Of a DNA stretch of 43,244 nucleotides, positions 1 to 43,244 are shown piece by piece. Under the pieces are notes generated by a model that had not been told where the DNA came from, made no database searches, and saw nothing but the letters and a program-made list of their open reading frames with translations. The stretch's first letter is position 1; the number at the start of each line of letters is the position of its first letter. The translations under genes and the position numbers were made by a program. The stretch lies in NCBI RefSeq assembly GCF_001427785.1, contig NZ_LMHM01000001.1, forward strand, positions 39,087 to 82,330, in the 5' to 3' direction. The DNA comes from Lysobacter sp. Root690 (GTDB lineage Bacteria; Pseudomonadota; Gammaproteobacteria; Xanthomonadales; Xanthomonadaceae).

Positions 1-210
1 GTTGCTAACGCGAGTTACAAGCCTCGCAGCGCTGGATGAACTGCACGGCTTCAAGCTCAAGCTAAAACTCAAGCCGAGGCCGAGCTTATCTGAAGCTGAG
101 ACACCGCCAAATTCAAGAACAAGGCGAAAGCGCAAGGATGCTCGCCACTCGCGGACAGGGATTCAAGCCAAACGAATGACGATGCACAGAGGACATCGAG
201 CCGACCAAAA
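1..210. other. No gene recognised at left edge
   Basis: The first 210 bases have no convincing coding signal. The only open frame on the plus strand gives a Lys/Arg-rich peptide with no family resemblance and runs into the tail of the acetyltransferase gene on the other strand. Short imperfect repeats (TCAAGC, AAGCTCAAGC) are visible near 48-75. It may be the edge of an intergenic region. Confidence 0.5.
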
Positions 211-747
211 TCATCTCACCGCATTGCGCCGCAAGATGAACTCATGATCCCGCGTCCCGCCCACGATGAATTCGTACTCGCCGGCCTTCTCGAACCCATA
301 GCGCCCATAGAACCGCTGCGCACCGAAATTCTCCGACCACACCCCGATCCACAAAGTGCGCGGACCTTCGCGCTCGAGCCAAGCCAAAACCGTGTCGAAC
401 AGACGCGCGCCCCAGCCGCCGTTCTGCGCCTCGCGCAGTACGTACAGGCGCTTTAGCTCGCCGTCGCCCGGGGCGACTTGCGGATGCGGCAGGCCGCACG
501 GCCCGGCCGCGGCGTGGCCGACGACGATGCCGTCGCGCTCGAGCAGGAAGATCGCGTAATCCGGGTGCGACAGGATCACCGCCTGCTTCTCGACCGAGTA
601 GCTGTCCTTGAGGAAGAAGGCCAGATCCTCGGGCGGATACAGGTCGCCGAAAGTTTCGACGAAAGTGCGCGCGGCGATGTCGGCCACGGTGGCCGCGTCG
701 GCGACGACGGCGCGGCGGATCGAGAACTGCGGGGTTTCGCTGGTCAT
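211..747 (-). CDS. GNAT family N-acetyltransferase
   Basis: A 178-residue protein of the GNAT fold, predicted to move an acetyl group from acetyl-CoA to an amine; the substrate cannot be read from sequence. The acetyl-CoA pyrophosphate loop is QNGGWGA at residues 108-114, after the strand ELKRLYVL. The C-terminal WSEN..AQRFYGRYGF segment (137-152) is the usual GNAT motif B and its aromatic turn. The start at 747 is preferred over an upstream in-frame start because the protein then begins just before the first beta strand (FSIRRA). It lies downstream of aspS on the same strand with a gap of about 200 bases, so it is probably transcribed separately. Length is normal for the family. Confidence 0.9.
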   Translation of the reverse strand: MTSETPQFSIRRAVVADAATVADIAARTFVETFGDLYPPEDLAFFLKDSYSVEKQAVILSHPDYAIFLLERDGIVVGHAAAGPCGLPHPQVAPGDGELKRLYVLREAQNGGWGARLFDTVLAWLEREGPRTLWIGVWSENFGAQRFYGRYGFEKAGEYEFIVGGTRDHEFILRRNAVR

Positions 748-943
748 AACGCCTCGCGTGGGACGACAGTGTGTCGGCGCGGCAACGGCTCGGATCGACA
801 CAGGTCAATCTAATCTGGTCATTCGAATCGGATCATCCGAATCAGATCGGCTCCGATCGAATCGGATTCCGTCGAAGCACCGACCCGGCACGAAGCCGGA
901 TCGATGCATCGATCAGCGCCGGATCAAGCCCGGCGCGGCCCGA

Positions 944-2713
944 TCAGGCCGAATCTTTCTTCGGCCGCACCATCACATGCACCTCGGCCAGCTGCGCGTC
1001 CGGGATCGGCGACGGCGCGCCAGTCATCAGGCATTGCGCGGTGGTGGTCTTCGGGAACGCGATTACGTCGCGGATCGACTCGGTGCCGGCCATCAGCGCG
1101 GCGATGCGGTCGATGCCGAAGGCGATGCCGCCGTGCGGCGGCGCGCCGTACTTGAGCGCGTCGAGCAGGAAACCGAACTTACCCTCGGCCTCTTCCGCGC
1201 CGATGCCGAGCAGGTCGAACACGGCCGACTGCATCTGCGGACGATGGATGCGGATCGAACCGCCGCCGATCTCGTTGCCGTTGAGCACCATGTCGTAACC
1301 GCGCGACACCGCGGTCTTGGCGTTGGCGCGCAAGTCGGCGATGTCGTCCACCGCGGGCGCGGTGAAGGGATGATGCAAGGCGACGTAACGCTGCGCCTCT
1401 TCGTCCCATTCGAACATCGGGAAATCGGTGACCCACAACGGCTTCCAGCCGTCCTGAATCAGGTTGAGGTCCTTGCCGAGCTTCAGGCGCAACGCGCCCA
1501 TGAAATCGCTGGCGGTCTTGTAATCGGCCGCGCCGAAGAAGATCGCGTCGCCGGTCTGTGCGCCGCTGGCTTCGACGATCTTCGCAAGCGTCGCGTCGTC
1601 GAGGAACTTGGCGATCGGCGAGTTGATGCCTTCGCGGCCCTTGCTCGCGTCTTCGATCTTCATCCACGCCAGGCCCTTGGCGCCGTACTTGGCGGCATGC
1701 GCGCCGGCTTCGTCGATCTGCTTGCGCGACCAGCCCGCGGCGCCCGGCGCGCGCAATGCGATCACGCGGCCATCGGCGTGATTGGCCCAGTCGGTGAAGA
1801 CCTTGAATTCGCAGCTCTTGACCAGCTCAGCGATATCGACGAATTCCAGGTCGATGCGCAGATCGGGCTTGTCCGAACCGTAGCGACGCATCGCCTCGGC
1901 GTAGGTCATGCGCGGGAACTGCGCGTCGAGTTCGACCTCGATGGTTTCCTTGAACACCACCCGGATCATGTCCTCGACCGTGTCCTGCACGTCGCGCTCG
2001 GACACCCAGGCGAACTCCATGTCGAGCTGGGTGAATTCGAGCTGGCGGTCGGCGCGCAGCGCTTCGTCGCGGAAGCAGCGCGCGATTTGATAGTAGCGGT
2101 CGAAGCCGGCCACCATCAGGATCTGCTTGAACAACTGCGGCGACTGCGGCAACGCGTAGAACTCGCCCGGGTGCATGCGCGCCGGGACCAGGAAGTCGCG
2201 CGCGCCTTCGGGCGTGGCCTTGGTCAGGATCGGGGTTTCGATGTCCTGGAAATTACGCGCGTCGAGCCAGCGGCGCAGCGACTGCACCAGACGGATGCGG
2301 GTGCGCATCATCTTCTGCATTTCCGGACGGCGCAGGTCGAGGTAGCGATAGGTCAGGCGGGTTTCCTCGCCGGCGTTTTCATGGGCATGGAACGGCAGCG
2401 GCTCGGCCTTGTTGAGCACGTCGATCGACGTCGGCAACACTTCAACCTTGCCGCTGCGGATCTTGTCGTTCGCCGCGCCGCGCGCGCGCACGGTGCCGGT
2501 GACGCGCACGCAGCTTTCCACGCTCAGGTCGCTGGCGGTCTTGAACAGATCGGCCATGTCCGAATCGACCACGATCTGGACCACGCCTTCGTGATCGCGC
2601 AGATCGGTGAACACCACGTGGCTCTGGACGCGATTGGTGTTGACCCAGCCGCACAGGGTGACGGTCTGGCCGATCAGCGCCTCATCGACGAGGCCGCAGA
2701 AGTGGGTACGCAT
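944..2713 (-). CDS. aspS: Aspartate--tRNA ligase (AspRS, bacterial type)
   Basis: Charges tRNA-Asp, and possibly tRNA-Asn, with aspartate. The 589 residues match bacterial AspRS length. The N-terminal OB-fold anticodon domain starts MRTHFCG. Class II motif 2 is the FRDE...[13 protein letters not shown] stretch, motif 3 is the [12 protein letters not shown] region, and the bacterial GAD insert lies between. The flipping loop and [14 protein letters not shown] are intact. The start at 2713 is the family-conserved MRTH start; reading further upstream adds Pro-rich residues absent from the family. The OB-fold loop after GWVN reads [10 protein letters not shown], unlike the RRRDLGSLIF recalled for E. 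coli. That region bears on whether the enzyme discriminates tRNA-Asp from tRNA-Asn. An intrinsic terminator and repeats separate it from fmdB upstream. Confidence 0.97.
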
Positions 2714-2841
2714 GGAAACTCCGAATTGGTCGATCTGTGGATCGTGGGGGGTGCATCGGCCGGTAAGGGCGGGCGGGTCCGGACCGGGCCGCGGCGGGTG
2801 GCCGGGTGCGATCGCTGACCGGCCGGGGGCCGGGACCGAGC

Positions 2842-2875
2842 TGTCTAGAATACTAGACAAAGGCGTATGCGCCTT
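2842..2875. promoter_or_regulatory. Two adjacent palindromes upstream of aspS
   Basis: Perfect inverted repeats stand back to back: TGTCTAG-AATA-CTAGACA (2842-2859) and AAGGCG-TATG-CGCCTT (2860-2875), about 130-160 bases upstream of the aspS start. On the minus strand the first contains TATTCT, which could serve as a -10 element. They could be an operator or promoter pair, or a small hairpin in the aspS leader. CTAG is a rare tetranucleotide in many bacterial genomes, and it occurs twice here. No known regulator is assigned. Confidence 0.45.
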
Positions 2876-2954
2876 ATGCCTCGAGCCAAGCCACATATCC
2901 GCGGGCTTGAACGCCGCTGGCGTCGTCATCCCGGGAGCCGCAGACATCACAACC

Positions 2955-3147
2955 GTCATCCCCGCGAAAGCGGGGATCCAGAGACTTCAGAGCCCTGCCT
3001 GGATCAGGCCCTGAATCCCGCCGTCGCGCGGATGTCGGCTGGAATTGGCGCGGCACATCACCATGGCAAGCCCAGGACGTTGGGATCCGAGACTTCACAG
3101 CCATGCCTGGATGGAACCCTGGATCCCCGCCTTCGCGGGGATGACGG
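2955..3147. repeat. dRS3-like palindromic repeat pair
   Basis: Two 20-base palindromes of the ATCCCCGCGNNNGCGGGGAT type (cores 2958-2977 and 3123-3142) lie in inverted orientation as the ends of a ~190-base composite. Inside, two degenerate copies of GAGACTTCA.AGCC.TGCCTGGAT occur (about 2981-3003 and 3090-3112). The same family, in its ATTCCCGCG form, recurs at 29881-30353. It lies between fmdB and aspS. Confidence 0.8.
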
Positions 3148-3182
3148 CCGGCATTAACGCGGTTCGCCGCTGCGGCGAGCCC

Positions 3183-3213
3183 GGAAACGAAACGGGGCGC
3201 CTCGCGGCGCCCC
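3183..3213 (-). terminator. Intrinsic terminator after fmdB
   Basis: On the minus strand a 7-bp GGGGCGC/GCGCCCC stem (3194-3213) is followed by GTTTCGTTTCC. It lies about 55 bases past the fmdB stop and suggests aspS is not simply the second gene of a fmdB operon. Confidence 0.6.
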
Positions 3214-3266
3214 ATCGGATCGGTGTCGAAAGAGCTAGCGGGCCGTATAGCCGCCTGGCGAATCGC

Positions 3267-3629
3267 TCAGCTGGCGGCACCGCCACTCGCCGGCTTGCTC
3301 GCCGGGGCCGGATCGGCCTTCTTTTCGGACTTGCTTTCCGCAGACTTGCTCTCGGCCGGCTTGCTGTCGCCGCCAGCGGAGCCCGACCCGCCCGACGAAG
3401 AACCGCCGGAGCTGCCCTCGCCGGCCAGATTGCGCTTCTTGTCGCCGTCCTTCTTGAAATCGGTCTCGTACCAGCCGCCGCCGGCCAGGCGGAACTGGGG
3501 CGCGGTCAATTGGCGGCCGACCTTCTCGGCGCCGCATTCGGGGCACACGGTCGGATCGGCGTCGGACAGCTTCTGCAGGCGATCGAAGCTGTGTCCGCAG
3601 GCGCTGCACTGGAAGGCGTAGATGGGCAT
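3267..3629 (-). CDS. FmdB family zinc-ribbon protein
   Basis: A 120-residue protein that starts MPIYAFQC, the classic FmdB N-terminus. Four cysteines in two CxxC pairs (C8/C11 and C29/C32) form a predicted zinc ribbon over residues 1-45. The conserved GGGWYETDFK segment follows near residue 50. The last ~50 residues are low-complexity Gly/Ser then Lys/Glu/Ser/Ala with an AESKSAESKSE duplication, probably disordered. FmdB proteins are annotated as putative regulators, but their biochemical role is unproven. The start at 3629 is chosen because the family begins exactly at MPIYAF. The gene lies just upstream of aspS on the same strand, an arrangement I recall from xanthomonads, but a terminator-like hairpin and repeats lie between. 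Confidence 0.9.
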   Translation of the reverse strand: MPIYAFQCSACGHSFDRLQKLSDADPTVCPECGAEKVGRQLTAPQFRLAGGGWYETDFKKDGDKKRNLAGEGSSGGSSSGGSGSAGGDSKPAESKSAESKSEKKADPAPASKPASGGAAS

Positions 3630-3829
3630 GGCGGTGGGCTGTGTTCGGGAACGGCGGACTGGCAGTGTGGGGGCGGATCGCGCCGATGCAAGCGCCGGCG
3701 CGTGGTTCGGATCGGCCAGCGGATCATCGCGGCCTGCCTCGGAGGTCTTTTTCAGGACCGTTTCACGCCGGTTTGCGGGTCGTTTCATGGCCGTTTTTCG
3801 GCGATCGCCAGGGCGCGGTCCGTGCCCCT

Positions 3830-4372
3830 TCAGGGCTCGCTCGGCGCCGCCGCAGGCTCGACCGGACCATACGCACACTGCGGGTCGATGGCGGTATCCA
3901 GGCAATCCGAAAACAAATACACCACCCGGGCCTCGATCCTCGCCACGCGCTCGCCGTCGAGCTGGGCATGTCCGTCGATACGGCCGACGAAGCTGACCTC
4001 ACGGAACGGCGCGAACCGCCGCGCGTCGTAAAACCCGGCGCGGCAGGCGACGAAACGCTCGCCGTTGGAATCGCGGCCCCAATCCGGCCGGCCACCCGGA
4101 CTCAGGCGCGCGGCGCGCATCGTGAAGCAACTGCGACCGCCCTCGAACGTCAACCGTTCGATCCCGCCGCCCCAGCGCACCATCACGCCCTGGCGATCGG
4201 CGCGGGCGGCTTCGCCCGGGGTGATCGGGTCGAAATCACCGCGCAGCGGGTCGGCGGCCCACGAAGCAGGTATCGGCGCAACGGCGTCAGTGTGCGACGG
4301 CGACGGCCCACCGCTCGCACACGAGGCCAGCCCAAGCACACACACCACCAACACAAGGCCACGTACATCCAT
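3830..4372 (-). CDS. Predicted lipoprotein of unknown function
   Basis: A 180-residue protein with a signal peptide ending in a lipobox (LASC, Cys at residue 18), so it is probably exported and lipid-anchored. No catalytic motif or named domain is recognised. The mature part has a few cysteines (FTMRAARL and CRAGFYDARRF regions, then SDCLDTAIDPQC near the C-terminus) that could form disulfides. Two in-frame ATGs lie three codons apart. The downstream one (4372) is preferred because AAAGG then stands nine bases ahead of it, whereas it abuts the first ATG. It lies about 110 bases downstream of the large exported protein gene on the same strand, so the two could be co-transcribed. Confidence 0.7.
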   Translation of the reverse strand: MDVRGLVLVVCVLGLASCASGGPSPSHTDAVAPIPASWAADPLRGDFDPITPGEAARADRQGVMVRWGGGIERLTFEGGRSCFTMRAARLSPGGRPDWGRDSNGERFVACRAGFYDARRFAPFREVSFVGRIDGHAQLDGERVARIEARVVYLFSDCLDTAIDPQCAYGPVEPAAAPSEP

Positions 4373-4485
4373 TCGAATCATCCTTTACCGCTTCGCATCG
4401 TGCTGGGCCAGCGTGCGATACGCATCAACGAAAACCCGACGTCGCCGATGCGGGCACGGCGCCCACATCGGCAGAGTCTCATGCA

Positions 4486-6588
4486 TCAAGGCCCGGTCGG
4501 CGGCACCGATGCCAGGCAATCCCCGGCAATGCATTCGATATAGTCCGCGCGCGAGTCGAGCAACTGCACCTGATACGGCCCGGTGTAGCCGGCGGGGGCG
4601 AGGAAATCATTGGAATAGAAATCCGACACCCCATACAGCCGTGCGCCGACCCGATACAGCGGGCGGAAATAGCGCACGCGCGAGGGCGCGCAGGTCTCTG
4701 CTCCGGTGGCAAACGCCTGCGTGCAATTGGCCACGATGAATGAGGTGGGCCGATTGGGAAACAGCGCACGGAAAGAATAGTCAGGGACGCCGGAGCCGGT
4801 GGGGTAGTTCCAGCTGGTCTGGCTAGAGCTCACCTGGTTGCCCAGGATGTTGACATCACGTCCGCTCCCGTCTGGGAAACGGCGGATTTCGAAAATTCGA
4901 GCCGCCGGATAGCGCGCCAGCCGCCCCTCGGACGCCGGTGTACGCCACGAACCGACCGGCGATCCCAGCGTGATGCCAGGCTGCTCCACCATCGCGACGC
5001 TGGCGCCCACGAAGTAACCACCCGCCGCCCGCGCCAGATAGATCAGCGGGCGCGAGGCCTCGCTGCCGGCGGCATAACGCCAGAAGGTGCTGTCGGTCCC
5101 CGGCTCCATCGGCGTGTTGCCCCTCACCACCTGCAATGCGCCGTTGCCGATGAGTTGATAACTGAAACTGCGTTCCACGCCGTAGCTCGGAAGGATTTCC
5201 ATGCGCTCGCCGACGCCGTCGACGGCGCGGAAGGAACCGCCGTGGCCGTAGCGAAACCAATACGGAGCATGCGCGCATTTGCCGAATCCCGGCTGATACG
5301 CGGCACGCTGAGTCCAGGTACAGGCGCTCGGCAGCGAGTAGGTCGGGAACTGCAGGCCATCTCCCAGCAATTGGCCCCAAGGATATTGCAGAGACGCGGC
5401 ATTGAGATCGAACGCCGACCACACCGCGTACGTCGTTGTGTCTTCCGCGAATTGACCTGCCGGGGAGATGTGGCTGTCCGACCACAGCGAGCGCGAAGCC
5501 CACAGACTGTACTCGTCGCCCACGACCAGACGGCGCAAGGTATGCCCGCGCGAGACACGATGCACCGGCAACGGTTGGAACAGAGAGAACGGCAGATAAC
5601 GCAGCACGTTGCGCGTGCCGGCCTCGCCAACCGGAGTGAGCGAGAGCTCGCCTTGGCCGTTAATCGCCGCGGTGTAGCGCGGATGGGTGACCAACACCTC
5701 TTCCTCGAACAAGGCGAAGCTGCCGTCGCTCTGGCGATACAGCAACTGCAATTCGCTCAACGACACCGCCGGTTCGTTGATCGGCAGCGGCGCGAGCATC
5801 GCGGTCAAGTCGGGCAACTGCGCCAGCGAGGTAAACGGCACGTAATCGGCTTGCGAGAACAGATAAGCTTGCGAGGCCGGATAGAAATCCTGGGTCCAGA
5901 GGAATTCCGCATAAGCGGCCGGTGCCTCCAACAATTGCTGCCCGTCCTGATAGCCCTGCGGCAAGGCGACCGCGCCGGACGCGAACGCGTCGAGCAGATA
6001 GGCAACCATCATCAGATCGTTGCCGACGATCGAACGGGTCATGGTTTCGAACTCGCTGTCGCTCGCGGCGTCGCGGCCTTCCAATCCCATCCGCACCAAC
6101 CAGGCCAGCGCGGTGCTGAACGGAGACACCCGCAACGAGGCGCGCTCGGCCAGGGTGACATCGCCATCGCCGCCGGAAACAGCCTGCAATTTGCCGGCGC
6201 TGCCGAGCACGGAGCGGTACCGCGCGCGCGTGGAAACCACCTCCACCGTCACCATCTCGGCGTCGTTCAAGGCATTGATCGATGCGGTGTACGTCGCGCC
6301 CTGAACGATGGCCGGGAACAACCGACCGCCGACGATCACGGTCGCGGTCACCGGTTCGTTGGCGGAAGCCAAGCCGGCGATCTCGCCATTGAGGCTCAGA
6401 TCGATCGATACCTGGCTTGAACGATGCTCGCTAGCTGCCGACAACGGCGTGGCGCGGGTTTCAGCGACCGACGAAGCGCCGATACGCTGCGTCCACTGCG
6501 TCACTGCGCCCGGATCGGACACGGCCGTCACGGTGGCGCCCGCACTCAATACGACGAAAGCGGCCAAAAGGCCCTTCCCTGCTTTCAT
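4486..6588 (-). CDS. Large exported protein of unknown function
   Basis: A 700-residue protein that begins MKAGKGLLAAF with a hydrophobic segment and Ala-rich cleavage region, so it is probably secreted or periplasmic. Residues ~45-110 read like a beta-sandwich repeat (NEPVTATVIVGG, ATYTASI, AEMVTVEVVS), resembling an Ig-like or carboxypeptidase-regulatory fold. The remainder is rich in aromatic residues and Ser/Gly with no catalytic motif I recognise. Cysteines occur mostly in close pairs (CTWT...GKC, NCTQ...ETC, ECIAGDC), consistent with periplasmic disulfides. The start at 6588 is chosen because it places the signal peptide at the N-terminus; upstream in-frame sequence is Arg-rich. It is followed by a lipoprotein gene on the same strand. 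Function unknown. Confidence 0.75.
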   Translation of the reverse strand: MKAGKGLLAAFVVLSAGATVTAVSDPGAVTQWTQRIGASSVAETRATPLSAASEHRSSQVSIDLSLNGEIAGLASANEPVTATVIVGGRLFPAIVQGATYTASINALNDAEMVTVEVVSTRARYRSVLGSAGKLQAVSGGDGDVTLAERASLRVSPFSTALAWLVRMGLEGRDAASDSEFETMTRSIVGNDLMMVAYLLDAFASGAVALPQGYQDGQQLLEAPAAYAEFLWTQDFYPASQAYLFSQADYVPFTSLAQLPDLTAMLAPLPINEPAVSLSELQLLYRQSDGSFALFEEEVLVTHPRYTAAINGQGELSLTPVGEAGTRNVLRYLPFSLFQPLPVHRVSRGHTLRRLVVGDEYSLWASRSLWSDSHISPAGQFAEDTTTYAVWSAFDLNAASLQYPWGQLLGDGLQFPTYSLPSACTWTQRAAYQPGFGKCAHAPYWFRYGHGGSFRAVDGVGERMEILPSYGVERSFSYQLIGNGALQVVRGNTPMEPGTDSTFWRYAAGSEASRPLIYLARAAGGYFVGASVAMVEQPGITLGSPVGSWRTPASEGRLARYPAARIFEIRRFPDGSGRDVNILGNQVSSSQTSWNYPTGSGVPDYSFRALFPNRPTSFIVANCTQAFATGAETCAPSRVRYFRPLYRVGARLYGVSDFYSNDFLAPAGYTGPYQVQLLDSRADYIECIAGDCLASVPPTGP

Positions 6589-6710
6589 GTTCGAATCCCT
6601 CGAAGCCGAAGACCATCGTCCTGGACGGCATTCGCCTCCGTGGCTGCGGCGAACCCGCCCCAGCCGGACCATCTCCTGGCACGCAATCTATCCCAGCAAA
6701 CCAGGCTAAT

Positions 6711-6728
6711 CCAGATGGTTATATCTGG
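6711..6728. promoter_or_regulatory. CCAGAT/ATCTGG inverted repeat
   Basis: A CCAGAT-GGTTAT-ATCTGG palindrome stands about 125 bases upstream of the 700-residue exported protein gene. On the minus strand it contains TATAAC, a plausible -10 element, so it could be an operator overlapping a promoter. No regulator is assigned. Confidence 0.35.
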
Positions 6729-6808
6729 AGTGGTCTACCGAGATCGCGACAGGTCGACCATGGCACTCGCCGCCGCCGGCTCAACCCACGCCGGCGGCAC
6801 ATCACGCC

Positions 6809-8683
6809 TTAAGCCGCGTCGTACAACGCCATCCACTCCGCCTCGGCCTTGGCCAGTTCGGCGGCGACTTTCTCGCGCTGCTTCGCAAGTTCCGCGGCGT
6901 TGTCGCCACCGCCGGCGTACTTGGTCGGGTCGGCGAGGTCCATATCGAGCGTGTGCAATTTCGATTCCAGCTCGGCCATGCGCTTTTCGGCTTCGGCCAG
7001 CTTGAGCGGGTTGGCCTTACGCGAGGATTTCGCTGTCGGTGCCGCCGCGCTCGCGGCGGCTGCCGCGGCCGCCGCGGCCTTGGACGCGGCCGCGCCCTTG
7101 CCGTCGTTGCTGTTGTCGCGCGTGCGCAGCCACACCGCGTAGGCGTCGAGGTCGCCGTCGAACGGCTGGGCCACGCCGTCGGCCACGCGCCAGAAGGTTT
7201 CGCAGACCAGGCCGATGAGATGGCGGTCGTGCGAGACCAGCACGATCGCGCCTTCGAAATCCGACAAGGCCTCGGCCAGCGCTTCGCGCACGTCCAGGTC
7301 TAAGTGGTTGGTCGGTTCGTCGAGCAGCAGCACGTTCGGCTTGCGCCAGGCGATCATCGCCAGGGCCAGGCGCGCGCGCTCGCCGCCGGAGAAGCCATCG
7401 ACCGATTCGAACGCGCGGTCGCCGGGGAAATTCCACTTGCCGAGGAAATCGCGCAACTGCTGGGTCGGCACGCCGGGCGCGATCTCGATCAGATGATCGA
7501 TCGCGCTGACGCCTTCATGCAGCGATTCGACCGTATGCTGGGCGAAGTAGCCGATGCGCAGGTCCGGATGGCCGCTGCGTTCTCCGGTCAGCAGGTCCAG
7601 CTCGCCGACCAGCGATTTGACCAGGGTCGATTTACCCGCGCCGTTCGGACCGAGCAAGGCGATGCGATCGCCGGCTTCGAGGATGAAGCTGACATCGTCG
7701 AGCACGACGTGATCGCCGTAACCGCAATCGGCATGGACCAGGCGCAGCAATGCGTGCGGCAGCTTGACCGGGGCCGGGAACTCGATCCGCATCGCGCGCT
7801 CCATGCGCACCGCCTCGGTGCCGACCATTTTGGCCAGACGCTTGACCCGCGACTGCGCCTGCTTGGCCTTGGCCGCGCTGGCGCTGAAGCGGTCGATGAA
7901 GCTCTGCAGGTGGGCGCGTTCGGCCTGCTGCTTTTCGTGGGTGATCTGCTGCAGGCGCAGGTGTTCGGCGCGCTGGCGCTCGAACGCGGTGTAGTCGCCG
8001 GTGTACAGCTTGGCCTTGCCGTCGTGCAGATGCAGGGTGTGGGTGGTGACTTCGTCGAGGAACTCGCGGTCGTGCGAGATCAGCAGCAAGGTGCCCGGGT
8101 ATTTCAGCAGCCATTGCTCCAGCCACAGCACCGCGTCGAGGTCCAGGTGATTGGTCGGTTCGTCGAGCAGCAGCAGGTCAGACGGCGTCATCAGCGCGCG
8201 CGCCAGGTTCAGCCGCACCCGCCAGCCGCCGGAGAATTCCTTGACCGCGCGTTCGTGGGTGTCGGGCGAGAAGCCCAGGCCGTGCAGCAGCTTGCCGGCG
8301 CGCGCGGTGGCGTCGTAGCCGCCGAGCTCTTCGAGCTGGTGGTGGGCCTCGGCGACCGCTTCCCAGTCCTCGCGCTCGACCGCTTCGCGCTCGGCCACCA
8401 GGACCTTGTAGACGGTGGCGTCGCCGGACAGGACGAAGTCCAGCGCCGGGTCGTCCAGGGCCGGGGTTTCCTGGGCCACGCTGGCGATGCGCACGCGGTT
8501 GGGCACGTCGATGTCGCCGCGATCGGCCTCGACCTCGCCCTGGATGGCGGCGAATAACGACGACTTACCAGTGCCGTTACGACCGATCACGCCCACCCGC
8601 CAACCGGCGTGCAGGGTCAGGTCTACGTTGGACAGCAGCAGGCGTTCGCCGCGCCGCATGGCGAAATCACGGAAAGAAATCAT
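6809..8683 (-). CDS. yheS: ABC-F family ATPase YheS
   Basis: A 624-residue soluble ABC-F protein with two ATP-binding cassettes and no membrane domain. ABC-F proteins bind the ribosomal E site and relieve or tune translation. Walker A1 is GRNGTGKSS (34-42), Walker A2 is GPNGAGKST. Both cassettes have ABC signatures (FSGGWRVRL, FSGGERARL) and LLLDEPTNHLDLD Walker B motifs. The inter-cassette linker (LRLQQITHEKQQAERAHLQS...KAKQAQSRVKRL) is the family's charged P-site tRNA-interacting helix pair. The C-terminus carries an Ala-rich linker and a coiled coil of about 80 residues, as in E. coli YheS (about 637 residues). The gene stands alone; TonB-dependent receptor 1 is divergent. Confidence 0.93.
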   Translation of the reverse strand: MISFRDFAMRRGERLLLSNVDLTLHAGWRVGVIGRNGTGKSSLFAAIQGEVEADRGDIDVPNRVRIASVAQETPALDDPALDFVLSGDATVYKVLVAEREAVEREDWEAVAEAHHQLEELGGYDATARAGKLLHGLGFSPDTHERAVKEFSGGWRVRLNLARALMTPSDLLLLDEPTNHLDLDAVLWLEQWLLKYPGTLLLISHDREFLDEVTTHTLHLHDGKAKLYTGDYTAFERQRAEHLRLQQITHEKQQAERAHLQSFIDRFSASAAKAKQAQSRVKRLAKMVGTEAVRMERAMRIEFPAPVKLPHALLRLVHADCGYGDHVVLDDVSFILEAGDRIALLGPNGAGKSTLVKSLVGELDLLTGERSGHPDLRIGYFAQHTVESLHEGVSAIDHLIEIAPGVPTQQLRDFLGKWNFPGDRAFESVDGFSGGERARLALAMIAWRKPNVLLLDEPTNHLDLDVREALAEALSDFEGAIVLVSHDRHLIGLVCETFWRVADGVAQPFDGDLDAYAVWLRTRDNSNDGKGAAASKAAAAAAAAASAAAPTAKSSRKANPLKLAEAEKRMAELESKLHTLDMDLADPTKYAGGGDNAAELAKQREKVAAELAKAEAEWMALYDAA

Positions 8684-8887
8684 GCCGATATGGTCGCATG
8701 ACTGATCGGTATTTGCTCATGAGCACAAGTTCGGCCGCGCCCGGGGCGGGCATCGAATAATCGGGACGTCGGCCTCAGACCGCCCCCACGCGTCAACGAG
8801 CTCGCCATCCGCGGCAAAGCGCCCCTCGCGCCGGCCGCGGCGGCGGCGTTCGTCCCGACGTCCCCCGATCGACCGCCCGGAGTCACC

Positions 8888-11290
8888 ATGTCCCGTCGTA
8901 TTTCTCTGCTCAGCACCGCCGTTTCGATCGCTCTCGCCACCTCGCCCGCCTGGGCCCAGGACGCCGGCGCCCCCGAAGCCGCCGCCTCGAACCCCACCAA
9001 CCTCGACACCCTGATCGTCACCGGTACCCGCGTCGCGGACCGCACCGTGGCCGAGTCCACCGCGCCGATCGACATCATTTCCCCGCAGACCCTGGAGTCG
9101 ACCGGCACCGTCGAACTGGCCACCGCCCTGTCGCGCGCCCTGCCTTCGCTGAATTTCCCGCGCCCGGCGATCACCGACGCCACCGACGCGGTGCGTCCGG
9201 CGCAGTTGCGCGGCCTCGCGCCGGACCAGGTGCTGGTGCTGGTCAACGGCAAGCGCCGCCACACCACGTCCTTGATCAACCTCAACGACAGCATCGGCCG
9301 CGGCTCCTCGCCGGTCGACCTCAACGCGATCCCGATCGCCGCGATCGAACGGGTCGAAGTGCTGCGCGACGGCGCCTCGGCGCAATACGGCTCCGACGCG
9401 ATCGCCGGCGTCATCAATATCGTGCTCAAGGGCTCGGGCGAAGGCGGCTCGATCGCCGCGCGCTACGGCCAGTTCAGTGCCGGCGATGGCAAGCAGTACC
9501 AGTTGTCCGGCGATGCCGGCTTCAAGCTCGGCGAAAACGGCAGCGTGCATCTGTCCGCACAGGGCGGCCACAGCGACAACACCGACCGCGCGCGGCCCTA
9601 TCTCGGCACGGTCACGCCGACCAGCAATCCGCCGGGCAAGGTCGTGCATCGCTACGGCGATCCGGAAATCGACCAGGCCGCGGTCGCATTTAACGCCGAG
9701 TACAAGGCGGCCGAGGGCGTGGAGTTCTATTCCTTCGGCACCGCCAGCCGCCGCCGCGCGATCTCCAACGGCTATTTCCGCGCGCCCGGCAATGCCAACA
9801 ACATCCGCTCGGTGTATCCCGACGGCTTCCTGCCGCAGATCGACAACGTCAGCAAGGACCGCGCCCTGGTGCTAGGCCTGCGCGGCCAGACCGCCGGCGG
9901 CTGGAACCTCGACCTGAGCTACAACTACGGCCAGAACCAGCTCGATTTCGACGTGCGCAACAGCCTCAACCGCACCCTCGGCGCGACCTCGCCGCACGAC
10001 TTCTACATCGGCGCGCTGGAAGTGACCCAGAACGTGCTCAACGCCGATTTCAACAAGGCTTTCGACGTGGGTTGGCTGAAGTACCCGCTCACCTTCGCCT
10101 TCGGCGCGGAATGGCGCGGCGAGAAATTCAACCAGAGCGCCGGCGAACTGGCGTCGTACGTCGCCGGCCCCGAACCCGGCGCGCCGGGCGCGCAGGTGTT
10201 CCCCGGCTTCACTCCGTCCGACGCCAGCCGCCGCAATCGCAACAGCCATTCGTTCTACGCCGACCTGGAAACCGACGTGACCGACAAGCTGTCGCTCGGC
10301 GCGGCCGCGCGTTACGAAAGCTACAGCGACTTCGGCGAAACCACCTCGGGCAAGCTGTCGGCGCGTTACGCCTTCACCGACAAGGTGGCGCTGCGCGGCA
10401 CCTTGTCGACCGGTTTCCGCGCGCCGTCGCTGCAGCAGCAGTTCTACCAGTCGACCCAGACCGTGATCGTGCTCGGCGACCCGACCCCGTTCCAGGTCCG
10501 CACCTTCGCCGTCGACGACCCGGCCGCGATCGCGCTCGGCGCCGAGCCGCTCAAGGCCGAGGAATCGACCAACATCGGCCTGGGCCTGGTGCTGCAGCCG
10601 ATCGAATCGTTGTACATCACCGTCGACGCGTATCAGATCGATATCGACGACCGCATCATCCTGTCGGAAAACCTGCGCGGCCCGGCGGTGGCGAGCTTCC
10701 TGGAAGCGCGCGGTTATCCGGGCATCACCGGCGGCCGCTACTTCACCAATGCGGTCGACACCCGCACCCGCGGCATCGATATCGTCGGCAGCTACAAATG
10801 GACGCTCGGCAGCGGCGCGCTCGATCTGACCGCCGGTTACAACCACAACAAGACCACCCTGGAGCGCATCGCCGCCAATCCGCCCGAACTCACCGCCGGC
10901 GGCCTGAACCTGCAGCGCATCGGCCGGGTCGAGCAAGGCCGCATCACCCAGGGCGCGCCGCGCGACAAGTTCTTCCTCGGCGGCAGTTGGAGCACCGGCC
11001 CGTGGCGGTTCGACGCGACCGGCACGCGTTACGGCGAATTCCACAGCTTCAACGACGACCCCAGCGGCGTGCGCGACCAGACCTACGGCGCGAAGTGGAC
11101 CCTCGACCTGGCCGCGACCTATGCCATCGACGGCTGGGAATTCACCGTCGGCGGCGACAACGTGCTCAACGAGTACCCGGACGAATCGATCTACGCCAAC
11201 AGCGAAAGCGGCCAGTTGCCGTACAGCGGCAACTCGCCGTTCGGCTTCAATGGCGCGTTCGCTTATGCGAAGGTCGGGTACAAGTGGTGA
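8888..11290 (+). CDS. TonB-dependent receptor 1
   Basis: An 800-residue outer-membrane receptor that would import a scarce ligand using TonB energy; the ligand is not identifiable. A signal peptide cleaves after AWA (about residue 23). A TonB-box-like LIVTGTRV follows near residue 40, then a plug domain (VLVLVNGKRRHTT, IERVEVLRDGASAQYGSDAIAGVINIVLK) and a 22-strand barrel ending in YKW. GGAG stands five bases ahead of the ATG. It is a close paralogue of the receptor at 30661-33042, with long near-identical DNA blocks in the plug. No periplasmic or inner-membrane transporter partner is adjacent. The downstream hydrolase is on the other strand. Confidence 0.95.
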   Translation: MSRRISLLSTAVSIALATSPAWAQDAGAPEAAASNPTNLDTLIVTGTRVADRTVAESTAPIDIISPQTLESTGTVELATALSRALPSLNFPRPAITDATDAVRPAQLRGLAPDQVLVLVNGKRRHTTSLINLNDSIGRGSSPVDLNAIPIAAIERVEVLRDGASAQYGSDAIAGVINIVLKGSGEGGSIAARYGQFSAGDGKQYQLSGDAGFKLGENGSVHLSAQGGHSDNTDRARPYLGTVTPTSNPPGKVVHRYGDPEIDQAAVAFNAEYKAAEGVEFYSFGTASRRRAISNGYFRAPGNANNIRSVYPDGFLPQIDNVSKDRALVLGLRGQTAGGWNLDLSYNYGQNQLDFDVRNSLNRTLGATSPHDFYIGALEVTQNVLNADFNKAFDVGWLKYPLTFAFGAEWRGEKFNQSAGELASYVAGPEPGAPGAQVFPGFTPSDASRRNRNSHSFYADLETDVTDKLSLGAAARYESYSDFGETTSGKLSARYAFTDKVALRGTLSTGFRAPSLQQQFYQSTQTVIVLGDPTPFQVRTFAVDDPAAIALGAEPLKAEESTNIGLGLVLQPIESLYITVDAYQIDIDDRIILSENLRGPAVASFLEARGYPGITGGRYFTNAVDTRTRGIDIVGSYKWTLGSGALDLTAGYNHNKTTLERIAANPPELTAGGLNLQRIGRVEQGRITQGAPRDKFFLGGSWSTGPWRFDATGTRYGEFHSFNDDPSGVRDQTYGAKWTLDLAATYAIDGWEFTVGGDNVLNEYPDESIYANSESGQLPYSGNSPFGFNGAFAYAKVGYKW

Positions 11291-11378
11291 TCAAGCGGTA
11301 AGGTTGCGGGAGGCGGCTGAAACGCCGCTTCCCGTGTTTTCCCGGCAGCCACACGGCGCATGTCGCCGACACCAACCG

Positions 11379-11403
11379 GCCCCGCGCACAGCGGGGCTTT
11401 GTT
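11379..11403 (+). terminator. Intrinsic terminator after receptor 1
   Basis: A 7-bp GCCCCGC/GCGGGGC stem with a five-base loop is followed by TTTGTTC, about 90 bases past the receptor stop codon and just before the end of the convergent hydrolase gene. Confidence 0.75.
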
Positions 11404-11419
11404 CATGCGCTCGCCGGGC

Positions 11420-12283
11420 TCAGTCGAGAACCCGCTGCAGGAAATCGCGAACGAGCGGCACGGCTTGATCGAAGTGGGTTTCGAGCAGCCAATGACCGGC
11501 GTCCTCCAGCAGATGCAGTTCGGCCTGCGGCAGGTCGCGAAGATAGGCGCGGGCTGCGGCGGCGGGCATATAGCCGTCCTTGGGGCCCCACACGATCAAC
11601 GTCTGCGGCTTGTGCTCGCGCAAATACGCCTGATAGCGCGGGAACCAATCGAGATTGGCCTCCAGCTTGTCCATCAAGCCGACCATCGCCTCGCGCCGTA
11701 CCGGCGTGTCCATCAGCGGCCAATGCAGCTTCCACAGGTCCGGGGTGATGCGCGCGGCGACTTCGGCATCGACTTCACCGATGAATTCGTCGCGAAAGCC
11801 ATGTTCGCTGACCGCCGCCTGCAATGGTTCGCGATTCCGCGGCGATCGGTCCGTCCAGTAGCGCTTGATGGTCGCGTACTTGGGGCCGAGCGCATCCTCG
11901 TAGATATCGCCGTTCTGGATGATCAACGCGGCGATTCGCTGCGGATGCGCGATCGCATGGCGCAATCCGATCTGCGAACCGTAGTCGTGCAGCCACAGCG
12001 CGTAGCGCGTCAGCCCAAGCCGGTCGGTGAACTTCGCCAGGAAATCCGCATAGGCGTCGAAGTCGTAGCCGAACCGCGACGGATCGGGCGTGCCGCTGTA
12101 ACCGAATCCGGGGAAATCCGCGGCGATCGTGCGCCAGCGATCGCCCAGGGCCGGCATCAGGTTGCGGTATTGAAACGAAGAGCACGGGTAGCCGTGCGGC
12201 AACAGCAGTACCGGTGCATCGGCCGGACCGTGCTCTCGATAAAAAATCTCGACGCCGTCGATTTCAGTCGTCAAATAGCGCAT
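11420..12283 (-). CDS. Alpha/beta hydrolase with Asp nucleophile (dehalogenase/epoxide hydrolase type)
   Basis: A 287-residue alpha/beta-hydrolase. The nucleophile elbow reads LHDYGSQIG, so the nucleophile is D100 rather than Ser, as in haloalkane and fluoroacetate dehalogenases and epoxide hydrolases. The oxyanion-hole motif is HGYP (30-33), the catalytic acid is probably D236 (GPKDGYMP) and the base is H264 (DAGHWLLE). A cap domain lies roughly between residues 130 and 215 and contains KLHWPL and LDWFPRY aromatics that would line the active site. The substrate is unknown; either a C-halogen or an epoxide hydrolase is possible. No signal peptide, so cytoplasmic. The gene stands alone, convergent with receptor 1. 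Confidence 0.88.
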   Translation of the reverse strand: MRYLTTEIDGVEIFYREHGPADAPVLLLPHGYPCSSFQYRNLMPALGDRWRTIAADFPGFGYSGTPDPSRFGYDFDAYADFLAKFTDRLGLTRYALWLHDYGSQIGLRHAIAHPQRIAALIIQNGDIYEDALGPKYATIKRYWTDRSPRNREPLQAAVSEHGFRDEFIGEVDAEVAARITPDLWKLHWPLMDTPVRREAMVGLMDKLEANLDWFPRYQAYLREHKPQTLIVWGPKDGYMPAAAARAYLRDLPQAELHLLEDAGHWLLETHFDQAVPLVRDFLQRVLD

Positions 12284-12824
12284 GGGATTCCTCGCTCGCG
12301 ATCGGAAGTTCTGCCTGCACCGATCGATGCTATCGCCCGTGCGTCCACGTTCCGTTAATCAGCAACAGCGACAAGCATCACAGGCAGTCGTCCGAATCGT
12401 GGATTGACCCGATCAATGCCGAGCCATCGGGCTCGCGCGGAGACACCTTCAGTCTCGGCGCCTCGCAGCGGACCGGGCGAACTGAAAAAGAACGTCGGCG
12501 GTCGCCCCCACTGGACTTCGCGGTCTTCGCTTTCGCGCAAATCGGCGACGCGCGCTTCATCCGACGCCGCGCGACTGAATCGCTGTTCATGCATTCGTCG
12601 TCGTCGGCGCATCACGCAAGACGCGCGTGAACCATCGCCGATCACGGCGGTCTGAAGCCCGCTGGGCCGGGACCCGAACGCCGTCGACGCATCCCCGCCG
12701 ACCGACGGCCGAGCGCGGAAAATGTCGCAGAAACAATCATTTGCGACGACTCGCCAAACGAGAAAGGCTTGCATCCAGCCGGCTCAGCACACATTCTTAA
12801 AAGGACCAGACCACAGGAGAGCCG
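12284..12824. other. 540-base gene-free stretch before ybaL
   Basis: I see no supported gene here. Open frames on both strands give Arg/Ser-rich peptides without family resemblance or a good ribosome-binding site. The stretch contains the upstream regions of the divergent hydrolase and ybaL genes, with AGGAGAGCCG directly ahead of the ybaL ATG. No clear hairpin, repeat or riboswitch is visible. Confidence 0.5.
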
Positions 12825-14516
12825 ATGCACCACACGTCCCTGATCGCGATTCTGGTAGCCGGCTTCGTCCTGGCCTTCATCTTCGGAATGATCGCGCAAC
12901 GCCTGCGGCTGTCGCCGCTGGTGGGCTACCTCATCGCCGGCATCATCGCCGGCCCCTTCACGCCCGGCTTCGTCGGCGACCAGACCCTTGCGCCGCAATT
13001 GGCCGAAATCGGCGTGATCCTGCTGATGTTCGGCGTCGGCCTGCATTTCTCGCTCGGCGATCTGCTCGAAGTCAAAGCCATCGCCTTGCCGGGCGCGGTC
13101 GTGCAGATCGCAGTGGCCACCGCGCTGGGTTGGGGCATGGCCGAGTTGCTCGGCTGGTCGCATGGCGCGGGGCTGGTGTTCGGCCTGGCCTTGTCGGTCG
13201 CCAGCACCGTGGTGCTGTTGCGCGCGCTGGAGGAGCGGCGATTGGTGGAAACCACCAAGGGCCGCATCGCGATCGGCTGGCTGATCGTCGAGGATCTGGC
13301 GATGGTGCTCGCGCTGGTGCTGCTGCCGGCGCTGTCGGGCCTGCTCAAGGGCGAGGCCGGCGAAGCCTCGGAAGTGTGGAGCAAGTTGTTCATCACCCTG
13401 GCCAAGGTCGGCGCCTTCATCGCCTTCATGCTGATCGTCGGCCGGCGGGTGATTCCGTGGATTCTCGAACGCGTGGCCGGCACCGGTTCGCGCGAGTTGT
13501 TCACCCTGTGCGTGCTCGCGATCGCGCTGGGCGTGGCGTTCGGTTCGGCCGAACTATTCGGCGTGTCGTTCGCGCTGGGCGCGTTCTTCGCCGGGATGAT
13601 GCTCAACGAATCCGAGTTCAGCCATCAGGCCGCCAACGAAACCCTGCCGCTGCGCGAAGCGTTCGCGGTGCTGTTCTTCGTTTCGGTCGGCATGCTGTTC
13701 AACCCGATGATCCTGCTGGAGAAGCCGCTGGAAGTGCTGGCGGTGTTCGGCATCATCGTGGTCGGCAAGTCGGTGGCGGCGTACGCGATCGTGCGCGCGT
13801 TCGGCAAGCCGAACTCGACCGCGCTGATGATCTCGGTCAGCCTGGCGCAGATCGGCGAGTTCTCCTTCATCCTGGCCCAGCTCGGCATCGACGAAGGCAT
13901 CCTGTCGAAGGACGGGCAGGATCTGATCCTGGCCGGCGCCTTGCTGTCGATCGTGGTCAACCCGTTGCTGTTCGGCTGGCTCGACCGCAAGCAGGCGCGC
14001 GCCGACGCGGCCGAAGCCGATGCGCGCGCCGACGCGGCGGTGCCGCCGGTGCCGGCCGATATCAGCGGTCACGTGATCCTGATCGGCTACGGCCGGGTCG
14101 GCAGCGAGCTGGCGCGGTTGCTCACCGATCACCACGTGCCGTTGGTGGTCATCGACGGCGAGGACAGCCTGATCGACAAGGCGCGCGCCGCCGGGCATCC
14201 GGCGATCCTCGGCAACGCGGTCAACGAGCGGGTGCTGCGCGAAGCGGTGCCCGAGCGCGCGACCACGGTGATGCTGGCGATTCCGCAGGCGCTGGAAGCC
14301 GGCGAGATCATCGCCAAGCTGCGCGAACTCAATCCGGCCCTGAGCATCGTCGCGCGCGCGCACAGCGACAACGAGGTCAAGCATCTGCTCCAGCACGGCG
14401 CCGACGGCGCGGTGATGGCCGAGCGCGAGCTGGCGCACAGCCTGGCCGAGATGGTGCTGGCCGCGCCGGTGTATCGCGGCGCGCGCAATCTGCCGCCGTC
14501 GACGGCGCTGGCGTGA
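12825..14516 (+). CDS. ybaL: Kef-type cation/proton antiporter with TrkA-N domain
   Basis: A 563-residue inner-membrane CPA2 antiporter, very close in motif to E. coli YbaL (MHH start, LRLSPLVGYL.AG..AGPFTPGFV, LMFGVGLHFSL, ASTVVLLRALEER, IGWLIVEDL). About 12 membrane helices fill residues 1-385. The cytoplasmic tail has a Rossmann TrkA-N/RCK domain starting near 410 with the nucleotide loop GYGRVG. Such proteins exchange K+ or Na+ for H+, typically gated by nucleotide or glutathione-type ligands. An acidic/Ala-rich linker (ADAAEADARADAAV) joins the two parts. The ribosome-binding site AGGAG is strong. yceH follows 71 bases downstream on the same strand. Confidence 0.93.
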   Translation: MHHTSLIAILVAGFVLAFIFGMIAQRLRLSPLVGYLIAGIIAGPFTPGFVGDQTLAPQLAEIGVILLMFGVGLHFSLGDLLEVKAIALPGAVVQIAVATALGWGMAELLGWSHGAGLVFGLALSVASTVVLLRALEERRLVETTKGRIAIGWLIVEDLAMVLALVLLPALSGLLKGEAGEASEVWSKLFITLAKVGAFIAFMLIVGRRVIPWILERVAGTGSRELFTLCVLAIALGVAFGSAELFGVSFALGAFFAGMMLNESEFSHQAANETLPLREAFAVLFFVSVGMLFNPMILLEKPLEVLAVFGIIVVGKSVAAYAIVRAFGKPNSTALMISVSLAQIGEFSFILAQLGIDEGILSKDGQDLILAGALLSIVVNPLLFGWLDRKQARADAAEADARADAAVPPVPADISGHVILIGYGRVGSELARLLTDHHVPLVVIDGEDSLIDKARAAGHPAILGNAVNERVLREAVPERATTVMLAIPQALEAGEIIAKLRELNPALSIVARAHSDNEVKHLLQHGADGAVMAERELAHSLAEMVLAAPVYRGARNLPPSTALA

Positions 14517-14587
14517 GCCGGCGCCGTCCCGAGCCCGACCACGCAATCGGTTAGTCTGAGCCCGCCCTTCTTCAGTACCCAACGACC

Positions 14588-15292
14588 ATGAGCGACATCG
14601 ATCCGTCCACCAGCGAACCGTCCGGCACCCACGACGCGCCCGACAGCACGCCTGAAAACACCGCGCCGCAGCTCAGCGCGGTCGAGGCGCGGGTCATCGG
14701 CTGCCTGATCGAAAAGGAAGCGACCACGCCCGACGTGTACCCGCTGACCTTGAACGCCATCGTCACCGCCTGCAATCAGAAGACCTCGCGCGAACCGATG
14801 ATGCAACTGGAACCCGGCGAGGTCGCCAACGCCCTGCGCCGGCTGGAGCCGCGCGGCTGGATCAAGTCGCAACATCATTCGCGCGCGGAACGTTACGCCC
14901 ACCGCGCCACCACCGCGCTCGACGTGACCCGGCCGCAGACCATCCTGATCGCGCTGCTGATGCTGCGCGGTCCGCAGACCGTGAACGAGCTGCTGTCGCG
15001 CAGCGAACGCATGGCCAAGTTCGATTCGGTCGGCGACGTGCAGTACGCGATGGAACGCCTGGCCCAGCATCAGCCGCCGCTGGTGCGCCTGCTCGGGCGT
15101 CAGCCCGGCCAGCGCGAGGATCGTTACGGTCATCTGCTCAGCGGCGAACCGGTGTGGAACGGCAGCGTGTCGTCGTCCGGCGACGACGCGGGTTCGGGCG
15201 GCGGATCGCAATCGGCCCTGGCCGAGCGTCTGGCGGCATTGGAAGCGAAGGTCGCGGAGTTGGAAGCGCGGCTGGAAGCGGCCGGGGCTTGA
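14588..15292 (+). CDS. yceH: YceH/DUF480 family protein (UPF0502)
   Basis: A 234-residue protein of the YceH family. The family core is clear: LSAVEARVIGCLIEKE, TPDVYPLTLNAIVTACNQKTSREP, then a second winged-helix-like half (TVNELLSRSERM, VQYAMERLA). The family folds as two winged-helix domains, which suggests nucleic-acid binding, but no function is established. An N-terminal Ser/Pro/Thr tail of ~25 residues and a Gly/Ser linker followed by a C-terminal coiled coil (LAERLAALEAKVAELEARLEA) extend the core; the coiled coil suggests dimerisation. Probably co-transcribed with or close behind ybaL; no link of function is evident. Confidence 0.9.
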   Translation: MSDIDPSTSEPSGTHDAPDSTPENTAPQLSAVEARVIGCLIEKEATTPDVYPLTLNAIVTACNQKTSREPMMQLEPGEVANALRRLEPRGWIKSQHHSRAERYAHRATTALDVTRPQTILIALLMLRGPQTVNELLSRSERMAKFDSVGDVQYAMERLAQHQPPLVRLLGRQPGQREDRYGHLLSGEPVWNGSVSSSGDDAGSGGGSQSALAERLAALEAKVAELEARLEAAGA

Positions 15293-15354
15293 GTTTTTCG
15301 CGATAGGCGCTTGATGGCGCGCGCGGAGCCCGACGTTTTTCGTCGGCGGAAACT

Positions 15355-16359
15355 TCAACCCTGCAGCGGCAGGTAGATGTCGGTACGCAGCAACGCTTCG
15401 GGCACTTCGTCGGGATCGTCGAGGTATTCGTGATGCAGCGGCGCATCGCGCAAGCGTTCGCCGCTGCCGGGTAGCCAGTGCGCCAGCAGCGCATCGGTCA
15501 ACGCCTCCAGTCCGTCGAAGGCGCCGACATGGCGGACGCGCGCATAGCGGCCGCCGCCCAGTCGCATCGTGCCCAGGCCGCTGCCGGGTTCGATCCGGAA
15601 CGGCCGGCCCAGGGCCAGCATGCAGTCGAATACGCAGGCTTGCGGCGGCACGTCGCGACGATCGTCGACCGGCACGCCGTACAGCCCGTTCAACGCGTCC
15701 AGCAAACCGTGTTCGGCGGCCCAGCCGAACAAGCGGCCATAGCCCTGGTTCTGTTCCGGATAGGCGCCGGTTACGCGCAGCGTCACCACCTGGAACGGAT
15801 CGACGCTGACCACTTCGACCCGCAACGGCGGCGATGGCTCGACACCCGAATCCGGCGGCAGCGACAGGCGATCGATCTCGCGCCACAGGCGCTCGGGCTC
15901 GGCGCGCAATTCGCTAGGCGTGCCGCCGACGCCCTGGCGAAAGGCGCGGGTGAACGCCTGCGGAGTCTGATAACCGACCGCCAGCGCCGCGTCGGTGACG
16001 CTGCGATCGGCACTGGCGAGCAGACGCAGGCCTTGCAGCAGACGCAACCGGGCCACGGTCTGGCCGGTGGTCTCGCCGGTCATCGCGCGGTACACGCGAT
16101 GGAAATGGAACGGCGAGAACGACGCCGCTTCGGCCAGGCGCGCGAGCTCGGGCGGGTCTTCGCCGCGCGCGATGGCGTGCTCGATCAGCGCCACCGCGCG
16201 TTCGATGCGGCGCTGATGGGCGTCGCGGGTGCCGGCCTTGAGCGCGGGGCCGGTGCGATCGGGCGCGGGTTCGTGGACGCTGTCGGCATCGGCAGGCGTG
16301 GCGCTGTCGGCAACGGTCGCCGTGGCGGCTCGAACGGGATGATCCTTGACGGGAGGCAT
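15355..16359 (-). CDS. AraC family regulator with GyrI-like effector domain
   Basis: A 334-residue protein with two domains. Residues ~50-150 are an AraC DNA-binding domain with two helix-turn-helix units (LARLAEAASFSPFHFHRVYRAMTGET and VTDAALAVGYQTPQAFTRAFRQGVG). Residues ~175-334 are a GyrI-like/SOUL-type ligand-binding domain (VEVVSVDPFQVVTLRVTGAYPE to IYLPL), the kind found in regulators that sense small hydrophobic or cationic compounds. The first ~45 residues are Ala/Pro/Asp-rich and probably disordered. AAGGA stands eight bases ahead of the ATG at 16359. It lies just downstream of the B12 operon's last gene, cobS, on the same strand, 117 bases away. It could receive read-through, but nothing links it to cobalamin. 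Confidence 0.92.
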   Translation of the reverse strand: MPPVKDHPVRAATATVADSATPADADSVHEPAPDRTGPALKAGTRDAHQRRIERAVALIEHAIARGEDPPELARLAEAASFSPFHFHRVYRAMTGETTGQTVARLRLLQGLRLLASADRSVTDAALAVGYQTPQAFTRAFRQGVGGTPSELRAEPERLWREIDRLSLPPDSGVEPSPPLRVEVVSVDPFQVVTLRVTGAYPEQNQGYGRLFGWAAEHGLLDALNGLYGVPVDDRRDVPPQACVFDCMLALGRPFRIEPGSGLGTMRLGGGRYARVRHVGAFDGLEALTDALLAHWLPGSGERLRDAPLHHEYLDDPDEVPEALLRTDIYLPLQG

Positions 16360-16476
16360 GCGCTCGTTCCTTGCGGGTGGGTGATGGGTCGAGGCTCAGG
16401 TTCGCAGACCGCCAACGCGGCGGCGGTCCCTATCTTGCGCTTTCGCGCCCCGCCCTCGGCTGCCCAACCCGACGCT

Positions 16477-17217
16477 TCAGTAGGACAACGCCAGCGCGAT
16501 CAACACCGCCGCTTCGACGAGTTCGGTCAAGGCGCCGCAGGCATCGCCGGTCATGCCCTGCAGGCGACGCAGACAGGCCCGACGCCAGATCGCGAACACC
16601 ACCGCCGCGACCGCGACCGCCAGACCGCCGCGCCAACCGGCCAAGGCGCAGCCGCCGACGGCGATCGCGAGCGCGAGCCAGCACGCCGCGCGTGGCGCAT
16701 CCACCAACGACTGGCCGAGACCTCCGCTGCGTACGTACGGCAGCATCAGGAATGCCAGGGTCAACCCAGTGCGCGCCAGCAACGGCGCGAGCAACAGCGC
16801 GGCCCATGCCGGCGCGGGCAGGCTTGCGAGCGCGGCGAATTTCAGCAGCAGCGCCAGCACCACCGCGACCACACCGATCGGCCCGCTGCGCGGATCTTTC
16901 ATGATTTCCAGCGTGCGTTCGCGACTCGCGGCCGGATCGGCGCGCATGCCGCCGATCCAGGCATCGGCGCTGTCGGCCAGACCATCCAGATGCAAGGCGC
17001 CGGTCAATGCGACCCACGCCGTCAGCAACAACGCCGCCGACAGCAGCGGCGGGCGCGTCTGCAACGCCCAGGCCAACGCGCACAGAACGCCGCCGATCAA
17101 CAACCCGACCGCGGGATACCAGATGAGCGAGCGCGATTGCGCGCGCGCTTGTTCGAACACCCGCGCCGGCACCGGAATTCGGGTCAGAAAACCGATCGCG
17201 GCGAGCAAGGCCTGCAT
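16477..17217 (-). CDS. cobS: Adenosylcobinamide-GDP ribazoletransferase (cobalamin synthase)
   Basis: Joins adenosylcobinamide-GDP to alpha-ribazole or its phosphate, the last step of cobalamin nucleotide-loop assembly, in the inner membrane. The 246 residues match the family. The hallmark metal-binding HLDGLADSADAW is at about 75-86, followed by the KDPRSGPIGVVA segment. Five to six hydrophobic spans follow. Its ATG shares one base with the cobC stop (TGATG), so it is translationally coupled. It is the final gene of the operon; downstream only a short GC hairpin without a U-tract is seen at 16408-16427. Confidence 0.96.
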   Translation of the reverse strand: MQALLAAIGFLTRIPVPARVFEQARAQSRSLIWYPAVGLLIGGVLCALAWALQTRPPLLSAALLLTAWVALTGALHLDGLADSADAWIGGMRADPAASRERTLEIMKDPRSGPIGVVAVVLALLLKFAALASLPAPAWAALLLAPLLARTGLTLAFLMLPYVRSGGLGQSLVDAPRAACWLALAIAVGGCALAGWRGGLAVAVAAVVFAIWRRACLRRLQGMTGDACGALTELVEAAVLIALALSY

Positions 17218-17855
17218 CAGCCGTCGACCGGATCGGCCCGTACCGCATCGTGGCGGGCGTCATCGCTACGCGGCACATCGACCGCGTCCCGCAGCGGTTT
17301 CGGCGGCCACGGCAAGGCATGCAGCGAAGCATGCGCGACATCGATATTGAGCAGATCGGTATAACGCCGGCCCGCGGCGAGACAACGCAGCAGGCGGATC
17401 ACGCCGCCGTGGGTCACCACCAGCACGCGCCGGCCTGGGTAGGTGCGCAGCAAGTCGCCGACCGCGCCGGTCAGACGAGTGGCGAAATCGACGAAGCGCT
17501 CCGCGCCCGGCGGAGGATGCGCGACCGGATCGGCCCAGAACCGCGCCAGCGCTTCGCCTTCGTCGGCGGCGATGGCGTCGACCGTGCGGCCCTGCCAATC
17601 GCCGAAATGGTATTCGCGCAGCGCCGGTTCCAGCGCCAACGGCAAACCGCGCGACTGCGCCAGTTCCTGCGCGAACGCCGCGCAGCGCTGTAGCGGGGAG
17701 CTGACGATCGCATCCCACTCGCGCCCGAGCACGGCGTCGCGCATCTGCCGCCAACCCAGTTCGAGCAAGGCGTCGTCGAGTTGACCGCGGTAGCTGCGGT
17801 GGCCGGTGTCGCCGTGCCGCAGCAGATCGATATGGGTGGTGGTGGACGAATTCAT
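17217..17855 (-). CDS. cobC: Histidine phosphatase, probable alpha-ribazole phosphatase
   Basis: A 212-residue histidine-phosphatase. The phospho-accepting residue is H14 in LLRHGDT, the second catalytic His is H149 in VVTHGG, and E81 in REYHFGDWQGR is the likely proton donor. In this operon it most probably removes the phosphate from alpha-ribazole-5'-phosphate or adenosylcobalamin-5'-phosphate. Its family alone would also allow a phosphoglycerate-mutase-like activity, so the specific role rests on context between cobT and cobS. The last ~30 residues, Pro/Asp/Arg-rich, extend beyond the fold. It starts 60 bases after cobT and overlaps the cobS start by one base. Confidence 0.88.
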   Translation of the reverse strand: MNSSTTTHIDLLRHGDTGHRSYRGQLDDALLELGWRQMRDAVLGREWDAIVSSPLQRCAAFAQELAQSRGLPLALEPALREYHFGDWQGRTVDAIAADEGEALARFWADPVAHPPPGAERFVDFATRLTGAVGDLLRTYPGRRVLVVTHGGVIRLLRCLAAGRRYTDLLNIDVAHASLHALPWPPKPLRDAVDVPRSDDARHDAVRADPVDG

Positions 17856-17915
17856 CGCAGCTCCTTTCCTTGTGCGCGATCGATGGCGATGCGAGGGCTC
17901 ATCGCGGGAGCCACA

Positions 17916-19022
17916 TCATGCCTGTTGCGCGGCCGGTTCGTGACTGGATCCGGACACGCCGGCCTGGGCGAAGGTCGCCATGCCGTTGTGCAGCGCGCAG
18001 GCCAGGCGCAGCAACGGCACCGCCATCGCCGCGCCGCTGGCCTCGCCCAGGCGCATGCCCAGATCGAGCAAGGGCCGCGCCCGCAGGGCCTCGAGCACCG
18101 CAGCGTGGCCGCGTTCGTGCGAGCGATGCGCGTACAGCAGCCACTCGCCGCAACCCGGGTTGAGCCGCTGCGCGGCCAGCGCGGCGACGCTGGCGATGAA
18201 GCCATCGACCAGAACCGGCAAACCGGCCTGGGCCGAGGCCACATACGCGCCGGTCAGCGCGGCGATCTCGAAACCGCCGAGCCGGCGTAGCCGTTCCCAA
18301 TCGCTGTCAGCCGGCGCATGCAGCGCCAGCGCGCGTTCGATCACCGCGATCTTGTGGGCGATGCCGCTCGCGTCCAGGCCGGTGCCGGCGCCGGTCAGGT
18401 CGGACGGCGAACGCCGCAGCAAGGCGCTGGCCAGCGCCGCCGCCGAGGTGGTGTTGGCGATGCCCATCTCGCCGCCGATGAACAACTGCGCGCCGGCATC
18501 GAGCGCGGCGCGCACGCTGGCCGCGCCGGCGCCGAGCGCGGCGTGCAACTGGGCCTCGGTCATCGCCGGGCCTTCGCAGAAATTGCGCGTGCTCGCGGCG
18601 ATCACCGCCCGATGCACGCCGGCCACCGCGCCGGGATCGTTGACCGTGCCCAGGTCGACCACGTCCAGGTTCGCGTCGAGCGCGCGCGCGAGCACCGCGA
18701 TCGCCGCGCCGCCGCCGGTGAAGTTGCGCAGCATCTCGCCGGTCACCGCCTGCGGAAACGCCGACACGCCTTCGGCCGCGACGCCGTGATCGGCGGCGAA
18801 CACGCTGATCCAGACCCGGTCGATCGCAGGGCTGGGCGTGTGTTGCAGACCGGCCAGGGTCACCGCGAGGTCTTCGAGCACGCCGAGCGATCCTGGCGGC
18901 TTAGTCAACTGCGCCTGACGCGCGCGCGCCTGCGCCTGCAGGTCCGCATCGGGACGCTTGCAAGGCCGCAGCCACCATGCGTCCGCAGCGATGGTCGATC
19001 GGTTCGATATTGGCTCGTTCAC
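17916..19022 (-). CDS. cobT: Nicotinate-nucleotide--DMB phosphoribosyltransferase
   Basis: Transfers phosphoribose from nicotinate mononucleotide to 5,6-dimethylbenzimidazole to make alpha-ribazole-phosphate. 368 residues. Family landmarks are [32 protein letters not shown], the [14 protein letters not shown] loop, TGLD, and the [15 protein letters not shown] segment that carries the catalytic Glu. The start is taken as GTG at 19022, with GGGAG seven bases upstream, 35 bases after the cobU stop. An in-frame start further upstream would overlap cobU and add unrelated Arg/Gly residues. Usual GEMGIGNTT has Ala for the second Gly here. Confidence 0.94.
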
Positions 19023-19057
19023 TGCTTCGCTCCCGTGCGACTCGTTGCGTCCCGCGC

Positions 19058-19563
19058 TCACAACGCGGGACCTTTCAATACCAGCGGCAAGCCGGCGGCG
19101 ACGAACACCACCCGCTCGCACAGCGCGCCCAGCGCCTGATGCAGGCGTCCGGCTTCGTCGACATAACGGCGGGTCAACTCGCCCATCGGCACCACGCCGA
19201 GGCCGACCTCGTTGCTGACGAGCAGCACCGTTCCGTTCAATCCGGGCAAGGTCGCCAGCAAGGCCTCGCGTTCGCGCTCGAATGCTTCACCATCCGGATC
19301 GCCCAGCAGATTGCTCAACCACAGGGTCAGGCAATCCACCAGCACGCAGCGACCCGGCGCCGCGTGCATGCGCAAGGTCCCGGCCAAGGCGATCGGTTCT
19401 TCGATACAGCCCCATTCGGCCGGACGGCGCGCGCGATGATGGGCGATGCGCTCGCCCATCTCGGCGTCGCGCGCCTGCGCGGTGGCGATGTAGACCACGT
19501 CCGCGAACGGCGTGGCCAGGCGTTCGGCCAAGGCACTCTTGCCCGAGCGCGCGCCGCCGAGAA

Positions 19564-19576
<13 letters not shown>
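19058..19576 (-). CDS. cobU: Adenosylcobinamide kinase/guanylyltransferase
   Basis: A bifunctional enzyme that phosphorylates adenosylcobinamide and then transfers GMP to make adenosylcobinamide-GDP. The 172 residues are the usual length. The P-loop GGARSGKS is at 7-14. H46/H47 in [11 protein letters not shown] is the site of GMP attachment in Salmonella CobU (H46). The Walker B-like [14 protein letters not shown] and the [27 protein letters not shown] block are intact. The start at 19576 overlaps the end of cobQ by 13 bases. Named cobP in Pseudomonas-type nomenclature. Confidence 0.96.
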
Positions 19577-21047
<1,471 letters not shown>

Positions 21048-21051
<4 letters not shown>

Positions 21052-22046
21052 GGCTGCGTCCTCTCGTGCATGACGTCGGCCAGGGCCGTGTCGAGCCGCC
21101 GCCATTGCGCTTCGTCGTCCGGGAGGCCGAAACGCAGGCTGCGCGGCTGTTCGAAATAACGGGTGAACACCCCACAACGAGCCAGCGCTTCGTGCAACGC
21201 CAGCGCCTCGTCGTTGCGATGCCATTGGAAGAATGCGCAGCCGCCGCTGGCGCGCAGGCCGTGCGCACTCAACAAGGCGGCCAGCCGTTCGCCTTGCGCC
21301 AGCAATTGCGCGCGCATCGTCGCCTGCCACTCGCGATCGGTCAGCGCGTGCCGCAGCGCATGGCGGGTCGGGCCGGTGACGGTCCACGGGCCGAGCCGTT
21401 CGCGCAGCGCTTGCAGCAAAACTTCGTTCGCACAGACGAAACCGGCGCGCGCGCCGGCCAAGCCGAAGAACTTGCCGACCGAGCGCAGCACGATCAATCC
21501 TTCGCGCGCGCTCTCGCCGCACAGGCTCAGTTCGGGCGTGGCGTCCATGAAGGCTTCGTCGATCAGCAGCCAGCCACCGCGCGCGGCCAGCCGCGCGTGC
21601 AGGTCGAGCAAGGCCGCGCGTTCGAAGCGCTCACCGCCGGGGTTGTTGGGATGGATCAGCACGATCACATCGAAATCGTCGGCCTGCGCGATCAACTCGG
21701 CGGCACCGCGCAGTTCGACGAGATGACCGCAACGCCTCCAGGCCTGCGCATGTTCGGCATAGCCCGGCGCAAGCACGCCGACTGTCGAGGCCGCACGCAA
21801 TTCGGGCAACGCCTGGATCGCCGCCTGCGAGCCGGCGACCGGCCACAGCGATTCGGCGCCGTAGTAAGCGCGGGCGACATCGATCAATCCATCGTCGTCT
21901 TCGGGCAAACGGTGCCAGGCGCGCGCGGGTATCTCGGGCACCGGCCAGGCCACCGGGTTGATGCCGGTGGACAGATCGAGCCAATCCTGCACGGCGATGC
22001 CGTACTGCCGTGCCGCGCGCAACAAGCGGCCGCCGTGTTCAAGCAT
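21048..22046 (-). CDS. cobD: L-threonine-O-3-phosphate decarboxylase (aminopropanol linker)
   Basis: A PLP enzyme of the aminotransferase I/II fold that makes (R)-1-amino-2-propanol phosphate for the cobalamin linker. 332 residues. It starts [12 protein letters not shown]; the D.STGINP substrate loop is near 24-31, HPNNPGG at 132-138, the pyridine-N binding D163 in LLIDEAF and the Schiff-base lysine K192 in [17 protein letters not shown]. This is CobD in Salmonella naming and CobC in Pseudomonas naming. AAGGA stands ten bases ahead of the ATG. It begins 170 bases after cbiB, the longest gap inside the biosynthetic part of the operon, and overlaps cobQ by four bases. Confidence 0.94.
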
Positions 22047-22216
22047 TGCGATGGGTTCCTTGCGAATGTCGCGACGTCTTTCGTGGGCGCGGCTTTGGCC
22101 TCGCCGCTGTCGACTGAGCCGCCGCGTTGCGACTGAAAGCCGTCGAGTCTGAAAGCCCCGCCGACAAAAAACCTCGGGATGAACCGATCCGTTCGCTCGA
22201 CAAGCCCGGCCGCGGC

Positions 22217-23155
22217 TCAAACATGCGCGTACGCCCATCCCGTCCAGGCCGCCAGCACGAACAGACCCACCCACACCGCCACGCCGCGCTTCACCAGACG
22301 CAACGCGCGACGAATCGAATCCGCGCTCGGTGCATCGCCCTCGCCCAGCAGCGGCCGTGTTTCCCACACACCGTGATACGGCGCCGCGTCGCCCAGCCGA
22401 ACCCGCAGCGCACCCGCGCCGGCCGCCATCACCGGTCCTGCGTTCGGGCTGTCCCAGTGCCGTGCCTGCGTGCGCCAGCAACGCCACGCAGCCGCGGTGT
22501 CGCCGAGCGCGGCATAGGTCAGCGCGGTCAAGCGCGCGGGTATCAGGTTGAGCGCGTCGTCGATCCGCGCCGCCGCCCAGCCGAAACGTTCATAACGCGG
22601 CGTGCGATAGCCCCACATCGCGTCCAGCGTGTTGGCGAGCCGGTACAGGACCGCGCCGGCCGGGCCGAACACGGCGAACCAGAACAACGCGGCGAACACC
22701 GCGTCGCTGCCGTTTTCCAGCACCGATTCGGTCGCCGCCGCGGCGACACGTTCGCCGTCGAGCGCATCGACATCGCGGCTGACGATGCGCCCGACCGCGG
22801 CGCGCGCGCCGGCCAGATCGTCCGCCTGTAACGCCGCCGCCACCGGCGCGGCGTGTTCGTCCAGGCTGCGCAGACCGATCGCCAGATACAACGCGAACGC
22901 AGCGTACGCGGCGCCCAGCCAGAACGAATACGCGAACAGATTGCGCTGCAGCCACCATGCGGCCGCGCTCAACGGCACCACCGCGAGCAACCAGGCCATG
23001 ATTCCGCGAGCGCGGCTGTCGGCGTGCAAGGCGCTTTCGAGTGCGCGCGCGAGGCGGCCGAAACCGATCAACGGATGCAGCCGCCGCGGCTCGCCGAGCC
23101 AGGCGTCCAGCAACACGCCGCACAGCATCGTGGCCGACAGCGACGCGGCGTTCAT
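22217..23155 (-). CDS. cbiB: Adenosylcobinamide-phosphate synthase
   Basis: Couples adenosylcobyric acid to the aminopropanol (phosphate) linker in the inner membrane. 312 residues with about five hydrophobic spans. Family motifs are [20 protein letters not shown] near the N-terminus, [34 protein letters not shown], and [10 protein letters not shown]. This is CbiB in Salmonella naming, CobD in Pseudomonas naming. Its ATG overlaps the cobB stop as ATGA. The next gene starts 170 bases downstream, across a stretch with a T6 run after an imperfect GGATC hairpin (about 22165-22195) that could attenuate transcription. Confidence 0.95.
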
Positions 23156-24549
23156 GGCAGAAACAAGCGCGCGGCGGCCTGCGGGTTCGACGGAAAATAG
23201 AAATGGACGAAGCTCGCGCTCAGACGCTGGTCGCGATACAGCGCTTCGCGGCTCGGCCCGCCGTTGGGGTTGGTCGATTGCGCGATCGCCGCGGCCTCGA
23301 TCTGCGCCTGGGCGTAATGGAAGGTATGCCCGCGCAGCACGCCTTCGGGCAGCTCCACCGACTGCAAGCCCAGCGCGGCCATGCGCGGCTGAATCTGCGC
23401 ATGCCCGCGCAACAAACCGGCCATCGCACCGGAATTGCCTTCGCGGTCGCTCAACCTATCGAGCGCGTACAACAAGCCGCCGCACTCGGCGAGGATCGGC
23501 TTGCCCGCATCGCGATGCGCGTGCAGCGCCTCGCGCAAGGCCGCATTGGCCGACAGCGCCGGCAGATGCAGTTCGGGATAACCACCGGGCAACCAGACCG
23601 CATCGCAGTCGGGCAGGCTGTCGCCCGCGATCGGCGAAAACGCGATGCATTCGGCGCCCGCGTCGATCAGCAGCTGCAGATTGGCCGGGTAAACGAAACA
23701 GAACGCGGCATCGCGGGAGATCGCGATGCGCCGGCCGCGCAGCAGCGGCGGCACTTGCACGGGCTCGCTCGCCGCGAACTCCACCGGCGGCGGCAATTCG
23801 GCATCGGCGTGCGCGCCCCAGGCGTCGGCGAGCGCATCCAGACGCGCATCGATATCGCCCAGTTCGCCCGCCGCGACCAGCCCCAGATGGCGCTCGGGCA
23901 AGGCCAGCGCCGGATCGCGCGACAACGCGCCGAGCCAGCGCAAATCATCCGGCAGACTCTCGCGCAGCAACTGCACGTGATACGCGCTGCCGATGCGATT
24001 GGCGGCGACACCGTAGACCGTCAAACCTTCGCGATAACGCGCCAGACCGGTGGCGAGCGCGCCGAAGGTCTGCGCCATCGCCGATCCGTCGATCACCGCC
24101 AGCACCGGCACGCCGAGGGCCTGGGCCAGATCGGCGCTCGATGGATTGCCGTCGAACAGCCCCATCACCCCTTCGATCAGGATCAGGTCGGCCTCGCGCG
24201 CCGCCGCATGCAGACGCGCGCGCACGTCGGCTTCGCCGCACATCCACAGATCGAGCTGCTGCACGCAGTGACCGCTGGCGCGTTCGAGCACCATCGGATC
24301 GAGAAAGTCCGGCCCGGTCTTGAACACCCGCACCCGCCGCCCCTGCCGCGCATGCCAGCGGGCGATCGCGGCGGTGACGCTGGTCTTGCCTTGGCCGGAG
24401 GCGGGAGCGGACACGAGCAGCGCCGGGCAACGGGCGTTGCCGCCCGCGGGATTGGGGATTCGAGATTGGAGATTTGCAGAAGCAACGGCAGATGCCGAAG
24501 CATCCGCTTTTTCGAATCCCGAATCCCCAATCCCCAATCCCGGCTTCAC
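23152..24549 (-). CDS. cobB: Cobyrinate a,c-diamide synthase with repeat-derived N-terminus
   Basis: Amidates the a and c carboxylates of cobyrinate with glutamine and ATP (CobB/CbiA). 465 residues. The ATPase half begins [21 protein letters not shown], followed by [18 protein letters not shown]. The C-terminal glutamine amidotransferase half has its Cys in [14 protein letters not shown] and the GHTFHYA His. The GTG start at 24549 overlaps the cobO stop as GTGA, matching other junctions in this operon. The first ~38 residues are translated from a GGGATTC heptamer inverted-repeat element and look unlike any CobB. The only later in-frame candidate I see is a GTG inside LLVSAPAS, too far into the P-loop strand to be likely. 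Confidence 0.93.
24448..24541. repeat. GGGATT heptamer inverted-repeat element inside cobB start
   Basis: Degenerate GGGATTC/GGGATTG units (24449-24474) and their inverted counterparts CGAATCCCGAATCCCCAATC and on (24513-24541) flank a ~38-base centre. The arms can form a long hairpin. The same heptamer family appears at 29802-29831 and 30461-30541. Here it lies downstream of the cobB GTG and keeps the frame open. Confidence 0.85.
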
Positions 24550-25187
24550 AACTCAATCCCCTTCTGCGCCTTGATCCCCGCCTTGAACGCATGCTTGACC
24601 ACGCGCATGTCGGTCACGGTATCGGCCGCTTCGATCAGCGCATCGGGCGCGCCGCGTCCGGTGATGACCACGTGCTGTTGCGGCGGCCGCGCCGCGACCG
24701 CGGCGAGCACGTCGTCCAGCGCGATGTAGCGATGCGCCAGGGCGATGTTCAACTCATCAAGCAGGACGAAGTCGTAACCCGGATCGGCCAGCATGCGCGC
24801 GGCGATCGCCCAGGCCGACTGCGCGGCGCGGATGTCGCGCTCCTTGTCCTGGGTTTCCCAGGTGAAGCCTTCGCCCATTACGTGATAGTCCAGTTCCTCG
24901 AAACGGCGGAAGAACGCTTCCTCGCCGGTCGAGAAGCTTCCCTTGATGAACTGCACCACGCCGCACTGGAAACCATGGCCCAGCGAGCGCGCGAGCATGC
25001 CGAACCCGGACGAACTCTTGCCCTTGCCGTTGCCGGTGTTGACCACCAGCACGCCGCGCTCGATGGTCGCGCGCGCGATCTTGCGGTCGATCAATTCCTT
25101 CTTGCGCTGCATGCGCTCGCGATGGCGTTCGTCGCTGCTCGCGGCAAAGCCGGCACGATCCTTGCTGTCTTCGCTGCCGGCGCTCAT
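24546..25187 (-). CDS. cobO: Cob(I)yrinic acid a,c-diamide adenosyltransferase
   Basis: Attaches the 5'-deoxyadenosyl group from ATP to cob(I)alamin-type corrinoids (CobO/BtuR/CobA family). 213 residues. The atypical P-loop is TGNGKGKS at 51-58, followed by SGFGMLARSLGHGFQCGVVQFIKG; FETQDKE-like TWETQDKERD and LLDELNIAL segments match the family, as does the terminal [16 protein letters not shown]. The first ~20 residues are a polar extension and residues 21-45 form a charged helix. The ATG at 25187 overlaps the stop of the upstream membrane protein gene (ATGA). Confidence 0.96.
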   Translation of the reverse strand: MSAGSEDSKDRAGFAASSDERHRERMQRKKELIDRKIARATIERGVLVVNTGNGKGKSSSGFGMLARSLGHGFQCGVVQFIKGSFSTGEEAFFRRFEELDYHVMGEGFTWETQDKERDIRAAQSAWAIAARMLADPGYDFVLLDELNIALAHRYIALDDVLAAVAARPPQQHVVITGRGAPDALIEAADTVTDMRVVKHAFKAGIKAQKGIEL

Positions 25188-25792
25188 GCGGCCGCTCCGC
25201 TGCGTTGGCGGATATGGGCGAAACGGACCACCGCATAGGCGAGGAAACCGGCGCCGACGTAACCGGCCAGGGTGCCGAGCGTGCGCGGGTAATACCGCGG
25301 AATCCGATCGATGAAACCGGCCAGCGAAGCATCGGGATAACGGCCCGACAGAAAATAGAAGCCGCCCTTCGAGATCAGATACGCCACCACCGAGGTCGCC
25401 AGCAGCACCAGCACCAGCCGCGGCACGGTACTCCAGTGATCGCGATGCAGCCGCGCGTAATAGCGTCCACCGAGCCACAGCACGCCGTAGGCGAGGGCCA
25501 GCGCCCAGTACGCCGGCGACAGGCACCAGTCGGTGACCCGGCCCAGCGCCAAGCTGGCCAGATCCAGCAGCGACGACAGCACGAACAAGGCCGGGAAGAT
25601 CCAGCCCGGGCGCAGCAGCGCGCCGGCCAGGAAGAACACCGCCCACGACGCGCTTGGCAAGGCATCGACCGTGGCGAAATGCTGGCCGCGGGTGCAGATC
25701 ATCAGCGCCGCCAGGGCAAGGCCGGCGACGAACTGAGCCATGCGCGAACGCAGCGGCAGTCCGGTGGAGACAACGGGATCGATCGTCGACAT
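25184..25792 (-). CDS. Six-helix membrane protein B, S-component-like, B12 operon
   Basis: A 202-residue inner-membrane protein with about six hydrophobic segments. It is a clear paralogue of the gene just upstream (25862-26452). Shared positions include TR..HF, LP.AS.AVFFL.G..LR, the C..P.Y...LAY.VLW..GR.YA block, S...LIS.G.FY..(S/G)GRYP and LGYV.AGF.A.A. Size, helix number and the LIS.G.FY..GGRYP segment recall DUF6580-type proteins and ECF transporter S-components (recognised from memory, not searched). Embedded between btuB and cobO under a cobalamin riboswitch, it is a candidate corrinoid or cobalt carrier. GGAG stands seven bases before the ATG. Its stop overlaps the cobO start (ATGA). 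Confidence 0.85.
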   Translation of the reverse strand: MSTIDPVVSTGLPLRSRMAQFVAGLALAALMICTRGQHFATVDALPSASWAVFFLAGALLRPGWIFPALFVLSSLLDLASLALGRVTDWCLSPAYWALALAYGVLWLGGRYYARLHRDHWSTVPRLVLVLLATSVVAYLISKGGFYFLSGRYPDASLAGFIDRIPRYYPRTLGTLAGYVGAGFLAYAVVRFAHIRQRSGAAA

Positions 25793-25861
25793 ATCAGGCT
25801 CCGTGAAGATCGGGTTCGAACAACGACGCCGCCAACGACGGCACGAACGCGGCCGGGACGA

Positions 25862-26452
25862 TCAAGCCTCGGCCAGCGGACGCGCGTCGCGGGGCCGCGC
25901 ATAACGCGCGATCAGCGCATGGGCGAAGAAACCCGCGGCGACATACCCAAGCGTGGTGCGCACGAACAACGGGCCCCACTTCCACACCCGCTCGATGTAC
26001 TCGGCGAAATGCGGCTGCGGATAGCGTCCACCCCACCAATAAAACGCGCCGTTGGAAATCAGGAACGACACGCTGGCCGCCAGCAAGGCCACACCGAGCC
26101 CGCCGAGCAAGGCGCGCGGGCGCGCCGCCATGTGCGGCGCGTACAACCGGCCGGCGTACCACAGCACCGCGTAGGCGAGCAGCAGGAACGCGTACGACGG
26201 CGTCACGCAGTAGTGCTGGAAGAAGCTCAGGCCGCGGCCGGTGATCGCGATGTAGTCGATCGCCACCGCCGCCAGCAGGTAGCCGACGAACGCCGCATGC
26301 CGACGCAGATACAGACCGCCGAGAAAGAACACCGCCATCGAGGCATCGGGCAGATGCAGCGCATCGCCGAAATGATGGAAGCGGGTGGCGAGCATCAGCG
26401 TCAGCAAGGCCGCGAACAGGCCGTATTGCACGGGACGGGACGGAAGGTTCAT
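25862..26452 (-). CDS. Six-helix membrane protein A, S-component-like, B12 operon
   Basis: A 196-residue inner-membrane protein, paralogue of the following gene. Predicted helices lie near residues 8-24, 38-50, 54-70, 86-104, 115-138 and 166-184. Conserved non-helix positions with its paralogue include TRFHHF, the LPDASMAVFFL turn, CVTPSY, GRLYA and GGRYP. It is the first gene after btuB, 56 bases downstream of its stop, across an 8-bp GC hairpin. There is no ATPase, no periplasmic binding protein and no EcfT nearby. If it carries corrinoid or cobalt it would have to act as a solitary carrier or use a shared energising module coded elsewhere. The ribosome-binding site is weak (GAGAG), so coupling to btuB translation is possible. 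Confidence 0.85.
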   Translation of the reverse strand: MNLPSRPVQYGLFAALLTLMLATRFHHFGDALHLPDASMAVFFLGGLYLRRHAAFVGYLLAAVAIDYIAITGRGLSFFQHYCVTPSYAFLLLAYAVLWYAGRLYAPHMAARPRALLGGLGVALLAASVSFLISNGAFYWWGGRYPQPHFAEYIERVWKWGPLFVRTTLGYVAAGFFAHALIARYARPRDARPLAEA

Positions 26453-26473
26453 CGGCGGCTCTCTCGTTGCGAA

Positions 26474-26493
26474 CCGGCCGCGCGGGCGGCCGG
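26474..26493 (-). promoter_or_regulatory. GC hairpin between btuB and membrane protein A
   Basis: A perfect 8-bp CCGGCCGC/GCGGCCGG stem with a four-base loop lies 15 bases past the btuB stop, with no U-tract after it. It is probably an RNA-stabilising or partial-attenuation element that would raise btuB expression relative to the genes downstream. Confidence 0.5.
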
Positions 26494-26508
26494 CGGGATG
26501 CTGATCCG

Positions 26509-28449
26509 TCAGCGGGAGGGGCGGTAACGCAGACTCAACAGATAGTTGCGACCGGGTTGATTGTAGAAGGCGGCGGTTTCATAACGGCGATCGAAGACGT
26601 TGTTGGCCGACAGTTGCAGGCTCCAGGCCGCGTCAATGGCATAGCCCAGGCGCAGATCGGTCAGCGCGTAGCCGCCCAGGCGGCGGGTATTGGCCAGTTC
26701 GTCGTAGCGCTCGCCGGCGGCATAGACGCTGGCGCCGAGCGACCAGGACGATGCGCCATCGATGTCGAAACGGCGATCGGCATCGACCCGCGCGCTGTGC
26801 CGAGCGCGCCGCGGCAGATAGTTGTCGCGATAGGCGTTGGGGCTGTCGTTGCGCGGGTCCAACCAGGTCGCGCTGGCGCGCAGATCCCACTGCGCCAGTC
26901 GGGTATCGAGCACCGCCTCCAGGCCGCGGATGCGCGCGCGGTCGACATTGCCCGGCGCGCCGATCGAGGCGTCGTAGGCGATCAGGTCGTCGACCCGGGT
27001 CTGGAACGCGTTGAGCGACCACACGTGCTGGCGCTGCGCACCGTGGGTGCCGCGCAGGCCGACTTCGACGCTGCGCGAAGTTTCCGGTTGCACCCGCGGG
27101 TTGCCGTAGCCGGGGTAATACAGCTCGTTGAAGGTCGGCGCCTTGAATGCGGTGCCGTAGCTCGCGGTCAGCCGTAGCGATTCGCTCAGATCCCAGCCCC
27201 ACAGCGCGCTGCCGGTGGTTTGCCCGCCGAACTGGCTGTCGTCGTCGCGGCGCAGGCTGGCCTGCAGCGCATGCGCGCCGAAGCTCTGCTGCCACTGCGC
27301 GAAGGCGCCGCGCAGGATGCGGCGGTCGCGCGCATAGGCGGTGTTGCTCTCGACTTCGTCGCGTTGCCAATCGAAGCCGACGCTCAACAGACCCGCGCCG
27401 ATGCCGAAATCGCCCTGCACCGAGCCCAGTTGGCGACGGGTATCGAAGGTACTGGAGTACTTGCCGTTCTTGTAGGTGTCGCTCAAATCGGCGCTGTGGC
27501 CGGCATTGGCGGTCAGAGTCACCCGCTCGCTGGGTTTGTAACGCAGCTTGGCGCCGGCCACCTGCTGGACGTTATCGGCCTCGTTGTTCTGGCTGCCGTC
27601 GTAGTGGTTGTTGCCTTCGGCGCGGAACAGCCGCGCTTCGCCGTCCCACTGATCGTTGAAGCGATAACCGCCCTGCATGGTCAGCGAGCTGTTGCGATAA
27701 CCGTCGCGATCGGGCGAATTGGTGAAGCAGCCCGCGCCACCCGGCGAAGGCTTGCCGCGGCAGGCGTTGATGCCGTCGGTCTGTTCGTGCGCGGCGTTGA
27801 TCGAGTACCAGCCGCGCTCGCCCTTGCCGGCCACGCCGGCGCTCGCGCGACGGGTCGCGTTGCTGCCGATTGACACGCCGAAACTCGGCGCGAACGGGCC
27901 TTGCGGGCGGCGGGTGAAGATCTGGATGACGCCGCCGATCGCCTCGGACCCGTACAGGCTGGAGAACGGCCCGCGCACGATTTCGATGCGCTCGATCTGC
28001 TCGACCGGAATGTCCTGCAGCGAGGCGCCGCCGCTGGTCGCCGAACCGATCTTGATACCGTCGATCAGCACCAGCACGTGATCGGATTCGGTGCCGCGCA
28101 GGAACAGCGAAGTCGATTTGCCGGCGCCGCCGTTGTTGGCCAGGGAAGCGCCCGGGGTGCCACGCAACAGCTCCGGCAGCGAGGACGGCTGGCGCCGGTC
28201 GATCTCATCGCGATCGATCACGGTCACCGCCGCCAGGGTCGCGTCCTGGGTCTGCGCGGTGCGGGTGGCGGTCACTATCACCTGATCCAGGTCGACCGCG
28301 GCGGGCGCGGCGAATGCGGGCAGCGCGCAGAGGCTCAAGGCAAGGCCGAGGCCGGCGGTCGCAGAATGGCGAAAGCCATGCGCACGCAACGTGGACGCCG
28401 ACGACGGCACACATCGCAGGCACGAAAAGGAACGGGTACGCAAAGTCAC
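26509..28449 (-). CDS. btuB: TonB-dependent cobalamin receptor BtuB
   Basis: The outer-membrane receptor for cobalamin and related corrinoids. 646 residues. A signal peptide ends near LCALPAFAAPA, a TonB box DQVIVTATRT follows, then the plug (SSLPELLRGTPGASLANNGGAGKSTSLFLRG, HVLVLIDGIKIG, IERIEIVRGPFSSLYGSEAIGGVIQIFTRR), closely parallel to E. coli BtuB, and a barrel ending LSLRYRPSR. The barrel lacks the usual terminal aromatic residue. The start is taken as GTG at 28449, because GGAGA stands eight bases ahead and that SD is built into the riboswitch platform. First gene of the cobalamin operon. Confidence 0.94.
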   Translation of the reverse strand: MTLRTRSFSCLRCVPSSASTLRAHGFRHSATAGLGLALSLCALPAFAAPAAVDLDQVIVTATRTAQTQDATLAAVTVIDRDEIDRRQPSSLPELLRGTPGASLANNGGAGKSTSLFLRGTESDHVLVLIDGIKIGSATSGGASLQDIPVEQIERIEIVRGPFSSLYGSEAIGGVIQIFTRRPQGPFAPSFGVSIGSNATRRASAGVAGKGERGWYSINAAHEQTDGINACRGKPSPGGAGCFTNSPDRDGYRNSSLTMQGGYRFNDQWDGEARLFRAEGNNHYDGSQNNEADNVQQVAGAKLRYKPSERVTLTANAGHSADLSDTYKNGKYSSTFDTRRQLGSVQGDFGIGAGLLSVGFDWQRDEVESNTAYARDRRILRGAFAQWQQSFGAHALQASLRRDDDSQFGGQTTGSALWGWDLSESLRLTASYGTAFKAPTFNELYYPGYGNPRVQPETSRSVEVGLRGTHGAQRQHVWSLNAFQTRVDDLIAYDASIGAPGNVDRARIRGLEAVLDTRLAQWDLRASATWLDPRNDSPNAYRDNYLPRRARHSARVDADRRFDIDGASSWSLGASVYAAGERYDELANTRRLGGYALTDLRLGYAIDAAWSLQLSANNVFDRRYETAAFYNQPGRNYLLSLRYRPSR

Positions 28450-28574
28450 TGGCAGGTCTCCACGGCCGCGCCTCACCCGCGCGGTCCAGACAGGGTCGTG
28501 ACATGCGGGGGATGCAACGCGGGCACGCGCGGAGGCACGACGCCCGAGACCGGCCCTCCGCCTGTCGGTTCGCG
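28449..28574 (-). promoter_or_regulatory. Riboswitch expression platform, SD-sequestering type
   Basis: The minus-strand leader between aptamer and btuB carries GGGCCGGTCTCGGGC (plus coordinates 28542-28556). This is complementary, with one bulge, to the B12 box (28579-28594). Its core GGTCTC (28546-28551) is also complementary to the btuB Shine-Dalgarno segment GGAGACC (28455-28461). One linker can thus pair with either site. No U-tract follows, so control is most likely translational. Confidence 0.75.
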
Positions 28575-28796
28575 CTCCGGGCCGGTCTCCGGGCTTGCGA
28601 GCGAAGCGCGGCCGGCGCGGTCGTTGTTGGACCGAGCGATGCCGCCTCTTCCGTAACGCGCCTTCCCGTGTCGAAACACAGTGGCCGATTGCGCTACGTC
28701 TACTCGCCTACCGTTGCGGGGGCAGCTCCGGCTTGAACGCGCTGACGAACGACAGCGACGCGACCGGATTCCCGTTTCAATCGCCGAACCGTGTCG
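28575..28796 (-). ncRNA. Cobalamin (AdoCbl) riboswitch aptamer
   Basis: The minus strand carries the conserved cobalamin aptamer elements in order: GGGAATCCGGT, then GCCGGAGCTGCCCCCGCAAC with GGTAG, an ACTGTG segment, GGGAAGGCG, and a B12 box AAGCCCGGAGACCGGCC that fits the consensus rAGYCMGgAgaCCkGCcd almost exactly (28580-28596). It stands directly upstream of btuB and is expected to repress the operon when adenosylcobalamin is plentiful. Aptamer boundaries are approximate. Confidence 0.95.
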
Positions 28797-28817
28797 GCGA
28801 TCACCTTGAGCGCGGGC

Positions 28818-28823
28818 ATCTTA
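28818..28823 (-). promoter_or_regulatory. Candidate -10 of the cobalamin operon
   Basis: TAAGAT on the minus strand lies about 22 bases upstream of the riboswitch aptamer, the right place for a sigma-70 -10 whose transcript begins just ahead of the aptamer. No clear -35 is seen; GGCGTT at 18 bases is weak. Confidence 0.35.
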
Positions 28824-28966
28824 GCAGCGGCGTCCCACACAAACGCCACGGTATGGGCGTCGCCGTGTTCATTTAGGAAGTTATGGGCACATTTCGGACG
28901 CGTCTGATTCATCCACTTCCGGCCGTTGCGCAGGATAGGCACATTCTTCGTAAACCGAGCCACGCC

Positions 28967-29722
28967 ATGAGCGCAGCCCATGTCCGCCTAAGCCCCGCGC
29001 CGATCGTCCGCAGTCTGGTGATCGGTGCGCAGTCGAACATCGGCCGTGCGGTCTCGGCACGTTTGTCGCGCCGTCGCGGTGAGCTGATGCTCGCCTGCGG
29101 CGATCTGCCGGGCTTGGAAGCCACCGCGCAAAGCCTGCGGCCGCTGGCCAAGTCGGATATCGAGACCCATCAGGCCCTGCTCGAAGACACCGACAGCCTG
29201 CGCCGCCTGTTCGACCACGCCGGCCAGATCGACCACTTGGTCATCACCGCCAGCGCGCCTTCGCCGGGCCTGCGCCTGGCCGAGCTGGACCTGGACGAGG
29301 TGCGGCTGGCGTTCGAACGCAAGCTGTGGGGTTCGATCCAGGCGGTGCAGCTGGCCCTGCCCTACCTGAGCCGCAACGGCAGCGTGACCCTGACCACCGG
29401 CATCGTCGCGCGCAAGGCCACCCCGGGCGCGCTCGGCCGCACCCTGATCAACGCCGCGCTGGAAGCCAGCGTCAAGGTGCTGGCGCGCGAACTGGCGCCG
29501 CTGCGGGTCAACGCGGTCAGCCCCGGCCTGACCGACAGCGACAGCTACAACGGCCTGGAGCCGACGGCGCGCATGGCGATGCTGGCGCGGGTCGGCGACC
29601 GGCTGCCGGTCGGCCGGGTCGGCAGCGCCGACGAGATCGCCTCGGCCTATCTGTTCGCGATCGACAACGCCTTCGTCACCGGCACGGTGATCGACGTCGA
29701 CGGCGGCGCGCTGATCAGCTGA
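28967..29722 (+). CDS. Short-chain dehydrogenase-like protein lacking the YxxxK site
   Basis: A 251-residue Rossmann protein of the SDR superfamily. The nucleotide loop is GAQSNIG (20-26). Later blocks IDHLVITASAP, RVNAVSPGLTDSD and FVTGTVIDVDGGAL are typical. The active-site helix, normally YxxxK, reads GRTLINAALEASVK: the catalytic Tyr and Lys are missing. So it may bind NAD(P) without classical oxidoreductase chemistry, or belong to a divergent SDR subgroup that I recall with a similar GR..xNAALE pattern. The start at 28967 is chosen because it precedes the Rossmann strand closely; an upstream start adds 28 residues. It is divergent from the riboswitch/btuB unit and has its own terminator. 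Confidence 0.87.
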   Translation: MSAAHVRLSPAPIVRSLVIGAQSNIGRAVSARLSRRRGELMLACGDLPGLEATAQSLRPLAKSDIETHQALLEDTDSLRRLFDHAGQIDHLVITASAPSPGLRLAELDLDEVRLAFERKLWGSIQAVQLALPYLSRNGSVTLTTGIVARKATPGALGRTLINAALEASVKVLARELAPLRVNAVSPGLTDSDSYNGLEPTARMAMLARVGDRLPVGRVGSADEIASAYLFAIDNAFVTGTVIDVDGGALIS

Positions 29723-29756
29723 GCGTCGCGGCCGCGCGCCGCGCTTCTTCTTCCGG

Positions 29757-29793
29757 ACGCCGGGTTCGCGTTTGTTGCGGCCCGGCGTTTTTT
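29757..29793 (+). terminator. Intrinsic terminator after the SDR gene
   Basis: An 8-bp ACGCCGGG/CCCGGCGT stem (29757-29764 and 29781-29788) is followed by TTTTTATT, 35 bases past the stop codon. Confidence 0.85.
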
Positions 29794-29801
29794 ATTGGGG
29801 C

Positions 29802-29831
29802 GGGGATTCGGGATTCGGGATTTGGGATTGG
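29802..29831. repeat. GGGATTC heptamer array, left arm
   Basis: Four units of a GGGATTC/T/G heptamer stand at the left border of the repeat island. The right border (30461-30541) carries the inverted form, so the two could pair across ~650 bases. Confidence 0.85.
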
Positions 29832-29880
29832 CGAAAGCGGAGGGCGCGGTGACCGGACTGCTGCTGCGTACCTACGTGCC

Positions 29881-30353
29881 GTCATTCCCGCGAACGCGGG
29901 AATCCAGTGACTTTGACGAGACAACGCAGACGACGTCGCGGCCCGAGCCTAAGTTCAAGTCACTGGATTCCCGCCTTCGCGGGAATGACGAACAAAGCAG
30001 ATCGGCGGTCGGGAGTGAGGGAGTGAGGGAGTGAGGCGTGGAATGCCGAGAGCCGAGAGTCTTACAAGCGAGAAACGTGGTAATCGGCCAGATATCCACG
30101 CCCTCCCCTACCGTCATTCCCGCGAAGGCGGGAATCCAGTGACTTTGACGAGACAACGGAGACGATCTCGCGTCACGGACCCACGCTCAAGTCACTGGAT
30201 TCCCGCGTTCGCGGGAATGACGAGCAAAAGCAGATCGGCGGTCGGGAGTGAGGAGTGGAATGTCGAGAGCCGAGAGTCTAAAAGCGAGAGCGCGATGATC
30301 GGCCAGATATCCATGTCCTCCCCTACCGTCATTCCCGCGTTCGCGGGAATGAC
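29881..30353. repeat. Tandem ~230-base repeats built on a 109-bp palindrome
   Basis: Unit 1 (29881-30112) and unit 2 (30113-30327) are near-identical direct repeats, and a third begins at 30328. Each full unit opens with a 109-base palindromic element (29881-29989 and 30113-30221): arms GTCATTCCCGCG...GAATCCAGTGACTT in inverted orientation around a ~35-base centre. In the third copy only the outermost ends remain, giving a perfect 26-base palindrome (30328-30353). Unit 1 also holds a triplicated GGGAGTGA octamer (30012-30035) that is contracted in unit 2. No gene is visible. Confidence 0.9.
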
Positions 30354-30460
30354 GAGCAAAAGCGAGTCGGCGGACGTCGTGGCGCAACTGCAATGACGCC
30401 CTTTGCCACAAGTCGCGTTGATCGACCCGCTCGCGCCGCAACCGCTCTTGCTCTTCCGAT

Positions 30461-30541
30461 TCCCCATTTCCCATTCCCCATTCCCGAATCCCGAATCCCG
30501 AATCCCGAATCCCGAATCCCGAATCCCGAATCCCGAATCCA
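30461..30541. repeat. CCCGAAT tandem heptamer array
   Basis: After four degenerate units (GATTCCC/CATTTCC/CATTCCC types), eight consecutive CCCGAAT heptamers run to about 30541. Such pure arrays are prone to slippage. It is the inverted counterpart of the array at 29802-29831. Confidence 0.92.
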
Positions 30542-30573
30542 AGACGCCTAGCACCTTTTAACTACTTGCGTTA

Positions 30574-30612
30574 GCCAGATTCTGGCCGCTTTATTGACCG
30601 ACTTGTTATAAC
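30574..30612 (+). promoter_or_regulatory. Candidate promoter/operator of receptor 2
   Basis: An extended -10 TGTTATAAC (TATAAC at 30607-30612) lies about 50 bases ahead of the receptor 2 ATG. A GCCAGA-T-TCTGGC palindrome (30574-30586) sits in the -35 region, a natural place for an operator. No known regulator is assigned. Confidence 0.45.
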
Positions 30613-30660
30613 CGTGTTAAACCCAATGACATCGCTGTCATCCCCCTGCAAGGAGTCGTC

Positions 30661-33042
<2,382 letters not shown>

Positions 33043-33070
33043 GTCCGCGACCGCAGGTTCTCGCGTAAGC

Positions 33071-33100
33071 AAACGGCCCGGTGACCCCGGGCCGTTTCTT
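33071..33100 (+). terminator. Intrinsic terminator after receptor 2
   Basis: AAACGGCCCG pairs with CGGGCCGTTT around a short GTGACC-containing loop, followed by CTTGTT, 28 bases past the receptor stop codon. It separates the receptor from the amidohydrolase gene. Confidence 0.85.
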
Positions 33101-33210
33101 GTTCACCACGGCACATTCCGCAGCGGCGCGGATCGGCTATACACGAGGACTGTCGCGGCACCCGCCGCACACGTCCCGTCCCGATTCGCAGGCCAAGCCA
33201 CGAGGTCACC

Positions 33211-35259
33211 ATGCGTCCGACCGCTCCGCTGTTGCTGTCGCTCGTCCCGTTGTTGCTGTCCCTGAGCATTTCCAATGCAATCGCCGCGCCCGCCGGCAAG
33301 CAACAACAGACCGTGCTGATGCAGGGCAAGCCGGCCGGCGGACAGAGCGTCGACACCGCCGCCGACGGCAGCACCCGGGTCGAGTACCAGTTCAAGGATC
33401 GCGGCCGCGGCGATCACACCAAGACCCGCTGGAGCCTGGACGCGGCCGGCCTGCCGATCGAGTTCGATGCCGAAGGCCACAACTATTTGCAGGTGCCGGT
33501 GCATGAGCGTTTCAGCCTGCGCGATGGCAAGGCGAGCTGGAAGAACGACAGCGAGAGCGGTGAGAAAGCCCTGACCACGCCGGCGTTCTATCTGCCGCTC
33601 AACGCGCCACCGGAAATGCAGGGCGTGCTCGCGCGCGCCTTGCTCAAGGCGCCCGACCACACCTTGGCGCTGCTGCCGGCCGGCGAGGCGCGGCTGGAAG
33701 CTGCCGGCACCTTCGATGTAACCACCAAGAACGGCGCTTCGACGTTGTCGCTGTATCGCATCAGCGGCTTGGATTACACGCCCGGTTCGGTGTGGCTGGA
33801 TGCGCAGGGAAATACCGCTGCCTTGATCATGGCCTCCGGTTGGGTCTCGGTGATCGCGCCGGAATACCTGGATTCATTGCCCAAGCTGATCGAATTCCAG
33901 GAACGCGCCGCGGCGCAGTGGTCGCTCAAGCTCGCGCGCGAACTCGCGCACGCGCCCAAGGGCCCGCTGCTGATCCGCAACGCGCGCCTGTACGACCCGC
34001 GCGACCTGACGGTGACGCCGAACACCAGCGTGCTGATCGAGAACGAACGCATCGTGCGGGTCGCCGCCGACAGCGCGATCAAGGCCCCGCCTGACGCCGA
34101 AGTGTTCGACGCCGGCAACCGTTTCCTGATGCCGGGTCTGTGGGACGTGCACAAGCACTACTCCGATGCGGACGGCGCGCTCGACATCGCCAATGGCATC
34201 ACCAGCGCGCGCGATGTGGCCAACAACACCGACGCATTTCTGGAGAAGGTCAAGCGCTTCGACGCCGGCACCGAGATCGGCCCGCGCGTGCTGTACGCCG
34301 GATTCATCGACGGCCCCGGCCCCTACGCCGGCCCGACCAAGATGCTGGTCGCCACGCCGGCCGAAGCGATCAAGGCGGTCGACTGGTACGCCGACCACGG
34401 CTACATGCAGATCAAGAGTTATTCCTCGCTGAAACCCGAGCTGGTGTCGGTGATCGCCGATCGCGCCCACGCGCGCGGCTTGCGTTACAGCGGCCACGTG
34501 CCGGCGTATATGTCGGCGCGGCAATTCATCGAAGGCGGCGCCGACGAATTGCAGCACCTGCTGTTCGTCGAACTCAACTTCATGTACCCGCGCGTGCAGG
34601 AGACCCACACCATGAAGCGGCTGACCGAAGTCGCCGCGCACGCCGCCGAGTTCCCGCCGGAAAAACCCGAGGTGCGCGAATTCATCGAGTTCCTCAAGCG
34701 CCACCACACCGTGCTCGATCCGACCATGGGCATTGGAGAGGATCTGTTCGCCGGCAACCCGGCCGACAAGGTCCCGCCCGGTTTGAAGACGGTGGCCTCG
34801 CGCCTGCCGCCGCAGGCGCAGCGCAACCTCAGCTGGGGCGCGCTCAAAGCGCCGAAGGGCGAGGAGCACGCCTACGCGCAATCGTTCCCGGCGATGATGC
34901 GGCTGCTCAAGGCGCTGTACGACGCCGGCGTGACCATCCTCCCCGGCACCGATGCGCTGGCCGGTTACATGCTGCATTCGGAACTGGCGATCTATTCGCG
35001 CGCCGGCATTCCCAACGCCGAGGTGTTGCGCATGGCGACCCTGACCCCGTCGCAGGTGCTCGGGGTGGACAAGGACCGCGGCGTGATCGCCCCGGGCAAG
35101 CTCGCCGACCTGGTATTGATCGACGGCGACCCGATCCGCGACATGGAGGACATCCGCAAGGTCGATGCGGTGTTCAAGGGTGGCAAGCGCTTCGATCCGG
35201 CGCAGATCGAAAAGGCGTTGGGGATTCAGCCGCGCAAGGCCGTGGCTGGCGGGAAGTAA
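33211..35259 (+). CDS. Exported amidohydrolase family metalloenzyme
   Basis: A 682-residue protein with a signal peptide (LLLSLVPLLLSLSISNAIAA), so probably periplasmic or secreted. Residues ~30-245 are a beta-rich N-terminal domain without a recognised name. The amidohydrolase TIM barrel follows. Metal ligands visible are H314 and H316 in DVHKH, K402 in QIKSY (probable carboxylated bridging Lys), H429 in SGHVP, H449 in ELQHLL and D581 in PGTDALAG. The C-terminal GVIAPGKLADLVLIDGDP closes the composite beta domain. Overall it resembles imidazolonepropionase- and prolidase-type hydrolases, which cut cyclic amides or peptides. The substrate is unknown. Near receptor 2 but behind a terminator, so co-regulation is uncertain. 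Confidence 0.9.
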   Translation: MRPTAPLLLSLVPLLLSLSISNAIAAPAGKQQQTVLMQGKPAGGQSVDTAADGSTRVEYQFKDRGRGDHTKTRWSLDAAGLPIEFDAEGHNYLQVPVHERFSLRDGKASWKNDSESGEKALTTPAFYLPLNAPPEMQGVLARALLKAPDHTLALLPAGEARLEAAGTFDVTTKNGASTLSLYRISGLDYTPGSVWLDAQGNTAALIMASGWVSVIAPEYLDSLPKLIEFQERAAAQWSLKLARELAHAPKGPLLIRNARLYDPRDLTVTPNTSVLIENERIVRVAADSAIKAPPDAEVFDAGNRFLMPGLWDVHKHYSDADGALDIANGITSARDVANNTDAFLEKVKRFDAGTEIGPRVLYAGFIDGPGPYAGPTKMLVATPAEAIKAVDWYADHGYMQIKSYSSLKPELVSVIADRAHARGLRYSGHVPAYMSARQFIEGGADELQHLLFVELNFMYPRVQETHTMKRLTEVAAHAAEFPPEKPEVREFIEFLKRHHTVLDPTMGIGEDLFAGNPADKVPPGLKTVASRLPPQAQRNLSWGALKAPKGEEHAYAQSFPAMMRLLKALYDAGVTILPGTDALAGYMLHSELAIYSRAGIPNAEVLRMATLTPSQVLGVDKDRGVIAPGKLADLVLIDGDPIRDMEDIRKVDAVFKGGKRFDPAQIEKALGIQPRKAVAGGK

Positions 35260-35273
35260 CGCCGGCTTGCGGA

Positions 35274-35307
35274 TTTCGCGGTCGCGGCTCGCGCCGCTCC
35301 TACAGGG
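35274..35307. repeat. REP-type element (CGCTCCTACAGGG family)
   Basis: TTTCGCGGTCGCGGCTCGCG followed by CCGCTCCTACAGGG is a REP-like dispersed repeat. A near-identical copy is at 43181-43213. It lies just downstream of the amidohydrolase gene. Confidence 0.75.
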
Positions 35308-35355
35308 AGCCCATGCCGGGACGGCGCGAACCGCTATTGCGTTGATACCCCACGC

Positions 35356-35386
35356 AAAAAAACGGCCCGCAAGCGCGGGCCGTTTT
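35356..35386. terminator. Bidirectional intrinsic terminator
   Basis: A perfect 10-bp AACGGCCCGC/GCGGGCCGTT stem with an AAGC loop is flanked by A5 on the left and TTTT on the right. It lies between the convergent amidohydrolase and clpB genes and would serve both. Confidence 0.93.
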
Positions 35387-35409
35387 CGTATCAGCCAATC
35401 ACGATCGGA

Positions 35410-37995
<2,586 letters not shown>

Positions 37996-38064
37996 GGAGG
38001 GTTCTCCGAAAGGGTGTGGCGGCCGGCGGTCGCGAGTGTCGCGCGACGGCCGCGAATGACCTGT

Positions 38065-38092
38065 TAATGCGGGCTGTGGCGGGTGTTTCAAG
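38065..38092 (-). promoter_or_regulatory. Sigma-32 heat-shock promoter of clpB
   Basis: On the minus strand a perfect -35 CTTGAAA (38086-38092) is separated by 13 bases from CCGCATTA (38065-38072), which fits the sigma-32 -10 consensus CCCCATnT at most positions. It lies about 70-95 bases upstream of the clpB start. Confidence 0.85.
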
Positions 38093-38428
38093 ACTTGGCG
38101 AGACTGCGGACGGGACTGGCTTCAGCCGTCTTGGCCCTGGCGGCGGTGGTGCCGCCCGCGGCGATGAGCGTCGTCCGCGCCCACGAGGGATCGCCCGAGG
38201 CCGTGCGCGAGGCAACGTTGAAATTCGTCGTTAACGCGCGCGCGTCAGACCGAATGAGCGTGACAGTTTTCCACGTTATTTACTCGGTCCAGGCATATCC
38301 AATAAGGACAGGATTATTTTGTTACCGGGCGATTAACAACCCGCTTCGAACCCCGTGTTTTGCTGGATTCGCACAGGCCGGAAGCTTGTGCAAAACGGCT
38401 CTTTTCAGGCACAAAAACGGGGGTTTCA
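38093..38428. other. Gene-free stretch between clpB and the OmpA-like gene
   Basis: No gene is supported here. The right half is unusually A/T-rich for this window (GACAGTTTTCCACGTTATTT and AATAAGGACAGGATTATTTTG) and probably holds the promoter of the OmpA-like gene. GTTTTGC (38357-38363) and GCAAAAC (38390-38396) form an inverted repeat in the leader. GGGGG stands five bases before the ATG. Confidence 0.5.
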
Positions 38429-39775
38429 ATGTTCAATTCACTCATCCGCGATGCCGCGGAGCGATTCAACCTGGGCGACAAGGCCGAGCGCTTTATCGGC
38501 CTGTTGCTGGGTTTGATTTTCGACCCGGCCCAGGGCGGGTTCTCCGGCCTGCGTTCGCGCTTCACCCAGGTCGGCCTGGGTGATCTGTTTCGTTCCTGGG
38601 TCGGCGCGCATGTGGTCGACAACGTTCTGCAACCCGACCAATTCAGCGCCGCGGTCGGCGACGAGGCCCTGGCCTCGATGGCCGCCAAGCTCGGCGTGCC
38701 CAAGGTCTCGATCAGTCTGGCCGGCGCCACCCTGCTGCCGAAGCTGATCGGCCTGCTGACCCGCGACGGCGAGCCGTCGGTGGCGCCCGCCGAAGCCTTG
38801 GCGCTGATCAACGGCACGCCAGCCCCGCGCGCGCATCACGTCGCGCCGACCAGCGCGCGCAAGGCCGACAGCCACCCGGGCTGGCTGCTGTGGCTGATCC
38901 CGCTGCTGCTGTTGCTCGGCGGATTTCTGCTGATGCGCAGTTGCGGCAAGGACGAGGCTGTCGCGCCGGCGTCGCCCCCGGCGGTGACCGCGCCCAGCGA
39001 GCCGGCGGCACCGACCGCACCGGTCGCGCAGGCCAACGCGCGCTTCGATCTGAGCAATGTCGACGGCAAGGTCACGGTCAACGGCCAGGTCGCCAGCGAC
39101 GCCGACAAGCTCAAGCTGTGGGACGCGCTCAAGGCCGCGTTCGGCGAGGCCAATCTCAGCGGCGACATCCGCGTCGATCCCGCCACACTGCCGGCCAGCT
39201 GGATGGACAAGCTGATCGGCTTGCTGCCGCAGCTCAAGGCGAAGGGTCTGAAGTTCGGTTTCGACGGCGACAAGCTCAGCATCGACACCTCCGGCCTGCC
39301 CGAGGATCAGCGCATCGCGGTCAGCGAGCAGTTGCGCAACGCATTCGGCGGTTTCCAGATCAGCGGCCTGTGGGATCGTGCCGCGGCCGCGCTGAGCGGA
39401 TTGAAGGCCGGTTTCAGCGGCGACGATCTGGTCGGAGCGCTCAACCTGATGAACGTCTACTTCGACAGCGGCTCGGCCACCATCACCCGCGACAGCCTGG
39501 AAACGCTCGACCACGCGGCCAAGGCGATCAAGGCCGCGCCGGCCGGCATCCGCATCGAGGTCGGCGGACACACCGACAACACCGGCGACGCCGCGGCCAA
39601 CCTGACCTTGAGCCAGCAACGCGCCGACGCGGTGATCGCCAAGCTCGCCGAACTCGGCGTCGCCCGCGAGGGTCTGATCGGCAAGGGCTACGGCCAGGAT
39701 CAGCCGATCGCCGACAACGCCAGCGAGGAGGGCAAGGCCAAGAACCGGCGCATGCATTTCACTGTGTTGAAGTGA
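38429..39775 (+). CDS. DUF937-TM-BON-OmpA fusion protein
   Basis: A 448-residue inner-membrane-anchored protein of four parts. Residues ~1-105 resemble the YidB/DUF937 domain (FNLGDKAERFIGLLLG, GLGDLFRSWVG, QPDQFSAAVGDEALASMAAKLG, LPKLIGLLTRDGE). A single membrane helix is at ~151-171 (WLLWLIPLLLLLGGFLL). Residues ~205-280 look like a BON domain (ARFDLSNVDGKVTVNGQVAS). Residues ~340-448 form an OmpA/MotB peptidoglycan-binding domain (VYFDSGSATITRDS, GGHTDNTGD, SQQRADAV, GYGQDQPIADN). Topology would place DUF937 in the cytoplasm and the OmpA part in the periplasm. The start at 38429 is preferred over one 69 bases upstream. The role may be envelope-peptidoglycan tethering. Confidence 0.88.
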   Translation: MFNSLIRDAAERFNLGDKAERFIGLLLGLIFDPAQGGFSGLRSRFTQVGLGDLFRSWVGAHVVDNVLQPDQFSAAVGDEALASMAAKLGVPKVSISLAGATLLPKLIGLLTRDGEPSVAPAEALALINGTPAPRAHHVAPTSARKADSHPGWLLWLIPLLLLLGGFLLMRSCGKDEAVAPASPPAVTAPSEPAAPTAPVAQANARFDLSNVDGKVTVNGQVASDADKLKLWDALKAAFGEANLSGDIRVDPATLPASWMDKLIGLLPQLKAKGLKFGFDGDKLSIDTSGLPEDQRIAVSEQLRNAFGGFQISGLWDRAAAALSGLKAGFSGDDLVGALNLMNVYFDSGSATITRDSLETLDHAAKAIKAAPAGIRIEVGGHTDNTGDAAANLTLSQQRADAVIAKLAELGVAREGLIGKGYGQDQPIADNASEEGKAKNRRMHFTVLK

Positions 39776-39845
39776 GTTGAAGATAGATCTCGACTTGATG
39801 AGTCCAGGCAGCTGCAAGCCGATTGGTCGCCAGACACTCGGCGGA

Positions 39846-39879
39846 AACGGACAAGCCGGCGCGAGCCGGCTTGTCCGTT
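39846..39879. terminator. Bidirectional terminator-like hairpin
   Basis: A perfect 15-bp stem AACGGACAAGCCGGC/GCCGGCTTGTCCGTT with a GCGA tetraloop lies between the convergent OmpA-like gene and the small secreted-protein gene. It ends in GTTGCG rather than a long U-tract, but stem strength and position favour a terminator for both. Confidence 0.8.
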
Positions 39880-39888
39880 GTTGCGACG

Positions 39889-40431
39889 CTATGGCCGAGT
39901 GCTCGGAGGAGACAGCGGCAGATTCATTCTGGGCAAACGACCTGGGCCGCCGCTCACGATCGGGCAGTCGCGGCGCAACCAGTTCCTGGGACGCGGGTAG
40001 TACAGCTTGAGCAACTGCACCGGCACTCCCCAACCAGGGCGATGCTCGAACTCAACGATGACCAGCACGCCGTCCGCATCGCCCGCCTCCGCCGAGACGT
40101 AGGGCGATAAATTGACGGTCGTGCGATAACTTTCGCCGCTCTTGAGCGTTTTATCGGTCACGTAATGCAGGGAGAGCGGCAGCAGGACCGGCAAGGTACG
40201 CAGCCCGGTTCGGCGCGTGTAGGCGTATGAATCGATATCGACGAAATAACCGGGCGCGTTGGGAAACTCGATCGGGCGTGGCCCGCGATTGCGTACATCC
40301 AGAGTCAATGTGTATGGATCATCGCAAGAATACAAATAGCTCACGCTAAGGTCGGACGGCGCTCCCGGAAACGAGGCGTGGCTGCTCGCGGACCACAACG
40401 CGAGCACGCATGCAGCGATCAGCAGTTTCAT
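39889..40431 (-). CDS. Small secreted protein of unknown function
   Basis: A 180-residue protein with a signal peptide (MKLLIAACVLALWSASSHA). The mature part reads as a beta-sandwich: DLSVSYLYSCDDPYTLTLDVRNRGPRPIEFP, a pattern seen in proteins with an Ig-like or chaperone-like fold, then VTDKTLKSGESYRTTVNLSPYVS. Two cysteines (SCDD and RDCP) could form a disulfide. No enzyme motif is recognised. The start at 40431 is chosen because it puts the signal peptide at the N-terminus. It is transcribed towards the OmpA-like gene and stands alone, 193 bases from gloA. Confidence 0.7.
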   Translation of the reverse strand: MKLLIAACVLALWSASSHASFPGAPSDLSVSYLYSCDDPYTLTLDVRNRGPRPIEFPNAPGYFVDIDSYAYTRRTGLRTLPVLLPLSLHYVTDKTLKSGESYRTTVNLSPYVSAEAGDADGVLVIVEFEHRPGWGVPVQLLKLYYPRPRNWLRRDCPIVSGGPGRLPRMNLPLSPPSTRP

Positions 40432-40624
40432 GGAGTCATCCCCGGTGACGGTCGCGAGGATGGTATCGGTTCCTGGACCCGGTTCGCGCTCGCAACAGTA
40501 CGCATGCGCAGTGACTGAGCGAAAAGCCAATCACCTCTGCCTCTTTCGCAAACAGCGAACGATTGGGCGGCGTTGAGGGATTGTTGGAAACCGGACGCTG
40601 GTTCAGCAGGCGACGCAGTGCTGA

Positions 40625-41155
40625 TCAGACCCGCGAAGTCGGCTGCAGAATCTCGACCCAATACCCGTCCGGGTCCTTGATGAAGGCGATGTCCTTCATG
40701 CGCCCGTCGGTGAGCTTCTTCTGGAAGGCGACGCCGAGGTGTTCGAAGCGCGCGCAGGCGGCTTCGACGTCGGGCACCGATACGCAGATGTGGCCGAAGC
40801 CGCGCGGTTCGCTGTTGCCGTGGTGGTAAGCGAAATCGGCGTCGTCTTCGGTGCCGTGGTTATGGGTCAGTTCGAGCACGCCGCGCTGGCTCAGCAGCCA
40901 CTCGCCGCGCGCGGGTTCTTCGGCGGGAATCCGCGCGGGGTCGTTCACCAGCACCAGGAAGTACAGGCTGAATTTCGCCTCGGCGAAATCGCGCTTGCGC
41001 ACCAGGGTGAAGCCGAGCACGCGGGTGTAGAAATCCAGCGAGGCCTTCGGGTCCTTGATCCGCAGCATGGTGTGGTTGAACACGAAGTCGCGGGTCGCGG
41101 CTTCGGGTTGCGCGGTCACGCCGGGCACGGCGTCGAGTTCGGATTGCAGGGACAT
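40625..41155 (-). CDS. gloA: Glyoxalase I (lactoylglutathione lyase), long zinc-type
   Basis: Converts the hemithioacetal of methylglyoxal and glutathione to S-lactoylglutathione. 176 residues. The sequence follows human Glo1 closely ([62 protein letters not shown]), and it has the inserts absent from the short nickel-type E. coli enzyme. Metal ligands are predicted at H28 (Gln in human), E95, H122 and E168. The zinc class is thus likely. It begins 55 bases after the NCS2 permease stop on the same strand, so the two may be co-transcribed, without obvious functional link. Confidence 0.95.
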
Positions 41156-41210
41156 GAAGTGGGCCGGTTCGAAAGGGGAATGAAATATTTAAGGCCGAAA
41201 GGCGGCCGTC

Positions 41211-42818
41211 TCAAGCCTGCGCCGACGGCGCGACCGGATCGCGCTGCAACGACAGCAGGATCAGCAACACCGCCAGGCCGACGTAGGCGCCGATGAACTG
41301 CCAGGCGATAACCCGCTGCAGCCCTTCCAGCGCCCACGGCAGGTACACGCCGCCGCGCGGATCGACCGAGTGGATGATGCCGAACAGGCTCAGGCCCGCG
41401 CCCGCGAGCAGGAACGCCGCGCCGCGGCGCAGGCGGCCGTCGACCATCGCCGCGACCGCCGAGGTCCAGATCATCGAGGTCATGATGAAGCCGTTGCCGA
41501 GGGTCACGATCACCGCCAGTTCCGGCAGGCCGTGGCCGTCGAGCGCGCTCATCAGCTGGGCGTGATGCTCCGGCGCGATCCAGCCGGGATTGCCGGTCTT
41601 TATCGCGAGCATGTAGGCCACCGACGGCAGGAAACCGAACACCATCGCGGTGGCGTGCTTGCTCGGCGTGGCCTGGAACGCCTGGGTGGTGATGTCGAGC
41701 GCGACGTAGACGATGATCGGCGCGAGCACCGCCAGCGGCAGCCACTGCACCAGCCCCGAGACGATGCCGAGCATGCCGCCCAGGCCGATGAACAAGCCGG
41801 TCAACAAGGTGTAGCCGCTGCGCGCGCCCATGTGCTTGTACGCGGGCTGGCCGATGTAGGGCGTGGTCTGAGCGACGCCGCCGACGAAACCGGCGACCAA
41901 GGTCGAGAACGCCTCGGCCAGCAAAATATCGCGCGTTCGATAATCGTCGCCGGCCGCGCGCGCGCTTTCGCTGACGTTGATGCCGCCAACCACCATCAGC
42001 AGCCCGAACGGCAGCAGCAGCGGCAAGTACGGCACGGTGTACGGCAAGCCATCGAGAAAACCCAGGGTCGGCAGCGGCAGCACGAAGTGCAACGGTTGCG
42101 CGGTCGGGAAGCTGAAGCCCGGCGCGCCCAGGCCGATCGCGCCGAAACCGTAGAACAAGGCGGTGCCGAACACGAACGCGACGAACACGCCCGGCAACTT
42201 GATCGGCAACCGTCCTTTCGCGATCAGCACGTACAACAACAGCCCGAGGGTCATGAACCCGACCATCGGCGAGCGCAGGGTTTCGATCAGCGGCAGAAAG
42301 CCCATCAGCACCAGCGCCACGCCGGCGATCGAACCGAGCAGGCCGGCGCGCGGAATCAGCCGGGTCACGGTGTCGCCGGCGAACGACAGCACGAACTTGA
42401 GCAGGCCCATCACGATCAGCGAGGCCATGCCGAGTTGCCAGGTCGCGGTCGCCGCGGCCTGTTCGTCCATGCCGGCCTGCTTGAAGCCGACGAAGGCCGG
42501 GCCGAGCACCAGCAGGGCCATGCCGATGCTGGTCGGCGCATCCAGCCCCAGCGGCATCGCGGTGACGTCGTCGCGGCCGGTCTTCGCGGCCAGCCGCCGC
42601 GCCATCACGGTGTAGATCAGATTGCCGACCAGCACGCCGAACGCGGTGCCGGGAAACATCCGCGTATAGATCACCTCGGCCGGGAAACCGAAGATGCCGA
42701 TCAGCGCGGCCGAGATGAAGCCGAGGATCGACAGGTTGTCGACGACCAGGCCGAAGAAGCCATTGAGGTCGCCGGCGACGAACCACGAGCGCCGCATAGT
42801 CTTGGTATCGACGTTCAC
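41211..42818 (-). CDS. NCS2-family (xanthine/uracil-type) permease
   Basis: A 535-residue inner-membrane protein with about 13-14 hydrophobic spans, resembling the nucleobase-cation symporter-2 superfamily. Landmarks are GDLNGFFGLVVDNLSILGF, TAMPLGLDAPTSIGMAL, ESARAAGDDYRTRDILLAEAFSTLVAGFVGGVAQTTPYIGQPAYKHMGARSGYT and PIIVYVALDITTQAFQATP. The substrate-loop sequence VAQTTPYIGQ differs from the QNTG of classical uracil/xanthine carriers, so the substrate is uncertain; an unusual purine, another anion or a divergent subfamily is possible. The start is taken as GTG at 42818, with GGGGGA eight bases upstream inside a tandem repeat. An ATG seven codons later (42797) lacks a ribosome-binding site. 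Confidence 0.85.
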   Translation of the reverse strand: MNVDTKTMRRSWFVAGDLNGFFGLVVDNLSILGFISAALIGIFGFPAEVIYTRMFPGTAFGVLVGNLIYTVMARRLAAKTGRDDVTAMPLGLDAPTSIGMALLVLGPAFVGFKQAGMDEQAAATATWQLGMASLIVMGLLKFVLSFAGDTVTRLIPRAGLLGSIAGVALVLMGFLPLIETLRSPMVGFMTLGLLLYVLIAKGRLPIKLPGVFVAFVFGTALFYGFGAIGLGAPGFSFPTAQPLHFVLPLPTLGFLDGLPYTVPYLPLLLPFGLLMVVGGINVSESARAAGDDYRTRDILLAEAFSTLVAGFVGGVAQTTPYIGQPAYKHMGARSGYTLLTGLFIGLGGMLGIVSGLVQWLPLAVLAPIIVYVALDITTQAFQATPSKHATAMVFGFLPSVAYMLAIKTGNPGWIAPEHHAQLMSALDGHGLPELAVIVTLGNGFIMTSMIWTSAVAAMVDGRLRRGAAFLLAGAGLSLFGIIHSVDPRGGVYLPWALEGLQRVIAWQFIGAYVGLAVLLILLSLQRDPVAPSAQA

Positions 42819-42859
42819 CAGCCGCGTCCCCCGTTACGAATTATGTAATCGACGTTCAC
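42815..42859 (-). CDS. Leader mini-ORF 2 (14 codons)
   Basis: GTG-initiated 14-codon ORF, peptide MNVDYIIRNGGRGW, with GGGGGA eight bases upstream. Its TGA overlaps the permease GTG by the four-base GTGA. Produced by the tandem repeat; translation is unproven. Confidence 0.45.
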   Translation of the reverse strand: MNVDYIIRNGGRGW

Positions 42860-42900
42860 CGTCCGCGTCCCCCGTTACGAATCATGGCATCGACGTTCAC
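42856..42900 (-). CDS. Leader mini-ORF 1 (14 codons)
   Basis: GTG-initiated 14-codon ORF, peptide MNVDAMIRNGGRGR, with its own GGGGGA Shine-Dalgarno. Its TGA overlaps the GTG of mini-ORF 2 by GTGA, so the leader reads as a coupled series leading into the permease. Translation is unproven. Confidence 0.45.
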   Translation of the reverse strand: MNVDAMIRNGGRGR

Positions 42901-42918
42901 CCGCCGCGTCCCCCGTCC

Positions 42919-43180
42919 ACCACCGCGCCAACAGCCGACGCCTTTCGAAGAAACGAGCAAACCGGCGGCGGCGCAGCCGCGACGCCGGGGGTTAAGTGGT
43001 GAAGCGAACGAGTCGATGACACTCATGGACGGTACTCGGATGCGCGATGCAGGGATGGGCGCGTCCTTGCCGGTGTACCCGCGGTCCGTTTGCGGGAGAG
43101 TGATGCGGATCGCGGTGCGGGAGACGATACGCGTTGCGGCTGGATGGTCGGTTGCAGCGAGGTTCGCGGTAATTGTGGTG
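42919..43180. other. Gene-free right-hand stretch
   Basis: No gene is supported. The permease promoter probably lies here. TCTTCGAAAGGCG (minus strand, about 42940-42952) is a mild feature but not a clear promoter. Confidence 0.4.
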
Positions 43181-43244
43181 TCGCGGTCGCGGCTTGCGCC
43201 GCTCCTACAGGGGGAAACGAATCTTCGATCAGGCCCTGTAGGAG
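43181..43244. repeat. REP pair at window end
   Basis: TCGCGGTCGCGGCTTGCGCC followed by GCTCCTACAGGG (43181-43212) matches the element at 35274-35307. CCCTGTAGGAG (43234-43244) opens an inverted copy that runs off the window, so this is probably a REP doublet. Confidence 0.75.

Follow-up and report, generated by a model that had tools for sequence, protein, structure and literature searches.

Two BtuM homologues in a riboswitch-led cobalamin salvage operon of Lysobacter sp. Root690

The closest described relatives of the two membrane proteins considered here belong to the BtuM family, for which a structure has been solved and evidence of transport in vivo has been presented (Rempel et al. 2018, PMC6072759). 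In the passages of that paper on which we draw, the BtuM of Thiobacillus denitrificans (BtuM_Td) restores B12-dependent growth to Escherichia coli without btuC and btuF, acting on its own in a host that encodes no ECF module. Cys80, which ligates the cobalt, is essential for this rescue. The same passages establish base-off binding of the corrinoid with Co−S ligation and report that BtuM_Td decyanates cobalamin; toppling of the protein, facilitated diffusion and trapping of the cargo by adenosylation are put forward as hypotheses in the Discussion.

The operon and its two membrane proteins

We analyzed a window of 43,244 nucleotides from Lysobacter sp. Root690, in which an NCBIfam/TIGR profile scan revealed a minus-strand operon of the order btuB-A-B-btuR-cobB-cbiB-cobD-cobQ-cobU-cobT-cobC-cobS. 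All features named below lie on the minus strand. The operon leader contains a cobalamin riboswitch aptamer (RF00174; 28563..28823; cmscan 101.6 bits, E 2e-24), and a riboswitch was present in all eight BtuM operons scanned for one. The first gene, btuB, encodes a TonB-dependent B12 receptor (26509..28476, the longest ORF, with the real start possibly further downstream; TIGR01779, 763.7 bits, above cut-off). It is followed by the genes for protein A (25862..26452; 196 aa) and protein B (25184..25792; 202 aa), and by btuR/cobA/cobO for a corrinoid adenosyltransferase (24546..25187, stretch scanned, start not fixed; TIGR00708, 214.8 bits, above cut-off).

The remaining genes encode the cobyrinic acid a,c-diamide synthase CobB/CbiA (23152..24549; NF002204, 418.6 bits), the adenosylcobinamide-phosphate synthase CbiB (22217..23155; TIGR00380, 197 bits), the threonine-phosphate decarboxylase CobD (21048..22187, stretch scanned, start not fixed; TIGR01140, 353 bits), the cobyric acid synthase CobQ (19564..21066, stretch scanned, start not fixed; TIGR00313, 467.5 bits), the adenosylcobinamide kinase/guanylyltransferase CobU (19058..19588, stretch scanned; NF004469, 211.8 bits), the dimethylbenzimidazole phosphoribosyltransferase CobT (17916..19121; TIGR03160, 423.4 bits), a CobC-like alpha-ribazole phosphatase (17217..17855; TIGR03162, 135.1 bits, under the curated cut-off of 162.9) and the adenosylcobinamide-GDP ribazoletransferase CobS (16477..17217; TIGR00317, 130.1 bits). 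Gene order and spacing suggest that btuB to cobS form a single transcript; a promoter scan gave 0 matches, with 1.0 expected. No ABC transporter gene lies within the operon, as an earlier note made from the DNA letters alone had remarked when it described a riboswitch-controlled operon with two paralogous six-helix proteins between btuB and the biosynthetic genes. This description is confirmed, the neighbors now being assigned by profile.

Aligned over 194 columns, A and B share 39% of their residues (E 5e-30). Calculated with no composition correction, their alignment scores 115 bits, and none of 100 shuffles of B exceeded 31.6 bits. Neither Pfam nor NCBIfam returned a family for A or B over any cut-off, so that their identity was recognized through a search of PDB sequences. 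Up to E = 1, the only PDB sequence matched by either protein was the chain of entries 8c7p and 8ovv (phmmer, A 1.4e-25 and B 2.1e-41), while a ten-row profile matched BtuM with an E value of 2e-61 and its next best PDB sequence with 0.075. The Foldseek titles of these entries are “Tagless BtuM in complex with cyanocobalamin” and “... hydroxycobalamin.” We take the chain to be BtuM_Td from its numbering, its cysteine lying at residue 80 as in the passages of PMC6072759 cited above. Homology to this chain is nearly full length, A being 38% and B 44% identical to it over 180 to 184 columns.

The predicted structures agree with the sequence matches. AlphaFold predicted six long helices for both A (pLDDT 89.6) and B (pLDDT 90.4), and Foldseek placed 8c7p first for A (TM 0.78/0.85) and 8ovv and 8c7p first for B. 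For both models, PDB matches at E ≤ 0.001 were confined to the two BtuM entries (TM 0.74 to 0.78 by query and 0.84 to 0.86 by target). In these models A and B thus show the size and fold of BtuM (~22 kDa, six transmembrane helices and an S-component-like fold), and the likeness to S-components proposed earlier is borne out in that the best PDB match is BtuM itself. The resemblance to DUF6580 proposed at the same time was rejected, there being no Pfam match up to E = 1.

By homology and predicted fold, A and B are therefore BtuM homologues and represent a known kind of system, with a solved structure in the family, instead of the undescribed one that had been suspected. They share with BtuM_Td near full-length homology, size, predicted fold, the cysteine, an equivalent of His28, and the btuB/btuR neighborhood. 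They differ from it in that the genome has two copies in one operon and a third elsewhere, that the A protein of the window and the third copy (C) have three added residues directly ahead of the cysteine, and that the His28 equivalent is missing in some A orthologues.

Other importers in the genome and among relatives

The genome (6.3 Mb in 18 contigs, rated 100% complete) contains three BtuM genes, namely, A, B and C. The last lies on another contig, directly upstream of a gene for a PduO-type adenosyltransferase (TIGR00636, 198.5 bits, above cut-off), and no riboswitch was detected in the surrounding stretch of 16 kb. All three genes are thus found beside btuB and/or a corrinoid adenosyltransferase gene.

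FecCD had 0 matches in this genome, while 13 of 14 control genomes were positive; hence no BtuC was detected. SbmA_BacA likewise had 0 matches (only 2/14 controls positive), and this model was also the one through which mycobacterial Rv1819c-type ABC importers were covered. CbiC, the sole marker of the de novo pathway searched, had 0 matches as well (7/14 controls). Two B12-dependent enzymes are encoded, MetH (above cut-off) and, with part of its sequence scanned and a score below cut-off, an IcmF-like mutase. The cell thus uses B12, has no match to the single marker of ring building that was searched, and none to any of the other inner-membrane importer families covered.

A and B presumably have in common with BtuCDF the role of corrinoid import at the inner membrane, and they differ from it in that the operon has no ATPase gene and the genome no detectable FecCD permease. 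It is hardly credible that A and B are ordinary S-components sharing an ECF module encoded elsewhere. BioY, ThiT, RibU and FolT do resemble them loosely in fold, likewise have six helices and were matched weakly by the models (TM 0.39 to 0.62, E > 0.3), as such a reading would have it, but they show no sequence match to A or B up to E = 1. Moreover, CbiQ/EcfT had 0 matches in this 100%-complete genome, in a search for the EcfT partner that was positive in 10 of 14 controls, 9 of them above cut-off. A complete ECF transporter is accordingly not found, and the genome resembles the BtuM_Td host, which likewise has no ECF module. The proposal that corrinoid crosses the inner membrane without a dedicated ATPase is thus well supported, with 0 matches to FecCD, CbiQ/EcfT and SbmA_BacA; it is one that BtuM had already predicted.

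Across 100 genomes (the window's own and relatives), of which 45 had a BtuM match, FecCD above cut-off was found in 5/45 BtuM-positive and 23/55 BtuM-negative genomes (p 7e-4), in a comparison where the genomes are not independent and the FecCD model also covers siderophore permeases. Outside the genus, p is 0.04. When the comparison is restricted to members of the family from other genera, FecCD occurs in 2/18 BtuM-positive and 3/22 BtuM-negative genomes (p = 1), and the signal stems from the genus and from other families. The exclusion across genomes is thus a weak indication that BtuM replaces BtuCDF, with no statistical support within the family outside the genus.

Arrangement and ancestry of A, B and C

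The window's genome and 19 relatives of the same genus have three BtuM genes each, except one with four, and all 20 carry the A-B pair. In a class-wide sample, BtuM was found in 43/370 genomes at E ≤ 1e-6, with three copies only in the window's genome and two copies in six. Among the matches listed, the closest named relative of B is from Lysobacter antibioticus (80% identity).

Operon order was read from match coordinates in two sets of loci. The first comprises 80 named loci, the best 80 of at least 465 found by a query with B first, so that its proportions are not population frequencies; one locus with BtuM in three pieces (L142) was dropped from both tree and counts, and small loci repeating larger ones were dropped from the counts. 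Of the 79 that remain from these best 80, 32 have the order btuB-A-B-btuR and 47 have B alone, “alone” referring to the fetched stretch. The latter are mostly from Pseudomonadaceae and comprise 41 btuB-B-btuR, 4 btuB-B-cobB, 1 btuB-B and 1 B-btuR at a contig start. The second set, taken from the genome survey and including the window, has 61 loci: 23 are btuB-A-B-btuR, 4 have A alone (3 before btuR and 1 before cobB), 32 have C next to pduO, and the other 2 are divergent. Seven A-B operons are represented by both a named and an unnamed locus, and one C copy is present twice, which leaves 48 A-B, 47 B, 4 A, 31 C and 2 other distinct loci, again with the named loci being the best 80 of at least 465. 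Long open frames in GC-rich DNA had created the false appearance of btuR lying between A and B, which disappeared with match coordinates.

In the same loci, A precedes B in 55/55 pairs (48 distinct), with 28 to 112 bases between the profile-matched ends. Such strict adjacency and order would be expected if A and B formed an obligate heterodimer, functional only as a pair; the earlier note had suggested that they are perhaps a heterodimer. The distinct operons with B but no A in the fetched stretch (47, among the best 80 of at least 465) and those with A but no B (4) argue against this, as do three of the four A-only genomes (G024, G040 and G070), in which no other BtuM was matched. BtuM_Td, moreover, works singly in E. 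coli according to the passages cited (PMC6072759). The obligate pair is therefore very unlikely. Since A without B and B without A both occur, each type should be functional by itself, like BtuM_Td in E. coli.

A quick-method tree was calculated from 131 rows, namely, BtuM_Td and the 130 sequences that a 90% identity rule retained from 195; 49 of its 128 inner branches are poorly supported. A (40 rows, SH-aLRT 93), B (61 rows, 90) and C (27 rows, 98) form separate clades. Within the B clade, a group of 60 rows (SH-aLRT 99) contains both B and the lone BtuM from operons of Pseudomonas, Stutzerimonas and Azotobacter, which mostly occupies the same site between btuB and btuR, but with no A copy in the fetched stretches. 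The A rows bearing names belong to Lysobacteraceae or Rhodanobacteraceae. A recent tandem duplication is rejected, because A, B and C separate in the tree and the A-B identity of 39% stands no higher than the identities to BtuM_Td or C (A to BtuM_Td 38%, B to BtuM_Td 44%, A to C 41%). Judged from their sequences, A and B are deep paralogues and their pairing is old.

A passage in PMC4465626 points to a fusion of btuB and btuM in Azotobacter vinelandii. This was also considered and rejected: in strain CA (L149) the two genes are in different frames.

Ligand residues, divergence and a model of uptake

In the alignments, Cys80 of BtuM_Td corresponds to Cys82 of A (codon 26207..26209, minus strand) and Cys90 of B (25523..25525, minus strand), with an equivalent also in C, while His28 corresponds to His27 of A (26372..26374, minus strand) and His38 of B (25679..25681, minus strand). 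BtuM His28 is reportedly the second axial ligand of the cobalt, as found by Martinez Felices and others of the Slotboom group in 2024. The motif TR..HF of the earlier note is the His28 motif; three of the four motifs quoted there read as written, and the third is P.Y....LAY, with four residues between instead of three.

The Cys80 equivalent is kept in 180/180 sequences distinct at the DNA level (196/196 before removing repeats, with BtuM_Td) and the His28 equivalent in 171/180 (186/196). These 180 comprise 52 A, 95 B, 31 C and 2 others, the named loci among them being the best 80 of at least 465. By type, His28 is kept in 46/52 A, 95/95 B, 30/31 C and 0/2 others. The C exception (L073) has nearby histidines shifted in the alignment. 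The six A proteins lacking it are five from the window's genus (G002, which is L. enzymogenes L076, G003, G008, G014 and G018), with Ala or Thr at this position, and a distant one with Asp (L042). Not every A need therefore act like BtuM_Td.

The invariant cysteine also bears on the cargo. CbiM-type S-components transport cobalt, and genes that sit among cobalamin genes could in principle serve import of the cobalt ion for de novo synthesis. That A and B do so, carrying cobalt and not corrinoid, is scarcely to be believed, since the cysteine that ligates the cobalt of a corrinoid is invariant, the operon is led by a B12-type TonB receptor and continues with adenosylation and late or salvage steps, and the genome has no match to CbiC, the only de novo marker searched. 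Of the two cargoes suggested earlier, corrinoid is thus favored and cobalt improbable.

At 17 positions, each conserved to at least 80% within either clade, A and B carry different residues, for example (A/B, in BtuM_Td numbering) Asp37/Ser37, Met40/Trp40 and Thr82/Ser82, and several of the 17 flank the Cys and His motifs. Measured against five relatives, dN/dS stayed under 1 for every one of the 15 A, B and C pairs tested (0.07 to 0.42 overall; A, 0.07 to 0.42; B, 0.16 to 0.24; C, 0.08 to 0.36), so that all three look maintained, and A exceeded B in 4/5 same-genome comparisons. The A/B differences and the loss of His28 may reflect specialization for different corrinoids.

The same data could be read as a sign that A is no longer a transporter but a periplasm-facing corrinoid binder or decyanase passing cargo to B, or a sensor, with B as the importer. 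A lies upstream of B in every pair, has the higher dN/dS in four of five comparisons, differs from B at the 17 clade-conserved positions, and has lost His28 in 6/52 distinct proteins. We consider this improbable, though less so than the obligate pair: in G024, G040 and G070, A is the sole BtuM and no FecCD was found above cut-off (G040 has one match below it), so that A should transport there. We regard A as an ancient second copy whose sequence around the ligand residues is partly different and which is most likely tuned to another corrinoid.

Our preferred reading, in which we have considerable confidence, is that two BtuM paralogues, A and B, serve as solitary S-component-like corrinoid carriers of the inner membrane, each on its own and with no ATPase. 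It rests on homology, predicted fold, ligand residues, the operon and the lack of a match to any other importer family searched; binding mode and transport are taken over from BtuM_Td, while toppling, trapping and a division of labor between A and B are what we infer. By analogy, the published BtuM model most likely applies to both. BtuB would deliver cobalamin, cobinamide and other incomplete or foreign cobamides to the periplasm, where A or B would singly bind the corrinoid base-off, with the loop cysteine (Cys82 or Cys90) on the cobalt and the conserved histidine (His27 or His38) facing its other side. The loaded protein would topple in the membrane and release the corrinoid inside, and inward flow would be kept up by BtuR adenosylation and the CobB-CbiB-CobQ-CobU-CobT-CobS salvage enzymes. 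In this reading, B is the standard operon BtuM and A the second copy.

It is tempting, if distinctly speculative, to go further and assume that three ATP-independent BtuM carriers divide the corrinoids among them, with B taking complete cobalamin, A taking cobinamide or cobamides that bear a different lower ligand, and C feeding the PduO-type adenosyltransferase outside riboswitch control; the A subgroup without His28 would use a different cobalt chemistry, without decyanation or with an altered one.

The literature searched, which did not extend to Supplementary Data 1 of PMC6072759 with its possible listing of Lysobacter, describes neither the conserved pairing of A with B, nor the A clade, nor the absence of His28 from some A proteins, and contains nothing on BtuM together with Lysobacter. 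The opening parts of the abstracts in the BtuM literature searched describe no tandem copies, and the passages on BtuM in PMC8123684 do not mention copies. What is new here is real but modest: a lineage in which BtuM is maintained in two or three distinct versions. As for the earlier note as a whole, its observation is confirmed, its interpretation is supported in part, and its guess at function was largely right.

Identification of A and B as BtuM removes a false “undescribed system” and names the inner-membrane step for a riboswitch-led salvage operon in bacteria without detectable BtuCDF. The natural A/B pairs, diverged around the ligand motifs, and the His28 variants lend themselves readily to comparing which substrates are chosen and what the second cobalt ligand contributes. 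The division among three carriers, if true, would represent functional diversification inside a family of solitary S-components.

A third BtuM copy beside pduO

In addition to A and B, the paralogous BtuM homologues of the cobalamin-riboswitch-led operon, the genome of Lysobacter sp. Root690 encodes a third BtuM, C, on another contig (L004:7651-8244, minus strand). C lies immediately 5' of a gene for a PduO-type adenosyltransferase (pduO; L004:7079-7633, minus strand), and pduO adjoins C in all 32 C-type loci examined, 31 of them distinct. No cobalamin riboswitch was found near C in the 16 kb fetched around this locus. A relative, genome G001, carries two C copies (L055 and L056). These are identical across the 420 bases compared, lie ~25 kb apart, and are each accompanied by pduO, which suggests a recent local duplication.

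Surroundings of the operon

The operon is flanked by two plus-strand genes for TonB-receptor-like proteins (window 8888-11290 and 30661-33042), which share 67% identity across 786 columns; neither protein reached the cut-off of the listed NCBIfam receptor models. A cluster of short repeats occupies window 29870-30560, where chance translations of both strands resemble RHSRERGNDG and VIPANAGIQ. Also outside the operon, a minus-strand gene (window 6809-8683) encodes an ABC-F-type protein of 624 aa that has two ATP-binding cassettes, scored 390.5 bits with NF000355, barely above the cut-off, and is by kind not a transporter ATPase.

BtuM in other organisms and its second cobalt ligand

In Azotobacter vinelandii CA, a separate btuM, open in its own frame, lies between btuB and btuR (L149:6989-7549, plus strand), whereas for strain DJ a genome paper (PMC4465626) describes btuM as missing and BtuB as a fusion protein of larger size. 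On a Xanthomonas axonopodis contig (L142), at least one BtuM gene looks broken or misassembled, since the BtuM matches fall in three overlapping open-frame pieces; this contig was left out of the counts.

Within the genus Lysobacter, five A proteins (L010, which is the same as L076 of L. enzymogenes, L012, L013, L015, and L016) have Ala or Thr in place of His28 (BtuM_Td numbering), with His or Lys adjoining the substituted position. All five retain the cobalt cysteine and, judging from these residues, are natural variants of the second ligand.
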